This document shows positions 1-64,000 of a stretch of DNA of 64,000 nt, piece by piece (within the stretch, counting starts at the first letter, position 1; the number at the start of each line of letters is the position of its first letter). Under the pieces are notes generated by a model. It was given only the letters and a program-made list of their open reading frames with translations, was not told where the DNA came from and made no database searches. Source of the stretch: Methylosinus sp. LW4 (GTDB lineage: Bacteria; Pseudomonadota; Alphaproteobacteria; Rhizobiales; Beijerinckiaceae); the NCBI RefSeq assembly GCF_000379125.1, contig NZ_KB900626.1:3358667-3422666 (forward strand), read 5' to 3'. The position numbers were made by a program, and so were the translations under genes.

Positions 1-2
1 GC

Positions 3-1151
3 CGCGTCGAGCGCAGTCTCGGCCAGCGGCTCGAGGGCGACAGCGTGTTCGCGCAGCCGCGCCCGCGCATCGGCGACAGCGCCACGCGCCGCGACGAGGT
101 GGTGCGGCTCGGCTCGGAGCAATTCGCGCGCGAGGCCGCGGTCTCCTTCGGGCAGGAGCCGTGGATGGCGTTTCCAGGCGCGACGCTGCGTGAGATCGCG
201 CCGCGCTGGAACAAGCCGCTCCCGCCCACCGACGTCATTGCGCGGGCGCAGACGCCGGCCGATCGCGTGCATATCGTCTCGGCCTTTCTCGGCCTGCTCG
301 GCCCGCAGGGGCCGCTGCCTTATCATTTGACCGAGGAAGCCTTCGCCTATGCGCAGGTGGAGGATTTGTCCTTCATCCATTTCCTCGATCTCTTCAACAA
401 TCGCTTCATCCAATTGTTCTTCCGCGCCTGGGCCGATGCGCGTCCCATCGTGCAGGCGGACCGGCCGGACTATGACCGCTTCGGCGCCTATGTGACCTCC
501 ATGGTCGGAGTCGGCTCCCAGGCCTTCGACACGACGGCGGCGAAGCATGACGGCGCGCGTCGCGAGAGCTTCATACCGGAGGGCGTCGGGCTCTATGCGG
601 GCTTGCTCGGCCCACAGGTGAAATCCGCCTCGCGGCTGCGCCAAGCCATTCGCGGCATGTTGCGCGTCGAGACGGAGATCGACGAATTCATCGGCTCCTG
701 GCTCGAGTTCGACGCGCGCGAGCGCTCGCATCTGGGCGGACGCAACAGCACGCTCGGCGTCGATTTCCTCGTCGGCGCCGCGTCCTTCAGCGTGCAGGAC
801 AAGATTCGCGTGCGGCTCTACGTCGCCGATATGGCGCAATATCGCAAATTCCTGCCGGTCGGCGACGATTGCGATCGGCTCGTCGATATTTTGTTTTTTT
901 ATGTCGGCGACGAGATCGATTGGGATGTCGAGCTCGCCGTGCCGGCGCGCTGCGTCGAGCCCATCCGGCTCACATCCGATTCCGCCGCGGGGCCGGCGGG
1001 CGGCGCGCGGCTCGGCTGGACGAGCTGGCTCGTCGACGAAAATGCATCGAGGAAAGACGGCTATCGGGCCGATGCGCGCTTCCAGCCTGCGGAGCGCAAG
1101 AGGCATGAGCGCGAAAAAGCCAGACGCGAAGCGGAGGCGATGAAACCATGA
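3..1151 (+). CDS. tssG: Type VI secretion baseplate protein TssG (5' truncated by window)
   Basis: The frame is open from the first bases of the window, so the true start lies upstream and this is a partial gene of about 382 visible codons. The protein fits TssG (ImpH/VasB), the baseplate wedge subunit that works with TssE, TssF and TssK in the cytoplasm at the inner membrane. Visible family features are the early segment PRIGDSATRRDEVVRLG, an FPGATL block, and a conserved C-terminal half with GVDFLVGAASFSVQDKIRVR. The stop overlaps the start of tssH as ATGA (1148-1151), implying translational coupling. TssF is expected just upstream outside the window. A shorter start at GTG 45 is possible but would remove conserved sequence. 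Confidence 0.88.
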   Translation, partial: RVERSLGQRLEGDSVFAQPRPRIGDSATRRDEVVRLGSEQFAREAAVSFGQEPWMAFPGATLREIAPRWNKPLPPTDVIARAQTPADRVHIVSAFLGLLGPQGPLPYHLTEEAFAYAQVEDLSFIHFLDLFNNRFIQLFFRAWADARPIVQADRPDYDRFGAYVTSMVGVGSQAFDTTAAKHDGARRESFIPEGVGLYAGLLGPQVKSASRLRQAIRGMLRVETEIDEFIGSWLEFDARERSHLGGRNSTLGVDFLVGAASFSVQDKIRVRLYVADMAQYRKFLPVGDDCDRLVDILFFYVGDEIDWDVELAVPARCVEPIRLTSDSAAGPAGGARLGWTSWLVDENASRKDGYRADARFQPAERKRHEREKARREAEAMKP

Positions 1152-3784
1152 CCGACATTGGACTCGAGACAGTCACTGGCAAGCTCAATCTCGTCGGCTT
1201 CGAGACGATCGCCAAAGCGCATCGCCAAGCGAAAGGCCTCGGCAATCGCTATGTCGAGCTCGCCCATTGGCTGCTGCACATGCTGGAGAAGACCGGCTCC
1301 GACGTCGATGTGATCGCCGATCATTTCAATCTCGATCGCGCCAAGCTGCTTCTCGATGTGGAGCGCGCGATCGGCGCGCTGACGCCGAGCCAGACGGAGA
1401 CGCCCTATTATTCCGGCGCGGTGATCGAGGCGCTCGATCGCGGCTGGCATTACTCCACGCTCTTCTTCGCCGAGGCGCAGATTCGCACCGGCCATGTGCT
1501 GGTCGGCCTGCTCAAGACGGATCGGCTGCGCGCCGCTCTGCTCGCCGTCTCGCGCGAATTCGCCAAGATCGCCGTCGATGCGCTGCTCGACGAGCATAAG
1601 AAGATTCTCGCGCGTTCCGACGAAGAGAATCTGCGCCCCATAGACGGCAGCGGCCTCGCGCCGGCGAGCGGCGGCGCTGCGGCGGGTGAGACGCGCGGCC
1701 AGACGGCGCTCGATCGTTTCTCGCAGGATTTGACCGCGCGCGCGCGCTCCGGCGAGATGGACCGCATATTGGGCCGCGACGAGGAGATCAGAAAAATCGT
1801 CGATGTGCTGATGCGTCGGCGGCAGAATAATCCGATCCTCACCGGCGAGGCTGGCGTCGGCAAGACGGCGGTCGTCGAAGGCTTCGCGCAGGCGATCGTC
1901 TCCGGCGACGTGCCGCCGCCGCTGCGCGACGTCACTCTGCGCGCGCTCGATGTCGGCCTGCTGCAGGCCGGCGCCTCGATGAAGGGCGAGTTCGAGCAGC
2001 GGCTGCGCTCCGTCATCGACGAGGTGCAGAAATCGCCGAAGCCGATCATTCTCTTCATCGATGAGGCGCATACGCTGATCGGCGCCGGCGGCGCGGCCGG
2101 CACCGGCGACGCCGCCAATCTGCTGAAGCCGGCGCTGGCGCGTGGAACACTGCGCACCATCGCCGCGACGACATGGAGCGAATATCGCCAATATTTCGAG
2201 AAGGACCCGGCGCTGACGCGGCGCTTCCAGCCGATCCAGATCGACGAGCCGGACGCCGCGCGCGCGGCGGCGATGTTGCGCGGCATTCTCGCGCCGATGG
2301 AAAAGCATCATGGCGTGCGCATTTCGGACGCCGCCATCACCGCCGCCGTCGCTCTGTCGCAACGCTATATTCCCGCGCGGCAATTGCCGGACAAGGCGGT
2401 GAGCCTGCTCGACACAGCGAGCGCGCGCGTCGCCATCAGCCAGTCGACGACGCCCGCCGCCATCGCCGACAAGCGCGTCGAGATCGACCATCTTGCGCAG
2501 GAGAAAGCGGCGCTGCTCGCCGATCGCGATCTCGGCGCCGACACGCGCGCGCGGGTGAATGAGATCGACGATGCGATCGTCGCGGCCAAGGACAGGCTCG
2601 GCCTGCTGGAGAGCGCTTGGAGCCAAGAGAAATCCATCGTCGACGAGGTGCGCTCGCTGCGCGAGATTCTCGCGCAGACGCAAGAGGAGAGCGCGCAGGA
2701 GAGCGAGCGCGCGAAGCTGACGGAAAAGCTCGGCGCATTGGCCGCGCTCGATCCCGAGATGCGCGCCATTTATCCGCATGTCGACGAGCAGGCGGTGGCC
2801 GCCGTCGTGTCGGATTGGACGGGCATTCCGGTCGGCCGCATGGTGAAGGACGAGATCGAGAATATTCTCCGCCTGCCGGAGATTTTGAACAAGCGCGTCG
2901 TTGGGCAGAGTCATGGCCTCGCGATGATTTCAAAGCGCATCGAGACCAATCGCGCGCGGCTCGACAATCCCAACAAGCCGATCGGCGTGTTCATGCTCTG
3001 CGGCCCCTCTGGCGTCGGCAAGACGGAGACGGCGCTGGCGCTCGCGGAGGCGATCTATGGCGGCGAGCAGAACATCATCACCATCAACATGTCGGAGTTT
3101 CAGGAAGCGCATACGGTCTCCACGCTGAAGGGCGCGCCTCCCGGCTATGTCGGCTATGGCGAAGGCGGCCGCCTCACCGAAGCCGTGCGGCGCAAGCCCT
3201 ATAGCGTCGTGCTGCTCGACGAGATCGAGAAGGCGCATCCCGACGTGCATGAGATTTTCTTCCAGGTCTTCGACAAGGGACAGATGGAGGATGGCTCGGG
3301 CCGGCGCATCGATTTCAAGAACACGCTCATCATCCTCACCTCCAATGTCGGCACCGATCTCATCATGGAGCTCGGCGCCGATCCCGCCTATCACGACGAC
3401 ACGGAAGCGCTCGCCGCCGCGCTGCGGCCGGAGCTGCAACGCGTCTTCCCGCCGGCGCTGCTCGGGCGCATCGTCACCATTCCCTATTTCCCGCTGTCGC
3501 CGGAGATGCTGTCCGGCATTGTGCGGCTGCAATTGAATCGCATCGGCAAGCGCATCGAGGAGAACCACAAGGCGGCCTTCGTCTATGACGACGCGGTGGT
3601 CGATCACATTGTCGCGCAATGCAACGATCCCGATTCCGGCGGACGCATCATCGACAACATCATCACCAACACGCTGCTCCCCTCGCTCTCGCGCGAGTTC
3701 CTGAAGCGCTCGCTCGCGAAGGAGGAGCTGCGCGAGGCGCGGGTGACGGTGAGCGAGGGCGCCTTCGGCTTCGAATGGAGATGA
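1148..3784 (+). CDS. tssH: Type VI secretion ATPase TssH (ClpV)
   Basis: An 878-residue Clp/Hsp100 ATPase of normal length for ClpV, the enzyme that disassembles contracted TssB/TssC sheaths for reuse. It has an N-terminal Clp-N domain (about residues 15-160), a first AAA domain with Walker A GEAGVGKT at 233-240 and the Walker B segment LFIDEAHTLIGAG, a middle coiled-coil region near 430-540, and a second AAA domain with Walker A GPSGVGKT at 619-626 followed by LLDEIEKAHPDV. The pairing directly after tssG, overlapping it by four bases, is why ClpV is preferred over housekeeping ClpB. The cluster ends here: the next gene is unrelated and 205 bases away. Confidence 0.95.
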   Translation: MTDIGLETVTGKLNLVGFETIAKAHRQAKGLGNRYVELAHWLLHMLEKTGSDVDVIADHFNLDRAKLLLDVERAIGALTPSQTETPYYSGAVIEALDRGWHYSTLFFAEAQIRTGHVLVGLLKTDRLRAALLAVSREFAKIAVDALLDEHKKILARSDEENLRPIDGSGLAPASGGAAAGETRGQTALDRFSQDLTARARSGEMDRILGRDEEIRKIVDVLMRRRQNNPILTGEAGVGKTAVVEGFAQAIVSGDVPPPLRDVTLRALDVGLLQAGASMKGEFEQRLRSVIDEVQKSPKPIILFIDEAHTLIGAGGAAGTGDAANLLKPALARGTLRTIAATTWSEYRQYFEKDPALTRRFQPIQIDEPDAARAAAMLRGILAPMEKHHGVRISDAAITAAVALSQRYIPARQLPDKAVSLLDTASARVAISQSTTPAAIADKRVEIDHLAQEKAALLADRDLGADTRARVNEIDDAIVAAKDRLGLLESAWSQEKSIVDEVRSLREILAQTQEESAQESERAKLTEKLGALAALDPEMRAIYPHVDEQAVAAVVSDWTGIPVGRMVKDEIENILRLPEILNKRVVGQSHGLAMISKRIETNRARLDNPNKPIGVFMLCGPSGVGKTETALALAEAIYGGEQNIITINMSEFQEAHTVSTLKGAPPGYVGYGEGGRLTEAVRRKPYSVVLLDEIEKAHPDVHEIFFQVFDKGQMEDGSGRRIDFKNTLIILTSNVGTDLIMELGADPAYHDDTEALAAALRPELQRVFPPALLGRIVTIPYFPLSPEMLSGIVRLQLNRIGKRIEENHKAAFVYDDAVVDHIVAQCNDPDSGGRIIDNIITNTLLPSLSREFLKRSLAKEELREARVTVSEGAFGFEWR

Positions 3785-3989
3785 AGCGGCGGCGTTCTGC
3801 TCATGCCCGCGGCGTTCCGTCGTCGTGGCGCGGATGCCGACCGCGGTCATGACGCTGGAACATCGCCGCGGCCCGGCCGGAGTCCTGCGGCCAAGGCCGC
3901 GGCTCTTGACGTAGCCCAAAAAATGTCGCAATTCAGCAAAGGTTTAGCAATAAATTGCGATCAGTGCGGCGTGCGCGTCGGGGCGAGAA

Positions 3990-5330
3990 TTGGCGACAAG
4001 GACTAAAATCAGCGCTCTCCTGCTGATCGCTTGCGTTGCGCGCTGCGACGCTTCCGCGCATTCGGAGCAGGCGCCCGAGCAATCGGAGCTGGATCGGCTG
4101 GCGGCTCACGTCCGCATGCATCCGACCGATTACGAGCAGACCTACGCCTATATTCGGCTCGCGACGGAGCTGCATGACGAGGCCGCGATCGGCGCGCTCG
4201 AGCGCTTGCTGATGTATAATCCGGCTCTCGGCCGCGCGCGCAAGGAGCTCGGCTTTCTCTATGCGCGCATCGGCGCCTATCAGAGCGCGCTCTACAATCT
4301 GCGCGCGGCGTTGAAATCGGCCGATCTCGACGCCGCGCAGAGAGCGCAGATCGAGGCACAGCTTCCCGACATCGAAAGACATACGCAGGCGAGCCGTCTC
4401 TCGGGAAATTTGCAGATCGGCGTGCGCACGCAATCCAACGCCGCCTATCTGCCGTCGAGCGGGCTCTTCGACGTCGGCGGCGTGCAGACGCCGGGCGGCG
4501 TCACCGGACGGCAGTCCGACGCCAACACATTCGAGCAGGCGCAGCTGACGCACGACTATGATTTCCAAAATCAGCGCGGCGACACGCTGGAGACGCGCGG
4601 GCTGGCCTATGCGACGCAGCAATTCGCATTGTCGCAATATAATGTCGCACTGTTCTCGCTCTCCACGGGGCCGCGCTTCGGCCTGTCGGACATCGCGCCG
4701 GGCTTGTCAGTGAAGCCCTATGTCTCCGGCTCGGCCGCGCTCGTCGGCAATCTCAACTATCTCAACACGGGCGGCGCCGGCTTCAGCCTGCGTCAGGCCT
4801 TCGGCGATCGGCTGTCGCTGGAGCCGGGCTTCGAATGGTCGCGGCTCTGGGTCAATTCCGGCTCCGCATCGGGAAGCGGCGCGCAGACGGTGGCGACGAT
4901 CGCGAGCGGCGATGTGTTCACCGGCTCGCTCGGCGTCAGCCTGCGCATTTTCGACAATGTGCGTCTCGAGGGACGCGGCGCCTTCTCGCGCGCGGCGGCC
5001 TATGTCGCGACTCAGGCTTCGGATCAGTTCGATCTGCAGGCGATGTTGCGCGTGGAGGTCGATCCGCCGTTCGCGGAAATGCCGCGGCGATGGACCATCG
5101 CGCCCTACGCGCGCTTCACGCAGATCGCTTTCGATATCGCCAATCCCGCGCTCGATCCGTTCCGCGTGCGACGCGACGACGCCTGGACCTATGGGCTCGC
5201 GCTGGACGCGCCGATCACGGCGGAGCTGGGCGTCTCCGGCCATCTCGAGTTTCTGCGCAATGATTCGAACATATCGAGCTTCAAGATGCAGAATGTCTCG
5301 CTGACATTCGGGCCCACCGCGAGATTCTGA
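3990..5330 (+). CDS. TPR plus C-terminal beta-barrel outer-membrane protein, SLAM/DUF560-like
   Basis: A 446-residue exported protein. The chosen TTG start gives a short signal peptide (KISALLLIACVARCDASA); the first in-frame ATG is well inside the mature protein. Residues about 40-135 are helical and TPR-like (LERLLMYNPALGRARKELG, ARIGAYQSALYNLRAALK). From about 140 to the end the sequence is amphipathic beta with alternating aromatic residues and finishes in F (VSLTFGPTARF), as outer-membrane barrels do. This TPR-plus-barrel plan is that of SLAM-type proteins (type XI secretion), though I cannot confirm the family without a profile search. The FecR-domain gene starts 13 bases after its stop, so the two are probably co-transcribed and functionally linked. 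Confidence 0.65.
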   Translation: MATRTKISALLLIACVARCDASAHSEQAPEQSELDRLAAHVRMHPTDYEQTYAYIRLATELHDEAAIGALERLLMYNPALGRARKELGFLYARIGAYQSALYNLRAALKSADLDAAQRAQIEAQLPDIERHTQASRLSGNLQIGVRTQSNAAYLPSSGLFDVGGVQTPGGVTGRQSDANTFEQAQLTHDYDFQNQRGDTLETRGLAYATQQFALSQYNVALFSLSTGPRFGLSDIAPGLSVKPYVSGSAALVGNLNYLNTGGAGFSLRQAFGDRLSLEPGFEWSRLWVNSGSASGSGAQTVATIASGDVFTGSLGVSLRIFDNVRLEGRGAFSRAAAYVATQASDQFDLQAMLRVEVDPPFAEMPRRWTIAPYARFTQIAFDIANPALDPFRVRRDDAWTYGLALDAPITAELGVSGHLEFLRNDSNISSFKMQNVSLTFGPTARF

Positions 5331-5343
5331 CGAGGGGGAGGCG

Positions 5344-6765
5344 ATGCGAAATCTGCACGGCGTGGCGCTCCTCGCGCTCTTTGGCCTTTGCGCGACGAAT
5401 GTCCGCGCCGATGTCGTCGGCAATGTCGGCGCGGTCAATCAGGCGGCGCAAGGAACGCCGCCCGGCGGTTCCGCCAAAGGATTGACGCTCGGCTATGGCG
5501 TCGTCGATCGCGAGCGCATCGACACCAAGACCGACGGCCGCGCGCAGATTGTCTTTCTCGACAAATCGACGCTCGGCGTCGGCGCGAACAGCTCGGTGAC
5601 GATCGATCGTTTCGTCTATGACGCCGCCGCCGGCGCCGGCAAGCAGAGCCTCTCCATCACCAAAGGCGCGCTGCGCTTCATCGGCGGCGAGGTGAGCCAT
5701 GGCGCCGGCATGGAGATCAAGACGCCCTCGGCGACAATCGCCGTGCGCGGCGGCATGGTGCTGGTGCGCGTCGGCGGCGCCGATTGCCGCGAGATCGCGC
5801 GAGCGGGCGGCTGCGACGAGATCGTGCTGCTGAATGGCGTCGCCACCATCGTCACCGCGAAAGGCCGGCGCATCCGGCTGACGCGTCCGGGCTATGGCGT
5901 CGTCATCGGCTCGGGCGGCGAGGAGTTGTCCGATCCCGCGCCCGCCGGCGAGGCGTCGATCGAAGGTTTCGACGGGCAATTCGCCAGCCTGCCGGGCCAG
6001 ACCGGCGGCGCCGGCCTCGGCGCGCTGCCGACGGGCGCGCAGGCGCTCGCGCATCTCGGTTCTCTTCGGGAGCCCGATCGCACGCCTTGGGCCGGGCTCG
6101 GGGCCATCGGCGCGCATTGGGGCGCCGCCGGCATAGCGCAGAGCCGCGCGCAGACGAATAATCAGACGGTCGCGACGCAGACGCGCCAGACTCTCGCCGC
6201 CATCGTCGCGGCCCAAAACGCCGCGCGCGCCGTCGCAGGGGGCGGGACGGGCTCCTCCGCCCTGACGATCGATCCCGGCAATCCCGCCAGCGGCGCGGTG
6301 GGCGCGCTCTTCGCGAATGGATTTTGCGTATGGGGCTGCGTGACGCCGACTTTCGTCTCGCAGAGCGTCTCGGGAACGACCACCACCATAACGCTGCGGG
6401 CGAGCTTCCCCGGCTATGGCTATTTTCTGATCGCTCTGTCGGTCGATGCGGCGAGCATAAATTACACCGCGGGCCAGACCTCGGCGTCCTTCAACGGCGC
6501 CTTCGGCGCCACCATCGTCTATTATCCCCAGAGCGGCGCCGCGGCGCAGACGAACACCTATAATTTCGTCATCAATGAGCTTTTGAGCTGGTCCGGCGCG
6601 GTCTCGGCGAATGGCGCGCCGACGTCATTCACCGTCAGCGGCAGCGACACGCTGAATTTCGTCAATGCGGCCGGCATAATTCTCGAGCCGCCGCCGACAT
6701 CGACCAATGCATTCTTCAGCCTGCCGAACGGCTTCACGCAGAGCTTCGAATTCTCCTATCCGTGA
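5344..6765 (+). CDS. Secreted FecR-domain protein
   Basis: A 473-residue protein with a clear Sec signal peptide (residues 1-22, ending NVRA before DVVG). Residues about 45-160 are a FecR-like domain: IDTKTDGRAQIVFLDKSTLGVG, SLSITKGALRFIGGE and the IKTPSATIAVRGG motif. There is no N-terminal transmembrane anchor of the sigma-regulator FecR type, so a role in signalling to an ECF sigma factor is not supported; no sigma factor is nearby. The C-terminal third (about 310-473) is Ser/Thr/Gly-rich and predicted beta, with SASFNGAFGATIVYYP. A GAGGGGG run upstream of ATG 5344 serves as ribosome-binding site. It follows the barrel gene by 13 bases and may be its exported partner. Confidence 0.75.
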   Translation: MRNLHGVALLALFGLCATNVRADVVGNVGAVNQAAQGTPPGGSAKGLTLGYGVVDRERIDTKTDGRAQIVFLDKSTLGVGANSSVTIDRFVYDAAAGAGKQSLSITKGALRFIGGEVSHGAGMEIKTPSATIAVRGGMVLVRVGGADCREIARAGGCDEIVLLNGVATIVTAKGRRIRLTRPGYGVVIGSGGEELSDPAPAGEASIEGFDGQFASLPGQTGGAGLGALPTGAQALAHLGSLREPDRTPWAGLGAIGAHWGAAGIAQSRAQTNNQTVATQTRQTLAAIVAAQNAARAVAGGGTGSSALTIDPGNPASGAVGALFANGFCVWGCVTPTFVSQSVSGTTTTITLRASFPGYGYFLIALSVDAASINYTAGQTSASFNGAFGATIVYYPQSGAAAQTNTYNFVINELLSWSGAVSANGAPTSFTVSGSDTLNFVNAAGIILEPPPTSTNAFFSLPNGFTQSFEFSYP

Positions 6766-6829
6766 CGGGCGCCTTCGACGGTCGACCGCTCCCGCCGAAG
6801 CCTATGCCGATTCGGCGCCGCGCAGATTT

Positions 6830-6862
6830 GCGCTCGGCGCGATCCGAGCCCGCGCCGAGCGC
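6830..6862 (+). terminator. Hairpin downstream of the FecR gene
   Basis: A perfect 12-base-pair stem, 6830-6841 pairing with 6851-6862, with a 9-base loop. A small GGAC/GTCC hairpin and the run ATTTTT follow about 10-25 bases later. It sits 65 bases after the FecR-gene stop and before the minus-strand tRNA, so it probably ends the 3990-6765 operon. Confidence 0.5.
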
Positions 6863-6894
6863 AGGCGGACGCCGTCCAGATTTTTAAGGAAAAA

Positions 6895-6971
6895 TGGCGC
6901 GCCCGAAGAGATTCGAACTCCTGACCCCCAGATTCGTAGTCTGGTGCTCTATCCAGCTGAGCTACGGGCGC
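6895..6971 (-). tRNA. tRNA-Arg (anticodon ACG)
   Basis: On the minus strand the sequence folds as a tRNA: acceptor GCGCCCG (6965-6971) pairs with CGGGCGC (6899-6905), the discriminator is G, and CCA is encoded (6895-6897). The D arm reads AGCTCAGCTGGATAGAGC, the anticodon loop CTACGAA gives anticodon ACG, and the T arm carries GTTCGAATC. ACG is read as ICG and decodes CGU/CGC/CGA arginine codons, which are frequent in this GC-rich genome. A run of T follows CCA directly. Confidence 0.97.
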
Positions 6972-7153
6972 CTTACGGTCCGTTCCGCGTCACGAAGATG
7001 CGTCGAACCGGTGGAGAGGTCGTTTAGCGGCTACGAGGCCGCTTGGCAATAGGAAGATATTTCCCCCGCCAAGACGCTTGCGCTGCCCTACGGCTGCGAT
7101 AATTACCGACGATCCTGATGCCGACGCTCCTTGAATGTAATAAAATAGGATTG

Positions 7154-7921
7154 ATGATGGACGAGTTCGGGTCGAATGGCGCGCAGATCGCCTATATCGA
7201 TTTTCCGCCGCTGACGGAGGATCGTGGGGAGCCGATCGTTCTCATTCACGGCTTTGCCTCGACGCATGCCGTGAACTGGCTCTTTCCCCAATGGGTCAAG
7301 ACTTTGACCGAGGATGGTCGGCGCGTCATCGTGCTGGACAATCGCGGCCACGGCCGCTCGGAGAAGATTTATGATCCCGCCGCCTATGATCTCGCGCTGA
7401 TGGCCGGGGACGTCGCCAATCTGCTCGCGAGCCTCGGCGTCGCCCGCGCCGATGTGATGGGCTATTCCATGGGCGCGCGAATCGCCGTCACGCTGGCGCT
7501 GAATCATCCCGAGGTCGTGCGTTCGCTCGTGCTCGGCGGCATCGGCGCCAATCTCGTGACCACGGGCCTGCCGCGCGGCCTAGCCGAGGCCATGGAGGCC
7601 GAGCGCATAGAGGATATCGACGACCCGCTGCTAAAGATGTTCCGCGGCTTCGCCGAGGCCACGCGCGCCGATCTGCTGTCGCTCGCCGCCTGTGCGCGCG
7701 GACCGAATCAGATCGTCGACCGCGCCCGGCTCGCCGCGATAAAGGTCCCCGTGCTGATCTGCGTCGGCACGCGCGACGAGGTGGCCGGCGATCCGCATCC
7801 GCTCGAGCCCTTTTTCCCGGACGCCCATATCGTCGATATTCCCGGCCGCGACCATAATCGCGCCGTCGGCGACCGCGTCTTCAAGCAGGCGGTGCTCGAT
7901 TTCCTCGCGCAGCGGGAATAG
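7154..7921 (+). CDS. Alpha/beta-fold hydrolase
   Basis: About 255 residues with the alpha/beta hydrolase plan: an oxyanion-hole segment IVLIHGFAST, the strand LDNRGHGRS, the nucleophile elbow GYSMGA with the catalytic serine near residue 105, an acid in CVGTRDEVAGDP, and a terminal histidine in IPGRDHNRAVGD. It resembles soluble esterase/lactonase-like enzymes (AB hydrolase 1 family); the substrate cannot be inferred. The start at ATG 7154 or 7157 is preferred because AGGA lies at 7147-7150; a longer start at 7118 lacks such a site. Downstream cysE follows after 16 bases in the same direction, suggesting a two-gene operon. Confidence 0.85.
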   Translation: MMDEFGSNGAQIAYIDFPPLTEDRGEPIVLIHGFASTHAVNWLFPQWVKTLTEDGRRVIVLDNRGHGRSEKIYDPAAYDLALMAGDVANLLASLGVARADVMGYSMGARIAVTLALNHPEVVRSLVLGGIGANLVTTGLPRGLAEAMEAERIEDIDDPLLKMFRGFAEATRADLLSLAACARGPNQIVDRARLAAIKVPVLICVGTRDEVAGDPHPLEPFFPDAHIVDIPGRDHNRAVGDRVFKQAVLDFLAQRE

Positions 7922-7937
7922 GCCGCGGAGCGACGCC

Positions 7938-8771
7938 ATGACCGACAGCGTCCCCGCCCGGCTCGTCGCCCTCTCTGGCGTCGATCCGCTTTTCGCCCGC
8001 CTCTCGGCGGAGGCCGAGGCCGCTGCGGGCCGCGAGCCCAATATGGCGGCCTTTCTCTATGCGGCCGTCCTGGCGCAGGACAGCCTCGAGGCGGTGATCG
8101 CGCATCGAATCGCGCAGCGCCTCGCTGCGCCGGAACTGCCGGCGACCGTCATAGAGCGGCTCTGCCACGATCAGATGGCGCGCGATTCGGCCCTGGGCGC
8201 GGCGTTGCGGGCCGATCTCATGGCCGTTTTCGACCGCGATCCCGCCTGCACGCGGCTGCTCGAGGCGGCGCTCTATTTCAAGGGCTTCCACGCTATTCAG
8301 AGCTATCGGCTGGCGCATGGGCTGTGGCGCTCCGGCCGCAGCGATCTCGCGCTCTGGCTCCAGAGCCTCGCCTCGGCGCGTTTCCAGACCGACATCCACC
8401 CGCAGGCGCGAATCGGCGCCGGCTTCTTTCTCGATCACGCCACGGGCGTCGTGATCGGCGCCACCAGCGTCATAGAGCATGACGTCTCCATGCTGCATGG
8501 GGTGACGCTCGGCGGCTCCGGCACGGCGGGCGGTGCGCGCCATCCCAAGGTGCGTCATGGCGTGCTGATCGGCGCGGGGGCCAAGCTGCTCGGCGATATA
8601 GAGATCGGCGAGCGCGCGCGCATAGCGGCGGGCTCCGTGGTGCTGGAATCAGTGCCGGCGCATAAGACGGTCGCCGGCGTGCCGGCCCGCGTCATCGGCG
8701 ATGTCGGCGCGGCCGAGCCGGCGCTGACGATGGATCAGATCATCGACGAGTCGCACGATCCGGGGTTGTAG
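7938..8771 (+). CDS. cysE: Serine O-acetyltransferase CysE
   Basis: A 277-residue enzyme that acetylates L-serine with acetyl-CoA, the committed step of cysteine synthesis in the cytoplasm. Residues about 15-115 form the N-terminal helical SATase domain (MAAFLYAAVLAQDSLEAVIAHRIAQ). Residues about 150-255 form the left-handed beta-helix of hexapeptide repeats (IGAGFFLDHATGVVIGATSVI, VLIGAGAKLLGDIEIG, ARIAAGSVVL), with the catalytic histidine segments DHATG and MLHGVTLGG. The family normally ends with a cysteine-sensing tail; here the tail ends in SHDPGL. Its last 32 bases overlap the convergent brnA gene. Confidence 0.95.
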   Translation: MTDSVPARLVALSGVDPLFARLSAEAEAAAGREPNMAAFLYAAVLAQDSLEAVIAHRIAQRLAAPELPATVIERLCHDQMARDSALGAALRADLMAVFDRDPACTRLLEAALYFKGFHAIQSYRLAHGLWRSGRSDLALWLQSLASARFQTDIHPQARIGAGFFLDHATGVVIGATSVIEHDVSMLHGVTLGGSGTAGGARHPKVRHGVLIGAGAKLLGDIEIGERARIAAGSVVLESVPAHKTVAGVPARVIGDVGAAEPALTMDQIIDESHDPGL

Positions 8772-9177
8772 GCTTCCGCGCGGGGGGCTGCGATTTGCGA
8801 TTTGCCTGCTCCACATAGGAGCGTAGGACGGCGTTGATCTTGGTCTGATATCCTTTGCCCTGCCGACGAAAGAATTCGAGCACATCCTGGTCGACGCGCA
8901 TGTTGAGCACGGCCTTCGGCTGCGGCAGCTCCACCGAAGCGGTCGACCAATCGACGATCATGTCGGCTTCGTCAGGATCCGAAGCGATAGCGGCTTCGAT
9001 CTGCTCTTGGGTCAGGGCCTCTGCGCGCTTCCAATCGCTCTCATCGCGCAATGATCGCAATTCTTCATCCGTGTACCTGACGATACGCTCCTTCTTCGGC
9101 GCGGCGCGCGCGCCTGAACGAGATGATTCGGCGCGTCTCGCCGCGCCAAGTCCAGATGATCGTGTAGAATTTTTCAT
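8740..9177 (-). CDS. brnA: BrnA-type antitoxin
   Basis: Antitoxin of a type II BrnT/BrnA pair; BrnA binds and neutralises BrnT and represses the operon through a ribbon-helix-helix domain. The core is typical: RIVRYTDEELRSLRDESDW, IAADPDE-like IASDPDEAD, then LNMRVDQDVLEFFRRQGKGYQTKINAVLRSYVEQ, the DNA-binding part. The ATG at 9177 gives 145 residues and an N-terminal extension of about 28 residues, encoded over the last 113 bases of brnT in another frame. No ATG or GTG lies closer to the conserved core, only TTG codons inside it. The 3' end overlaps the convergent cysE by 32 bases. Confidence 0.85.
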   Translation of the reverse strand: MKNSTRSSGLGAARRAESSRSGARAAPKKERIVRYTDEELRSLRDESDWKRAEALTQEQIEAAIASDPDEADMIVDWSTASVELPQPKAVLNMRVDQDVLEFFRRQGKGYQTKINAVLRSYVEQANRKSQPPARKPTTPDRATRR

Positions 9178-9331
9178 CGATACGGCCCACTGTCACGAAT
9201 CTCGCCTCTGCAGCATTCGCTGATCGCGCGGTGATCGTCGGTCTGCCATCGAAAAGCAGCCCAGCCACGGCAAAGTCGAGCCCATGCTTGGCGACATTGG
9301 CGATGCGCTTGTTCTCGTCCCACTCGAGCAT
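9065..9331 (-). CDS. brnT: BrnT-type toxin ribonuclease
   Basis: An 88-residue BrnT toxin, a RelE-fold ribonuclease that inhibits translation when free of BrnA. Family features are the start MLEWDENKRIANVAKHGLDFA, the middle RFVTVGRIDEKFYTIIWTWRG and the C-terminal RIISFRRARRAEE, which holds the conserved basic and catalytic residues (Arg, Ser, Arg). Length is normal. It precedes brnA in the usual toxin-first order. An AT-rich promoter-like stretch with two direct repeats lies immediately upstream (9337-9356). Confidence 0.88.
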   Translation of the reverse strand: MLEWDENKRIANVAKHGLDFAVAGLLFDGRPTITARSANAAEARFVTVGRIDEKFYTIIWTWRGETRRIISFRRARRAEEGAYRQVHG

Positions 9332-9336
9332 AGCAA

Positions 9337-9356
9337 TCTATACTTATTGTCTATAC
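9337..9356 (-). promoter_or_regulatory. Direct repeats upstream of brnT, probable promoter/operator
   Basis: TCTATAC occurs on the plus strand at 9337-9343 and again at 9350-9356, spaced 13 bases start to start, ending five bases before the brnT start codon. The stretch is far more AT-rich than its surroundings. By analogy with other autoregulated BrnTA operons this could hold the promoter and a BrnA operator; the assignment is inference. Confidence 0.4.
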
Positions 9357-9358
9357 AA

Positions 9359-9541
9359 TCAACCCTCGGAAGCCGACTTCGGCTTCTCAGCGACAGTTTC
9401 GATCACTGAAAGTGGCGTAGAGACGAGATATGCGAGAGTGAGGCGGCTCATCGTCGCTTCGTCGATCGCGCCGACCGCCGCGAGGTCCTCTGCTATCTCA
9501 TGAAGCGCGCGGAGCGCTTCGCTGCGGAAACGCCTCTCCAT
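9359..9541 (-). pseudogene. Truncated XRE-type antitoxin-like ORF lacking its HTH domain
   Basis: A 60-codon ORF that begins one base after the parC stop. Its first half, RFRSEALRALHEIAEDLAAVGAIDEATMSR, resembles the N-terminal arm of NadS/HigA/YiaG-like antitoxins (a common pattern is SDA-AIHE-A-GL--AGAIDK-TMREF). In complete members this arm is followed by a helix-turn-helix domain of about 60 residues, but here a stop comes at 9359, and only 27 bases separate it from brnT. I read it as a remnant left when brnTA or its ancestor inserted. It could still be expressed with parC. Homology is judged by eye only. Confidence 0.45.
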
Positions 9542-9542
9542 T

Positions 9543-11795
9543 TCACCCCCCGAATCGATTGCTCTTCGGGAACCCCCGCGGCGGCAGGCGCCCCGCCTCC
9601 GCCCTATGGGCGATCCATTCGCTCAGCTCGCGCTTCTCCACGGTGAAGGTGCGGCCGGACGAATCGACCCAGGTCAGCCCGTCGGCGAGCGCGAAGACCT
9701 TGGCGTCGGCGACCCCGCCATCCTTGTAGCGCTGCAGACGCACGCCCTTGCCACGCGCCATTTGCGGCGCCTCGGCGAGCGGGAACACCAGCAGCTTGCG
9801 ATTCTCGCCGATGATGGCGACATGGTCGCCCTCCGCCGGCGTCACGATCTTCAGCTTCGTCGTCTCCTCGACATTGAAGACGGCGCGGCCCTTGCGCGTC
9901 GTCGCGACGAGGTCGTTCTGCGAGACGACAAAGCCGCGCCCGTCGTCGGCAATCAGCAGCAGCAGCGCGTCCTGCGTCTGCGGCAGCACCTTCACGATCG
10001 CCGCATCTTCGTCGATATCCGCCATCAGCCTTATCGGCTCGCCATAGCCGCGCCCGCCGGGCAGCTTGGCGGCGTCCAGTGTATAGGCCTTGCCATTCGA
10101 GGCGAGCGCCAGAACCTTGGACGTCGTCTGCGCGAAGAAGGAGGTCTCCAGCGCATCGTCGCCCTTGAACTGCAGCTGCGTCAGATCGGCCACATGGCCC
10201 TTCAGCGCGCGTATCCAGCCCTTCTGCGTCACGACGATGGTGATCGGCTCGCGCTCGATCAGCGCCTCGGCGAGATCGATGTCGGTCGCCTCCGGCGCAT
10301 CCTCGAAAGTGGTGCGCCGCTTGGCCAGCTTGGCGTCGGCGAGAATCGTCTTCTTCAGCTCGCGAATCTGCGTGGTGATCGTCTTCCACTGCTTGGCCTC
10401 GTCGGCGAGCAGCGATTCGACCTCCGTCTTCTCCTCGAGCAGCTTCGCATGCTCCTTGCGCAGCTCCATCTCTTCCAGCTTGCGCAAGGCGCGCAGGCGC
10501 GTGTCGAGAATATAATCGACCTGCACGTCGGTGAGCTCGAAAGCCGCCTTCAGCGCCTGCTTGGGCTCGTCCTCCTCGCGGATGATGCGAATCACCTCGT
10601 CGAGATTGAGGAAGACGATGATCATGCCCTCGAGCACCTCGAGCCGGCGCACGATCTCCGCCAAACGATGACGCGAGCGGCGCTCCAGCACCTCGCGGCG
10701 ATGGTCGAGCCATTGGCGCAGAGCCTCGTCCAGCGAGACGACGCGCGGCACGGCGCCATCGACGAGCACATTCATATTGACGGGGAAACGCACCTCCAGC
10801 TCGGAGAGCTTGAACAATGTCTCCATCATCAGCGCCGGATCGACCGTGCGCGTGCGCGGCTCGATGACGACGCGCACATCCTCCGCCGATTCGTCGCGCA
10901 CATCGCCGGCGAGCGGCGCCTTTTTCTCGACGACCAGCTCGGCGAGCTTCTCGATGAGGCGCGACTTCTGCACGCCATAGGGAATCTCGGTGACGACCGC
11001 GACCCATTGCCCGCGCGCGGTCTCCTCCTTGTGCCAGCGCGCGCGCAGGCGGAAGGAGCCGCGCCCCGTGCGATAGGTCTCGATGATCTGCGGACGCGGA
11101 TCGACGACGATGCCGCCGGTCGGAAAATCCGGCCCTTGCACGAAGGTGAGCAATTGCTCGGCGTTGGCGCTGCGATGCGAGATCAGATAGAGCGCGGCGT
11201 CGCACAGCTCATTGAGATTATGCGGCGGAATGGAGGTCGCCATGCCGACGGCGATCCCTTGCGCGCCATTGGCGAGAAGATTGGGAAAGGCCGCCGGCAG
11301 CACCACCGGCTCCTGCTCCTCGCCCGAATAATTGGGGCGAAAGTCGATCGCGTCCTCGTTGATGCCCTCGAGCAGCAGACGCGCGACCGCGGTCATGCGC
11401 GCTTCCGTGTAGCGATAGGCGGCGGCGGCGTCGCCATCGACATTGCCGAAATTGCCTTGCCCGTCGACGAGCGGATAGCGCGAGGAGAAATCCTGTGCGA
11501 GCCGCACCAGCGCATCGTAGATCGCCTGATCGCCATGCGGATGGAAGGAGCCCATCACATCGCCGACGATCTTCGCGCATTTCTTGAACGGCGTGTTCGG
11601 GTCCAGCCGCAGCATCTGCATTCCGTACAGAATGCGCCGATGCACGGGCTTCAATCCGTCGCGCGCATCCGGCAGCGCGCGTCCGGTGATCGTCGAGAGC
11701 GCATAGGTGAGGTATCGCTCCTCGAGCGCCGTGCGCAATTCCACCGGCAGCGCATCTCCGCCGCCTTCGTCTGTCGTCGTTCCGCTTTTCGCCAT
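9543..11795 (-). CDS. parC: DNA topoisomerase IV subunit A
   Basis: A 750-residue ParC, the cleavage subunit that with ParE decatenates daughter chromosomes. The winged-helix region has [11 protein letters not shown] and [20 protein letters not shown], and the active-site tyrosine is Y129 in AYRYTEARM. The tower and coiled-coil follow, then a divergent C-terminal beta-pinwheel with repeats such as [17 protein letters not shown] and [13 protein letters not shown]. The GyrA box is absent, as expected for ParC, and the Ser of the quinolone region is present (GSFHPHGD). Transcribed towards the toxin-antitoxin islet. Confidence 0.95.
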
Positions 11796-11945
11796 CTCGC
11801 CGACTCCCGCCCTTTCGGCGTTTACTGCGTGCGCTTATATCCCGCCGCGACTCTGGCGTGAACCATTGCCGTCGCTGCGTGCTTCCACTAAGACAGCGCA
11901 GCTTTCGGCGTCCTGTGGCGCCTCCGTCTTTTCGAGCCGCATCTC

Positions 11946-12191
11946 ATGAAGAAGCCTCTCCTGCTCGCGTTTTTCGTCGCCGCCGCCCTCGCGGGGGCCA
12001 GCGTCCGCTCCATGGCGCTCGAAGCCTCGCTGTTCGACTGGCTGCCCTTTCTGCACGAGGATTCGGCGGAGAAAAAGGACGCGCGCCACGGCGCCTCGCC
12101 GCAGGCGCTGTGCAAGGAAGTGGAAGTGCCGGTCGACGAAGGCTATGGCGTCAGCCGTCATGAGCGCCGCGTGGTGTGCGAGCAGGAGTGA
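11946..12191 (+). CDS. Small exported protein of unknown function
   Basis: An 81-residue protein with a Sec signal peptide (KKPLLLAFFVAAALAGASVRSMA) followed by a short mature part with two cysteines (ALCKEVEV, VVCEQE) that could form a disulfide in the periplasm. It has no family I recognise. It is divergent from parC and convergent with recO, overlapping the recO 3' end by 41 bases. No close Shine-Dalgarno sequence is obvious. Confidence 0.6.
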   Translation: MKKPLLLAFFVAAALAGASVRSMALEASLFDWLPFLHEDSAEKKDARHGASPQALCKEVEVPVDEGYGVSRHERRVVCEQE

Positions 12192-12981
12192 GCGCCTCGA
12201 GCGAGCCTGAAGGCTCGCGGTCCTGGGGGCGCGTTGGACCGCGAGCCTTCAGGCTCGCATCCGACGCCGCCACGGCGGCCACATAGAGCCCACGCGCCTG
12301 CGGCGCGGCGAGGCCGCGCGGGCCGAAGACGTCGCGCTGCAGAAAATGCCCGGTGAGGCGAAAGGCCGCCGCCAGCTCGCCGGCCTCCGCCCCGGCCGGC
12401 GCCGGCTGGCGTAGAAAATCGGGGAAGGGCAGCAGACGATCGCGCCAGGGCGCGCCGGCGGCGCGCGCGACCGCTCGGCCGGTCTTGGGCGACACATAGG
12501 CGAGATCGGCCGTCTCCCCCGTCAGCGCGCAACGCTCGAGATCGAGGCCGAAGCCCAGCGCCGCCAGCAGCGCCAGCTCGAATCGCGCCATCAGCGCCGG
12601 AGCGAGATCGAGCGAATCGAGCCGGTCGGCGATGACCTCGGCCATATCGAACAATTCGCCATGCGGATCGCGTTCCGGCAGCAGCCGCAGCAGCGCGCAG
12701 AGATGGCCGACGCCATGCAGGGCGAAGGCGCGGTCGATGAGCCGCGCCGCCCGCGAGCGCAACGGCTCCACGGCGAAAGCGCCGAGATGCTGCTCGAGCC
12801 GCGCCCGCCAGGCGACCTCGACGCTATTGCCGGGCTGCAGCACGGAGCGCAGCGCGCGCCCGGCGCCGCCGCGCACTATGCCGGCGTGACGCCCATGGGC
12901 GCGCGTCATCAGCTCCAATATGACAGCGGACTCGCCGTGGCGCTTGACGCCGATGACGAGCCCTTCGTCCCGCCAATCCAT
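12151..12981 (-). CDS. recO: DNA repair protein RecO
   Basis: A 276-residue RecO, which loads RecA onto SSB-coated single-stranded DNA in the RecFOR pathway. The N-terminal OB fold is MDWRDEGLVIGVKRHGESAVILELMTR in pattern, with the conserved GxxRxHGE-like element and GAGRALRSVLQPGN. The helical C-terminal domain has LARFELALLAALGFGLDLERCALTG and LAYVSPKTGRAV. The last about 30 residues (PTRPQDREPSGSLEALTP and beyond) are encoded by an exact inverted repeat (12201-12258) and look like a tail acquired by repeat insertion. It starts 8 bases after the DUF1737 gene ends, so they are one transcript. Confidence 0.92.
   Translation of the reverse strand: MDWRDEGLVIGVKRHGESAVILELMTRAHGRHAGIVRGGAGRALRSVLQPGNSVEVAWRARLEQHLGAFAVEPLRSRAARLIDRAFALHGVGHLCALLRLLPERDPHGELFDMAEVIADRLDSLDLAPALMARFELALLAALGFGLDLERCALTGETADLAYVSPKTGRAVARAAGAPWRDRLLPFPDFLRQPAPAGAEAGELAAAFRLTGHFLQRDVFGPRGLAAPQARGLYVAAVAASDASLKARGPTRPQDREPSGSLEALTPARTPRGAHDG
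12201..12258. repeat. 23-bp exact inverted repeat within the recO 3' end
   Basis: Left arm 12201-12223 and right arm 12236-12258 are exact reverse complements with a 12-base spacer. Each arm also contains an internal near-palindrome (GAGCCTGAAGGCTC). It codes for part of the RecO C-terminal tail and lies between the convergent recO and 11946-12191 genes, so it may act as a bidirectional transcription terminator or be a REP-like mobile unit. Confidence 0.85.
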
Positions 12982-12989
12982 CTATCCTG

Positions 12990-13220
12990 TCACAGCTCGG
13001 AGAGTTTCACGTCCGGCGTGTATTTGAAATCATAGACGTCCTTGGTGATCGCCTGACCGCAGATCACCTTGCCTTTCGTGGCGTCGAAGGTCAGCGTCGG
13101 CGAGCCATAGAGCGACCAGCCGAGGCTCAGCGCCTCGGTGACGCGCTTGCAGAATTCGGCGTCGTCGGGACCGGTCAGATAGCGATAGACGGTCGATCTC
13201 TTGCCTAGAGTTGCGGACAT
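12990..13220 (-). CDS. DUF1737 domain protein
   Basis: A 76-residue cytoplasmic protein almost wholly covered by the DUF1737 pattern: YRYLTGPDDAEFCKRVTEAL, then GWSLYGSPTLTFD and a terminal VICGQAITKDV. Function is unknown in the literature I know. It lies 8 bases upstream of recO and downstream of the DUF6460 gene, all on the minus strand. Confidence 0.85.
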   Translation of the reverse strand: MSATLGKRSTVYRYLTGPDDAEFCKRVTEALSLGWSLYGSPTLTFDATKGKVICGQAITKDVYDFKYTPDVKLSEL

Positions 13221-13308
13221 TGTGACCCCTCGGGAATGGCCGGCGGGCGATTCGCCCGGGCGCTCGCGCCGTCATCCTCGCGCCGGCGGCCTCGCGCAAG
13301 AATTTTCT

Positions 13309-13584
13309 CTAGCGCCGCCCGGAATTGAAGAGCCGCAGCACGAACCAGATCGGCACGACGATGACCGCGCCGGTGATCACATAGCCGATGACCGTGTGCA
13401 CCGCGCCGAAGCCGAGCGAGGAGATGCGGTCGAAGAAGCGTCGCGCGCCATGGACGAGATCCATGGGCTCGATCTCCAGCCACATCAGCAGCGCGCCGAC
13501 GACCAGCGAGACGAACAGCAGCTTGACGAGCACTTGCAGCGGCGAGCCGCCGAGAAAATCATGGAGTCGACTATTGGAGGCCAT
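13309..13584 (-). CDS. DUF6460 inner-membrane protein
   Basis: A 91-residue protein with two predicted transmembrane helices, about residues 15-37 (VLVKLLFVSLVVGALLMWL) and 58-84 (AVHTVIGYVITGAVIVVPIWFVLRLF), matching DUF6460, a family restricted largely to Hyphomicrobiales. Function unknown. It is followed on the same strand by DUF1737 and recO. Confidence 0.8.
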   Translation of the reverse strand: MASNSRLHDFLGGSPLQVLVKLLFVSLVVGALLMWLEIEPMDLVHGARRFFDRISSLGFGAVHTVIGYVITGAVIVVPIWFVLRLFNSGRR

Positions 13585-13641
13585 GCGTCCTTCGCTCTCG
13601 ATTGCGGCGTTATCGACGTTTTCGCGACGCGCCGGCCGCTT

Positions 13642-13669
13642 TCCCTCTCCCCGCTCGCGGGGAGAGGGA
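13642..13669. repeat. Palindromic hairpin of the CCCTCTCCCC type
   Basis: Arms 13642-13653 and 13658-13669 pair perfectly over 12 bases with a CTCG loop. This resembles the short outer hairpins of the larger repeat at 38096-38267. It lies between two minus-strand genes (start of DUF6460, end of the 13706 gene) and has no T tract. Confidence 0.75.
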
Positions 13670-13705
13670 GAAGGCGCGCCGCGAAAACGATCATGTGAAA
13701 TTCTA

Positions 13706-14131
13706 TCAGAGGCTGTCGCCCTTGGGAGCCTCCTCGCGGAAGAGCTGCATCATGCGCCGCAGGAATCGCTCGGTAAAGGAGAGCGCGCGCTCGAACTCTT
13801 CCTCTCCGGGCAGGCCCTTGTGGGGAGCCGTCGCCTCGGGCGCGGCGCCGGGGAGCTTGGCGCGCAATTGCGCATTCTCGCGGGCGAGGCGGTCGATCTC
13901 CTCCTGCAGCGCGGCGCGCTCCTCCGCGGCGACGCGGCAGACGGAGAGCCCGCCCTCCACTGTGCAGAAGGAGACTGCGCCGGTCTGCTTGTCGAGCCGC
14001 AGCATGCCGCCTTCCGTCGGGCTCATGGCGAAGCGGCCGGCCTCGCTCTGGGAAGGCTCGGCGGCGGGGGCTTCGGCCCGCGCGGCGGCGGCGGCGAGCA
14101 GGGCGAGACAGACGAGGGAAAAGACGCGCAT
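13706..14131 (-). CDS. Exported protein of unknown function with short coiled coil
   Basis: A 141-residue protein with a signal peptide (VFSLVCLALLAAAAARAEA). The mature part opens with GRFAMSPTEGGMLRLDKQTGAVSFC, a short beta-type motif seen in uncharacterised Hyphomicrobiales periplasmic proteins, contains two cysteines, and is followed by a coiled coil (EERAALQEEIDRLARENAQLRAKL) and an acidic tail. It has no enzymatic motif that I can see. Probably periplasmic. Confidence 0.65.
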   Translation of the reverse strand: MRVFSLVCLALLAAAAARAEAPAAEPSQSEAGRFAMSPTEGGMLRLDKQTGAVSFCTVEGGLSVCRVAAEERAALQEEIDRLARENAQLRAKLPGAAPEATAPHKGLPGEEEFERALSFTERFLRRMMQLFREEAPKGDSL

Positions 14132-14265
14132 CGGCTCCGACCAGTTTCAGCAGGCCGCCCCTCGAGGCCCCGCTCCGATGTGGCGAGAGGGGCGGCGCGC
14201 GTCAATAGGCGGGGCCGCTCCCGCTCATACGACTTCTGATCGATCCATTCGGATGAAACATCCGT

Positions 14266-14380
14266 CCCTCGCCCTGAGGAGCCCGCGAAGCGGGCGTCTC
14301 GAAGGGTCTCGCCGCTGCGTGTCGCTGGAACGTCCTTCGAGGCTTTTTGCGTGCCGCAAAAAGCGCCTCAGGACGAGGGG
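14266..14380. repeat. Inverted pair of REP-like units (CCCTGAGG...CTTCGAAGG family)
   Basis: Two related hairpins face each other: 14266-14306 and 14334-14380. Each carries a conserved flank (CCTGAGG at one end, TCGAAGG at the other) around a variable stem (CCCGCGAAGCGGG in the first, TTTTTGCGTGCCGCAAAAA in the second). The same family recurs at 27849-27893 and 27968-28023. No gene is seen in 14132-14417 apart from these units. Confidence 0.8.
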
Positions 14381-14417
14381 ATTGTATTTGCCGCGCCGAA
14401 GCAATCAGGAAGCCGTA

Positions 14418-15548
14418 TCAATCCTTGGGTCCGACGAGCAGCACGCGCAGCACGCCGGTCGGCCGGAAATCGGCGGCGCGCATCTCGAAGGCGGTGGGCG
14501 AGATTTTCTTCAGATCGGCGAGGCAGAAGCTCACGAGGCGCGTCGGCTTGCCCTTGTCCACGACGAGCCGGAATTGCCGAACCGGCGCGGCGGGCGCGCC
14601 GGCGCCGAGATCGAAGGAGATGCGGCGCTCCTGCAGCTCGGCGACATTGGCCTCGGGGAAGATGCGCGCCGCGGGCTGCGGCTTTTTCGGCGCATCCGCC
14701 GCGGCGGGCTCGGCGCTCTCGGGCGGAAGCGCGGCGGCTTCCTGCGCCGCGGAGCGCCGGGCCGCAGCGGCGGAGACCATTCTGTCGACGCCCGCGAGAA
14801 AGGCGCGATCGAGACAATAATCGGCGCGGCGGCGCTCCACCTCCGCCGCCAGCTCCTTGGAGGAGCGCAGGGGCTCGCGCAGCACACTGTCGCGGGCGAC
14901 GCCGACGCTCGAGCGAAAGCGAAAATCGAGCAGCGCGCTCTGTCCCGGCGCGAGGTCGAGCGTGCGCGTCGCCGCGCCGCGCACCGACCAGCGCGGCGCG
15001 TAAATGGGATTTCCCGCCTGATCGACGCCATTCTCGGCGATGAGCCCATCCTTGACGAGCCGCGCGCGGGCGTCCGGCGTCAGAGCGGCGAGCTTGTCGT
15101 GAAAAAAGCCGATGGGAACCAGCGGCAGGCCGCTGCGACGCAGCGCGGCGGTCACATCCTTGCCCTCGACGAAGGCGCTCTGCGAGACGGCGAGCGGCGC
15201 CGGCTTTTGATCGATGGTCGCGGCGAGGCCGATGTAATTGATCGGGTCGGCGCCGGGAATCGACCAGGCTGCGTCTGGATCGGAAAAATCGATCTCGGGC
15301 AGGGGGAAGGCCACATTGGTCCGCGCCGGCGCCGCCGTGGGATTGACGATGCGATATTTCAGCGAGCTGTTCTGCGCGCCGAGCGTCAGCTCCATCTGCT
15401 CGACGACGAGCCCCGCCGCCTCGAGCCCGGCGAGCTCCGGCCCGCGATGGACGAGCTCTTGAAGGGTTTCCTCCGCCCGCGCCCCCCAAAAGCCGAGCGC
15501 CAGAACCGCCGCCGCCAATCCGGCGCTTCGGGGGAAAGGGAAATTCAT
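14418..15548 (-). CDS. DUF4424 domain exported protein
   Basis: A 376-residue protein with a signal peptide (GLAAAVLALGFWGARAEE) and the DUF4424 pattern: LELTLG-like MELTLGAQNSSLKYRIVNPT, then VAFPLPEID and a C-terminal VVDKGKPTRLVSFC. An alanine-rich segment near residues 255-300 is probably a linker. The family occurs in alphaproteobacterial periplasms and has no known function. It is divergent from the PAAR gene. Confidence 0.8.
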   Translation of the reverse strand: MNFPFPRSAGLAAAVLALGFWGARAEETLQELVHRGPELAGLEAAGLVVEQMELTLGAQNSSLKYRIVNPTAAPARTNVAFPLPEIDFSDPDAAWSIPGADPINYIGLAATIDQKPAPLAVSQSAFVEGKDVTAALRRSGLPLVPIGFFHDKLAALTPDARARLVKDGLIAENGVDQAGNPIYAPRWSVRGAATRTLDLAPGQSALLDFRFRSSVGVARDSVLREPLRSSKELAAEVERRRADYCLDRAFLAGVDRMVSAAAARRSAAQEAAALPPESAEPAAADAPKKPQPAARIFPEANVAELQERRISFDLGAGAPAAPVRQFRLVVDKGKPTRLVSFCLADLKKISPTAFEMRAADFRPTGVLRVLLVGPKD

Positions 15549-15695
15549 CGAAAGCCGCCTTTCACTTTAGAAAATGCGCGCGAGAATATCGTCTCCGCCG
15601 CGAAAGCGATATGGGCGGGCGCACAGCGCGATTGACGGCGATGGCCTATCGAATAGGCTGATATGCATTGCTCGAGATCATAGAGGGAGCGGATC

Positions 15696-16193
15696 ATGGG
15701 ACGGCCGGCTGCGCGCGTGAGCGACCCTGTGGCCCATCCTCTGCCGCCGGTGCTGACGCCCGGCCCCGGCAGCTTCAACGTGTTCATCGGCCAATTGCCG
15801 GCGTGGCGTGGCGTCGGCGGCGCGGCCGCCGCTGCGATACAATCCGCGAAATCGACCTCCGATGCGACGATCCAGGCGGCCGAGGCGGCGACGCTGGCCG
15901 CCGCCGGAACGCCGGGCGCGCCCGCCGCTCTGGCGGCCGAGCAGGCCACCAAAGCGGCGGCGGCCGCCAGCATGGGATCGATGATCAGCGGCGCCGCCGG
16001 CGGCGCGGATATTCACATGTGCGCGACGCCGCTGCCGATCCCGCCGCATGGGCCGGGCGTGGTGGTGGACGGCTCCGCCAGCGTCTTCATCAACGGCCTG
16101 CCCGCTTGCCGGCAGGGCGACACCATCGTCGAGGCGGTCGGCCCGCCGAACAAGATCGTCATGGGTCTGCCGACCGTGCTGATCGGCGGGTAG
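15696..16193 (+). CDS. PAAR-domain protein, T6SS spike tip
   Basis: A 165-residue protein that would cap the VgrG spike of a type VI system. The PAAR fold is visible in two parts: the start GRPAARVSDPVAHP, and after an insertion the core DIHMCATPLPIPPHGPGVVVD, VFINGLPACRQGD and ending PNKIVMGLPTVLIGG, with the His and Cys residues that bind the tip metal. Residues about 38-105 form an alanine-rich helical insertion (SAKSTSDATIQAAEAATLAAAG) not needed for a minimal PAAR. GGGAG-like GGAG precedes ATG 15696. It lies 12 kb from tssGH and next to no effector, so it is an orphan spike gene. Confidence 0.88.
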   Translation: MGRPAARVSDPVAHPLPPVLTPGPGSFNVFIGQLPAWRGVGGAAAAAIQSAKSTSDATIQAAEAATLAAAGTPGAPAALAAEQATKAAAAASMGSMISGAAGGADIHMCATPLPIPPHGPGVVVDGSASVFINGLPACRQGDTIVEAVGPPNKIVMGLPTVLIGG

Positions 16194-16199
16194 AGCGCG

Positions 16200-17591
16200 T
16201 CAGGCCGTCGCGCTCTCTTCCTCGATCTTGGCTTCCAGCAGCCGCTCCGGCCGGGTCAGGAACGCCGCCGGAATATCGGCGCGGGCGTCCTCGGTCGGGC
16301 CGCGAACGGGCTCGGGCGGCGTCGCCCAGACGAAAGCGTCGAGCTTGCCGGTGACGGGCGAGGCCGGCGCCCAGCGACGCGAAATGACGCCATCGGCGAT
16401 CCAGGCCGGATCGCGCGGCGCGCGCGAGCCGCGGGCGAGCCATTCGCGCACCGGCCCGCTGGGGCCGTTCTCGGCGTCCTCCAGCTCGGCCATCAGCAGG
16501 CAGATCTGAGCGGTCGGCGTCTTGCCCTCGGCGACGAGCGGAGCCAGCGCCTTGCGCGCGGCGCCGAAATCGCGCGCCGCCAGCGCCGCGCGGGCGACGA
16601 GGATCCCCGCCTCCGGCGAATGCGAGACGGCGGCGGCGAATTTCCGCACGCGGACCAGGCGCTCGGCGTTGGATTCGCTCGGCGCGATCTCGAGAAAAGC
16701 TTCGGCGATATCGGGATGCGGATGCTCGGCATAGGCCTTCTCGAGCAGCTTCAGCGCTTTGGCGCTGTCGCCATGACGGGCGAGTAGGCGGCCGATCAGC
16801 GCGATCGCCGGAACCAGATCGGGCGCGCGCTTCACCGCCTGGCGGGCGAGATGCAGCGCGTCGCTCGGATGTGTGGCCTGCTTCTCCAGCGCCAGAGCGG
16901 TCTCCACCACGGCGCGCAGGCGCTGCGCGGTCGGCAGATCGATGGCCTTGGCCTTCAGATTGGCTTCGACGGCGATGCGCGCCTCTTCCCAATTGGCCTG
17001 GGCGCCGTGATGCTCGAGCAGCGCATGGCCGGCCCAGGGCAGCGGCGCGAGCTGATGCGCCTGATCGGCGAAATGATGCGCCGCCTCGTCGTCCTTGCGG
17101 CGCTTGGCCTCGATGTGCAGGCCGCGCAGGCCGAGAAGGCGCGTTTCGGAGAGCTGCGTCATCTCGTGAAAGGCGGTCTCGGCGCCGACGCGATCACCCT
17201 CGAGCTGGGCGACCTGCGCGCGCAGCAGATAGGTGAGCGGCTCCTTGTCGAGGTTTTTCACCGCCTCCTTGGCGGCGCGCTTGGCCTCGGCGAGATGGCC
17301 GGCGCCGGCGGCCACAATGCCGCGGGAGAGGGCCTGAAAGCCCCGCTCGCGGCGCTTGGCGCGGGAGTTCTGCTTCAAGCGCGCGGGCGCCTGGAAGAAA
17401 TAGGCGATGATCGCCCAGGCGATGAGGATCGCCGCGATCGTCGCGAGCAGCGCCGCCGCGCCGACGACCAGCGTCGTCTCTATGTGATAGCCGCCCCAGT
17501 CGAGCGTGATCGAACCGGGCTGCTCGATGAGCCAGTGGAGGCCGATGGACAGAGCGGCCAGCGCCGCAATGAAGAAGAGCAGCAGAATCAT
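16200..17591 (-). CDS. hemY: HemY-like tetratricopeptide membrane protein
   Basis: A 463-residue member of the proteobacterial HemY family (not the protoporphyrinogen oxidase of Gram-positives). Two N-terminal membrane helices (about 1-24 and 40-66) carry the family signature WGGYHIETTLV between them; the rest is a TPR-like helical solenoid facing the cytoplasm or periplasm (GRLLARHGDSAKALKLLEKAYAEHP). A proline-rich C-terminal tail of about 60 residues follows. The family is genetically associated with late tetrapyrrole genes, but its reaction is unknown. It sits directly downstream of the mic60-like gene, as in other alphaproteobacteria. Confidence 0.88.
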   Translation of the reverse strand: MILLLFFIAALAALSIGLHWLIEQPGSITLDWGGYHIETTLVVGAAALLATIAAILIAWAIIAYFFQAPARLKQNSRAKRRERGFQALSRGIVAAGAGHLAEAKRAAKEAVKNLDKEPLTYLLRAQVAQLEGDRVGAETAFHEMTQLSETRLLGLRGLHIEAKRRKDDEAAHHFADQAHQLAPLPWAGHALLEHHGAQANWEEARIAVEANLKAKAIDLPTAQRLRAVVETALALEKQATHPSDALHLARQAVKRAPDLVPAIALIGRLLARHGDSAKALKLLEKAYAEHPHPDIAEAFLEIAPSESNAERLVRVRKFAAAVSHSPEAGILVARAALAARDFGAARKALAPLVAEGKTPTAQICLLMAELEDAENGPSGPVREWLARGSRAPRDPAWIADGVISRRWAPASPVTGKLDAFVWATPPEPVRGPTEDARADIPAAFLTRPERLLEAKIEEESATA

Positions 17592-17615
17592 GGGTCGTCG
17601 ATCCTCGCCTCGGCT

Positions 17616-17641
17616 CTAAGCGCGTCCGCTTAGATTTTTTT
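17616..17641 (+). terminator. Terminator-like hairpin facing the plus strand
   Basis: CTAAGCG (17616-17622) pairs with CGCTTAG (17627-17633) and is followed by AT7 on the plus strand. The flanking genes mic60 and hemY are both on the minus strand, so the hairpin would stop transcription coming from the PAAR side rather than end either neighbour. Confidence 0.45.
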
Positions 17642-17670
17642 GTTTCAGCAGGATTATTGTCTGGCCCTGC

Positions 17671-19152
17671 TCAGTTCTTTGGTTTTGCGAGCGCATCCAG
17701 CGCGCCCGCGAGAATGGAGGCCGCCGCCTTCTCCGCCTCCACGCGCTGGCGGGCTTGCGTCTCCCACTCGCGCGCGACGGCCTTTGCGGCGTCGGGAAAT
17801 TCGGCGAAAGCGGCCAGCGCCGTCTCGATCTCGCCGCGGTCGAGCGCGGCTTCCAGCTTATCGGCTATGTCGCCGATCGTGGCTTTCTCTTTCTCCACCG
17901 GGCTGCGCACCTTCACCAGCTTGGAGGCGCCTTGCAGCAGCCGATCGGCCAGGGGGGCGTCGGGCTTCAGATCGGCGGAGGCCTCGAGCTTGCGCACCAG
18001 CGGATGGAAGGAGGCGCGCAGCGCGCGCGCATCGGGAGCGCCCTTCTCGGCCAGAGGCGCGAGCGCGGCCAGCGCCTGCGAATCGGCGCCCTGGGCGGAG
18101 AGAATGGCGTATTCGGACGGGAAGGGGGCTCCCCGGTCCAGCGCCCGCTGCAGCGAATGCGCGACCACGGCGACGGTCGCCGGATTGGGGCCCTTCTCCT
18201 CCGGCGCGGCGGCCACGGGCGCGGGCGGCGGCGGGGCCGGCTCCACCTCGCGCGGGGCGCGGGTCTCGTCCTTGGCCGCGTCGAGCTTGTCGCGAAGAGT
18301 CTTCACCTCGTCGGAGAGCCAGTCGATCCGGCCCTCGAGGCCGCTGACATTATCCTCGACGTCCTGCACCTTCTGGTCCGGGACCTTGGCCCCGCGCGGC
18401 GCGGCGGCGGGCTCGGCGCTGCGGGCCTGCTCCGCCAGCGCCAGGGCCGAGCGGGCGATTCGCTCGAGCTCGTCCACGCGGCGCGTCAGCGTCTCGATTT
18501 GGGCGTTGGAAACCGGATTGGCCTCCGCCGCCGGCTTGGCGGGCGCGGGCGGCGGCGGAGCCGCAACGACCGGCGCCGGGGCCGCCGGGGCCGGGACGGG
18601 CGCAGGAACGGGAGGAGCCGCGGGCGTCGCGGGCGCGTTCCAGGTGATGTGATCGCCGCCGGAGCGCGGCGGAACGGCGGGCTCGGCCGGCTTCGTCTCC
18701 ACAGGGGCGGGCGTCGATTTTTGGAGGGGCTCGGCGAGCTTGGCTGCGCCGGGCTTGTCGGCCGGCTTCTCGGGCGCCGCCGGCTTGCCGGTCGCTTTCA
18801 CGATCGTCTCGCGCAGCGTGGCGATCAGCTTCTCCGGCCGCGCGAAGCTCTCGTCCACGATGGTGGCGAAGGCCGCGAGCTTCTCATTCTTGTCGCGGAA
18901 ACGATAGGCGGCGATCGACCCTGCGGTGGCCAGCAGGCCGAGCGTCGCGGCGAGCAGAGTGAAGCGATGCCAATTCTTGCGGCGCGGCTTTTGCGCCGGC
19001 GCGGCCTCGCTCGCGGGCGCCGAAATTGCTTCGCTCTCCGTGCGCTCGGCCTCGGCCGGATGGTCGACCTTCGTGGTCGTCCAAGCGTCGTTCGCCGATG
19101 ATTCGCCGGCCGCGTGGCTATCCGCTGCGGGGTCTATGTCGTGCTGCGCCAT
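17671..19152 (-). CDS. Mitofilin/Mic60-like inner-membrane protein
   Basis: A 493-residue protein with the architecture of alphaproteobacterial Mic60: an acidic N-terminal cytoplasmic part, one transmembrane helix near residues 64-86 (FTLLAATLGLLATAGSIAAY), a Pro/Ala-rich stretch, a coiled coil near 200-290 (QIETLTRRVDELERIARSA, NVSGLEGRIDWLSDEVKTLRDKLDAA), and a C-terminal mitofilin domain (HPLVRKLEASADL, DRLLQGASKLVKVR, LDRGEIETALAAFAEFPDAA). The mitochondrial relative bends cristae; the bacterial family is linked with intracytoplasmic membranes and outer-membrane contact. It lies between hisS and hemY; the hemC/hemD genes often found upstream are missing. Confidence 0.85.
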   Translation of the reverse strand: MAQHDIDPAADSHAAGESSANDAWTTTKVDHPAEAERTESEAISAPASEAAPAQKPRRKNWHRFTLLAATLGLLATAGSIAAYRFRDKNEKLAAFATIVDESFARPEKLIATLRETIVKATGKPAAPEKPADKPGAAKLAEPLQKSTPAPVETKPAEPAVPPRSGGDHITWNAPATPAAPPVPAPVPAPAAPAPVVAAPPPPAPAKPAAEANPVSNAQIETLTRRVDELERIARSALALAEQARSAEPAAAPRGAKVPDQKVQDVEDNVSGLEGRIDWLSDEVKTLRDKLDAAKDETRAPREVEPAPPPPAPVAAAPEEKGPNPATVAVVAHSLQRALDRGAPFPSEYAILSAQGADSQALAALAPLAEKGAPDARALRASFHPLVRKLEASADLKPDAPLADRLLQGASKLVKVRSPVEKEKATIGDIADKLEAALDRGEIETALAAFAEFPDAAKAVAREWETQARQRVEAEKAAASILAGALDALAKPKN

Positions 19153-19268
19153 GTGCTAGGGGCTCCTCGCCGCAGCTCCTTATAGACGAGACGGACATTC
19201 CGCGAAACATCCGCCGCTGCGTTCGAGCCGCGCGGCGATGGGAATTTCGGGCGCGGGCGCGGCGCCGC

Positions 19269-20759
19269 TCATCCCTGGCGGGCGAGCAGCGCCTTGATAT
19301 GTTCCACCAGCTCGCTCTCCGGCGCGGAGAATTGCGCGGGCCGGGCGGATTTCCATTCCTCATTGGTGGCGATGGCGGCGCTCGCCCGCGCGCCTTCGAT
19401 GAGATCCTTGATCTGCACCTCGCCCTTGGCGCGCTCGTCCGAGCCCTGAATCACCACGGCCGGGCTGTTGCGCTTATCGGCGTATTTCATCTGCGCCTTC
19501 ATGCCGGAGGAGCCGAGATAGAGCTCCGCCGAAACGCCGGCGTTGCGCAGAGCGGCGACCATGCGCTGATAATCGGCGATATGATCGCGGTCGAGCGCCA
19601 GCACGACGACCGGGCCGAGCCGCGTCGTCGCCGAAACGACCGGGCTGCCGACCAGCTTCAGCGCCGCATAGAGACGCGACACGCCGATCGAAAATCCCGT
19701 CGCCGGCGTATTGTCGGAGCGGAAACGGCCGATGAGCCCGTCATAGCGTCCGCCGCCGCCGACCGAGCCGAAACGCACCGGATGGCCTTTCTCGTCTTTG
19801 GTCTCGAAGGTGAGATCGGCCTCGAACACCGGGCCGGTGTAATATTCGAGCCCGCGCACGATGGAAGGATCGATGCGGATGCGGTCCGGGCCGAAGCCGG
19901 CGTCGCGCACCAGATCCTCTATCTCGAGCAGCTCCTCGGCGCCTTCCGCGCCGATATTGCTGCGGCCGAGCAGCTCGAACAGGCCGAAGCGCGGCTCGCC
20001 GTCCTTATATTGCCCGCCGAGCGTGAAGGAGAGGATGGTCGCCACCGCGTCGTCGGCGAGGCCGGCGCCTTTGGTGAAGTCGCCGCTCTCGTCCTTGCGG
20101 CCGGGGCCGAGCAGAAGCTTGACGCCTTCCGGGCCGAGCCGGTCCATTTTGTCGATGGCGCGCAGCACAGTGAGGCGGCGGCCGGCGTTCTCGTCGCCCT
20201 CGAGGCCGATGGCCTTCATCACCCCGTCCAGCACCTTGCGGCTGTTGATCTTGATGACGTAATCGCCGCGCGGAATGCCGAGCTTCTCCAGCGTGTCGGC
20301 GGCCATCATGCAGATTTCGGCGTCGGCGGCCGGCGAGGCCGCGCCCACCGTATCGGCGTCGAATTGCATGAATTGGCGGAAGCGCCCCGGCCCCGGCTTC
20401 TCGTTTCGATAGACATTGCCGAAGCGATAGGAGCGGTACGGCTTCGGAAGCCGGTCGAAATTCTGCGCGACATAGCGGGCCAGCGGCGCGGTGAGGTCAT
20501 AGCGCAGCGACAGCCATTGCTCGTCGTCGTCCTGAAAGGAGAAGACGCCCTCATTGGGGCGGTCCTGGTCCGGCAGGAATTTGCCGAGCGCGTCGGTATA
20601 TTCGATCGCCGGGGTCTCCAGCGCCTCGAAGCCGTAGAGCTCATAGACGGAGCGAATCACGTCGATCATGCGGCCGGCGGCGGCCAGTTCGGCGGCGTCG
20701 CGGTCGGCGAGGCCGCGCGGGGAGCGGGCCTCTATCTTGGATTTCTTCTGGTCTGACAT
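19269..20759 (-). CDS. hisS: Histidine-tRNA ligase
   Basis: A class II synthetase charging tRNA-His, 496 residues from the conventional start [16 protein letters not shown]. Motif 1 is within [18 protein letters not shown], motif 2 includes [13 protein letters not shown], the histidine-binding element reads [13 protein letters not shown], and motif 3 is GGGRYDGL with [13 protein letters not shown]. The anticodon-binding domain closes the protein ([18 protein letters not shown] region). The reading frame continues upstream without a stop through a DUF123 domain to ATG 21287, and only a weak ribosome-binding site precedes 20759, so the protein may exist as an N-terminally extended form of 672 residues. 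Confidence 0.93.
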
Positions 20760-21287
20760 TGGGTGCGCCTTTTCGGCGCTCTTCCTAGCATTTTTGCGCG
20801 GCGAGGAAAGCCGGGGCGTCGCCCGGGGCCAGAACAGCAGATGGCTGCGGCAATGCGGGCAGTCCGAGCTGCCAAATCCTTCGAGCGGAACCGGCAGCGC
20901 CGAGAGCGCCGCGACGAGATCGCATTCCCCCTTCGCCTCGGTGATCCAGGCGCCGAGCGATTCGCCGGCCTCGGTCAGCTGGTCGATATGCCAGCGGCGC
21001 CGCTTGCCCTGAGGCATATGCCGGCCGAGCCGCGCGCGCAGCCCGCCCGGCCCTTTGGCGGAGCCGCAATAGAGATAGAGCCCCGGCGCGAGCGTCGCCG
21101 CGCGACGGCCGGCGCGCGCCTCGAGCGGATGCGTCAGCGCGATGAGCAGCGCATAGGCGCCGGGCGCGGACGGGGCTTCGGAAGCGGCGCGGATGAAAGC
21201 GAGCGCGGAGAGCGATGCGTCGGGAGCGGCGGGGCGATCAGCGCGCGCCGAGCGGCGTATCGAGGAGGAGACGGTTTCTGACGCCAT
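20760..21287 (-). CDS. DUF123 GIY-YIG-like domain, in frame with and unseparated from hisS
   Basis: Codons from ATG 21287 read directly into the hisS start with no stop codon. Residues about 38-145 match DUF123, a GIY-YIG-like nuclease-fold family: [32 protein letters not shown] (the Y-Y-CGSA and catalytic-type Arg region), WHIDQLTE, and a terminal [12 protein letters not shown] zinc-type Cys/His cluster. Some relatives are fused to endonuclease III in archaea. Here translation would yield a DUF123-HisRS fusion unless hisS is started separately. The start overlaps the DUF4274 gene by 50 bases, suggesting coupling. A frameshift in the sequence could also explain the missing stop. Confidence 0.7.
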
Positions 21288-21786
21288 GTTGCAGGCCCAG
21301 CTTTCGGCCGGGGATAGAGACGCGCATTTCCGGCGGAATGAGGAGGTCGAGCGCCTTCTGGTCGAAACGCGCCGGCAGGCGAGCCTCGCGCGCCAGCGCC
21401 TCCACCGCGTCGAAGCGCAGCGTGGACGCCCGGTAGAAGCCGTTGACATAGCGCATTCTGATCTCGCCGATCAAATCATAGGCGCGTTTCATCGGCTCCG
21501 GGACCTCGGCGCGATCTCTTCCATAGGCGAGCAGCCGGCCCGGCCGGGCGAGGTAGAAAATGCCGAGCGCGGTCGCCTTCTCGCAGCGCGGCTGGCGCAT
21601 GATCCAGAACAAGGGCGCGTCGCCGAGTGCGCGATTATGGCCGAGGATCATTCTGTGCCAGTCGTCGCTGGAGGCGAGCGGCAGCCAATCGGCGATGAAT
21701 TGCGCATATTCGCCGTCGCCCGGCTCGGGGCTCGCGGCGCGCTCCTCGACCCAGCGACGCAAGAGATCGTCGACCGCGAGAGGCAT
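21238..21786 (-). CDS. DUF4274 domain protein
   Basis: A 182-residue cytoplasmic protein. The segment [44 protein letters not shown] fits DUF4274, in which a tryptophan, a Pro-Cys-Asp/Glu element and a Thr-Ala pair recur. The C-terminal half, after [16 protein letters not shown], is a helical region that ends near [19 protein letters not shown]. Function unknown. Its 3' end overlaps the start of the DUF123-hisS frame by 50 bases, so it heads the operon DUF4274, DUF123-hisS. Confidence 0.75.
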
Positions 21787-21879
21787 TTGGAGACTCCGGT
21801 TCTTCTAAAACGACGAAGCGACCGCGAAGCCCCATACGGCGAGCGCTGTAATCGCTTCCCGCGCGACGGGTTTCGGCAT

Positions 21880-22118
21880 AAAAAGGGGCTCCCCGTTCCG
21901 CGCGTACGCGAAACGGGGAGTTGGACAACACCGTGAGAACCTGAACCGCAAAGGACCGACCTCGACGGATGAGGCCGCGCTCTGGAGGGGTAGAGCGTCG
22001 CAGAAAGGAGAACCGCCTCAACGAACAAAGCGATGTCGCAAGTCGCAGAGCAGTGGAGGCGGGACCTAGACTTGTTCTTTGCAAGACGATTACCCGTTTG
22101 GGCGCTCTCTTTATGCCC
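21880..22118 (-). ncRNA. Candidate structured non-coding RNA ending in an intrinsic terminator
   Basis: The 393-base gap 21787-22179 holds no convincing ORF. On the minus strand a 9-bp stem (21912-21920 with 21889-21897, loop containing the palindrome CGCGTACGCG) is followed by CCCC and five T residues (21884-21880), a good intrinsic terminator with no coding gene upstream on that strand. Between it and an AT-rich, promoter-like stretch at 22120-22150 lie further self-complementary parts, for example CGCTCT/AGAGCG and GGCCTC/GAGGTC, and CCGCCTC/GAGGCGG. Proposed 5' end is approximate. It might be a known RNA such as 6S that I cannot recognise by eye, or a new sRNA. Confidence 0.4.
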
Positions 22119-22125
22119 CCGACCG

Positions 22126-22146
22126 TTATGTAACGCAACTACATAA
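22126..22146. promoter_or_regulatory. Inverted repeat TTATGTA-N7-TACATAA
   Basis: Perfect 7-bp arms (22126-22132 and 22140-22146) with a 7-base spacer, in an AT-rich patch. It lies 34 bases upstream of the 22180 gene and at the presumed start of the minus-strand RNA, so a bound repressor or activator could control either. No regulator gene is adjacent. Confidence 0.5.
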
Positions 22147-22179
22147 ATTAGGCGCAATGCCCGATTTGGCGCGGCCGCA

Positions 22180-23550
22180 GTGCAAAAACAAGCGGCAGTT
22201 CGGGCTCGACGCGTCGCGCTCCTCGCGCTAATCCGAGGTGTGGCCACACCGACCCGACGAGAGATTTTAGCCTTTGGAGCAGGCGCTTTCGCCGCTCTCG
22301 GCGCCGCTGCGCGCGCTGACGCCGCCGCCCCGGACGCCACCGATTGGCTGCAGCGGCGCCTGCGCGAGGCTGCCCATGCGGGAGGCGCCCTGCGTCTGCC
22401 GGCCGGCGTCTTGCGCATTCGTTCCCTCGTCATAGAGGACAAGGTCACGATCATCGGCGCCGCCGGCGGCTCGGCGTTGCAGGCGATCGGCTCCGGCCCG
22501 CTGCTTCGCGCCGCCAATGTTCCGGCGCTGACGCTGGAGAATGTGAGCTTCGACGGCGGCGGCGCGGCTTTCGCCGATCGCCGCCAAGGCCTTCTCGATC
22601 TCGCCGATGTGCCGAAGCTCGCCGTGCATGGCTGCACGATTCGCCGCTCGGGCGGCAGGGGCGTCAATCTCCTGCGCTGCGGCGGGCGTTTCGCGCAGAA
22701 TATCGTCGAGGATGTGCGCGACGCCGGCTATTTCTCGCTCGATGGGCTCGGCGTCGACATAGACAATAACAAGGTCCGCCGCTGCGGCGACAATGGCGTG
22801 CAAGTCTGGACCACAAAGGCCGGGCGCTATGAGGGCTCGCGCATCCGCAATAATGAGATCGCCGATATTCGCAATCTGTCCGGCGGCGACGGCGCCTATG
22901 GCAATGGCGTGAGCATTTGGGGCTCCGGCTTCGTGCGCGTGGAGAAGAATGTCATCCGCCGCTGCGCCTATACGGCGGTGCGCAACAACGCGGGCCATGA
23001 CGTCGAGGTGGTCGGCAATGATTGCGCCGGCTTCGGCGAGCGCGCCATGTATGCGGAGTTCGGCGCCAAGCGCGCCAGCTTCCGCGACAATAAGATCGAC
23101 GACGCCGGCGCCGGAATAGCGCTCGCCAACGCCGAGCGCGGAACGGACATAGGCTTCGTCATCGGCAATCGGATCACCGGCCTGCACGAGACGCATCCCG
23201 ATGACGAGTTCGGCCCCATTATGAGCTGGCTCACCGGCATAGAGGCGGAGAGCAATGTCGAGATCGCCGGCAATATTGTCGTCGGCGGCTGGATGGGCGT
23301 GCGCTGCGGCGGCTATCGCCAGAACATCCGCGTCGAGGGCAATGAGCTCGTCGACAATGAGTATGGCGTGACCTTTCAGATCGGCGAGGGCGTCGGGCCG
23401 GCGATCATCGCGCGCAACAGGATCATCGGCGCGAAAAAGGCGGCGATCGCGGCGATAGCGGGTCATGACATTCAGCCGGGAGATGTCGCGCGGCCCGGCG
23501 CAGCGGCCAAATATCCGCGGCTCACAGTGGAGGGCAATGAGCTCGGCTGA
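22180..23550 (+). CDS. Tat-exported right-handed beta-helix protein (TIGR03808 family)
   Basis: A 456-residue protein starting at GTG 22180. The leader has twin arginines (TRREILAFG, R26-R27) and a hydrophobic alanine-rich run ending ARADA, a Tat signal. The mature part consists of repeats with an N-x-I/V-x-N rhythm (IRNNEIADI, VEKNVIRRCAYTAVRNNAG, NNKVRRCGDNGVQVW), typical of parallel beta-helices of the pectate-lyase type and of TIGR03808. No catalytic residues are clear, and the family function is unknown; carbohydrate binding or cleavage in the periplasm is a guess. Confidence 0.85.
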   Translation: MQKQAAVRARRVALLALIRGVATPTRREILAFGAGAFAALGAAARADAAAPDATDWLQRRLREAAHAGGALRLPAGVLRIRSLVIEDKVTIIGAAGGSALQAIGSGPLLRAANVPALTLENVSFDGGGAAFADRRQGLLDLADVPKLAVHGCTIRRSGGRGVNLLRCGGRFAQNIVEDVRDAGYFSLDGLGVDIDNNKVRRCGDNGVQVWTTKAGRYEGSRIRNNEIADIRNLSGGDGAYGNGVSIWGSGFVRVEKNVIRRCAYTAVRNNAGHDVEVVGNDCAGFGERAMYAEFGAKRASFRDNKIDDAGAGIALANAERGTDIGFVIGNRITGLHETHPDDEFGPIMSWLTGIEAESNVEIAGNIVVGGWMGVRCGGYRQNIRVEGNELVDNEYGVTFQIGEGVGPAIIARNRIIGAKKAAIAAIAGHDIQPGDVARPGAAAKYPRLTVEGNELG

Positions 23551-23613
23551 AACTTAACAATGCGTCAAGAACCTCGGGCGCATGATCGAGCGCAAGTCCC
23601 TCGGAACAGATTC

Positions 23614-24411
23614 ATGACGACGCTCGCCAGCTATCTGCAGATCGCCAATAATCAGGCCAAATGGCAGGCCATCACCGCCAAATCGCCGGATGTCGCGACG
23701 CAGACCCAATATTTCAAGGACAATATCGGCAAGGTGACGTCGGTCGACGCCTTCATGAAGGACACGCGTCTCTTCAATTACGCCATGACCGCTTTCGGCC
23801 TCGGCAGCATGACCTACGCCAAGGGCCTGATGCAGAAAGCGCTGGACGGCGGCGTCTCCAGCAATTCGGCGCTCGCCAACACGCTCAACAACGCCAACAT
23901 AAAGGCCTTTGTGACGGCGTTCGACTTCGCCGACAATGGTGAGACGACGACATCCTCCTCGACGCTCGTCGACAATGTGGTGAGCCGCTACACGGAGCAG
24001 GCGCTGGAGACGAGCCAGGGCCAGCAGAATCCGGGCGTGCAGCTCGCTCTCTATTTTCAGCAGCGCGCACCGAGCCTCACCAGCGTCTATGGCATTCTCG
24101 CGGACGCCAATATTTTGACCGTCGTGCAGACGGCGCTCGGCATTTCGTCGAGCACCTCGTCGCAGTCCATCGACACGCAATATCGGCTGCTGTCGTCGCA
24201 GGTGAAACTCGACGACTTCAAGGATCCGACCAAGCTGCAGCAGTTCATCTCGCGCTTCGCCGCGCAATATGACTACAACAACGGCGGCGACGCCAATTCG
24301 CAGAGCTCGCTGCTCTCGACATTGTTCGACAGCTCGAGCTCTGGATCGAGCTTCGGGCTCGACTCCAGCCTGCTGCTGAACATGCAGGGGATGAAGCTCG
24401 GCTATTTCTGA
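23614..24411 (+). CDS. DUF1217 protein (flagellum-associated family)
   Basis: From ATG 23614 the product is 265 residues, starting MTTLASYLQIANNQAKWQA. It matches DUF1217, whose members usually lie in alphaproteobacterial flagellar clusters: YFKDNIGKVTSVDAFMKD, LFNYAMTAFGLGSMTYAKGLMQKAL, VVSRYTEQALETSQGQQNPGVQLALYFQQRAP. Ser/Thr- and Asn-rich segments and lack of a signal peptide fit a protein exported by the flagellar apparatus. No flagellar gene is in the window, so this is an isolated copy. An earlier start at 23560 adds 18 residues that do not look conserved. Confidence 0.8.
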   Translation: MTTLASYLQIANNQAKWQAITAKSPDVATQTQYFKDNIGKVTSVDAFMKDTRLFNYAMTAFGLGSMTYAKGLMQKALDGGVSSNSALANTLNNANIKAFVTAFDFADNGETTTSSSTLVDNVVSRYTEQALETSQGQQNPGVQLALYFQQRAPSLTSVYGILADANILTVVQTALGISSSTSSQSIDTQYRLLSSQVKLDDFKDPTKLQQFISRFAAQYDYNNGGDANSQSSLLSTLFDSSSSGSSFGLDSSLLLNMQGMKLGYF

Positions 24412-24420
24412 TCGTCAGAC

Positions 24421-24450
24421 GAGCTTTCGATCTTTGCGGATCGAAAGCTC
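24421..24450. terminator. Bidirectional hairpin between convergent genes
   Basis: A perfect 12-bp stem (24421-24432 with 24439-24450) and a TTTGCG loop, placed between the stops of the DUF1217 gene and the minus-strand lipoprotein gene (ends 24460). No long T run is present on either side, so efficiency is uncertain. Confidence 0.55.
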
Positions 24451-24459
24451 GAGAGGATG

Positions 24460-24894
24460 TCAGAGAATATTCACCGTCACGGTGAAATGCGCGACGCCGC
24501 CCGTGCCCGAATACCAGTCATAAGAGAAAGTGTCGGTCCCGGAGGCGTTGGGGCTCGCATGGTAGAACATCTTCGTCCCTGGCACGCGGGTCGTGTTGCA
24601 ACGCGACCGCGGATTGGCGGGACGGAAATAGGCGTAGCCGGCCTCGTGCCTGATCTCGACCCGGCCCTGTGACGGGGCTTGGGTGAGGGTGACGCGATCA
24701 GGAACGTCCGAGCGGGTGCAATCGGGATTGATCGAGGCGCCGAAGCCGAGAGAGGCGGTCGCGCCGCGCGGCACGGAAATCGTCTTCTGAACAGAGGCCT
24801 GGCTGCCGCCGGCGTAAACATAGGCGCGCGGGCCGGCATTGCAGGCGGAAAGGCCGAGAGCGGCCGCCAATAAAGCGATGCGTGCAAGACTCAT
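24460..24894 (-). CDS. Lipoprotein of unknown function
   Basis: A 144-residue protein starting MSLARIALLAAALGLSAC, a lipoprotein signal with lipobox LSAC. The mature part is predicted beta and carries six cysteine/aromatic positions, with SFGFGAS-like SLGFGASINPDC, VTLTQAPSQGRVEI and TDTFSYDWYSGTGG, which resembles cadherin/Ig-like repeats found in surface proteins (F-Y-D in the penultimate strand). No exact family is recognised. The ATG at 24894 is preferred to the upstream TTG at 24903. Confidence 0.65.
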   Translation of the reverse strand: MSLARIALLAAALGLSACNAGPRAYVYAGGSQASVQKTISVPRGATASLGFGASINPDCTRSDVPDRVTLTQAPSQGRVEIRHEAGYAYFRPANPRSRCNTTRVPGTKMFYHASPNASGTDTFSYDWYSGTGGVAHFTVTVNIL

Positions 24895-25098
24895 GGTCGG
24901 CAATCCATTGGTGAGCGACGGCGCGTTCTAGCGCGAAAGCGCTTTGTCCACAATGGCCAGGGTTGCGTTTGCGGCGGCGCGCCAAGAATTCGGCGCGACT
25001 TCGCCGCGAGCCGGAAATATCTCGAACCTGTCGGACAAACGGAGGAAATCCCCATCGACGAAGCCGAAGCGGGGGCGTCGTCGAAACGAGGATTTTTC

Positions 25099-25734
25099 AT
25101 GAAGCCAGTCATCACGGCTCTGGTTCTGGCCGCAGCATTCTCCGCTGGCGCGCAGGCGGCGGATCTGCCATCGCGCGAGCGGACCTTCCAGCCGCCCCCG
25201 ACGCCGCCGGCTTTCGCATGGACCGGCGTCTATGCCGGTCTCGATATCGGCGCCGGCGCGTTCGCCTCCGGCAAGTCCGACGCCGGGGTCTCGGGCGGCG
25301 GGCTCGTCGGCTACAATCATCGGATCGGCCCGCTCTTCGTCGTCGGCCTCGAGACCGATTTTTCAGGGACCAGCCTCTCCGGCGGCGGTCGCGGACCCGA
25401 TCCGCTGGGCCTGCGCGGACCCGAGAGGGCGCGCTCGCTGCCCTGGTTCGGGACGCTGCGCGGGCGCTTCGGCGTCACCGGCTTCGATTCCCGCGTGCTG
25501 TTCTACGGCACGGGCGGTTTCGCTTATGGCGACGTCGGCGGATCGATCCGCGAAGGCTGGACCGCGGGCGGCGGCGTCGAATGGGCCTTTGCGCCGCGCT
25601 GGTCGGTCAAGACCGAATATCTCTTCACCGATCTCGGCGAGAACGGCCGCGGCGATCCGGGCGCCGCGCGCGGCGCGAGTTTTCACACCGTCCGCGTCGG
25701 CGTGAACTATCATTTCGATCTGCCGTCGCGGTGA
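25099..25734 (+). CDS. Outer-membrane beta-barrel protein, Omp25/opacity type
   Basis: A 211-residue protein: signal peptide (PVITALVLAAAFSAGAQA), a short proline-rich linker (FQPPPTPPAF), then WTGVYAGLDIGAG, the hallmark opening of rhizobial Omp25/RopB-like 8-stranded barrels. Strands such as SGGGLVGYNHRIGPLFVVGLETDF, WFGTLRGRFGVTG, VLFYGTGGFAYGDVGGS, WSVKTEYLFTDLG follow, and it ends VRVGVNYHF before a short tail. Likely a structural outer-membrane protein. A separate transcript from rpsA, which starts 266 bases later. Confidence 0.88.
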   Translation: MKPVITALVLAAAFSAGAQAADLPSRERTFQPPPTPPAFAWTGVYAGLDIGAGAFASGKSDAGVSGGGLVGYNHRIGPLFVVGLETDFSGTSLSGGGRGPDPLGLRGPERARSLPWFGTLRGRFGVTGFDSRVLFYGTGGFAYGDVGGSIREGWTAGGGVEWAFAPRWSVKTEYLFTDLGENGRGDPGAARGASFHTVRVGVNYHFDLPSR

Positions 25735-25754
25735 TCGAGACGCGTTCGCGCGGC

Positions 25755-25783
25755 TTGCTCGCCGCGCGCCGAATTGCTAGAAG
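25755..25783 (+). promoter_or_regulatory. Possible sigma-70 promoter for rpsA
   Basis: TTGCTC at 25755-25760 and TAGAAG at 25778-25783 are spaced 17 bases, in the 266-base gap before rpsA. The match to the alphaproteobacterial consensus (CTTGAC, CTATAT-like) is modest. The remaining leader (to 26000) holds a small hairpin with CCGTATTTT/AAAACACGG-type symmetry and no ORF, and could take part in S1 autoregulation, which is known in other bacteria. Confidence 0.25.
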
Positions 25784-26000
25784 GGCGTGGACGGCTGGCG
25801 GGGTTTCCCTTCCAGCCTCTCCGTATTTTAAAAACACGGGCATTTTCGATCGGGCCGCGCCGGCCAGTTCTCTGAGCAGAACTCTCGTTTCCTCCAGGCC
25901 TCGCTTCGGCGGCGGGAGGGGACTTCCGATCGAGGAGGCCCGATCCGCAACGCCAACCCCATGCCGGCGCCGCGCCCGAAAGGGCATTCCAGGAGAACCC

Positions 26001-27728
26001 ATGTCAACTGCAGCTGAGCGCGCCCCGTCGCGCGAGGACTTTGCCGCCCTGCTCGAAGAAAGCTACGGCCAGAACGAAGCTTTCGAGGGTTCCGTCATCA
26101 AGGGCCGCGTGGTCGCCATCGAGAAGGACGTCGCCGTCATCGATGTCGGCCTCAAGACCGAAGGGCGCGTCGCCCTCAAGGAATTCACCGGCTTCGGCCG
26201 CGACCCGGCCCCCAAGGTGGGCGAAGAGGTCGAGGTCTATCTCGAGCGCATCGAGAACGCGCTCGGCGAGGCGGTCATCTCGCGCGACAAGGCGCGCCGC
26301 GAGGAGAGCTGGGTCAAGCTCGAGAAGGCCTTCGAAAGCAATGAGAAGGTCGAAGGCGTCATCTTCAATCAGGTCAAGGGCGGCTTCACTGTCGATCTCG
26401 ACGGCGCCGTGGCCTTCCTGCCGCGCTCGCAGGTCGACATTCGTCCGATCCGCGACGTCGGCCCGCTGCTGAACGTGCCGCAGCCCTTCCATATCCTCAA
26501 AATGGATCGCCGCCGCGGCAATATCGTCGTGTCGCGCCGCACCGTGCTCGAGGAGAGCCGCGCCGAGCAGCGTCACGAGATCGTGGCCAACCTCGAAGAG
26601 GGGCAGGTCATCGAGGGCGTCGTCAAGAACATCACCGATTACGGCGCCTTCGTCGATCTCGGCGGCATCGACGGCCTGCTGCATGTCACCGACGTGGCCT
26701 GGCGCCGCGTCAATCATCCGAGCGAGGTGCTCACCATCGGCCAGACGGTGCGCGTGAAGATCATCAAGATCAATCACGAGACGCATCGCATCTCGCTGGG
26801 CATGAAGCAGCTGCTGGAAGATCCGTGGCAGGGCATCGAGGCGAAATATCCGATCGGCGCCAAGTTCCACGGCCGCGTCACCAACATCACCGACTACGGC
26901 GCCTTCGTGGAGCTGGAGCCGGGGATCGAGGGCCTCGTCCACGTCTCGGAAATGTCCTGGACGAAGAAGAATGTGCATCCCGGCAAGATCGTCGCGACGA
27001 GCCAGGAAGTCGACGTTCAGGTGCTCGAGGTCGATCCGGTCAAGCGCCGCATCTCGCTCGGCCTCAAGCAGACGCTGCAGAACCCGTGGGAGGCCTTCGC
27101 CGAGAAGCATCCGGTGGGCTCCACCGTCTCCGGCGAGGTCAAGAACAAGACCGAGTTCGGCCTGTTCATCGGCCTCGATGGCGATGTGGACGGCATGGTC
27201 CATCTCTCCGATCTCGACTGGAACCGCCCCGGCGAGCAGGTCATCGAAGAGTATAAGAAGGGCGACGTCATCACCGCTCAGGTGCTCGACGTCGATATCG
27301 AGAAGGAGCGCATCTCGCTCGGCGTGAAGCAGCTCGCCAATGATCCCTTCGCCTCGGTCGCCGAAGAGAGCGCCGGGGGCGAGGTGAAGAAGGGCGCTGT
27401 CGTCACCACCGAGGTGCTCGAGGTGAAGGAAGCCGGTCTCGAGGTGAAGATCCTCGGCACCGACCTCACCACCTTCATCAAGCGCAACGAGCTGGCGCGC
27501 GACCGCGCCGACCAGCGTCCCGAGCGTTTCGCCGTCGGCGAGAAGGTGGATGTCCGCATCACCCTCTTCGATCGCAAGGCGCGCAAGGTCGCCGTGTCGA
27601 TCAAGGCGCTGGAAGTCGCCGAGGAGAAGGAGGCGATCGCCCAATACGGCTCCGCCGATTCGGGCGCCTCGCTCGGCGACATTCTCGGCGCGGCCCTCAA
27701 GGCCCGCGAAGAAGCGCCGAAGAAGTAA
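26001..27728 (+). CDS. rpsA: 30S ribosomal protein S1
   Basis: A 575-residue S1 protein, which binds mRNA upstream of starts and anchors it to the 30S subunit. Six S1 (OB-fold) domains are visible in series; clear starts are GSVIKGRVVAIEKDVAVIDVGLKTEG, GVIFNQVKGGFTVDLDG, GVVKNITDYGAFVDLGGIDGLLHVTD, GRVTNITDYGAFVELEPGIEGLVHVSE, GEVKNKTEFGLFIGLDGDVDGMVHLSD and a weaker last one (TTEVLEVKEAGLEVKILG). The start is set at ATG 26001, with AGGAG at 25990-25994. The cmk gene usually upstream is absent; an Omp gene takes its place. Confidence 0.97.
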   Translation: MSTAAERAPSREDFAALLEESYGQNEAFEGSVIKGRVVAIEKDVAVIDVGLKTEGRVALKEFTGFGRDPAPKVGEEVEVYLERIENALGEAVISRDKARREESWVKLEKAFESNEKVEGVIFNQVKGGFTVDLDGAVAFLPRSQVDIRPIRDVGPLLNVPQPFHILKMDRRRGNIVVSRRTVLEESRAEQRHEIVANLEEGQVIEGVVKNITDYGAFVDLGGIDGLLHVTDVAWRRVNHPSEVLTIGQTVRVKIIKINHETHRISLGMKQLLEDPWQGIEAKYPIGAKFHGRVTNITDYGAFVELEPGIEGLVHVSEMSWTKKNVHPGKIVATSQEVDVQVLEVDPVKRRISLGLKQTLQNPWEAFAEKHPVGSTVSGEVKNKTEFGLFIGLDGDVDGMVHLSDLDWNRPGEQVIEEYKKGDVITAQVLDVDIEKERISLGVKQLANDPFASVAEESAGGEVKKGAVVTTEVLEVKEAGLEVKILGTDLTTFIKRNELARDRADQRPERFAVGEKVDVRITLFDRKARKVAVSIKALEVAEEKEAIAQYGSADSGASLGDILGAALKAREEAPKK

Positions 27729-27737
27729 GACACGATC

Positions 27738-27808
27738 GAGGGACATTGTTCCCTCGTTCGAAATTCAGCGCCCGCTCTCTTCATCGAGGGCGGGCGTTTT
27801 CTTTTTTG
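27738..27808 (+). terminator. Intrinsic terminator of rpsA
   Basis: Two hairpins follow the stop codon: CGAGGGA/TCCCTCG (27738-27744 with 27751-27757), then CGCCCGC/GCGGGCG (27770-27776 with 27791-27797) followed by TTTTCTTTTTT (27798-27808). The second is a strong Rho-independent terminator. Confidence 0.85.
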
Positions 27809-27848
27809 AAGCATGAGGCGCCATCATGCGCCGCGTTCTGGAGCCCGT

Positions 27849-28134
27849 CGTGCTTCGAGACGGTCGCTTCGCGACCTCCTCAGCATGAGGGGGATTTGTG
27901 CTGTTCGATTGGCGTGCGCCCGGAGAGCGCTGCACGAATGCGTCGTCGCCGACAAGAACGGCTGAAGCCCTCCCTCATGCCGAGGAGCCCCGCAGAGTGG
28001 GGCGTCTCGAAGCACGAGGGAGGCTTCGCGCGCGGCCTTTGGTTTCGATTCTTCGCCGTCATCGCGAGCGGAGCGAAGCGATCCAGAGTCGCGGGGCGGC
28101 TCCTGGATTGCTTCGCCTTCGGCTCGCAATGACG
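27849..28134. repeat. Cluster of three REP-like palindromic units
   Basis: The 413-base gap between rpsA and the AAA ATPase gene holds no gene. Units at 27849-27893 and 27968-28023 belong to the CTTCGAGAC...CCTCAGCATGAGG family and face each other. The third unit, 28058-28134, is a long imperfect palindrome starting GTCATCGCGAGCGGAGCG and ending CGCAATGACG with CCAGAG/CTGGATTG at the centre; it is a second copy of the element at 35227-35307. Confidence 0.8.
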
Positions 28135-28141
28135 CGGCGCG

Positions 28142-29860
28142 TCACTCCGCGGCGGTCTTCAATTCCTCTCCGCGCACCACATCCAATCCGCGGAAGATCG
28201 CGCAGCGCTGGAACACGGCGATATCCGGCGAGACCTGCTTTTGATGGCAGAATTTCGCCGTCAGCTTGGCGAGGCCCTTGATGTCGCGGCCCGTCGCATA
28301 GGGGAAGACGGCGACGAGATCGTCGATCAGCGCATCGGCGAGCTTCAGCTCGAACTGATCCGACATCACGCGCCAGATGCGGCGCTTCGCGTCATCGTCC
28401 GGCGGGCTGTATTTGATGAGCGCGATGCAGCGGGAGACGATCGCCTCGTCGATATCGTCGACGCGATTGGTCGTCAGGAACAGCAGGCCGTTGAAATATT
28501 CCAGCACGCGCAGGAACACGCCGACTACGGCGTTCATGGCGATATTGTCGTCGCGCCGCTTGATATAGACGTCGGCCTCGTCGATCAGCATCACCGCGCC
28601 CCAGCGTTGCGCGCGGGTGAGGATTTCCTTCAGCGCCGTCTCCATCGTCGCGACATTGAGGCCGAGCTGGCCGGAATGCACGCGATAGAGCGGTCGCTGA
28701 ATGATCTCCGAATAGACTTCCGCCGTCAGCGTCTTGCCGACGCCGGGCGGGCCGGCGCAGAGCACGGTGGTGCCGCCCGATTTGCCGGCGACGATATCGT
28801 CCATCAGCACGTCCATCTCGGCGGTCAGAATGTCGATGAGATCGGTCTGCTCGGCCGGCAGCACCAGCTTCTGCTTCAGCGCGGGCTTATATTCATAGAG
28901 CTTCATCTCGTCGACATGCACCCAGACATGGTGATGCAGATCGAGATGGAACATCAGAATGTAAGGATGCACCGGAATGCGCTTGAACAAATGTTCGGGG
29001 ATCTGCTGCTGCATCACCGCGAGCTCGTCCTCGACGGTGAATTTATTGCTCTTCGACGCTTTGCGGATGAAATTGCCGAGCACGTCGCCGGGCGATTCCA
29101 GCGTCAGGCTGCGCGCCGAGAGAATGGCCTCGTCATTGACGAGGCGCGCATCGCCGCCGCTGGTCGACAGCACCACGACATCCTTGCGCGACCAATCCGT
29201 GTCGCGATGCGAGGCGTTGGGGTCCTCGGCGTGAAAGCCGGTGCCGCGGCCGGTGAATTGCTGGCCATAGCGGCCGCGCCAATCGAAATAGGTCTCGGTC
29301 GCCGTGTCGAAGGCCGCGATCAGCTCGGGCGTCTCGCGGATAAAGCCTTTGACCGCGAGAATCTCGTTGATCGTGCGGCCCGCGACCTCCGCCGCCATGA
29401 TGCGAATGGCGGTGGTGGTCAGCACGCCCTTGGCGTTGGATTTCAGCTCGATCATCACCTTGCCCGCCTCGTCGTTGGAGGCCGGCACATAGTCGAAGCG
29501 GGTGATGACGTAAGGCAGAGGCTTGGAGGCGACGCTCGCCGTGAACAGCCAGCCGCGAATGGCGTCGGCGGTCAGATAGCGCACCATCGCCGGCAGAACC
29601 TGCTCGAGCTCGGTGGCCTCGAAGCGCCGGCCGCCGGCCTTCAGCGCGTCGCGCAGCGTCGCGAGCTGCGCGGCTCTCGCGCGCATGTCCGGGCCGGCCG
29701 CGCGATAGAGATCTTCCAGGAAGGTCAGCTCCTCGTCGGAGAGATGAGAGAACTCGACCTCGACTCTGTCGCTGAAGCGCAATTGCTCCGCGAACCCTGC
29801 GCGGGCCGGGAATCGCGCCATCAGCGATTCGACATATTGGCGTTCGATTTGAATATTCAT
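28142..29860 (-). CDS. AAA-family ATPase, partner of the SagB-like gene
   Basis: A 572-residue protein. The first about 330 residues are a unique N-terminal part without a recognised domain (start NIQIERQYVESLMARFPARAGF). The AAA domain follows: Walker A GPPGVGKT near residue 372, Walker B VMLIDEADVYIKRR near 432, sensor 1 FLTTNRVDDIDEAIVSR with arginine finger-type residues, and a C-terminal lid. This is the 26S-protease/BCS1-like AAA style used by remodelling ATPases rather than DNA-acting ones. Its start overlaps the stop of the SagB-like gene as ATGA (29857-29860), so the two are translationally coupled and probably act on one process. The substrate is unknown. Confidence 0.75.
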   Translation of the reverse strand: MNIQIERQYVESLMARFPARAGFAEQLRFSDRVEVEFSHLSDEELTFLEDLYRAAGPDMRARAAQLATLRDALKAGGRRFEATELEQVLPAMVRYLTADAIRGWLFTASVASKPLPYVITRFDYVPASNDEAGKVMIELKSNAKGVLTTTAIRIMAAEVAGRTINEILAVKGFIRETPELIAAFDTATETYFDWRGRYGQQFTGRGTGFHAEDPNASHRDTDWSRKDVVVLSTSGGDARLVNDEAILSARSLTLESPGDVLGNFIRKASKSNKFTVEDELAVMQQQIPEHLFKRIPVHPYILMFHLDLHHHVWVHVDEMKLYEYKPALKQKLVLPAEQTDLIDILTAEMDVLMDDIVAGKSGGTTVLCAGPPGVGKTLTAEVYSEIIQRPLYRVHSGQLGLNVATMETALKEILTRAQRWGAVMLIDEADVYIKRRDDNIAMNAVVGVFLRVLEYFNGLLFLTTNRVDDIDEAIVSRCIALIKYSPPDDDAKRRIWRVMSDQFELKLADALIDDLVAVFPYATGRDIKGLAKLTAKFCHQKQVSPDIAVFQRCAIFRGLDVVRGEELKTAAE

Positions 29861-31467
29861 CGCCGCTCTCGCCTGTCATCGGGATAGGGGGGAAGCGTCA
29901 GAATGCGCGTGTCTTCGACAGGCCCTCCGACGGTGAAGTGGTAGACGTCCTGGAACTGCATATCGCCCGGCGTCAGGCCCAGAAGCTCATGGACCGTGTC
30001 GTCGAAGAAGCAGCCGATGCCGGTGCCGGCGATCCCCGCCGCGGTGGCCCAGAGATAGAGAGCCTGGCCGATGAGGCCGGCCTCGAAATGCAGGCGCCGA
30101 TAGGCGAAGGCGCCGTCCGCCGCCAGTGCGCGGTCGAATTCCGCGATCATCGCGACGCTGAAGCAGCCCTTGCCGGAAATGGGCTGGAGGCAGGCGAGCT
30201 TGGTCGCCTCTTTTTCCACCGAGCCCGCATAGAGCCGATAGAGCGGTAGGCCTTCCAGCTCGACCAGTGACCATTCGAAATCCTTGCGCGAGGCTTCGCG
30301 CAGCCGCGCGGCGACGTCGCTGTCGCGTTGCAGCGCATAGAGGCCGGGCTCCAGACCATCGACGCGATGCACGAAGAGAATGAGCGTGATCGCCGCGCCC
30401 CAGGGAAAGGCGGAGAGCAGAGTGGATTCGCTCGGCAGCGTCGAGGCGATGAGCGCGGCGAAGGCCTCGCGCGAGATGGAGGTGGTTCCGTCCATCTTCT
30501 GCGCGCTGCGGCGCTTGCGCACGGCGGCGCCGATCGAGACGCCATCGAAACCGGGCGCCGGCCATTGCGCGCGCGTCGGCGCCGGGGGCCTCGGCTGGCG
30601 CGGCTTGCGGCAGAATTGCCCGGCGAGATCAATGATCGGCCAGCCGTCGTGATCCTCGCTCAGCCGATTGGCCTGGCCGCGAAACTCGCGCGGCGCATCG
30701 ATGAGAGCGAAGAGATCGAGCGGCGTCGCCGGCCCCGGCTCGGTCGCGATCCACATCAGCAGATCGGGATGCTCCGGCTCGCGTCTGTGCCAGGCGTCCT
30801 CGCGATCGAGGCCGATGAGCGCGGCGATCTCGCCGTCGGAGGGGTCGGCCAGCGCCTGCGCCCGCCAGCCGAGCGCGGCGGCGGCCTGAGCCACGGCGCC
30901 GATCGCATGGCCGGCGTCGAGCTGGCAATAGCGAAAGGCGCGCTCGCCATATTTCCACGCCTCGCGCCAGGGAATGGAGGAGAGCGCCAGAAGAAAGCCG
31001 CCCTTGGGCAGCACGCGCGGCGTCGTATAGGCCGCGCGCTCCTCGAGTGCATGCAGCAGCGGCGCGTAATGATAGAGCGCGGCGCCGGCGCCGAGCCCCT
31101 CCACCGCATCCAGCAGCACATAGGATTCGGTGGGATGCAGATTGCCGGAGGAGGGATTGTTGCGTAGCGCCCAGGTCGAGCCTTCATAGCTCTTCCAGGC
31201 GCTTATGCCGAAGGACAGCTCGAGGAACAGGCCGAGCGCGCGAAGATCGAGCGCCGCCGGCTGCGGCGCAGGGCCGGGGAAGGCGGGCGTCTCCTCGATG
31301 ATGGGCAATGGCGTCTGCCGCACGCCCTCGAAGAGGCGGAAGGGCGAGGGCTGCGACGTCCAATCGAGAAAGCCCGGACCCATCGCATAGCGGTTCGGCG
31401 CATGCTTGGTGCGCCGATGGTAGCCGCGAATGTCCGTCGGCATGGTGTCACGATCTTCGAAGCTCAT
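29857..31467 (-). CDS. Tandem SagB/ThcOx-type (nitroreductase-fold) flavoprotein
   Basis: A 536-residue protein with two nitroreductase-like halves. The first (about 1-270) has YHRRTKHAPNRYAMGPGFLDW, RNNPSSGNLHPTESYVLLD and a VAQAAAALGWRAQAL element; the second (about 310-530) has IGAAVRKRRSAQKMDG, FHRVDGLEPGLYAL-type VHRVDGLEPGLYALQRD, and a terminal AGIAGTGIGCFFDD...LGL. SagB/ThcOx enzymes are FMN-dependent and oxidise azolines in peptide natural products; twin-domain forms of this length are known but poorly studied. No precursor peptide, YcaO or protease gene lies nearby, so peptide maturation is not supported. The start MSFEDRD at 31467 is preferred to an upstream ATG-less extension. Confidence 0.75.
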   Translation of the reverse strand: MSFEDRDTMPTDIRGYHRRTKHAPNRYAMGPGFLDWTSQPSPFRLFEGVRQTPLPIIEETPAFPGPAPQPAALDLRALGLFLELSFGISAWKSYEGSTWALRNNPSSGNLHPTESYVLLDAVEGLGAGAALYHYAPLLHALEERAAYTTPRVLPKGGFLLALSSIPWREAWKYGERAFRYCQLDAGHAIGAVAQAAAALGWRAQALADPSDGEIAALIGLDREDAWHRREPEHPDLLMWIATEPGPATPLDLFALIDAPREFRGQANRLSEDHDGWPIIDLAGQFCRKPRQPRPPAPTRAQWPAPGFDGVSIGAAVRKRRSAQKMDGTTSISREAFAALIASTLPSESTLLSAFPWGAAITLILFVHRVDGLEPGLYALQRDSDVAARLREASRKDFEWSLVELEGLPLYRLYAGSVEKEATKLACLQPISGKGCFSVAMIAEFDRALAADGAFAYRRLHFEAGLIGQALYLWATAAGIAGTGIGCFFDDTVHELLGLTPGDMQFQDVYHFTVGGPVEDTRILTLPPYPDDRRERR

Positions 31468-31678
31468 ACGCGCTCCCGCTCCCCGCCGCAGAGACGGGGA
31501 AGGTATGGATTTTGATTGTCGGCCACTCGATCGGATCCCGACACGCGCCCTCGAGGGATTCAAGGATCGTGCCTTGTTCGCTGCGCCGCAAAAAAATGAT
31601 CGGCGCCAGCAAAATCAGTCTGATAGTTAAATGCAGCCGTGTCGGTTCGGGAACGGCTCGAACAAAAGGAGCCTACCG

Positions 31679-31996
31679 ATGTCGCAAATTGTCGAAGTCG
31701 CAGCCGCCGAGCATCGGCATTTTGGCGCATTGGTGACGATTCGCGTAGGCGAGCAGCCGCTGCGCCGGCTGACCCCGAACGAGGCCGGCATTCTCTCCCG
31801 CGCGCTGGCGGCGGTGGCCAATGGCTCCAGCGCGGAAAAGACCGTCTTCATGAGCCCGATCGCCAGCGATCACGAGTTCGAGGCGCAAGTCCAGGACGAT
31901 GGCGTCACGGTGAAGGCGGCGGACGGGCCGGAGATTTTTCTGGACTGGACGCAGACCCGCATATTGGCCGAGGCGCTGGCGAAGCTGGCGGGCTGA
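31679..31996 (+). CDS. Small conserved-looking protein of unknown function
   Basis: A 105-residue protein starting MSQIVEVAAAEHRHFGALV at ATG 31679, with AAAAGGAG seven to eight bases upstream. It is a compact, soluble alpha/beta sequence: LTPNEAGILSRALAAVANGSSAEKTVFMSPIASDHEFEAQVQDDGVTVKAADG. No family is recognised. It is divergent from the SagB-like gene and is followed by another small gene of unknown function after 21 bases. An upstream start at 31631 lacks a ribosome-binding site. Confidence 0.6.
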   Translation: MSQIVEVAAAEHRHFGALVTIRVGEQPLRRLTPNEAGILSRALAAVANGSSAEKTVFMSPIASDHEFEAQVQDDGVTVKAADGPEIFLDWTQTRILAEALAKLAG

Positions 31997-32017
31997 GGCG
32001 GGAAGATAAGGATAAGA

Positions 32018-32299
32018 ATGCATCGAATTTACTTCGACACGAACGAGGGGCCGGTAGGGAATGATCGCTACGGCCTTTGGCTCGACGCGTCGCTGAAGGA
32101 CATGGAGCCGATCGCGGACCAACTCCATGACGGGCTTCGTGTTGTAATCTACATGACCGGCGAGCTCGAGATGCAAGCGACGCTCGAGTTCGACAAAGCT
32201 CTGAACGCTTGGACGGCTCGGCCAATCGCAGGGACCATTGTCATCTATGCCGAAACCCATTCGAGAGGTGAGAAGGCGGATGACGACGCGCCGGCGTGA
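32018..32299 (+). CDS. Small hypothetical protein
   Basis: A 93-residue protein, mostly predicted beta strands with one helix, beginning HRIYFDTNEGPVGNDRYGLWLD and containing VVIYMTGELEMQATLEFD and TIVIYAETH. AAGGATAAG lies just before ATG 32018. Base composition is lower in GC than the neighbours. It follows the 31679 gene by 21 bases, so the two may form an operon. No function can be assigned. Confidence 0.55.
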   Translation: MHRIYFDTNEGPVGNDRYGLWLDASLKDMEPIADQLHDGLRVVIYMTGELEMQATLEFDKALNAWTARPIAGTIVIYAETHSRGEKADDDAPA

Positions 32300-32392
32300 T
32301 CGGCGTCGCTGCCCGACCTTGCAACTCGAGCCGAAGGCGCGTATTTTCATGCCCAGATCGGCGCAGCGCCGATGAGACCGAGGAACTGAGCT

Positions 32393-32491
32393 TTGGCGGC
32401 AACGGCCACCATCACGAAAGACGCGGCGCGCTCCTCGGCGTTCGCCTCCGCGCGTCTTCTTTCGAGCCTGCTGCTTCTTAGTCGCCCCTGA
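32393..32491 (+). CDS. leuL: Leucine-rich leader peptide of leuA
   Basis: A 32-codon ORF from TTG 32393 (GAGGA at 32380-32384, eight bases upstream) to TGA 32489-32491, 99 bases before leuA. Codons 22-29 contain six leucines in eight codons: CTT CTT, two serine codons, then CTG CTG CTT CTT. That density is the hallmark of a leader peptide whose ribosome stalls when charged tRNA-Leu is scarce, as in the leu operons of enterobacteria. An in-frame stop immediately precedes the TTG, so no longer version exists. A 8-bp hairpin precedes the Leu codons and alternative hairpins follow (32485-32583). The gene symbol is by analogy. Confidence 0.7.
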   Translation: MAATATITKDAARSSAFASARLLSSLLLLSRP

Positions 32492-32583
32492 ACGCCCCCA
32501 GGGCCGCCCGGCCCAGGCATTCAGGGGAAGCCGAGCTAAGACGAAACGAGAGCGCCCGCGAGCTCGGGCCGAGCAGTTCAGGA
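32485..32583 (+). promoter_or_regulatory. leuA attenuator with two competing pairings
   Basis: CCCCTGAA (32485-32492, containing the leader stop codon) can pair with TTCAGGGG (32520-32527; stem extends past one mismatch by GCC/GGC). The overlapping CCTGAAC (32487-32493) can instead pair with GTTCAGG (32576-32582), which covers the leuA Shine-Dalgarno AGGA (32580-32583). The two are mutually exclusive. A further hairpin, AAGACGCG (32418-32425) with CGCGTCTT (32451-32458), lies before the leucine codons, and TCTTAG (32476-32481) could pair with CTAAGA (32536-32541). No T tract follows, so control may be on leuA translation rather than transcription. The mechanism is inference from base-pairing. 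Confidence 0.5.
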
Positions 32584-32590
32584 CGAAGCC

Positions 32591-34162
32591 ATGACCGACA
32601 ATAATCCTTCCGCCCCCCGCGACGCCGATCGCGTCGTCATTTTCGACACCACTCTGCGCGACGGCGAGCAATCGCCCGGCGCCTCCATGACCTTCGAGGA
32701 GAAGCTCGAGGTCGCCGATATTCTGGACGAGCTGGGCGTCGACATTATCGAGGCCGGCTTCCCCATCGCCAGCCAGGGCGATTTCGAATCGGTGTCCGAG
32801 ATCGCCAAGCGCGTGAAGAACGCGACGATCGCGGGCCTCGCCCGGGCCGCCGCCAAGGACATAGACCGCTGCGCCGAGGCGCTGCGTCACGCCCGCAACG
32901 CGCGCATCCATACCTTCATCTCCACCTCGCCGGTCCATATGAAATACAAGCTCCAGATGGAGCCGGAAAAAGTATTGGAGATGATCGCGTCTTCCGTCTC
33001 GCGGGCGCGCAATCATGTCGCGGACGTCGAATGGTCGGCCGAGGATGGCACGCGCACGGAACATGATTTCCTGTGCCGCTGCGTGGAGACGGCGATCAAT
33101 GCGGGCGCGACGACGATCAACATTCCCGACACGGTGGGCTACGCCACGCCGCAGGAATATGAGGCGCTGTTCCGCATGGTGCGCGAGCGCGTGCCCAATG
33201 CCGACAAGGCGATCTTCTCGGTCCATTGCCATGACGATCTCGGCCTCGCGGTCTCCAACTCGCTGGCCGGCGTGCGCGGCGGCGCGCGGCAGATCGAATG
33301 CACCATCAACGGCATAGGCGAGCGCGCCGGCAACGCCGCGCTGGAAGAAGTGGTGATGGCGATGCGCACGCGCCCCGATGCGTTGCCCTATCGCACCAAT
33401 ATCGACGCCAAGCTGCTGACGCGCGCGTCCAAGCTCGTCTCGGCGGTGACGTCCTTCCCGGTGCAATACAATAAGGCCATCGTCGGCCGGAACGCCTTCG
33501 CGCATGAGAGCGGCATCCATCAGGACGGCATGCTCAAAAACGCGCATACGTATGAGATCATGACGCCGGAGAGCGTCGGCGTGTCCAAGACCTCGCTGGT
33601 CATGGGCAAGCATTCCGGCCGCCACGCCTTCAAGGAGAAGCTCAAAGAGCTGGGCTATGAGCTGGGCGAGAATGCGCTGGAGGACGCCTTCAAGCGTTTC
33701 AAGGATTTGGCCGATCGCAAGAAGCTCGTTTACGACGAGGATATCGTCGCTCTGGTCGACGACGAGATCGTGACCGCCAATGATCACATAAAGGTCGCGG
33801 CGCTCACCGTCATCGCCGGCACGGCCGGGCCGCAGACGGCGGCGCTGACCTTGGACATAGACGGCGAGAAGAAGACGCATCAGGCGACCGGCAACGGACC
33901 CGTCGACGCCATCTTCAACGCCATAAAGGCGCTGGCGCCGCATGAGGCCGCGCTCGAATTGTTCCAGGTGCATGCCGTAACGGAAGGCACCGATGCCCAA
34001 GCGGAAGTCTCCGTGCGTCTTTCGGAGGACGGAAAATCGGTGACGGGCCGCGGCGCCGATCCCGATACGCTGGTCGCCTCGGCGCGCGCTTATGTCGCTG
34101 CGCTCAACAAGCTGATCGTCAAGCGCGCCAAGACCAAGCCCGAGGCGATGAAGGCGGGCTGA
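32591..34162 (+). CDS. leuA: 2-isopropylmalate synthase
   Basis: A 523-residue enzyme that condenses 2-oxoisovalerate and acetyl-CoA, the first step of leucine synthesis. The catalytic TIM barrel has FDTTLRDGEQSPGASM (the metal-binding Asp and Arg), SVHCHDDLGLAVSN (metal-binding histidines HCHDD), INGIGERAGNAALEEV and HESGIHQDG. The C-terminal LeuA dimer domain, the site of leucine feedback, ends TKPEAMKAG. Expression is probably controlled by the leader peptide and hairpins at 32393-32583. The 3' end (34102-34162) is repeated in diverged form at 35060-35120, with an islet between them. Confidence 0.97.
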   Translation: MTDNNPSAPRDADRVVIFDTTLRDGEQSPGASMTFEEKLEVADILDELGVDIIEAGFPIASQGDFESVSEIAKRVKNATIAGLARAAAKDIDRCAEALRHARNARIHTFISTSPVHMKYKLQMEPEKVLEMIASSVSRARNHVADVEWSAEDGTRTEHDFLCRCVETAINAGATTINIPDTVGYATPQEYEALFRMVRERVPNADKAIFSVHCHDDLGLAVSNSLAGVRGGARQIECTINGIGERAGNAALEEVVMAMRTRPDALPYRTNIDAKLLTRASKLVSAVTSFPVQYNKAIVGRNAFAHESGIHQDGMLKNAHTYEIMTPESVGVSKTSLVMGKHSGRHAFKEKLKELGYELGENALEDAFKRFKDLADRKKLVYDEDIVALVDDEIVTANDHIKVAALTVIAGTAGPQTAALTLDIDGEKKTHQATGNGPVDAIFNAIKALAPHEAALELFQVHAVTEGTDAQAEVSVRLSEDGKSVTGRGADPDTLVASARAYVAALNKLIVKRAKTKPEAMKAG

Positions 34163-34181
34163 GGCTTATTTCGCCGTTCGT

Positions 34182-34225
34182 GCGGCTCCCCTGTCTTTGC
34201 AAGGCAGAGCGGAGCCGCCCTTTTT
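34182..34225 (+). terminator. Intrinsic terminator after leuA
   Basis: GCGGCTCC (34182-34189) pairs with GGAGCCGC (34211-34218), followed by CC and TTTTT (34221-34225). It belongs to the inserted stretch; a second terminator at 35142-35176 follows the duplicated leuA end. Confidence 0.65.
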
Positions 34226-34276
34226 CCCAGAGTCCCAACGCAGACTTTTCATCGTCTTTTTTCCGAGTGGCCGAAA

Positions 34277-35009
34277 ATGAGCTCCCGTTGGCGTTTCGAA
34301 CTTCTCTGCCCCTGTTATTATAGTCTCTCCCTCGGCGTGATCGGAAAGCTCGGAGGGAGGCCAGACATCGAAATCGCGGGCGGAAGTCATCTCGAGTGCG
34401 TGAGAAGCGTTCTGCCGAGCTTCCTCCAAGATTTGACTTTTGTGTTTCCCCGACTTCCAGACGGGATGGGCGAGCTTATTCAAAACTTTTACCATCATGG
34501 CGAATTTTTCGTCGTTGCAAATCGTGTGAAGGACTTCCTCTGTGCGTCGATTCCGGCTTCCGATCTCCAGATTTCTCCTATTTCGATGCATCACAACGAC
34601 GGCCGAGAAGCCTCGGACCGATATTTCGCCGTCAAGATCGTCAGGACGATCGACTGCATTTCTGCCGACACGACTTTTTACGGTAGAGACGTTCCGTTCT
34701 CGAAGGCGCTGACGATTTATGAATTGCAAGAAGGATTGCGCGCCGAATTCGCGAATACTGACGATGGAAATTATGTCTCGTATCCAGACATTCTGAACTC
34801 GGATATTCGGAAGATCGACATTCTGGATCGTAAAATACCGTCGGATCTTTCGTCCGAAGTTCTGGCCACGGTTCTCAATGGTGGAAACGGGGTTCGCCGC
34901 ACGTCTCGAGAGCTTATGCGCCGGCGGATTTTCGGGACATTATTTTTGGACCCTAAATCTCGACGATGTGAACGCGTCTCTCGACGCGACGCGTCTCGCT
35001 TTGAGATGA
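34277..35009 (+). pseudogene. Imm11-like (DUF1629) immunity-type gene with a frameshift
   Basis: The frame from ATG 34277 gives an Imm11-like pattern: GEFFVVANRVKDFLCASI, YFAVKIVRTIDCISADTTFYGRD and IRKIDILDRKIPSD (about residue 190). After about 34846 that frame becomes Arg-rich and meaningless, while the +1 frame continues the family pattern with RRIFRPKFWPRFS, TGFAARLESLCAGGFSGHYFWTL and a stop TGA at 35007-35009. One base has therefore been lost or gained near 34845-34850, by mutation or by sequencing error. Imm11 proteins neutralise polymorphic toxins, but no toxin is adjacent. The gene is lower in GC than its surroundings and lies in an islet at the leuA 3' end. Confidence 0.6.
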
Positions 35010-35059
35010 GCCGAGGTCGGCCGGCTGCCGGTCGCCTTCGCACGCACTTGCGTGGCGGC

Positions 35060-35120
35060 GCTCAACAAGCCGATGGCCAAGCGCAATATGACCAAGCCCG
35101 AGGCGATGAAGGCGGGCTGA
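35060..35120 (+). repeat. Diverged second copy of the leuA 3' end
   Basis: 61 bases align without gaps to 34102-34162 with 7 mismatches, and the last 31 bases, including the TGA, are identical. In the leuA frame homology runs further back (VAFARTCVAALNKPMAKR versus VASARAYVAALNKLIVKR), about 21 of 31 residues identical. The offset is 958 bases. It marks the right edge of an inserted islet, and a terminator follows at 35142. Confidence 0.9.
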
Positions 35121-35141
35121 AGGCGGCGCATTCATCTTGTT

Positions 35142-35176
35142 CGAGGGACGCGGCGACGCGTCCCTCGTTTCGTTTT
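35142..35176 (+). terminator. Strong intrinsic terminator after the duplicated leuA end
   Basis: An 11-bp perfect stem, 35142-35152 with 35157-35167, loop GCGA, followed by TTTCGTTTT (35168-35176). It stands 22 bases after the second leuA stop and is probably the original leuA terminator that the islet separated from leuA. Confidence 0.85.
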
Positions 35177-35226
35177 GCCGGCTGGCCCGAAATTCTCTAC
35201 AAGGTTCGCGGATGGCGCGACGTCCC

Positions 35227-35307
35227 GTCATTGCGAGGAGCGAAGCGACGAAGCAATCCAGAGCCGTGGCCCACGGTTCTGGATTGCTTCGCTTCGTTCG
35301 CAATGAC
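35227..35307. repeat. Long imperfect palindromic repeat
   Basis: The unit starts GTCATTGCGAGGAGCGAAGC, ends TTCGCAATGAC and has CAATCCAGAG/CTGGATTG around the centre. It is the same family as 28058-28134. Such units occur widely in alphaproteobacterial genomes between genes. The stretch 35177-35351 holds nothing else apart from the acnA ribosome-binding site (GAAGGAAGCG). Confidence 0.8.
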
Positions 35308-35351
35308 GGCTGTCCGCGCCTGTCATCGACTCCAAGCGAAGGAAGCGCGAA

Positions 35352-38078
<2,727 letters not shown>

Positions 38079-38095
38079 CGAAGGGCGGGCTTTCT

Positions 38096-38267
38096 CCTTC
38101 TCCCACTCGTGGGAGAAGGTGGCCCCGCGAAGCGGGGTCGGATGAGGGTCCCTGCCGCAGGGCGAGTCGCTCGCCGCTTTTTGATTGAATTCGAAACGGC
38201 TCGTTTGCACGACCCCTCATCCGACCCCGCTTCGCCGGGCTGCCTTCTCCCGCCTCGCGGGAGAAGG
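38096..38267. repeat. Inverted pair of CCTTCTCCC repeats downstream of acnA
   Basis: A unit made of CCTTCTCCCAC/GTGGGAGAAGG (38096-38119), GGCCCCGCGAAGCGGGGTCGGATGAGG, then its inverted counterpart GACCCCTCATCCGACCCCGC with CCTTCTCCCGC/GCGGGAGAAGG (38243-38267). The two halves are reverse complements over about 60 bases with a central spacer of about 60. This is a BIME-like arrangement in the 305-base gap 38079-38383, which holds no other gene. Confidence 0.8.
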
Positions 38268-38348
38268 AAGAGCGCCCTTCCTGATGGATGAGTTGAATTC
38301 ATTCATCATCTTACAGCAAAGCTTTTGACAAGCAGCGCATTCGCCTCC

Positions 38349-38368
38349 ATGAGATGAATAAATCTCAT
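38349..38368. promoter_or_regulatory. Palindrome ATGAGAT-N6-ATCTCAT upstream of the LysR gene
   Basis: Perfect 7-bp arms (38349-38355 and 38362-38368), 15 bases before the LysR start codon and in an AT-rich patch. The position suits an autoregulatory operator. An AT-rich partial repeat (CTCATCCATGAGAG) follows it. Confidence 0.5.
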
Positions 38369-38383
38369 CCATGAGAGGCGGCG

Positions 38384-39298
38384 ATGCGGGCTCTGCCCTC
38401 GCTTGTGTCCTTGCGCGCTTTCGAGGCGGCCGCGCGGCGGGAGAGCTTCAAGCTCGCCGCCGCCGAGCTCGGCGTCACGCCGACGGCGATCAGCCATCAG
38501 ATCAAAGGTCTCGAAACCGACCTCGGCCTGCGTCTCTTCACGCGCAAGGCGCGCGAGGTCGCGCTGACGCCGCAAGGTCTGGCGCTCTATCTCGATCTGC
38601 GCATCGCCTTCGATTCCATGGCCGAGGCCATAGATCGCGCGCGGCGCCCGACCGAGCGCAAGCAGGCCGCGACCCTCTCCGCCACGGTCGCCTTCACCTC
38701 ACGCGCGCTGGCGCCGCGCGCCGAATCCTTCCGCGGCCAGAATCCGGGCTGGGATTTGCGGCTGCACGCCTCCGACCGTCCGGCCAATTTGCGCGCCGGC
38801 GAGGCGGACGCCGCGATCCGCTGCGGCGTCGGCCAATATTCCGGCCAGGTGGCGACGCCGCTGTTCACCGATCGCTATGCGCCCGTATGCAGCCCGCGAC
38901 TCGACATTCGCCGCCCCAAGCATCTCGCCGGCGCGACGCTCATTCACCGCGAATGGGGGCCGCGCGCCAATGGCCCGCGCCTGGCGAGCTGGCGTCGTTG
39001 GGCCGATGAGCGCGGCGCGAAGAGCTTCGACCCGGAGGTCGGAACCGTCGTCGCCGACGAGGAGAGCGCCATACGCGCCGCCGTCGCCGGTCAAGGCGTG
39101 GCGCTGGCCAGCCTGCCGCTGGTCGCCGCCGAGCTCGCCTCCGGCGCGCTGGTGCAGCCCTTCGGCCCCGTGCTCGACGGCCTGCAATATGACTTCGTCC
39201 ATCCCCTCGGCGCGGAGGACCGGCCGGCGGTCGCCGCGCTGAAGGATTGGGTCGTCGCCGAATTCGCCGCCGAGCCGTCCAGCCTGTCGCGCGGCTGA
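38384..39298 (+). CDS. LysR-type transcriptional regulator (GcvA-like)
   Basis: A 304-residue LTTR. The N-terminal winged helix-turn-helix is SLVSLRAFEAAARRESFKLAAAELGVTPTAISHQIKGLETDLGLRLFTRKAR in outline, residues about 5-62, with the GcvA-type phrase AAAELGVTPTAISHQI. The effector domain follows (residues 90-300) with RAGEADAAIRCG, a pattern shared by GcvA-type regulators. Its target is not adjacent in the usual divergent arrangement: acnA lies upstream on the same strand and an L,D-transpeptidase gene converges downstream. Confidence 0.92.
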   Translation: MRALPSLVSLRAFEAAARRESFKLAAAELGVTPTAISHQIKGLETDLGLRLFTRKAREVALTPQGLALYLDLRIAFDSMAEAIDRARRPTERKQAATLSATVAFTSRALAPRAESFRGQNPGWDLRLHASDRPANLRAGEADAAIRCGVGQYSGQVATPLFTDRYAPVCSPRLDIRRPKHLAGATLIHREWGPRANGPRLASWRRWADERGAKSFDPEVGTVVADEESAIRAAVAGQGVALASLPLVAAELASGALVQPFGPVLDGLQYDFVHPLGAEDRPAVAALKDWVVAEFAAEPSSLSRG

Positions 39299-39315
39299 AC
39301 ATCAGCCGCGAAGCG

Positions 39316-39900
39316 TCAGTTGCCGAAGGGGCTCGTCATCGGCGCCGACTGCCAGCTCTTCACGCTGGTGACGGAGCGATAGCGCTGTCCCGGACCATAG
39401 GCGAGCGCATGGGAGCGATGCGGCCGATGCAGGCTCGCGACATTGGTCCGATGCGGCTTATGGGCGGCGTAGCGCGTCGCCGGCGAGGAGCCGGTGATGG
39501 AAATCTGCGCGCCCTCCTCCTGCACCAGCTTGTAGAGCGTCGCGGCGTTGGCCGGGGAGACGCGCACGCAGCCATGCGAGGCGGGACGGCCGAGCGCGCC
39601 GGTCGCATAGGTGCCGTGGATCGCATAGCCGCCGCTGAAGAAGATCGAATGCGGCATGGGCGACATGTGATATTTGCGCGAATAATGCATTTTCTGCAGG
39701 CCGGTGGGCGCATAGGTGCCGCGCGGCGTCACATAGCCCGCGCGAGCGGTCGAGACCGGCCAGCTATAGGAGCCCTTGGAGGACTCGACCTGCATTCTCT
39801 GGGTGGAAAGATCGATATGGATTTGCACGGTCGCCTGCGCCGCGCCGATCGATGCGAACATCGCAACGAGAACGAGCCCGAGGGCTTTGAAACAACGCAT
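39316..39900 (-). CDS. L,D-transpeptidase (YkuD domain)
   Basis: A 194-residue exported enzyme (signal peptide RCFKALGLVLVAMFASIGAAQA) that forms 3-3 cross-links in peptidoglycan or attaches it to outer-membrane proteins. The YkuD catalytic motif reads IHGTYATGALGRPASHGCVRVSP, with His95, His109 and the nucleophile Cys111. The YkuD domain covers residues about 28-140. A histidine- and arginine-rich C-terminal tail of about 55 residues (HRPHRSHALAYG) follows and could bind the wall. The start at ATG 39900 is preferred to the upstream GTG. It is convergent with the LysR gene. Confidence 0.92.
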   Translation of the reverse strand: MRCFKALGLVLVAMFASIGAAQATVQIHIDLSTQRMQVESSKGSYSWPVSTARAGYVTPRGTYAPTGLQKMHYSRKYHMSPMPHSIFFSGGYAIHGTYATGALGRPASHGCVRVSPANAATLYKLVQEEGAQISITGSSPATRYAAHKPHRTNVASLHRPHRSHALAYGPGQRYRSVTSVKSWQSAPMTSPFGN

Positions 39901-40020
39901 CACAACACTCCCCGACAAACACGAGACACACGCCGCACAGTTAGGGCGGCATAAAATGGCGCCTCCTACCTAGGGGCAATCTATATCCGACGGTAAGGTT
40001 GACGCGAAAGCCAAAAAACG

Positions 40021-40038
40021 AGGCGAATCGATTCGCCT
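40021..40038 (-). other. Perfect 18-bp palindrome with minus-strand T tract
   Basis: AGGCGAATCGATTCGCCT is a perfect palindrome. On the minus strand it is followed by CGTTTTTTGG, so it looks like an intrinsic terminator for a transcript coming from the mepA promoter side, where no minus-strand gene is seen. It is in the 225-base gap between the divergent Ldt and mepA genes. Confidence 0.45.
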
Positions 40039-40125
40039 TCTCTTTCCGATGCTGCGCGGACTGGCGAAAAGACCGAAAAGCGCCCAGAATCTGTCCGATT
40101 CTCGCTTCCCGTCCCTCACTTCGCC

Positions 40126-41055
40126 ATGAAAGCCGCAGAAATGATCCTGCAAAGATCGGCCGCATTGGTTCTCTGGCTCGCCGCGATCGCGCCGGCCTTC
40201 GCGCAGGACAAGGGCACGCTGGACCCGAAGCCCTTGCCGCCGCTCGCCCATCCAGACGATCCCGCGACGCCCGCCAAGGAGCTCTTCGGCCGCGCCACCA
40301 GCCCCGCCCCGCTCGATCCCGATCCGATCGGCTTTTATTCGCACGGCTGCCTCGCCGGCGCCGAGGCGCTGCCCGTGAACGGCCCGAATTGGCAGATCAT
40401 GCGCCTGTCGCGCAATCGCTTCTGGGGCCATCCGGCGCTCATCGGCTTTCTGCAGCGCCTCGCCCCGGCGGCGTCGCAGGCCTCCGGCTGGCCGGGCCTG
40501 CTCATCGGCGATATTTCGCAGCCGCGCGGCGGGCCTATGCTCACCGGCCACGCCTCGCATCAGATCGGCCTCGACGCCGATATTTGGCTCACCCCCATGC
40601 CGCAGCGGGAATTGTCCCGCGCCGAGCGGGAGGAGCTGTCCGCCACCGATATGGTGCGCGAAGATCGGCTCGATATCGATTCCAAGGTGTGGACCGAGGG
40701 CCATCTCGCCGTTCTGCGCACGGCGGCGCGCGCGCCGGAGGTGCAGCGCATCTTCGTCAACGCCGCCATCAAAAGGGCGCTGTGCCGGCAGGCGACGGGC
40801 GACCGCTCCTGGCTCGCCAAGGTGCGCCCCATGTTCGGGCACAATTACCACTTCCACATCAGGCTCTATTGCCCAAAGGACGCCGAGAGCTGCAAGGACC
40901 AGGACCCCGTGCCGGCGGGCGACGGCTGCGATTCATCCCTGGCCTGGTGGTTCACCGATGAGGCGCTGCACCCCAAGAAATCCACCAAGACATGGCCGCC
41001 CATGACCATGGCCAAGCTGCCCGGCGAATGCCGTGAGGTGTTGAAGGCGCGATAG
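40126..41055 (+). CDS. mepA: Penicillin-insensitive murein endopeptidase MepA
   Basis: A 309-residue periplasmic zinc endopeptidase (LAS family) that cuts D-alanyl-meso-diaminopimelate cross-links. The signal peptide is QRSAALVLWLAAIAPAFAQ. Conserved elements: SHGCLAGAEALP, RFWGHPALIGFLQRLA, the metal-binding GHASHQIGLDAD, and HNYHFHIRLYCP near the C-terminus, followed by a Cys-rich tail (CKDQDPVPAGDGCDSSLAWWF). It ends 11 bases before the convergent msrA. With the nearby Ldt it belongs to a peptidoglycan-remodelling neighbourhood. Confidence 0.95.
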   Translation: MKAAEMILQRSAALVLWLAAIAPAFAQDKGTLDPKPLPPLAHPDDPATPAKELFGRATSPAPLDPDPIGFYSHGCLAGAEALPVNGPNWQIMRLSRNRFWGHPALIGFLQRLAPAASQASGWPGLLIGDISQPRGGPMLTGHASHQIGLDADIWLTPMPQRELSRAEREELSATDMVREDRLDIDSKVWTEGHLAVLRTAARAPEVQRIFVNAAIKRALCRQATGDRSWLAKVRPMFGHNYHFHIRLYCPKDAESCKDQDPVPAGDGCDSSLAWWFTDEALHPKKSTKTWPPMTMAKLPGECREVLKAR

Positions 41056-41066
41056 ATGAGCTGAAT

Positions 41067-41648
41067 TCAGCCCGGATCGACGCCGAGCCCCACGGGGCAG
41101 GCGACGCCCGTGCCGCCCAGGCCGCAATAGCCGTCGGGGTTCTTCGCCAAATATTGCTGGTGATACTCCTCGGCGTAATAAAAGTGCGGGGCCGGGGCGA
41201 TCTGCGTCGTGATCGGCCCGAAGCCTCGGCCCGCCAGCGCCTCGCCATAGGCGCGCTTGGACGCCTCGGCGATCCGCAGCTGCTCGTCGGAATAGCAGAA
41301 GATCGCCGAGCGATATTGCGTGCCTATGTCATTGCCCTGCCGATTGCCCTGCGTCGGGTCGTGGCTCTCCCAAAAGACGCGCAGCAGCTCCTCATAGGAG
41401 ATTCTCGCGGGGTCGAAGACGACGAGCACCACTTCCGCATGGAAGGTGCGGCCCGTGCACACGTCTTTATATGTGGGGTTCTCCGTGGTCCCGCCGGCGT
41501 AGCCGACCGCGGTCGTGTAGACGCTCTCGCCGAGCTTCCAGAAGCGACGCTCCGCGCCCCAGAAACAGCCGAGGCCGAAGACGGCCTGTTCCAATCCCGG
41601 CGGAAACGGGCCTTCGATCGGATGATGATTGACGAAGTGATCGGTCAT
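41067..41648 (-). CDS. msrA: Peptide-methionine (S)-S-oxide reductase MsrA
   Basis: A 193-residue enzyme reducing methionine-S-sulfoxide in proteins. The catalytic Cys28 lies in the signature [13 protein letters not shown], and the family blocks [39 protein letters not shown] and a terminal [13 protein letters not shown] with the resolving cysteines follow. No signal peptide, so cytoplasmic. Gene ends close to mepA (convergent). Confidence 0.96.
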
Positions 41649-41720
41649 TTTTGTCGACCTTTCGCTCGAGATGGGCCGAGACCCCGATATGGCCCCGCGG
41701 CGCCGGCGGCGAAAGGGCGT

Positions 41721-42038
41721 TCAGCGGAGCGGATAGTCGATCGGCCGGCGGCGCTTGCGGCTCAATGCAATGAGCAGGCCGCCGAGGCCGGTGAGCGTGA
41801 GGCTCAAAGGCGCGAGCAGCAGAGCGAAGACGACGGAGCCCCAGATTTGCGGGGCTTTCTGCTCCAGCGCGATGCGAAAGGCCTTCATCTGCGCCGGAAA
41901 AAGATCGGCCGCGCCTTCGCTGAGCGGAGTGACATGCAGCCCGTCCCCGGCCAGCGAGCGCGTGCCGTCGACGATGAGGGCCGCGAATCCGCCGGCCAAA
42001 AGGAGGAGACCGAGAAATCGGACGATCAATCGCAGCAT
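41721..42038 (-). CDS. Small inner-membrane protein, two transmembrane helices
   Basis: A 105-residue protein from MLRLIVRFL, with helix 1 at about 5-25 (VRFLGLLLLAGGFAALIVDGT) and helix 2 at about 65-88 (WGSVVFALLLAPLSLTLTGLGGLLIAL), separated by a soluble loop that includes LTPLSEGAAD-like HVTPLSEGAADLFPAQM, and a basic C-terminus (SRKRRRPID). No family is recognised, but the layout is that of conserved small alphaproteobacterial membrane proteins. The ATG at 42038 is chosen; longer reading frames upstream run through tRNA-Ser and are spurious. Confidence 0.65.
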   Translation of the reverse strand: MLRLIVRFLGLLLLAGGFAALIVDGTRSLAGDGLHVTPLSEGAADLFPAQMKAFRIALEQKAPQIWGSVVFALLLAPLSLTLTGLGGLLIALSRKRRRPIDYPLR

Positions 42039-42226
42039 GGCGCTTTCGAGCCCCGAGGGAAGGCTTCTGAATAGAATGCGCCGGGCCGTCTGTCCACGCC
42101 GGGCCGCCACGAGGCGAGAGAATGTCGCTTCGGCGTGGATTTCCCTACGGAAAGATTTGCACTCTGGCGGCTTGTGAATATAGTGCGCGCCGATCCAGGG
42201 CCGATTCCGAGCCGGCCAGGGTCGTT

Positions 42227-42316
42227 GGAGGGGTGGCCGAGTGGTTGAAGGCGCACGCCTGGAAAGTGTGTATACGGGAAACCGTATCGCGGGTTCGAAT
42301 CCCGCCCCCTCCGCCA
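42227..42316 (+). tRNA. tRNA-Ser (anticodon GGA)
   Basis: Acceptor GGAGGGG (42227-42233) pairs with CCCCTCC (42306-42312), discriminator G and encoded CCA (42314-42316). D arm GGCCGAGTGGTTGAAGGC, anticodon loop CTGGAAA with anticodon GGA, a long variable arm (GTATACGGGAAACCGTATC region), and T arm GGTTCGAATCCC. Length 90 bases with the extra arm is typical of tRNA-Ser. Confidence 0.97.
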
Positions 42317-42481
42317 GCGCCCACCGCCCCTGATCGCCCTTCGCCGAATGAGCGCGACGCCCGCGGGCGAGCTGCATCTTATGCGGAGACTTCCGTAACT
42401 TTCCTCGGCTATTCAGCGAATTCGCTCCGCGAAGCGCGCGCATTTCTGCTGCGTCCGCCAGCGGCGTGGAGGTGGGCGCCG

Positions 42482-43537
42482 ATGAGAGAAGCTCGGATCG
42501 CGTGGATCGATAATGCGAAAGGGATCAGCGTCATCCTCGTCGTCATGATGCACTCCGCGCTCGGCGTCGGGGAGGCCATGGGGGGCGAGGGGCTGCCGCA
42601 TTGGCTGGTGGCTTTCGCCAAGCCGTTTCGCATTCCCGGCTTCTTCTTCATCGCCGGGCTGTTTCTGTCGCGCGCCATCGATCAGGACTGGCGGAGCTAT
42701 CTCGACAAAAAGGTCGCGCATTTCGCCTATTTCTATTGTCTGTGGCTTTTCATCCAATGGCTGTTCAAGAGCGCGCTGCGGCCGGGCGCCGATCCGCTGA
42801 CCGTGCTCGGACAATTGGCGCTCGCTTTGGTCGAGCCCTTCGGAACCCTGTGGTTCATCTATCTGCTGCCGATCTTTTTCGTCGCGACCAAGCTCCTGCG
42901 CTTCGTTCCGCCGCCGCTCATGCTGCTGGCGGCCGCTGCGCTGGAGGCGGCGCCGATCGAGACCGGCTGGGCCGTTCCCGACGAATTCGCCGCGCGCTAT
43001 GTCTATTTTCTGTCCGGCTATCTTTTCGCGCCGCGGGTCTTCGCTCTGGCCGAATCGGCGCGGCGTTATCCCCGCGCGGCGCTGTGCTGGCTGCTCGGCT
43101 GGGCGATGGCCGATGCGGCTCTCGCTTTCTCGTCCACGCCCTTCGCCGATTATCAGACGCTCGCCTCGCTGCCGCTGATGAGCCTCGTCACGGGCTTCGC
43201 CGGCGCGGCGGCGGTCGTCGCCGGCGCCGCTTTGCTCGCCGATCTTCCCTCGATGGAATGGCTGCGATATTGCGGCGCCAATTCGCTGGCCATTTATCTC
43301 GGCTTCTTCCTGCCGATGGCGGCTGCCCGCAAGCTCATCGTCGATCATGATCTCGTGGACAGCGTGGGCCTGGCCTCGCTCATCGTCACAATGGCCGGCG
43401 TCGTCTTCCCGCTGCTGCTGCATCGCGTGACCGAGCGGGGCCGATTCCGCTTTTTGTTCGAGAGGCCCCGGTCTTTCCGGCTCGCGCCCCTCGAGACGCG
43501 CGCGGCCGAGCGTTCCGCGCAGCAGAAGGCGGCCTAG
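42482..43537 (+). CDS. Acyltransferase 3 family membrane protein
   Basis: A 351-residue integral membrane protein with about ten hydrophobic helices. The start MREARIAWIDNAKGISVILVVMMHS is the family hallmark (WID-AKG-gi-lVv--H), with the catalytic-type His of the first helix. Later segments include FGTLWFIYLLPIFFVATKLL and YCGANSLAIYLGFFLPMA, where the last is the usual S-I-Y-L-x-H element with the final residue changed. Members O-acylate exopolysaccharides, Nod factors or other surface sugars. The gene lies between tRNA-Ser and tRNA-Gly; no biosynthetic partner is adjacent. Confidence 0.85.
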   Translation: MREARIAWIDNAKGISVILVVMMHSALGVGEAMGGEGLPHWLVAFAKPFRIPGFFFIAGLFLSRAIDQDWRSYLDKKVAHFAYFYCLWLFIQWLFKSALRPGADPLTVLGQLALALVEPFGTLWFIYLLPIFFVATKLLRFVPPPLMLLAAAALEAAPIETGWAVPDEFAARYVYFLSGYLFAPRVFALAESARRYPRAALCWLLGWAMADAALAFSSTPFADYQTLASLPLMSLVTGFAGAAAVVAGAALLADLPSMEWLRYCGANSLAIYLGFFLPMAAARKLIVDHDLVDSVGLASLIVTMAGVVFPLLLHRVTERGRFRFLFERPRSFRLAPLETRAAERSAQQKAA

Positions 43538-43640
43538 AGGCGGAAGTTTCGATACGTCGGGAGAAGGACGCTGTCGGCCTCGAGGCGGACAGCGGGAAAG
43601 GCCCCAGAGGGCTTCGCCTATCATCTGAAGCGATGATTTT

Positions 43641-43715
43641 TGGAGCGGGCGAAGGGATTCGAACCCTCGACCCCAACCTTGGCAAGGTTGTGCTCTACCC
43701 CTGAGCTACACCCGC
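43641..43715 (-). tRNA. tRNA-Gly (anticodon GCC)
   Basis: On the minus strand: acceptor GCGGGTG (43709-43715) pairs with CGCCCGC (43645-43651), discriminator T and encoded CCA (43641-43643). D arm AGCTCAGGGGTAGAGC, anticodon loop TTGCCAA giving GCC, T arm GGTTCGAATCCC. It decodes GGC and GGU glycine codons. Confidence 0.97.
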
Positions 43716-43935
43716 ATCCGTGTCGCGGCGACGCGACGGGGGTCCTTATGCCGTAATCGAAGCGTGATTGCAACTGTCTCGACGACAGTCTCGCACGGCT
43801 TCGCACAGGCTGTGGATGATCTATCTTTTCCGCGCCGGCTGCGCTAATTCCTGCGGTCTCGCGCCGGCGCCCGAAATGGCGGCCCGGCGCGCGCATTCTT
43901 GTACTCAGCCCCTGTCCGCCCGCGGATTTCCGCCC

Positions 43936-44226
43936 TTGAGCCACTCGACGCCAGACGATCCCGACATTCGCCGCAAGCGCATAAAAATTCGCGCCTGGCG
44001 CCGCGGCATGCGCGAGATGGACATATTGATGGGCCGTTTCGTCGACGCCACGGTCGATTCTCTGCCCGAGGCCGAGCTCGACGATCTCGAAGCGCTGCTG
44101 GACGCCGAGGATGACGTGGTCTTCCGCTGGCTGTCGCGCGCCGAGCCGGTTCCCCCGCGCTATGACACGCCCCTCTTCCGCCGGATCGCGGCTTTCCACA
44201 CGCATGAGAAGCCGATCGATCTTTGA
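43936..44226 (+). CDS. sdhE: Succinate dehydrogenase assembly factor SdhE
   Basis: About 96 residues when started from TTG 43936 (family proteins are 80-100). It promotes covalent FAD attachment to SdhA. The family signature is present: RRKRIKIRAWRRGMREMDILMGRFVD, with the RGxxE-type element RGMREMD, then a helical C-terminal part (LPEAELDDLEALLDAEDDVVFRWL). ATG 43876 is a possible longer start. It lies alone upstream of mfd, 57 bases before it, the usual neighbour in alphaproteobacteria. Confidence 0.9.
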   Translation: MSHSTPDDPDIRRKRIKIRAWRRGMREMDILMGRFVDATVDSLPEAELDDLEALLDAEDDVVFRWLSRAEPVPPRYDTPLFRRIAAFHTHEKPIDL

Positions 44227-44283
44227 GAGCATGCTCCGCGAGAACATGCGAATTCGAACAGACATAAAAAGTCCGACCTTCCG

Positions 44284-47200
44284 ATGACCGATCTCAAATC
44301 CGCGGTCGCCCGCCTGGAAAAAGGCGACAAGCTCCGCTTCGTGAATGTCCCGGACGGTTTCGACGCTTTCGTCGCCGCCGATCTCACCCGCGCGCTGGCC
44401 CGCGTCGCGGAAGGGCGGCCGGCCGTCTTCGTCCATGTGGCGCGCGACGCGCAGCGCTCGGCGGCCTTTCGCGAGGCGCTCCGATTCGCCGCGCCGGAAG
44501 TGGAGGCGCTGGATTTTCCCGGCTGGGATTGCCAGCCCTATGATCGCGTCTCGCCCAACGCCGCTATATCCGCCCGCCGCATGACGGCGCTGGCGCGCCT
44601 CGCCCGCTCCAAATCCTCGGCAGAGCGGCCCCGCGTCGTCATGACCACGGTGGATTGCCTGCTGCAGCGCGTGCCGCCGCTGGAAAATGTCGCCGCCGAC
44701 ACTTTTTCCGCCGCGCCCGGCAATGTGGTGCGTCTCGACGAGCTGGCGCTGTGGCTGGAGACCAACGGCTTTCTGCGCTCCTCCACCGTGCGCGAGACCG
44801 GCGAATACGCCCAGCGCGGCGGCATCGTCGATCTCTACGCGCCGGGAATGCCGGGGCCGATCCGCCTCGATTTCTTCGGCGACACGCTCGAATCGATTCG
44901 CAGCTTCGATCCCGAGAGCCAGCGCACCACCGGGCAATTGCGCTCGCTCGATCTCGTGCCGATGAGCGAATTGCGGCTCACCAGCGACACGATGCGGCGC
45001 TTTCGCCAAGCCTACACGACGCGCTTCGGCGGCCAGACGCGCGGCGACGCTCTCTATGAGGCGATCAGCGAGGGCCGCCGCCATCAGGGCGCAGAACATT
45101 GGCTGCCGCTGTTCTATGCGCGCATGGGCAGCGTCTTCGATTATGTGGGCGAGGCGCCGCTGCTGCTCGATCCGCTGGTGGAGGAGGCCGCCGGCGAGCG
45201 GCTGACGCAGATCGCCGATTATTACGACGCCCGCAAATTCGCCTATGACGCCGCGCCGGCCGATTCCAATTACAAGCCGTTGCCGCCGGACCAGCTCTAT
45301 CTCACCATAGAAGAATGGCGCGGCAAGCTCGAGGGGCGCAGCCTCGCGACCTTCTCGCCCTTCGCCGCGCCGGACGGCGCCGGCAAGGAGACGGTGGATT
45401 GCGCCGCGCGCGCCGGCCGTGATTTCGCGCCCGAGCGCAATGACGAGAACGCCAATGTCTTCGAGGCCGCCGTCGCCCATGTGAAATCGCTGCGCGGCGC
45501 CGGCAGAACCGTCGTCGTCGCCGGCTGGTCCGACGGCTCCTGCGAGCGTCTCGGCAGCGTGCTCGCCGAGCATGGGCTGCGCGATCTGAAGACGGTGTCC
45601 TCTCTGCCCGCCGCTCTGGCGCTCGGCAAGGGCGCGGCGGCGCTGGCCGTGCTCGGCGTCGAGCATGGCTTCGAGACGCAAGGCCTCGCCATTCTCGGCG
45701 AGCAGGACATTCTCGGCGACCGCCTCGTGCGGCGTCGGCGCAAGACCAAGCATACGGAAAATCTGCTCGGCGAAGTCGCGGCGCTCTCGGCCGGCGATCT
45801 CGTCGTGCATGTCGATCACGGCATCGGCCGCTTCATCGGCCTCGAGACGATCACCGCCGCCGGCGCGCCGCACGACTGCCTCGAGATTCACTATGCCGGC
45901 GGCGACAAGCTCTATCTGCCGGTCGAGAATATCGAGCTTTTGACGCGCTACGGCTCCGAGGATACGGAGGCGGTTCTCGACAAGCTCGGCGGCGTCGGCT
46001 GGCAGACGCGCAAGGCGCGGATGAAGAACCGCATTCGCGAGATGGCCAAGGGCCTCATCGCGATCGCGGCGCAGCGCAGCCTGCGGCAGGCGAATAAGCT
46101 CGTCCCGCCGGAAGGTCTCTACGACGAATTTTGCGCGCGCTTCCCTTACGACGAGACGGAGGATCAGGCCGCGGCGATCGAGGCCGTGCTGGACGATCTC
46201 GCCTCGGGCCGGCCGATGGATCGCCTCGTCTGCGGCGACGTCGGCTTCGGCAAGACGGAAGTGGCGCTGCGCGCCGCCTTTTGCGCGGCGATCAATGGCC
46301 GGCAAGTGGCGGTCGTCGTGCCGACCACCTTGCTCGCGCGCCAGCATTACCGAACCTTCTCGACGCGTTTCTCCGGCCTGCCGATTCGCATCGCGCAATT
46401 GTCGCGCATGACCAATAGCGCCGACACGCGCCTCGCGAAGGCGGGCATTGCGGATGGCACGGTCGATATCGTCGTCGGCACCCATGCCGTGCTCGGCAAG
46501 GCGATCTCCTTTAAAGACTTGGGCCTCGTCATCATCGACGAGGAGCAGCATTTCGGCGTCGGCCATAAGGAGCGCTTGAAGGAGCTGCGCGCCGAGGTGC
46601 ATGTGCTGACGCTCTCGGCGACGCCCATTCCGCGCACATTGCAGCTCGCCATGACCGGCGTGCGCGAATTGTCGCTCATCGCCACAGCGCCGGTCGATCG
46701 CCTCGCCGTGCGCAGCTTCGTTTCTCCCTTCGATCCGCTGATCGTGCGCGAGGCGCTGCTGCGCGAGCGCTATCGCGGCGGCCAGGCCTTTTTCGTCTGC
46801 CCGCGCATCGAAGATCTGGAAGACGCCGCCGCCTTTTTGCGCGAGGCCGTGCCGGAGGCGAAATTCGTCACCGCGCATGGGCAAATGGCGGCCGGCGATC
46901 TCGAAGAGCGCATGACAGCTTTCTACGAGGGGAAATTCGATATTCTCCTTTCGACAACGATCGTCGAATCCGGCCTCGACATTCCGACCGCCAACACGCT
47001 CATCGTCTGGCGCGCCGATATGTTCGGCCTCGCGCAGCTCTATCAGCTGCGCGGTCGCGTCGGCCGCTCCAAGACGCGCGCCTATGCGCTGTTCACCACG
47101 CCCGCCAATAAGACCATCACGCCGCAAGCGCAGAAGCGTCTCGAAGTGCTGCAGAGCCTCGACACGCTCGGCGCCGGTTTCCAGCTCGCGAGTCACGATC

Positions 47201-47805
47201 TCGACATTCGCGGCGCCGGCAATCTCTTGGGCGAGGAGCAGTCCGGCCATATCAAGGAGGTCGGCTATGAGCTCTATCAGCAGATGTTGGGCGACGCCAT
47301 CACTCTGCTGAAGGCCGGCATAGAGGAGCCGGAGGAGGAGGCGTGGTCGCCGACCATCGCCATAGGCGCGCCGGTGACGATACCGGAAGATTACGTTCAG
47401 GACCTCACTCTGCGCCTGCAGCTCTATCGGCGTCTCTCGACATTGGAGACGGATCAGGACATCGAATCCTTCGCGGCGGAGCTCATCGATCGTTTCGGCC
47501 CGACGCCGCCGGAAGTGGAGCTGCTGCTCAAGATCGTCGCCATCAAGGCGCTGTGCCGCAGGGCGCATGTGGAGAAGCTGGAGGCGGGGCCGAAGGGCGT
47601 CATCGTCGCCTTCCGCGAGGGCAATTTCGCCGATCCCGCCGGCCTCGCGCGCTATGTGATGGAGCCGAGCACGCAGGCCAAGGTGCGGCCGGACATGCGA
47701 ATCGTCTTCATCCGCGATTTCGCCGATATGAAGAGCCGTCTCGAGGGCGCGCGTCGCATATTGCGCACGCTGGTGTCGATCGCGGAGAAGAAGAAGGCGG
47801 CGTGA
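44284..47805 (+). CDS. mfd: Transcription-repair coupling factor Mfd
   Basis: A 1173-residue ATP-dependent translocase that displaces stalled RNA polymerase and recruits UvrA. Order of parts: UvrB-homology region (residues about 1-370; PGWDCQPYDRVSPN), the polymerase-interacting CarD-like domain (GDLVVHVDHGIGRFIGLETI near 505), the superfamily 2 helicase core with Walker A GDVGFGKT at 651-658 and Walker B IIDEEQHFGVGHKE near 750, TRG motif RGRVGRSKTRAYAL, and the C-terminal TRCF autoinhibitory domain (PEDYVQDLTLRLQLYRRLS). Length is normal for the family. Preceded by sdhE. Confidence 0.97.
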   Translation: MTDLKSAVARLEKGDKLRFVNVPDGFDAFVAADLTRALARVAEGRPAVFVHVARDAQRSAAFREALRFAAPEVEALDFPGWDCQPYDRVSPNAAISARRMTALARLARSKSSAERPRVVMTTVDCLLQRVPPLENVAADTFSAAPGNVVRLDELALWLETNGFLRSSTVRETGEYAQRGGIVDLYAPGMPGPIRLDFFGDTLESIRSFDPESQRTTGQLRSLDLVPMSELRLTSDTMRRFRQAYTTRFGGQTRGDALYEAISEGRRHQGAEHWLPLFYARMGSVFDYVGEAPLLLDPLVEEAAGERLTQIADYYDARKFAYDAAPADSNYKPLPPDQLYLTIEEWRGKLEGRSLATFSPFAAPDGAGKETVDCAARAGRDFAPERNDENANVFEAAVAHVKSLRGAGRTVVVAGWSDGSCERLGSVLAEHGLRDLKTVSSLPAALALGKGAAALAVLGVEHGFETQGLAILGEQDILGDRLVRRRRKTKHTENLLGEVAALSAGDLVVHVDHGIGRFIGLETITAAGAPHDCLEIHYAGGDKLYLPVENIELLTRYGSEDTEAVLDKLGGVGWQTRKARMKNRIREMAKGLIAIAAQRSLRQANKLVPPEGLYDEFCARFPYDETEDQAAAIEAVLDDLASGRPMDRLVCGDVGFGKTEVALRAAFCAAINGRQVAVVVPTTLLARQHYRTFSTRFSGLPIRIAQLSRMTNSADTRLAKAGIADGTVDIVVGTHAVLGKAISFKDLGLVIIDEEQHFGVGHKERLKELRAEVHVLTLSATPIPRTLQLAMTGVRELSLIATAPVDRLAVRSFVSPFDPLIVREALLRERYRGGQAFFVCPRIEDLEDAAAFLREAVPEAKFVTAHGQMAAGDLEERMTAFYEGKFDILLSTTIVESGLDIPTANTLIVWRADMFGLAQLYQLRGRVGRSKTRAYALFTTPANKTITPQAQKRLEVLQSLDTLGAGFQLASHDLDIRGAGNLLGEEQSGHIKEVGYELYQQMLGDAITLLKAGIEEPEEEAWSPTIAIGAPVTIPEDYVQDLTLRLQLYRRLSTLETDQDIESFAAELIDRFGPTPPEVELLLKIVAIKALCRRAHVEKLEAGPKGVIVAFREGNFADPAGLARYVMEPSTQAKVRPDMRIVFIRDFADMKSRLEGARRILRTLVSIAEKKKAA

Positions 47806-47806
47806 T

Positions 47807-47830
47807 CTCGTCGCGCTCATGCGCGACGAG
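47807..47830. terminator. Hairpin after mfd, between convergent genes
   Basis: CTCGTCGCGC (47807-47816) pairs perfectly with GCGCGACGAG (47821-47830), loop TCAT, starting one base after the mfd stop codon and ending 14 bases before the end of the convergent gene at 47845. No T run follows. Confidence 0.55.
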
Positions 47831-47844
47831 CCCGACAGCCTCGG

Positions 47845-48564
47845 TCAGTGGCCGCCCTTGGCCTGGTGATAATTCTCCACATTGGTCTGGAAGTCGGCGA
47901 CGCATTTTTGCGGAATCTCGTCGGCGATCTCGGGCCGCGCGTCGAAGCAGTCGCCGAGCATTTCCGGGCCGGGCGCAAATCCCTTGCAGAGCGAGACATA
48001 GATGGCGGTGCATTCGCGCGACAGCTTTTCCTCCAGCGTTCTGGCGACGAGCATGCCGTCGATCAGGTCGCGCGCCTCCTCATTCGTCTTCGCTGCGCCG
48101 ATGACAACGGGCTCGCCGCGCAGATCGAAGACCATGAGCGTGGAGGCCGCGGCGCCGTCGGCGCGCTGATAGGCGACGCGCACGATCAGCCCGGCTGGCG
48201 CGCCGGCGGGATCGAGCCGCCACTCGGCCTGCTTCGCGCCCGTGACATTGGGAAAATTGCCGAGCGAGAAGGCCGAGGCCATGGGCCGCTCCAGCGAATA
48301 GAGCGTCTTGCCGCGCTCGAGCACGAGGAAGCTGCGCGGATCATCGTCCACGACATAGACGGAAAAGCCGCCGACGCCGGCGCAGCGGAAAATCGCGGTC
48401 CTGTCGCCCCTCGCCAGCGTGCGGCTCGCGAGCTTCAGCCGATCGACCGCGGGGCAATTCTGGAGAGAGCTGTATTGCGACTTCGGCTCCGCGGCGGGGG
48501 CGGCGCAGACGCGCGAGGCGAGAGCGGCGAGAGCGAGAAGGGAAAGGGCTATTTCGCGGATCAT
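47845..48564 (-). CDS. Exported protein of unknown function
   Basis: A 239-residue protein starting MIREIALSLLALAALASRVCA, a Sec signal peptide. The mature part opens with a six-cysteine pattern (LQNCPAVDRLKLAS, IFRCAGVGGFSVYVVDDD, with later RECTAIYVSLCKGFAPGPEMLGDCFDARPEIADEIPQKC), likely disulfide-bonded in the periplasm. No enzymatic motif is recognised. An upstream start (48603) adds 13 residues without a signal and is not preferred. Confidence 0.65.
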   Translation of the reverse strand: MIREIALSLLALAALASRVCAAPAAEPKSQYSSLQNCPAVDRLKLASRTLARGDRTAIFRCAGVGGFSVYVVDDDPRSFLVLERGKTLYSLERPMASAFSLGNFPNVTGAKQAEWRLDPAGAPAGLIVRVAYQRADGAAASTLMVFDLRGEPVVIGAAKTNEEARDLIDGMLVARTLEEKLSRECTAIYVSLCKGFAPGPEMLGDCFDARPEIADEIPQKCVADFQTNVENYHQAKGGH

Positions 48565-48644
48565 TCCGGCTCGGCCTTTCGATGCGACATGGGGCGGCGA
48601 CAATATAGCGAGCGACGAAGGGCGGCGCGACGATCGGCTCTCGT

Positions 48645-49814
48645 CTAGCTATGGCTCTCCGTCACGCCCGCCCGACTGGCGAGACAGACGCGATCACGGC
48701 CCAGCGTCTTGGCGCGATAGAGCGCTTCATCCGCGCGGCTCATCGCTTGGGAGAAGGTTTCGTCCGCGGCGATTTCGGCGACGCCTATGCTGACGGTGAT
48801 CTGTGGCAGGCGCGGCGTGGCGTTCAGCGCCGCCGCCTGTCGGATCGTCTCGGCGATGCGCCGTCCTCGAGCGAGCGGCGCGTCTGCCAGGAAAACGACG
48901 AACTCCTCTCCTCCCATCCGGCCGGCGAGCGCGCCTTTCGGCGCCGTCAGCCGCAGCAGGGCGGCGAAATATTGCAAGACCTCGTCGCCGACCGCATGGC
49001 CGAATCGATCATTGACCCGCTTGAAGTGATCGAGGTCGAGAAGAACGACGGTCGTCGGATCGCGCCTGGCTCGAGCGCTCGCGAGCCGTGGCGTGCAAGC
49101 GAGGTCGAATCCGCGCCGGTTCAGGAGCCCCGTCAGCTGATCGGTCTCCGCCGCCCGGCGCGCCTCGGCGATCGCCTCCTGCGCGACAATGAGCAAGGTG
49201 AGCAGCCCGGCTGCGATCAGCAGAACGCCGGTCGCCGATTGCGAGGCGATCGCATAGGAGCTGGCGACATATTCGCTCGGCGTGCGGCCGACGCCGAAGG
49301 CGGTCGCGAAAAATGGCTTTGCGATGAAATGCGCTGCGATCAGCCCATAGAGGCCGGCGAGCGCCACTTCGAGCGCCCCGCGTCGGCTCGCGAGCAGGAT
49401 GATCCAGCCGCAGCAGGCGGTCGCCAGAGCATAAGGCGTCTGATAGACGAGGTTGAAGGCGAGACTGTCCTGCGGCCATTCGCCGATCGCCGCGCCGCTG
49501 AGCAGCGCGGCGCAATAGAGAATGGCGATGGCGCTCCAGCGCGGGCCGCGACCGTAGAAGCGGGCGAGCGAGGCCGCCATCAAGAATAGGCCCGCGCAAA
49601 AGCCCACATAGTTCAGCGCGCCGAAGAAATCGGGCCAGACGTCGAAACGAATGACGAAAAGGCTCAGCGGGGCCGACAGTCCGAGCATATAGCTCGCGGC
49701 GAACCACAGCGCCCGGCGGTCGGCCGGATTGGCCAGCGCGACGAAGACAAAGCTCGCGGCGAACAGCGCCGCGATCATGACATTGACGATGAGAGCGTAG
49801 GACGCGCCGAGCAT
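48645..49814 (-). CDS. Diguanylate cyclase (GGDEF) with membrane sensor region
   Basis: A 389-residue inner-membrane protein. Residues about 1-215 are six to seven hydrophobic helices of a membrane sensor module; residues about 225-385 are a GGDEF domain: TDQLTGLLNRRGFDL, LDLDHFKRVNDRFGHAVGDEVL and the active loop GRMGGEEFVVF (GGEEF variant, compatible with activity). It therefore probably makes cyclic di-GMP. The inhibitory site RxxD five residues before GGEEF is not present, so product inhibition may be weak. Divergent from the symporter gene. Confidence 0.9.
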   Translation of the reverse strand: MLGASYALIVNVMIAALFAASFVFVALANPADRRALWFAASYMLGLSAPLSLFVIRFDVWPDFFGALNYVGFCAGLFLMAASLARFYGRGPRWSAIAILYCAALLSGAAIGEWPQDSLAFNLVYQTPYALATACCGWIILLASRRGALEVALAGLYGLIAAHFIAKPFFATAFGVGRTPSEYVASSYAIASQSATGVLLIAAGLLTLLIVAQEAIAEARRAAETDQLTGLLNRRGFDLACTPRLASARARRDPTTVVLLDLDHFKRVNDRFGHAVGDEVLQYFAALLRLTAPKGALAGRMGGEEFVVFLADAPLARGRRIAETIRQAAALNATPRLPQITVSIGVAEIAADETFSQAMSRADEALYRAKTLGRDRVCLASRAGVTESHS

Positions 49815-49898
49815 GGGACTCCCGAGACGCCGGGACTAGGCCTATAAGGTTGACAATTCGCGTCATTTTCATGTCGGCGATCATTGGAGGACGAAAGA

Positions 49899-51161
49899 TT
49901 GCGATCGATTGAGACCGGCCTCATCGCGCATTGGCGCGCCATTCCGCTCTATTCTCGCATCATCGTCGCGGTGGCGCTCGGCGTCGGCGCCGGCCTCGCG
50001 CTCGGCGATTCGGCGCATATTCTCGAGACGCCGGCCAAGCTCGTTCTGCGTCTGCTCGGCGCGCTGGCGCCGCCGCTCATCCTGCTCGCCATCGTGCAGG
50101 CGCTCATGCGCGCGCATCTCGGCGGCGGGCAGGCGCTGCGCCTCGTCGCTCTGCTGTTCACCAATACGCTCGTCGCGATTCTCATCGGCCTCGCCGTTGC
50201 GAATGTGCTGCAGCCCGGCGCCTGGACGACGGCGGCGCCCGCCGCGCCCGCGGAGAAAGCCGCGGCTGTCGGCGCCGATCCGCTGACGCAATTTCTCGAC
50301 AGCGTGCCCAAGAGTCTTCTCGGACCTTTCGGCGACAATGGCGCGGTGATGGGCGTCATCTTCATCGCCGTCGCTTTCGGCGTCGCGCTGCGCGGGCTGC
50401 GCACGCATGAGGTACGCACGGTGGAGGATCTGGTGCATGTGGCGCTGACGAGCCTCATCGCCATTCTGCATTGGATCATCGATGTCGTGCCGCTCGCCGT
50501 CTTCGGCCTCATCGCCAGCATCGTCGGGGTGAAGGGCTTTCGCGATTTTTTCGCGCTCGGCGGATTCTTCATCGCCGTCGTCACCGCGCTGGCGCTGCAA
50601 TTCCTCTATTATCTGCTGCGCATCAGGCTCGGCTCATGGGCGCGCCCGCTGCATGTGGTCGCCGGCATGCGCGATGCGCTGCTGATGGCTTTTTCGACCG
50701 GCAGCTCCACGGCGACCATGCCGCTCACCTATGAGCTCTTGCGCGAGCGCGTCGGATTGCGCGAGCAATCGGCGAGCATGGGCGCGCTGGTCGGCTCCAA
50801 TTTCAACAATGACGGCACGGCGCTCTATGAGGCGATGGCGGCGCTTTTCGTCGCGCAATTGCTGGGGCTGCATTTGACGCTCGGCCAGCAATTTCTGGTG
50901 GTGCTGACCTCCATCGTCGCCTCTGTCGGCGCGGCCGGCATTCCAGAGGCCGGTCTCGTGACCATGACCATGGTGTTCCGCGCCGTCGCGCTGCCGACGG
51001 ATTATATCGCGCTGCTGCTGACGGTCGACTGGCTCTTGGATCGCTGCCGCACGGCGATCAATGTGATGGGCGATGTGACGGTGAGCTGCCTGCTGGACGG
51101 AAAAACGCGGGCGAGCGAAACAGGAGAAGGCGAGGGCGCGTCGCCCCCGCCTCTCCGATAG
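49899..51161 (+). CDS. Dicarboxylate/amino acid:cation symporter
   Basis: A 420-residue DAACS (SLC1-type) transporter for C4-dicarboxylates or acidic amino acids. The start at TTG 49899 has GGAGG eight bases upstream (49886-49890), better than the codon at 49884. Eight helices and two re-entrant hairpins are indicated; hallmark motifs are FSTGSSTATMPLT (first hairpin) and GSNFNNDGTALYEAMAALFVAQ, where the common NMDGT is NNDGT, and SVGAAGIPEAGLVTM. The asparagine/aspartate for substrate carboxylate binding is within the last helices (TVDWLLDRCRTAINVMGD). The short C-terminal tail is polar. Confidence 0.92.
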   Translation: MRSIETGLIAHWRAIPLYSRIIVAVALGVGAGLALGDSAHILETPAKLVLRLLGALAPPLILLAIVQALMRAHLGGGQALRLVALLFTNTLVAILIGLAVANVLQPGAWTTAAPAAPAEKAAAVGADPLTQFLDSVPKSLLGPFGDNGAVMGVIFIAVAFGVALRGLRTHEVRTVEDLVHVALTSLIAILHWIIDVVPLAVFGLIASIVGVKGFRDFFALGGFFIAVVTALALQFLYYLLRIRLGSWARPLHVVAGMRDALLMAFSTGSSTATMPLTYELLRERVGLREQSASMGALVGSNFNNDGTALYEAMAALFVAQLLGLHLTLGQQFLVVLTSIVASVGAAGIPEAGLVTMTMVFRAVALPTDYIALLLTVDWLLDRCRTAINVMGDVTVSCLLDGKTRASETGEGEGASPPPLR

Positions 51162-51169
51162 GCCGCCGC

Positions 51170-52030
51170 TCAGGCCGCGGCGTAGAGCGCCAGCGTGCGC
51201 CGCGCGCCGTCGAGATGCAGGCGCTCGACCATGCGGCCGTCGATATGGGCGACGCCGATCGCCGCATTCTCCGGCGCGTCGAACAGCTCGACGATTCTGC
51301 GCGCGAATTCGATCTCGGCCGGCGAGGGCGCGAAGACCTCGTTCACCGTGGCGATCTGGCCCGGATGGATCAGCATTTTGCCGTCCATGCCGAGGTCGCG
51401 GCCCTGCTCGGCCTCGCGGCGCAGCCCGTCGAGATCATTGAAATCATTGTAGATGCCGTCGATGATATCGACATTGTGCAGACGCGCCGCCAGCACCGAG
51501 GCGGAGAGCCAGGCGACCAGCGCCGGACGGCCCGGCGTCAGCCGCGCCCGCGTCGATTTGGCGATGTCGTTCGGCCCCAGCATCATGGCCGAGAGCGGCG
51601 CCTCCTCGGCTGCGCTGGCGATTTTCTCAATGTCGAAGAGCGCGCGCGGCGTCTCGATCATCGCCCAGAGCGTGGTGTGGGCGGGGGCGCCGGCGGCTTT
51701 CATATCGCGCGCGGCGCGCAGAATATCCTCGCGGCTATTGGCCTTGGGGACGACGATGGCGTTGGGCCCCGCCGCGGCGACGGCGGCGATATCGGCGGCG
51801 TACCAGGGCGAATCGAAGACATTGACGCGCACGATGATCTCGCGGGTGCCATAGCCGCCGCCCTTCACCGCGGCGACGACCTGCTCGCGCGCCGTCTCCT
51901 TGGCGGCCTCGGCGACCCCATCCTCGAGCTCGAACATCAGCACATCGGCTGCGAGCGTCTTGCCCTTCTCCAGCGCTCTGGCGTTGGAGCCCGGCATGGC
52001 CAGCACGCTGCGTCGCGGTCGCGAAATCAT
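51170..52030 (-). CDS. CitE-like CoA ester lyase (HpcH/HpaI aldolase family)
   Basis: A 286-residue TIM-barrel lyase of the citrate-lyase beta/malyl-CoA lyase type. Start MISRPRRSVLAMPGSNARALEKG (the phrase R-S-VL-MPG-N is diagnostic), metal- and CoA-binding positions in DVLMFELEDGVA, LWAMIETPRALFDIE, MMLGPNDIAKSTRAR and GMDGKMLIHPGQIATVNEVF. Possible reactions are cleavage of malyl-CoA, methylmalyl-CoA or citramalyl-CoA to acetyl- or propionyl-CoA and glyoxylate or pyruvate. It is not the usual serine-cycle malyl-CoA lyase sequence, which is longer. A carbonic anhydrase gene diverges from it and a MaoC gene lies 1.8 kb away. Confidence 0.8.
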   Translation of the reverse strand: MISRPRRSVLAMPGSNARALEKGKTLAADVLMFELEDGVAEAAKETAREQVVAAVKGGGYGTREIIVRVNVFDSPWYAADIAAVAAAGPNAIVVPKANSREDILRAARDMKAAGAPAHTTLWAMIETPRALFDIEKIASAAEEAPLSAMMLGPNDIAKSTRARLTPGRPALVAWLSASVLAARLHNVDIIDGIYNDFNDLDGLRREAEQGRDLGMDGKMLIHPGQIATVNEVFAPSPAEIEFARRIVELFDAPENAAIGVAHIDGRMVERLHLDGARRTLALYAAA

Positions 52031-52125
52031 GGCTCTCTTTTTCTCCCCTTGCCTCGTCGGTCGCGCTCCACAATAAAGGAGCCGCCGCCGGCGCGCCATC
52101 GCCCGGCCGTGTCCAGGGAGCGAAT

Positions 52126-52845
52126 ATGACCGAAGCCGGCCCGACAGAGCAGCCCGGCGACATTCTCCCCGCCCATCTCGAGAAGGGTTACGAGACCTTT
52201 CTCGCCGGGCGGTTTCGCAGCGAGCAGCAGAGATTCCACGAGCTGGCGGCGGAAGGCCAGAAGCCGCGGACGATGGTGATCGGCTGCTGCGATTCGCGCG
52301 TCGCGCCGGAGGCGATCTTCGACGCCGGGCCGGGCGAGCTGTTCGTCATTCGCAATGTCGGCAATCTCGTGCCGCCCTATGCGCCGGACAATCAGTATCA
52401 CGGCACCTCCGCCGCGCTGGAATATGCGGTGATGGCGCTGAAGGTGCAGCATCTCGTCATTCTCGGCCACGCCCAATGCGGCGGCGTGCGCGCCTATGCG
52501 GAGAGCCAGGCCGATCCCTATACGCGGCCGCTCTCGGCCGGCGATTTCATCGGCAGCTGGATCAAGCTGCTGGCCCCGGCCGCCGAGCGCGCCGGCGCCA
52601 TTCCAGACCCCGTCACGCCGGATTATGTCGAGCGGCTCGCCTTCGAATCGATCAAGCAGGGCGTCGCCAATCTGCGCAGCTTCCCCTGGATCGCGACGCT
52701 GGAGCAGCGCCATTATCTCTCGCTGCACGGCGCCTATTTCGGCGTGATGGACGGCAGGCTGCTGGCGTTGGACGAGGCCACGGGCCAGTTCTCGCAGGTC
52801 GCGCCGCAGGCCCATGCCGCCGCCTTCGCGCAGCCGCGGTTCTGA
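52126..52845 (+). CDS. Beta-carbonic anhydrase
   Basis: A 239-residue zinc enzyme interconverting CO2 and bicarbonate. Zinc ligands are Cys54 in GCCDSRVAPE (with Asp56 and Arg58), His115 and Cys118 in ILGHAQCGG. Helix-dimer elements PAHLEKGYETFLAGRF and HGAYFGVMDGRLLALD are also typical. No signal peptide, so cytoplasmic. The following NagD-like gene starts one base after its stop, making a two-gene unit. Confidence 0.95.
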   Translation: MTEAGPTEQPGDILPAHLEKGYETFLAGRFRSEQQRFHELAAEGQKPRTMVIGCCDSRVAPEAIFDAGPGELFVIRNVGNLVPPYAPDNQYHGTSAALEYAVMALKVQHLVILGHAQCGGVRAYAESQADPYTRPLSAGDFIGSWIKLLAPAAERAGAIPDPVTPDYVERLAFESIKQGVANLRSFPWIATLEQRHYLSLHGAYFGVMDGRLLALDEATGQFSQVAPQAHAAAFAQPRF

Positions 52846-52846
52846 T

Positions 52847-53725
52847 ATGACGATTCCGCAGATTTCCGGCCTGTCGCAGCTCGCCGATCGCTATGATGCG
52901 ATCCTCTGCGACGTCTGGGGCGTGCTCATCGACGGGCGCTCGCATTTTCCCGTCGCCGCCGAGGCGCTGGAAAAATTCCGCGCCCGCGGCGGCAAGGTGG
53001 CGCTCGTCACCAACGCCTCGCGGCCGAGCGAGGAGGTCCGCCGGCAGCTCGACGGCCTCGGCCTGCCGCGCGCCGCCTATGACGATCTCGTCAGCGCCGG
53101 GCAATTGACGCTGGAGCAGATGGTCGCGCGCGACGGCGAGGCGTGCCATCACCTCGGTCCGCCGCGCGACAATGGGCTTTTCGAGGCCGCCGATCGGCTG
53201 CTCGGCGGAAAATTCCGCCGCGTCCCGCTCGAGGCCGCCGATTATGTCGTCTGCACCGGGCTCATCGACGAGCGCCGCGAGACGCCGGACGATTATGCGG
53301 GAACGCTGGAGCGCATGCGCGCGCGCGGCCTGCCCATGCTCTGCGCCAATCCCGACATTGTGGTCGGCATCGCCGGCGAGCTGGTCTATTGCGCCGGCGC
53401 TCTGGCCGAGCGCTACGCCGCGCTCGGCGGCGAGGTGGTGATGGCCGGCAAGCCCTATCCGCCGATCTACGCCGCCGCTATCGGCCGCATCGCCGCTCTC
53501 GCCGGCGAGGCTCCCGCCCGCGTTCTCGCCATCGGCGACGGCGTGGCCACGGATTTGCTGGGAGCTTCCCGCGCCGGCCTCGACTCGCTGTTCCTGACCG
53601 AGGGCGTGCATCGCGACGAGCTCTACCCGCCGCCGGACCGCCGGCTGGACGCGGCCGCAATGGGGGCGCTTCTGGCCGGGGCCGGAGTCAAACCGGTTGC
53701 ATTTGCGCCGTTTCTGGTGTGGTAG
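52847..53725 (+). CDS. TIGR01459-family HAD hydrolase (NagD-like)
   Basis: A 292-residue HAD phosphatase with the family pattern: DAILCDVWGVLIDGRSHF (motif I, Asp-x-Trp variant of DxD), VALVTNASRPSEE (motif II), GKPYPPIYAAAI (Lys motif III) and VLAIGDGVATDLLGASRAGL (motif IV). The inserted cap domain lies in the middle. Alphaproteobacterial TIGR01459 members have no established substrate; phosphosugars or 2-phosphoglycolate-like compounds are possible. The start overlaps the end of the carbonic anhydrase region with one-base spacing. Confidence 0.9.
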   Translation: MTIPQISGLSQLADRYDAILCDVWGVLIDGRSHFPVAAEALEKFRARGGKVALVTNASRPSEEVRRQLDGLGLPRAAYDDLVSAGQLTLEQMVARDGEACHHLGPPRDNGLFEAADRLLGGKFRRVPLEAADYVVCTGLIDERRETPDDYAGTLERMRARGLPMLCANPDIVVGIAGELVYCAGALAERYAALGGEVVMAGKPYPPIYAAAIGRIAALAGEAPARVLAIGDGVATDLLGASRAGLDSLFLTEGVHRDELYPPPDRRLDAAAMGALLAGAGVKPVAFAPFLVW

Positions 53726-53784
53726 ATGGAGAAACGGCCCGGCGGCCTCTTCCGCCCGGGCGACAAAGGCCGGTGACCGCATCC

Positions 53785-54261
53785 ATGTCGACGCCCTTCA
53801 AGACCTATTATTTCGAAGACCTCGCCGTCGGAATGCGCGAGACCTTGATGAAGGCCGTCATGGACGACGACGTGATCGCCTTCGCCGATCTCTCCGGCGA
53901 CCGCAATCCGATCCATTTGTCGGACCATTTCGCCAGCAAGACGCGCTTCGGCGAGCGCATCGTGCATGGGCTCTACACGGCCTCGCTGATCTCCACCGTC
54001 ATCGGCATGTATCTGCCGGGGCCGGGCGCGGTCTATTTGTCGCAGACGCTGAATTTCCGCGCCCCGGTCAAGATCGGCGACGTGATTCACGTCGTCGTCG
54101 AGATCGTCGAGCTGATCGAGAAGGGCCGCCGCGCCCGCCTGCACTGCGAGTGCCTGGTGGACGGCAAGGTGGTGCTGGACGGCGAGGCCTGGGTCATGGT
54201 GCCGAGCCGCGAGCAGGCGACCCGCGCCGCGCAACTGGCCAAGCCCGCAGCCTCCGCCTGA
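53785..54261 (+). CDS. MaoC-like (R)-enoyl-CoA hydratase
   Basis: A 158-residue hot-dog-fold protein. The R-hydratase motif is DLSGDRNPIHLSDHFASKTRFGERIVHGLY (Asp and His catalytic), followed by the strand VYLSQTLNFRAPVKIGDVI. Members hydrate crotonyl-CoA-type substrates, linking fatty acid oxidation to PHA synthesis, or act on mesaconyl-CoA. ATG 53785 is chosen; a GTG 12 bases upstream is possible. The gene is 59 bases after the HAD gene on the same strand. Confidence 0.88.
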   Translation: MSTPFKTYYFEDLAVGMRETLMKAVMDDDVIAFADLSGDRNPIHLSDHFASKTRFGERIVHGLYTASLISTVIGMYLPGPGAVYLSQTLNFRAPVKIGDVIHVVVEIVELIEKGRRARLHCECLVDGKVVLDGEAWVMVPSREQATRAAQLAKPAASA

Positions 54262-54283
54262 GCCGCGGCGCGCGCGCGGCGGC

Positions 54284-55057
54284 TCATTTGCGGCGCGCCA
54301 CGATGAACAGCCGCGGAAAGAGCAGCAGAATCTTTCCATCCGCCCGGCGCGGATAGGCGTCGGCGAGCGCCGCTCGATAGGCGGCGACGAAGCCGCGCGC
54401 CTCCTCCTCCGTCAGCGGCGCGAGAAATGGGCGCAGCCCCGTCGCCCTCACCCATTCCACGATCGCGTCCGCCCCCGCCAGCGGATGGGCGTAGGTCGTG
54501 CGCCAAACATCCGTCTCGCAGCCGGTTTCGTGCAGAAGATCGTAATAGGCCTCGGCGGAGAAGATTTTCGTCCGAACCGCCGAGGCGTCGCCGATCTTCT
54601 GCGCCCAGGGGCCGGCGGCGGCGGCCTCCCGCATCAGCCGATGGCTCGGCTCGTCCTGATTGTCGGGCATTTGCATGGCGAGAACGCCGCCGGGCGCGAG
54701 CGTGGCGACGAGGCGCGGAAGCAGCGCGCGATGATCGGGGAGCCATTGCAGCGAGGCGTTGGCGAAGAGGAGATCGGGCGCCGCGTCGGGACGAAAATCG
54801 GCGATGTCCGCCAGCGCGAAATCGGCGGCGGGGAGGCGCGCGCGGGCGGCGGCGATCATGTCCGGCGAAGAATCGACGCCGAGCAGACGGGCTGTGGGAA
54901 AACGCCCGGCCAGCAGTTCTGCGCTATTGCCCGGCCCGCAGCCGAGATCGATGATGAATCCCGGCGCCTCGAGCGGAATGCGAGCCAGCAGCTCGCGCGC
55001 GGGCCGCGTGCGTTCTGTCTCGAAAGTCGAATAGAGAAGCGCATTCCAGTCGGCCAT
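54284..55057 (-). CDS. tam: Trans-aconitate 2-methyltransferase
   Basis: A 257-residue SAM-dependent methyltransferase that detoxifies trans-aconitate, a spontaneous product that inhibits aconitase. Class I fold: start [23 protein letters not shown], motif [17 protein letters not shown], motif post [11 protein letters not shown], and the family segment [13 protein letters not shown], then [15 protein letters not shown]. Length and start match the Tam family. It is convergent with the MaoC gene. Confidence 0.93.
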
Positions 55058-55343
55058 GATCGAACCCGCTCATCCGTCGCGGCTTCTGCGGGCCCGGCTC
55101 GCATGGCGCCGTTCGGCCGCATCCTCTCTCGCCAATGCGGCGAGGATGCGGTCCTCGGGCGGTCTGCGGGCGGTCTTGGGCTCCATCGCGCGCGAGCTTG
55201 CGCGTCGCAGACACGGGGCGGCCCTTCCGGCGCCGAACTCGCGCCCTTTTTCGCCGCCACGCTCACGTAGAAAATCTCTTCGGCGCCAGCATGATAGAAA
55301 ATGAGACGCGGCAATGTGGGACATGAGGCGAGGAGACAGGGGC

Positions 55344-55982
55344 ATGAGCGTGAGACATGCGCTGCCCGGGGCCCTTCTGGCGGCTGGCCTCGTCGCCGCC
55401 GCCCCGGGCGTAGCGGGCGATCTCGGCTATCCGGCCTCCGCGCTCGGCGAATTTTCGGGCAAGCCGCGCAGCGCCTTCGACAATGCGCCGCCGCTCGCCG
55501 CGCCTTTCGTCCCGTCCGCGGACCCGGAGCAGACGGGGACCACGGCTCCCGCCCAAGCTCCTGTCCCGGCTCCTGTCCAAGCGCCGGCCCAAGTTCCTGC
55601 CCAAGCGCCTGTCCGAGCTCCCGTCCGAGCTCCCGCGCCGCGCCCGGCCGCAGCGCCGGCGCCGGTCGCGGAGGCCGAGGAGCCGGCGGAGACGCCGCCC
55701 TCCGAGACGGGCTCCGCTCCTTCTACGGGCGCGCTCGAGGAATATGAGGCGCGCTGCTTCGTCAAGCTCCAGGGCCGCGTCGTGATCGCCAAATCGTGCC
55801 GCATCCTGCGTGAGCCGAAGGAGGTCATCTTCGAGATCGACGAAGGCCCGCTGACGATCAAGCTGCGGCAGGGCCGCGTCTGGACCGCGCGGCTCAAGGA
55901 TCGCGATCTCGGCGCCGTCTACCAGACCGGCCCCTGCTGGGGCGCGAAGGGCTTCTACGCCTGCGACCGCGGGCGGATTTGA
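55344..55982 (+). CDS. Exported protein with proline/alanine-rich linker and conserved C-terminal domain
   Basis: A 212-residue protein starting SVRHALPGALLAAGLVAAAPGVAG, a signal peptide. Residues about 60-110 are a tandem PAPVQAPAQVP-type repeat encoded by near-identical 12-15 base units (55547-55643). The C-terminal part, YEARCFVKLQGRVVIAKSCRILREPKEVIFEIDEGPLTIKLRQGRVWTARL, ending with GPCWGAKGFYACDRG, looks conserved and disulfide-bonded, but I cannot name it. The 286 bases between tam and this gene hold no supported gene. Confidence 0.65.
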   Translation: MSVRHALPGALLAAGLVAAAPGVAGDLGYPASALGEFSGKPRSAFDNAPPLAAPFVPSADPEQTGTTAPAQAPVPAPVQAPAQVPAQAPVRAPVRAPAPRPAAAPAPVAEAEEPAETPPSETGSAPSTGALEEYEARCFVKLQGRVVIAKSCRILREPKEVIFEIDEGPLTIKLRQGRVWTARLKDRDLGAVYQTGPCWGAKGFYACDRGRI

Positions 55983-55985
55983 TCG

Positions 55986-56897
55986 CTACCGCGATTTCAC
56001 CCCCCGGCCTTCCTCCTGCGGCTCGCTGCGCAGGCCCTTGGGGCCGAGCGTCTTGGCGATGATCCCTTCGGTCGCCGAGGTCCAGCCGGGCTTGGCGTGG
56101 ACGATCGGCGTCGGCCCTTCGCCGGGGACGATGTGAACGAGGCGAAAGCCGCGCGCTTTCAGCTCGCGGAGAAAATCCGGCATCATCGCCGCGGTGGAAG
56201 GCCGCGGATCGTGGAACAGGATGACGCCCTTGCCGGCCGCCTGCAGCCGCGACATCACCAGATCCAGCTCGGCGCGTGGGGTCATCTCCTGCCAGTCCGA
56301 GGCCCAGAGATCGGCGCCGAAGACGGTGATATTTCGCTCGCCGAGCCAGCGCACCAGCTCCGGCGTGTCGGCGAAGCCGGGAAAGCGGAAGAAAGGGAAA
56401 TGCGGCGAAGGCGCGCCGGCAGGAAAGCCCGCAGCGGCGTCGACGGCGTGGAAGCCTTTTTCAATGTCGGCCTGCGCGGCGTCCTCGCTCATCAGCCGCA
56501 GCGTGCGGGCGGGATGGCTGTAGGAATGATGTCCGGCGTTGTGGCCCTCGGCGACGATGCGCCGGACCAACGCCGGCGATTCCGCCGCATGGGAGCCGAC
56601 GAGGAAGAAGGTCGCCCGCGCACATTCCTCTTTCAGCGCATCCAGCACGCGCTCGGTCGCGCCATGGGCGGGGCCGTCGTCGAAGGTCAGGACGACCTCG
56701 TGATCGGCCAGCGCCAGCGTGCGCGGATAGGTCTGCAGGCCGAGCGCCAATCCCTCGCTTCCGTCGATCGCGATCGTCCGCGAAACGCCCAGCGCCTGCG
56801 CGCCGCATTCGGCCGCTTGGGCGGCTGCGGGCGAGAAGGCGGCGGGCGTGAGCGCGAGCAGAGCCGCGGCGAGACGAAGAGTCGAAAGTACATGCAT
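55986..56897 (-). CDS. Polysaccharide deacetylase (NodB-type)
   Basis: A 303-residue exported protein starting MHVLSTLRLAAALLALTPAAF (signal peptide). The NodB domain has motif 1 VVLTFDDGPAHGAT (Asp-Asp), the zinc histidines in GHNAGHHSYSHP, and SWD-like PHFPFFRFPGFADTP (motif 3). The last motif is GVILFHDPRPST (catalytic-type His). It probably removes N-acetyl groups from peptidoglycan or an exopolysaccharide in the periplasm. The gene is divergent from mgtE with 94 bases between starts. Confidence 0.88.
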   Translation of the reverse strand: MHVLSTLRLAAALLALTPAAFSPAAAQAAECGAQALGVSRTIAIDGSEGLALGLQTYPRTLALADHEVVLTFDDGPAHGATERVLDALKEECARATFFLVGSHAAESPALVRRIVAEGHNAGHHSYSHPARTLRLMSEDAAQADIEKGFHAVDAAAGFPAGAPSPHFPFFRFPGFADTPELVRWLGERNITVFGADLWASDWQEMTPRAELDLVMSRLQAAGKGVILFHDPRPSTAAMMPDFLRELKARGFRLVHIVPGEGPTPIVHAKPGWTSATEGIIAKTLGPKGLRSEPQEEGRGVKSR

Positions 56898-56991
56898 AGG
56901 CGGTTTGCTTTCCCGGCGTGGCGCGTTATGGGAGCCCTTGTCCCGGTCTCGCCGGCCGCTCGCCTCCCTCGCGCATCGATCAGGCCCCCAT

Positions 56992-58404
56992 ATGTCGCAA
57001 GACCATGAAAAATCGGCGCCTGCGGAAGGAAATTTTCGCGACGAGGAAACCGGCGAGCCGCGCGCCGATTTCGTCGCCGCGGTGGAAGAAGCCATCGCCG
57101 AAGGCGATTCCGGCCATGTGAAGGAGCTGGTCTCCCCGCTCCATGAGGCGGATGTCGGCGCGCTGATCGAATTGCTCGATCATGAGGAGCGCCCGCGCCT
57201 CGTCGAGCTGATGGGCGACGAGTTCGATTTCGCCGCTCTGACCGAGGTCGGGGAGTCGACGAGAGAAGACATCCTCGAGGAGCTGCCCGTCGCGACGCTC
57301 GCCGAGGCGATGCGCGAGCTCGAGAGCGACGACGCCGTCGCCATTCTGGAAACGCTGGAGCCCAAGGAGCAGGCGGAGGTCCTCGAGGCGTTGCCGGCGC
57401 AGGAGCGCATCGTGCTGCGCCGCTCGCTGGAGGCCGCCGAGGGCACGGCCGGGCGCCTGATGCAGACGACGCTGATCGCCGTGCCGCCCTTCTGGTCGGC
57501 GGGCGAGGTGCTGGATTTCTTCCGCGCCACCGAGCCGGACGAGCTGCCGGACAATTTCTTCGAGGTCTTCGTCGTCGATCCCGCCTATCGGCTGCTCGGC
57601 ACGGTTTTTCTCGACGCGCTGGTGCGCGCCCATCCCAAGACGCGCGTCGAGGAGATCATGCAGGCGGATCGCCGCCGCGTGCAGTTCGACGAGGACACAG
57701 AGGAAGTCGCGCGCCTCTTCGAGCGCTATAATCTCGTGTCGGTTCCCGTGGTGGACGAGGCGGAGCGGCTCGTCGGCGTCATCACCATCGACGACGTCGT
57801 GGACGTCATTCAGGAGGCCGCCTCCGACGAGATCAAGGCGCTCGGCGGCGTCGGCCGCGACGAGGAGCTGACCGACAGCTTCTGGTGGGTGGTCAAGAGC
57901 CGCTTCGTCTGGCTGCTCGTCAATCTCTGCACCGCCTTCATCGCCTCCAGCGTTCTGAAGGCCTTCGAGACGGAATTGCAGCAGATGGTGGCGCTCGCCG
58001 TGCTGGCGCCCATCGTCGCCAGCCAGGGCGGCAATTCGGCGACGCAGACGATGACGGTGACGGTGCGCGCGCTGGCGACGCGCGAGCTCTCGCGCTCCAA
58101 CGCCATGCGCATCATAATGCGCGAGCTCGCGACAGGAGCCTTCAATGGCGCGGCTTTCGGCCTCATCACCGGGCTCGTCGCCGCCAATTGGTTCCAGACG
58201 ATCGGCCTCGGCCCGGTGATGGCGCTGGCCATGTTCACCAATCTCGCCGCCGGCGCGCTGGGCGGCATTCTGGTGCCCATGCTGCTCGAGCGCTGGAAGG
58301 TCGATCCGGCCGTCGCCTCCAGCGCCTTCGTCACCACCGTCACCGATGTCGTCGGCTATGGTTCCTTTCTGAGCATAGCCACGTTATGGTTCCGCCTTCG
58401 ATGA
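56992..58404 (+). CDS. mgtE: Magnesium transporter MgtE
   Basis: A 470-residue Mg2+ channel. The order is the MgtE N domain (residues about 30-150, HEADVGALIELLDHEERPRLVELMGDEFDFAALTEV), two CBS domains (about 165-290, with VVDEAERLVGVITIDDVVDVIQEAASDEI), and five membrane helices (about 310-470). The pore element GNSATQTMTVTVRALATRE is present. The N and CBS domains sense cytosolic Mg2+ and gate the pore. Start ATG 56992. Confidence 0.95.
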   Translation: MSQDHEKSAPAEGNFRDEETGEPRADFVAAVEEAIAEGDSGHVKELVSPLHEADVGALIELLDHEERPRLVELMGDEFDFAALTEVGESTREDILEELPVATLAEAMRELESDDAVAILETLEPKEQAEVLEALPAQERIVLRRSLEAAEGTAGRLMQTTLIAVPPFWSAGEVLDFFRATEPDELPDNFFEVFVVDPAYRLLGTVFLDALVRAHPKTRVEEIMQADRRRVQFDEDTEEVARLFERYNLVSVPVVDEAERLVGVITIDDVVDVIQEAASDEIKALGGVGRDEELTDSFWWVVKSRFVWLLVNLCTAFIASSVLKAFETELQQMVALAVLAPIVASQGGNSATQTMTVTVRALATRELSRSNAMRIIMRELATGAFNGAAFGLITGLVAANWFQTIGLGPVMALAMFTNLAAGALGGILVPMLLERWKVDPAVASSAFVTTVTDVVGYGSFLSIATLWFRLR

Positions 58405-58448
58405 GTCGCGCGGCCGAGCCTGCGGCGAATCGCGCCGGCCTTGGGGAA

Positions 58449-58463
58449 TTAACGCTTCGTTAC
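58449..58463 (+). promoter_or_regulatory. CtrA-like box upstream of the GH25 gene
   Basis: TTAA (58449-58452), seven bases, then TTAC (58460-58463): one base off the CtrA consensus TTAA-N7-TTAA. It lies 25 bases before the ATG at 58488. One match of this size arises by chance fairly often even in GC-rich DNA, though less so here. Confidence 0.3.
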
Positions 58464-58487
58464 CGGCTTGCGGGATATTTTCGCGCA

Positions 58488-59447
58488 ATGCGATCGAACG
58501 AGATTTTCGCGGCCGCGGCCGCCGTCCTCCTCTCCACGGCCCTCTCCGGCTGCGGCAGCGCCGTGGATCCGTCCTATAGCGCGCGCCCGCGCTTTGCGAC
58601 CAGCGCGCCGCTGGTCAACACGCGCAAGGACCCGACCTATCTCGCCTATGCGGTGCCGGAGTCGCAGCTGCACGCCTATCCGGCGACGCGCAGCGCCGAA
58701 TTCTCCGTGCATGGCGTCGATGTCTCCAAATATCAGGGCGATATCGACTGGCAGGCGGTGAAGGAATCCGGCGTCGGCTTCGCTTTCATCAAGGCGACCG
58801 AGGGCGGCGACGCGCTCGACTCCAAGTTCCAGCGCAATTGGGCGGCGGCCAAGGCGGCCGGCGTGCCGCGCGGCGCCTATCATTTCGTCTATTGGTGCCG
58901 CCCCCCGCATGAGGAGACCGGCTTCTTCAAATCCGTCGTGCCGGCGGAGCCGGACGCGCTGCCGCCCGTGCTGGACGTGGAGGCGACGCCCACTTCCCGC
59001 ACTTGCAAGCGCACGCTCTATCGCGAGGAAGTGCTGCGCGACATGCGCGTCATGCTCGAAGATCTCGAGCGCCACTACGGCAAGAAGCCGATCATCTACA
59101 GCTCGGTGGATTTCTATCAGGCGATCCTGCATTCCGGCGCGCTGGCGGAATATCCGATCTGGGTGCGCTCGACCAAATATCATCCGGCCGTGCGCTACGG
59201 CGACCGCAAATGGACCTTCTGGCAATATCGCTCCGACGGCCATGTCCCCGGAATCTCCGTCGCCGTGGATCAGAACACGTTCAACGGCAGCCATGCGCAA
59301 TGGCGGGAATGGCTCGCCGATCAGACCGGGCTGAAGGCGCAGCCGGTCGCCACGGCGGCGGCCAAGCCGATCGACGATCGCGGCATAGAGAAGCTGATCG
59401 AGGAAGACCCGGCGATGCTGCCCTCCGCGATGAAGAACGCGCAGTGA
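58488..59447 (+). CDS. GH25 muramidase-like lipoprotein
   Basis: A 319-residue protein whose N-terminus SNEIFAAAAAVLLSTALSGCG is a lipoprotein signal (Cys22 in LSGC). The glycosyl hydrolase 25 domain (about 74-285) starts VHGVDVSKYQGDIDWQAV, with Asp78 and the later acidic pair in PVLDVEATP (Asp163, Glu165), which match the family active site, and WTFWQYRSDGHVPGI. It is the N,O-diacetylmuramidase fold and probably cleaves the wall at the outer or inner membrane. The C-terminal tail (about 290-319) is unrelated. The stop overlaps the next gene as GTGA (59444-59447). Confidence 0.92.
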   Translation: MRSNEIFAAAAAVLLSTALSGCGSAVDPSYSARPRFATSAPLVNTRKDPTYLAYAVPESQLHAYPATRSAEFSVHGVDVSKYQGDIDWQAVKESGVGFAFIKATEGGDALDSKFQRNWAAAKAAGVPRGAYHFVYWCRPPHEETGFFKSVVPAEPDALPPVLDVEATPTSRTCKRTLYREEVLRDMRVMLEDLERHYGKKPIIYSSVDFYQAILHSGALAEYPIWVRSTKYHPAVRYGDRKWTFWQYRSDGHVPGISVAVDQNTFNGSHAQWREWLADQTGLKAQPVATAAAKPIDDRGIEKLIEEDPAMLPSAMKNAQ

Positions 59448-59836
59448 TCCTGCGCCCGGCGCGCGCGGCCCTTCGGCTCGCCCTCGCGGCGACGCCGTTT
59501 GTCTCCGCGGCGGCGGGCTGCGAGGCCGGCGATCCGTCGCTCGTCGGCCATTATTATCTCAGCGGCGTGATGGAGACCGGCTCCGAGCTGCTGCTGCGCC
59601 CGGACGGCCGCTTCGACTATATGCTCGCCTATGGCGCGCTGGACGAGATCGCCTCCGGCTGCTGGTCGCGCCGGGGCGATGTGGTGACGCTCGCCGTCTC
59701 GAAGTTCGAAGCGAGCATGGACGATCCGATGAAATTCGATCGGCTCGAGCTCGCCGTCACGCCGCGCGGCGGCCTGTCGCGACGCTTCGAAGGCGGCCGC
59801 ACCGGCGTCTATTCGCGGCCGCGCGGCGGGCGTTGA
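59444..59836 (+). CDS. Exported protein coupled to the GH25 gene
   Basis: A 130-residue protein started from GTG 59444, overlapping the GH25 stop (GTGA). The N-terminus LRLALAATPFVSAAAGCEA is a signal peptide, possibly with a lipobox-like AAGC. The mature part, PSLVGHYYLSGVMETGSELLLRPDGRFDYMLAYGALDEIASGCW and GRWSRRGDVVTL-type RRGDVVTLAVSKF, is a small predicted beta protein with two cysteines. No family is recognised. Translation coupling suggests a role with the lysozyme, for instance partner or inhibitor, but that is inference. Confidence 0.7.
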   Translation: MILRPARAALRLALAATPFVSAAAGCEAGDPSLVGHYYLSGVMETGSELLLRPDGRFDYMLAYGALDEIASGCWSRRGDVVTLAVSKFEASMDDPMKFDRLELAVTPRGGLSRRFEGGRTGVYSRPRGGR

Positions 59837-59872
59837 GCGCGGCGGGAGCTGAAAAAGAAATCCCAATAAGGA

Positions 59873-61156
59873 TCACCGCCGCTCGTCTGTCCAGCGACCG
59901 CCGTTACGCCAATTCTCGAAGCGGGCGCGGGCAGGTGGCGGCCAAGAGGCGAGCGGGGGCTCGACCTGCGCCCTTTCTCTGTCGCGGCCGTTATCGCCGA
60001 ACTTGTTCAGCGCGAAGTAGAATCCGCCTCCGGCGCGATCCCACACAGCGAGCGCGTCGCCTTCCTCGCAACCGAAGTGGGCGCCTCCGCGCCACACCGC
60101 GCCGCACCCCGAATACGCGACCGTATTCTGGTCCATCGCCAGACCATAGAGTTCCGGTTGCGGCATATCGGGGCTCCGATTTCGATAACCGCCGTTTGTC
60201 AGTTCCCACAAGGCGTTGGCCACGCGTCTTCTGTCGAGCGCCACGAGGCGAGACACGGCGGCGAAAAATTCCGCGTTACGCAGCGGCTCTATGACCTTCG
60301 GCTCCGGGCTCGCCGCAAGGCTCTGCATCGTCGAGCCGGGCGTCGGAAGAAACTGGATGACGCTCATGGTCAAATCTCCCGTTTTCGAGCGCCACTGCCT
60401 GACCTCGCCGTTAGAGAATGGACGCGCGGGCGAGATGAAGGCGAAACCATCCGCATTGCGCGTCGACCAGGGGTCTGGATCATTGTCCGAGTAGTCGTCG
60501 CTCGAACGCTCGCCGCAGATCTTTCCAAGCTCGTGACGCGCGACGGCGCCGGGCTTCCTGCTTTCAACGACATAGAATGTCGAGCAATTATTGTAATCGG
60601 CGGCGCCCTCCTCCACCAAGACTGCGTCTGTCTGGCCGTCCTTCCAGCGGTCGTGAATTGTGAATGGCGAGTCGACGAGTGAGTTGCGAGGCTCTTGCAG
60701 AACGATACGTCCGCGATGGTCGAGCGTGCGCAGACCGTCTTTCGGTTTGCCCCAGGCAAGGATTTCCGTCCCGATTCTGAGGCCAGCCGGCGGAACCGCT
60801 CCGGCTTCGGCGGTCGGGGCCGGCAGACGCCCCAGTCGCTTACTCGTGGTCTCCTCGATACAGTAGTCGAGCCCTCCTGCCGCTTTCGAGCCGCAGGCAT
60901 TACGTACCGCGAGCCATCTTCGCTGCGCCTCCTGCATCTGGTCGTGCACAGGCTTGTCGCCCTTTTCTCGCAGGGATTTCAGCGCGGCGAAGTAGTTGCG
61001 CGAGATGACATCGTCCTGCCATTTGATCGGCGGATCGGCGCAGATGGTTTTTTCGACGAGCGTCGTCGCCTTGGCGCAGTCCATGGCTCGGGCTGTCGCG
61101 CCTGAAATCAGCAGCTCTGTCGCGACGAACGAAACGCGCAAAAAATGAGGCGTCAA
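59873..61156 (-). CDS. LprI-N domain (lysozyme-inhibitor-like) exported protein
   Basis: A 427-residue protein. Start is TTG 61156, giving a signal peptide (RVSFVATELLISGATARA) before MDCAKATTLVEKTICADPPIKWQDD, the LprI-N (DUF1311) pattern, continued by YFAALKSLREKGDK and QRRWLAVRNACG with its cysteines. The rest (about 120-427) has no recognised domain but contains paired cysteines (NCSTFYVVE, GCGAVWRGGAHFGCEEGD). Founding LprI of mycobacteria inhibits lysozyme; this member faces the GH25 lysozyme gene and its partner, convergent with them. The link is inference. Confidence 0.7.
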   Translation of the reverse strand: MTPHFLRVSFVATELLISGATARAMDCAKATTLVEKTICADPPIKWQDDVISRNYFAALKSLREKGDKPVHDQMQEAQRRWLAVRNACGSKAAGGLDYCIEETTSKRLGRLPAPTAEAGAVPPAGLRIGTEILAWGKPKDGLRTLDHRGRIVLQEPRNSLVDSPFTIHDRWKDGQTDAVLVEEGAADYNNCSTFYVVESRKPGAVARHELGKICGERSSDDYSDNDPDPWSTRNADGFAFISPARPFSNGEVRQWRSKTGDLTMSVIQFLPTPGSTMQSLAASPEPKVIEPLRNAEFFAAVSRLVALDRRRVANALWELTNGGYRNRSPDMPQPELYGLAMDQNTVAYSGCGAVWRGGAHFGCEEGDALAVWDRAGGGFYFALNKFGDNGRDRERAQVEPPLASWPPPARARFENWRNGGRWTDERR

Positions 61157-61509
61157 AAGAAAAACCCTTACGGCAGTCTCGCCAGATCGTTCGCGGCGAA
61201 CTATGAAAATTTCTACGCCTCCGGCGTGATCATTTTCAAGCTACGGTGGCGCTGATTTCCGTTACCGAGACCGTCGCCCATCGCCGCATCGGCGAAATTC
61301 GACATGCCCGCCGCCCCTCGCCCGATCGCTGGCCAAGGCGGACGAAATCGTCTAGTGTGGCCGCTCATACGAGAGCGTGAACGCTTTTGAAGGGTTCTCG
61401 GCGTCGTAATATCGACGCGGTTTCGAGCGTGTGCGCCGTTCAACGTAATTTCCAAAGGTCCGGGCGGGGAACGTCCGAGGCGACGTTTCATAGACGAAAG
61501 GATGGGGCC
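61157..61509. other. Gap without a supported gene
   Basis: This 353-base region lies between the divergent LprI-domain gene and the 61510 gene. It probably contains their promoters; TTTTGA and TAATAT near 61385-61412 are spaced as a weak sigma-70 promoter. No ORF, repeat or hairpin that I trust is seen. Confidence 0.5.
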
Positions 61510-61902
61510 ATGCGGCTTGCTGCGGCGATCTTCGCCACCTGCGTATCTTTTTCCGCGCTGGCGCTGGAGACGCCCGTCGAATCCTCTGCGGATACGGCCC
61601 CCGCCGCTGTGGCTCAGCTCGACGTTCGCGGACCCGAGACGGCGCCTGTCGCCGAGATCGCGCCTCTTCCGCCGGTGATCGAGCGCGTCGCGCAGCCGGC
61701 GCCCGCTGCGGCGCATCGCAAGCTGCATCATATCGCTCGGCGGCCCGGCGCGCTCGCGCATCGTCCGGCGCCGCCGCGCCGCCGCATGGAGGCGCGCGCG
61801 CCGCTGCTTCCGACGCCCGTGGCGGAGGCGCTGCGTCCCGCCCCGCGACGTTGCGAGAGCATCGCCTGCCCCCGCTTCGTGCTCGTCGGCGTCGGCTTCT
61901 GA
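61510..61902 (+). CDS. Small exported proline/alanine-rich protein
   Basis: A 130-residue protein starting MRLAAAIFATCVSFSALALE, a signal peptide, with GGGG-type GATGGGG just upstream. The mature part is rich in Pro, Ala, Arg and His (HRKLHHIARRPGALAHRP) and basic near its end, with two cysteines in CESIACPR. It has no recognised domain. Typical of small alphaproteobacterial periplasmic proteins of unknown function. Confidence 0.6.
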   Translation: MRLAAAIFATCVSFSALALETPVESSADTAPAAVAQLDVRGPETAPVAEIAPLPPVIERVAQPAPAAAHRKLHHIARRPGALAHRPAPPRRRMEARAPLLPTPVAEALRPAPRRCESIACPRFVLVGVGF

Positions 61903-61928
61903 AGCGAAGCGACCTCGCCGAATGACGC

Positions 61929-61957
61929 GGCCGCGCCCGGATAGGCGCGGCCTTTTT
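61929..61957 (+). terminator. Intrinsic terminator
   Basis: GGCCGCGCC (61929-61937) pairs with GGCGCGGCC (61944-61952) and is followed by TTTTT (61953-61957) and further T residues. It ends the 61510 gene. Confidence 0.85.
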
Positions 61958-62022
61958 CGTTTCAGTTCCGAGGCGGGAGTTGAAAAGACCGCGTCGCATC
62001 GGACGCGGCCTCGGCGCGACGC

Positions 62023-63876
62023 TCAGCGATCGCGGCCGTGATGGCCGTGATCATGATCGTGATCGTCGTCGTGATCGCGATCGGCGAAGACGAAGAGATC
62101 GACGAGATCGCCGATCGCCGGCCGATTGGCGGGAATATAGGGATTCTCGCGCGAGGGAATCGGGTTCGGCAGATTGTCGCGGCTGAGATGCGAGACCGTC
62201 GGCAGCTTCCAGTTCCGCTCGATGAATTTCAGCAGCGAGACATGGTCGTAATAGGTGTGGTCGACATAGCCCTTCTTGGCGTAGGGCGAGACCACGATGA
62301 GCGGTATGCGCGTGCCGTCGCCGAAGAAGTCCACCGGCTGAATATAGCCCGAGTCGTAATAGCCGCCGCCTTCATCCGTGGTGATGAAGATCGCCGTCGA
62401 ATCCCAGGCGGAGGAGTTCTGCACGCGCGCGATCAGCGTCTTCAGGAATTGCTCATAGAGATTGCTGGTCGAATCGGCCGGATGCGCGGCGAAGGCCTCG
62501 AAGGGACGCACGAAGGAGACGGCCGGCAGCGTGCTGTCGGTCAAATCCTTCAGGAAGGCGCCATAGTTCTGCAGCTTGGCGTATTCGCTCGTCGTCATCA
62601 CCTGCAGATAGCCGGTGAGCGGATCGCAAATGCCGCAATAGGAGTGGAAGGGCGCGCCGCCAGTGACGGGGAAATTCACGCCATCGACCGAATTGGCGAA
62701 GACGGTGGCGTCGTCGCCGCGATCGGCGCTGTAATATTTCCACGACACATTATGCGCGTTCAGCACATCGACGATGGTCGAGGCCTTCTGCGGCGGCAGG
62801 GTGAAGTTCGTCGCGCCGAGCGTGCGCGTCGCGGAAGGCGTCTGGTTCCAATACATGTTGTAGTTGTTGACGAGGTAGTAATGCCCCGGCGCGCATTTGC
62901 GCTCATAGGTTCCGTGGCTGCGCAGCTGCTGATCGACGGCGGCGACGCCCGGCTGCGACAGATCATGGCAGTTCACATAGGAGCCGCCGCTGTAGCCGTC
63001 CTGCGTGTAGTAATTATTCGTGCCGCTGACCGGATCGGGATTTTCGATCTGATTGACGGGCGGCGTCGCGGGCGAGCCGTCGAGACGCGCGGGATCGGTG
63101 TAGAAAGCCGCATGGCCGGTGACGATCGCCTGGAAATTGGCGCCCGTGCCGCCCATCACCGCCTGATGGTAATTGTCGCTGATCGCGTAAGAATCGGCGA
63201 GCGATTTGAAATAGGGCGCGTCGCCGGTCTGCGCGGCGCCATTCGCATCCGTATAGGCGTTCATGTTGAAGAAGCCCATGGAGATCGCGCCCTCCTTGGG
63301 ATCGAAGCCGGCCGGCGAATTGCCGTTGGAGCCGGTGCCGATGGTCTTCTCGACCCAGACGAATTTGTCGAGCTTGCCGCCGTCCCACTCCTGCCACATC
63401 TGGAAGAAGCGATGCACGGGGTCGCCAGTATAGGAGGCGTAAGAGACATATTTGCTGATCTGATAAGGACCATTGGGCAGATCGGCGGGGAAGCGCGCAT
63501 CCGGCACGCCCTGCGGAACGCCGGCGGCGTAAGTGGTGTAGGGCTGCGGCAGGGTGGCGTAGGCGCCGGTCGACGGCGTCACGACCTCATAATGATAGAG
63601 ATCGGAGCCGATGTTCTGCGCCGCCTTGGAGAAATTCGGACCGGGCGTTCCGTCGGCCTTGATGATGCCCTTGCTCAGCAGATTGTCGACGCTCTGGCCG
63701 GCGGCGGGACGATAGCCGCCGAAGAGATTGTCGAAGGTGCGGTTCTCGCCGACGACGATGATGACATGCTTGATCGGCGTCCGTGTGGACTCGGCCTTGG
63801 CGGCGATCACGATCGACGTCGCGGTGAGCGCTGTCGTCGCGAGACAGGCGCTCTTCAAAAGCAGGCGTATGTTCAT
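62023..63876 (-). CDS. Secreted phosphoesterase/phospholipase C-type protein
   Basis: A 617-residue protein of the phosphoesterase family (PF04185; acid phosphatase AcpA/phospholipase C). Start MNIRLLLKSACLATTALTATSIV (signal peptide). The active-site start KHVIIVVGENRTFDNLFGGY has the catalytic-type Glu44-Asn45 pair, and FITTDEGGGYYDSGY and TRIPLIVVSPYAKKGYVDH hold the later metal ligands. The C-terminus carries an unusual Asp/His-rich tail (DRDHDDDHDHDHGHHGRDR pattern) that may bind metal ions. The start at 63876 is preferred to an upstream ATG giving a non-signal extension. A hairpin at 61990-62010 follows the gene. Confidence 0.88.
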   Translation of the reverse strand: MNIRLLLKSACLATTALTATSIVIAAKAESTRTPIKHVIIVVGENRTFDNLFGGYRPAAGQSVDNLLSKGIIKADGTPGPNFSKAAQNIGSDLYHYEVVTPSTGAYATLPQPYTTYAAGVPQGVPDARFPADLPNGPYQISKYVSYASYTGDPVHRFFQMWQEWDGGKLDKFVWVEKTIGTGSNGNSPAGFDPKEGAISMGFFNMNAYTDANGAAQTGDAPYFKSLADSYAISDNYHQAVMGGTGANFQAIVTGHAAFYTDPARLDGSPATPPVNQIENPDPVSGTNNYYTQDGYSGGSYVNCHDLSQPGVAAVDQQLRSHGTYERKCAPGHYYLVNNYNMYWNQTPSATRTLGATNFTLPPQKASTIVDVLNAHNVSWKYYSADRGDDATVFANSVDGVNFPVTGGAPFHSYCGICDPLTGYLQVMTTSEYAKLQNYGAFLKDLTDSTLPAVSFVRPFEAFAAHPADSTSNLYEQFLKTLIARVQNSSAWDSTAIFITTDEGGGYYDSGYIQPVDFFGDGTRIPLIVVSPYAKKGYVDHTYYDHVSLLKFIERNWKLPTVSHLSRDNLPNPIPSRENPYIPANRPAIGDLVDLFVFADRDHDDDHDHDHGHHGRDR

Positions 63877-64000
63877 GTGGCCCTCGCGTTTCCCAAGAAA
63901 AAGCACTTTTCCAATCTCGAGGCCGGCGCTCGCCGTGAGCGTCGCGGCAGGCAAAGCTAGCGAAGCCCGATCTCAGCGCGATGGCGGCGCAATGAAGCTC

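Follow-up and report, generated by a model that had tools for sequence, protein, structure and literature searches.

A leucine-codon leader element conserved before leuA in Alphaproteobacteria, with Leu codons predicted to pair with the leuA Shine-Dalgarno sequence

Introduction

Why does a short open reading frame (ORF) crowded with leucine codons stand before leuA, the gene for 2-isopropylmalate synthase, in Methylosinus sp. LW4, and by what means might it act on that gene? The locus lies in a stretch of 64,000 nt (NZ_KB900626.1, positions 3,358,667-3,422,666, forward strand), here called the window, and all coordinates count from its first letter. An earlier note on this DNA had described the ORF as a leucine-rich leader peptide, had proposed control of leuA translation through its Shine-Dalgarno (SD) sequence, and had drawn a switch in which the stop region of the leader pairs with one of two downstream partners.

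Several known systems offer models for such a locus. In enterobacteria, the leuL leader with its Leu codons precedes leuA and works by classical transcription attenuation through a T-run terminator. In Alphaproteobacteria, Vitreschak and colleagues reportedly described in 2004 an ilv leader that acts by transcription attenuation. In erm translational attenuation, a ribosome held in the leader ORF frees a hidden SD. The system closest in position and partners is the actinobacterial LEU element 5' of leuA, where the SD and a run of Leu codons form a stem that encloses a pseudoknot (Seliverstov et al. 2005, PMC1262725). On the basis of mutation data, its authors thought classical attenuation improbable, and they suggested that a protein binds the element (PMC1262725). 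A term search of a 2005 motif survey covering Agrobacterium and its relatives finds a leader peptide of ilvB but no mention of leucine or isopropylmalate (PMC1273637), and searches of the open-licence literature gave no title or abstract opening recognisable as describing an alphaproteobacterial leuA leader.

Results

The leader ORF and its conservation

The leader ORF lies on the + strand between a TTG start at 32393 and a TGA stop codon at 32489-32491. It has 32 codons and ends in RLLSSLLLLSRP, and 99 bases separate the stop from the ATG of leuA at 32591, all as the earlier note had placed them. The leuA gene (32591-34162, + strand) encodes a 2-isopropylmalate synthase of 523 aa and of the TIGR00973 type (720.6 bits, cut-off 598.7). 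The six Leu that had been counted within codons 22-29 are codons 22-23 (CTT CTT, 32456-32461, + strand) and 26-29 (CTG CTG CTT CTT, 32468-32479, + strand), the final CTT and the A after it being almost invariant. When all six frames of the window were searched, at least six Leu in eight residues occurred in one of 113,190 stop-free stretches, and that one is this leader. The motif GAGGA (32380-32384, + strand), 9 nt 5' of the TTG, is a possible SD of the leader ORF, and GACCGAGGA at this site is mostly kept in the genus alignment. A candidate promoter of the leader transcript, TTGCAA-17 nt-TATTTT (32319-32347, + strand), forms a conserved island in 10 genus rows; the sigma-70 scan returned no match at threshold for this block, whose candidacy comes from its conservation in the genus.

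Of 60 relatives, 53 yielded a leuA gene, as did 200 of 229 genomes of the order, which the named matches and the earlier note point to as Hyphomicrobiales; the two sets overlap. Upstream DNA was compared for 130 genomes, the window's own included, and beyond the window's genus mostly a single genome was taken from each genus. A leader followed by a hairpin, P1, that contains the leader stop codon stands 5' of leuA in 128 of these 130 genomes, which upholds the reading of the ORF as a leucine leader peptide and shows it to be conserved. The search pattern recovered 124 of them; among the six rows that it missed, four were positive by eye (L034, L050, L076 and L099), L092 (genome G043) gave a weak covariance-model match (E 0.0084), and L115 was the one of the 130 upstream regions in which no leader element was seen. 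The hairpin ends were re-set in two rows (L043 and L082).

Conservation follows the reading frame. Counted back from P1 over the 124 rows of the order, CTT occupies the codon at -8 in 123, and Leu is encoded at -11 in 115 and at -14 in 122, with a free third base at both -11 and -14; in 122 rows the stop codon keeps its place relative to P1. Over the order and the rows outside it, the final Leu codon is CTT in 185 of 192 rows and CTA in 7 of 192, a count for which rows had to begin with CT at that codon. The search patterns demanded CCCCT and GGGG, and CTTA was favoured both in them and in anchoring, so that those bases are constant in part because of the search itself. CTT and CTA together account for 4 of the 124 Leu codons in the window's leuA and acnA. 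Within the genus, the TTG start holds its place in 8 of 10 rows, indels are of 3 nt, and the six closest rows differ 30, 33 and 52 times at codon positions 1, 2 and 3. The locus thus carries what marks a leader-peptide attenuator, a short upstream ORF rich in codons for the product of the pathway, and its codon-type conservation suggests that the ORF is translated. A programmed frameshift at CUUA was rejected: of 124 rows, 43 have a +1 frame and 49 a +2 frame that stays open as far as leuA, and the frame stops on the leuA start in 16 rows (+1) and 21 rows (+2), with no sign of selection. Outside the order, the codon preceding the final Leu codon is CGA (Arg), which is usually avoided, in 38 of 68 rows (L281, L291, L294 and L299, for example).

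The hairpin P1 and the linker

P1 begins 5 nt 3' of the final Leu codon. Its predicted fold joins a 5' arm, CCCCUGAA (32485-32492), which holds the stop codon, to a 3' arm, UUCAGGGG (32520-32527), and encloses the inner helices GCC/GGC (32494-32496/32516-32518) and GGGCC/GGCCC (32501-32505/32510-32514), all on the + strand. The hairpin of CCCCTGAA and TTCAGGGG proposed in the earlier note is P1, and it was borne out: its predicted probability is 0.99 in a fold of the window's DNA that begins at the leader start and runs beyond the ATG, and compensatory changes occur in the arms and in the inner helices. RNAalifold on 66 rows gave 15 pairs, nine of them changed on both sides, and the fixed structure leaves 93.7% of cells paired. 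Changes on both sides were found in 100 cells, compared with 34 in shuffles, and the covariation score of 0.364 (0.193 shuffled) was matched by none of 500 shuffles; it fell to 0.11-0.12 when the partner was slid by one column. Because the search pattern already prescribed the outermost C-G pairs, their constancy is no evidence, and support for P1 comes from the inner pairs. The apical loops differ among rows in both length and sequence.

Between P1 and the leuA SD, the predicted fold contains a linker hairpin, GCCCG/CGGGC (32554-32569, + strand). In the order the linker is more stable than its shuffles (mean z -0.75, 39 families); outside the order, linkers were not more stable than shuffles (mean z -0.15, 44 families). 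Taken entire, 32380-32610 folds no better than its dinucleotide shuffles (z -0.88, 44 of 200 shuffles as good). A terminator in the linker was considered and rejected, there being no T-run.

The strand that pairs with the leuA Shine-Dalgarno

In the same window fold, the Leu codons are predicted to pair with the leuA SD, CAGGA (32579-32583, + strand), which lies 7 nt 5' of the ATG. The 5' strand of this base stem (32467-32476, + strand) consists of CCUG and CUGCUU within the Leu codons, and the 3' strand (32571-32582, + strand) of GAGCAG, a UU bulge and CAGG over the SD, with a mean pair probability of 0.83. On the 3' side, AGCAG and either TCAGGAC or CCAGGAC are retained in the 10 genus rows. 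Both strands are near-constant within the genus, and hence no co-variation appears there.

Across families, co-variation was sought by a partner test, in which each leader was paired with its own leuA SD region and with the SDs of other families, one row being used per family and the partners shuffled. Over 39 families of the order, the Leu run pairs with its own SD at -14.24 kcal/mol, against -12.27 kcal/mol for shuffled partners (z -4.86; -4.62 with shorter pieces). Controls on these 39 families gave z -1.07 for the reversed SD, +0.42 for positions -52..-27, -0.39 for leuA codons 2-9, and -1.63 and -1.23 for leader positions -54..-28 and -81..-55. An independent set from outside the order was selected with a covariance model that excludes the SD. 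It comprised 77 loci, and removal of those lacking a leuA match (L289, L302, L326) or a hairpin (L283, L309, L336, L338, L339), together with L312 and L331, left 67 rows in 43 families for the test. There the Leu run paired with its own SD at z -6.71 (-2.99 with shorter pieces), and the controls gave -0.05 for the reversed SD and -0.66 for leuA codons 2-9. Two further controls on these 43 families were low, positions -52..-27 (z -2.58) and, at the borderline, leader positions -54..-28 (z -1.93), so the base stem may extend further or some background may persist.

Leu codons and SDs are naturally complementary, and mismatched partners therefore already reach -12.3 kcal/mol, leaving a specific excess of 2-3 kcal/mol. 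A good example of the stem is L042, in which UCCUUAUCAG of the leader pairs with CUGAUAAGGA; in the exceptions L013, L016, L028, L087 and L109, over 90% of the other SDs are better partners than the row's own. The proposal that leuA is controlled in translation through its SD gains from both the predicted stem and its co-variation within and outside the order.

Placing a ribosome footprint in the fold model bears on the same point. With the footprint on codon 26 or 29 of the window, the base stem is lost and predicted SD openness rises from 0.28 to 0.45, whereas on codon 12 it reaches only 0.31; a shorter upstream context reduces the gain (0.28 to 0.34). Family means rise from 0.23 to 0.40 in the order, with an increase in 36 of 39 families, and from 0.26 to 0.39 outside it, with an increase in 33 of 44; a ribosome 50 nt upstream leaves them unshifted. 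Much the same opening is predicted, in the window and in the families, for a footprint at the stop codon, so the model says only that a ribosome near the Leu codons opens the SD, and dwell time would set the output. Folding with and without a ribosome, a check put forward in the earlier note, shifts predicted SD openness and gives 0.000 for pairing between stop region and SD. Its second check, conservation in relatives, came out divided: the Leu codons and P1 are conserved, and the stop region:SD pairing is not. By co-variation and in the fold model, the Leu-codon region, and not the stop region, is the strand that pairs with the leuA SD.

Taxonomic range

Among 289 genomes of the class, a covariance model of the leader end and P1 (R1) has matches at E <= 0.001 in at least 76, one in each; this is a lower bound because the filters were strict. 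In a sample of the phylum, 54 of 299 genomes match R1, all 54 in the class or nearer (the share of the 299 outside the class is not given). All 20 loci fetched from the class matches have leuA directly 3' on the same strand. A strict DNA pattern, applied to one genome per species, found at least 120 stretches; of the 120 listed, 119 precede leuA on the same strand at a median of 66 nt, and the remaining one is at the end of its stretch. Among the matches listed are Bradyrhizobium, Methylobacterium, Devosia, Bosea, Caulobacter sp. S45, Asaia, Acidomonas and Neomegalonema. Within the window's own genome, the best R1 match at another place has an E of only 0.07.

Rfam searches of the window at gathering level returned tRNAs only. 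For 32350-32640, with E up to 5, there were two weak matches, at 15.5 bits against a gathering level of 63.6 (minus strand) and 11.8 against 44, which we take as chance, and ten relatives searched with E up to 1 gave none.

The leader before a replaced leuA

The TIGR00970 subfamily of LeuA was found in 7 of 11 genomes searched, with C. glutamicum named as the control that carries a type-2 LeuA; a representative protein is 27% identical to the LeuA of the window. In two families, f48 and f23, the leader element, as modelled by leader end and P1, was found in all eight genomes searched (E 2e-13 to 2e-8), and in all eight it lies directly before a leuA of the TIGR00970 type (loci among L340-L342 and L349-L356). 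Judged by subfamily and position, the leuA of these two families is a non-orthologous replacement behind the same leader element. Because the element has outlived replacement of the enzyme by one of a different subfamily, it appears to follow leuA function and not the leuA gene. In a third family, f24, R1 found nothing in six genomes. The four upstream regions of type-2 leuA in that family (L343-L346), inspected by eye, show a different leucine-rich leader, with a run of Leu codons, GGCCTTA and a GCCGGG hairpin.

Discussion

The leader ORF, its Leu codons, P1, the base stem and their wide conservation before leuA are established here by sequence comparison, and the likely role of this ensemble, in our judgement, is that of a leucine-responsive translational attenuator of leuA. 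When the base stem forms between the Leu codons and the leuA SD, with P1 and the linker between its strands, leuA would be poorly translated. When leucyl-tRNA is scarce, a leader ribosome would wait at the Leu codons and occupy one strand of the base stem, and the SD would be freed; when leucine is ample, the ribosome would reach the stop codon inside P1 and leave, and the base stem would re-form. The Leu codons would then be sensor and anti-SD at once. Stalling, the response to leucine and its direction, and the part played by P1 are what we infer from this arrangement, and a rise of leuA translation through ribosome dwell on the Leu codons under leucine shortage would be expected from systems of this kind. 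The ribosomal helicase meets a hairpin at 5 nt distance when the codon in question is in the A site. As the final Leu codon is rare and lies 5 nt before P1, a ribosome waiting there would meet the hairpin; P1 may slow it at this codon, and our guess is that the wait is lengthened.

Two alternatives to translational attenuation are the most durable, though each is unlikely. In the first, the leader ORF would govern whether transcription ends before leuA, by Rho or at an intrinsic terminator. Its length would allow this, and enterobacterial leucine leaders do act via a terminator. Here, however, a T-run of at least four within 15 nt of P1 occurs in just 6 of 124 rows, the + strand of the window has no terminator-like site (the scan lists two weak ones on the minus strand), the earlier note too having seen no T-run terminator at the locus, and the pairing under selection involves the SD. 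In the second, the base stem would do no more than lower leuA translation constitutively, and the Leu codons would be kept as a CU-rich anti-SD. Leu codons of the form CUC CUU A resemble the 16S anti-SD tail, and codon choice and pairing are therefore confounded; yet Leu at -14 is kept with a free third base (122 of 124 rows), the frame and stop of the ORF are kept, and the element is tied to leuA even where leuA has been replaced.

A third possibility, that the RNA binds a protein or ligand in the manner of a riboswitch and the ORF is incidental, seems very unlikely to us. Conservation of CUUA and of some of the P1 interior goes further than the codons require, and a binding protein has been proposed for the LEU element (PMC1262725); against this stand the codon-type conservation with a common frame and stop, and apical loops that vary in length and sequence. 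Still less credible is a mechanism like that of tnaC-type leaders, in which the nascent peptide would arrest at the conserved Pro-stop and leucine would serve as co-ligand. A proline codon does precede the stop throughout the aligned rows, and a ribosome at the stop likewise opens the SD in the model, but the CCC codon belongs to the P1 stem, the other residues vary, and arrest with leucine present would switch leuA on when leucine is ample. The switch drawn in the earlier note, in which the stop region CCTGAAC (32487-32493) alternates between the P1 3' arm TTCAGGGG (32520-32527) and GTTCAGG (32576-32582) at the leuA SD, is almost certainly wrong, for although the blocks lie where the note had put them and are complementary on paper, their pairing has a predicted probability of 0.000 in the window, the SD and the P1 5' arm pair with mean probabilities of 0.003 and 0.000 over families and do not co-vary (z -0.45 in 39 families of the order, +0.75 in 43 outside it), and the switch as drawn has a flaw in its logic, since its two pairings share a strand that a ribosome at the stop would cover.

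Read as a translational attenuator, the element resembles the enterobacterial leu leader in placing a Leu-codon peptide before leuA. It differs in lacking the T-run terminator, and so is not a member of the enterobacterial leu attenuator, and it has no match to an Rfam leader family. The alphaproteobacterial ilv leader is a branched-chain amino acid leader peptide from the same bacterial class but stands before ilv genes and is said to act by transcription attenuation. In erm, stalling needs a drug and the nascent peptide, and the anti-SD is separate from the codons that hold the ribosome, whereas here the Leu codons would fill both parts.

The nearest relative in form is the LEU element. As far as its published description goes, it shares the position before leuA, a base stem of Leu codons and leuA SD, and the want of a terminator, and it differs in having a pseudoknot inside the base stem where the present element has a long hairpin with the stop codon (PMC1262725). 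The pairing of a Leu-codon run with the leuA SD is also predicted in our element, on the strength of fold and co-variation; the LEU element is actinobacterial and ours belongs to Alphaproteobacteria. We class the element as a form of leader-peptide attenuation that for now stands outside the LEU element, the comparison being with the published description only. By analogy, the mutation data cited for the LEU element would count against classical attenuation here as well.

A broader reading would join four claims: that the element is an RNA family of Alphaproteobacteria, not described before, that predates the orders of that class, that its Leu codons double as sensor and anti-SD, that it tracks leuA function and not the gene, and that the rare CUU or CUA 5 nt before P1 is a kinetic amplifier of leucine shortage. 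We incline to this combination, if only by a little. If it holds, leucine synthesis in many Alphaproteobacteria is controlled at the translation of its first committed enzyme, and one stretch of RNA serves both as sensor codons and as the blocker of a ribosome-binding site. A leader that survives the replacement of its gene would be a natural experiment on what leaders are selected for. The parallel with the LEU element, whose mechanism its authors leave open, would supply another system for working out how such stems act.

The surroundings of the leader in the window hold further features. On the minus strand, 28142-31563 is an overlapping gene pair: one gene codes for an AAA ATPase (PF00004), and the product of the other contains two stretches of the nitroreductase family (PF00881). 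Between this pair and the leader lie two small ORFs on the + strand, 31631-31996 (121 aa) and 32018-32299 (93 aa), both free of Pfam matches. On the other side, 3' of leuA at about 35170-35310, there is a palindromic repeat of the type CATTGCGAGCGAAGCGAAGCAATCC, which is also seen near the 3' end of leuA in relatives (L002, L003 and L007).
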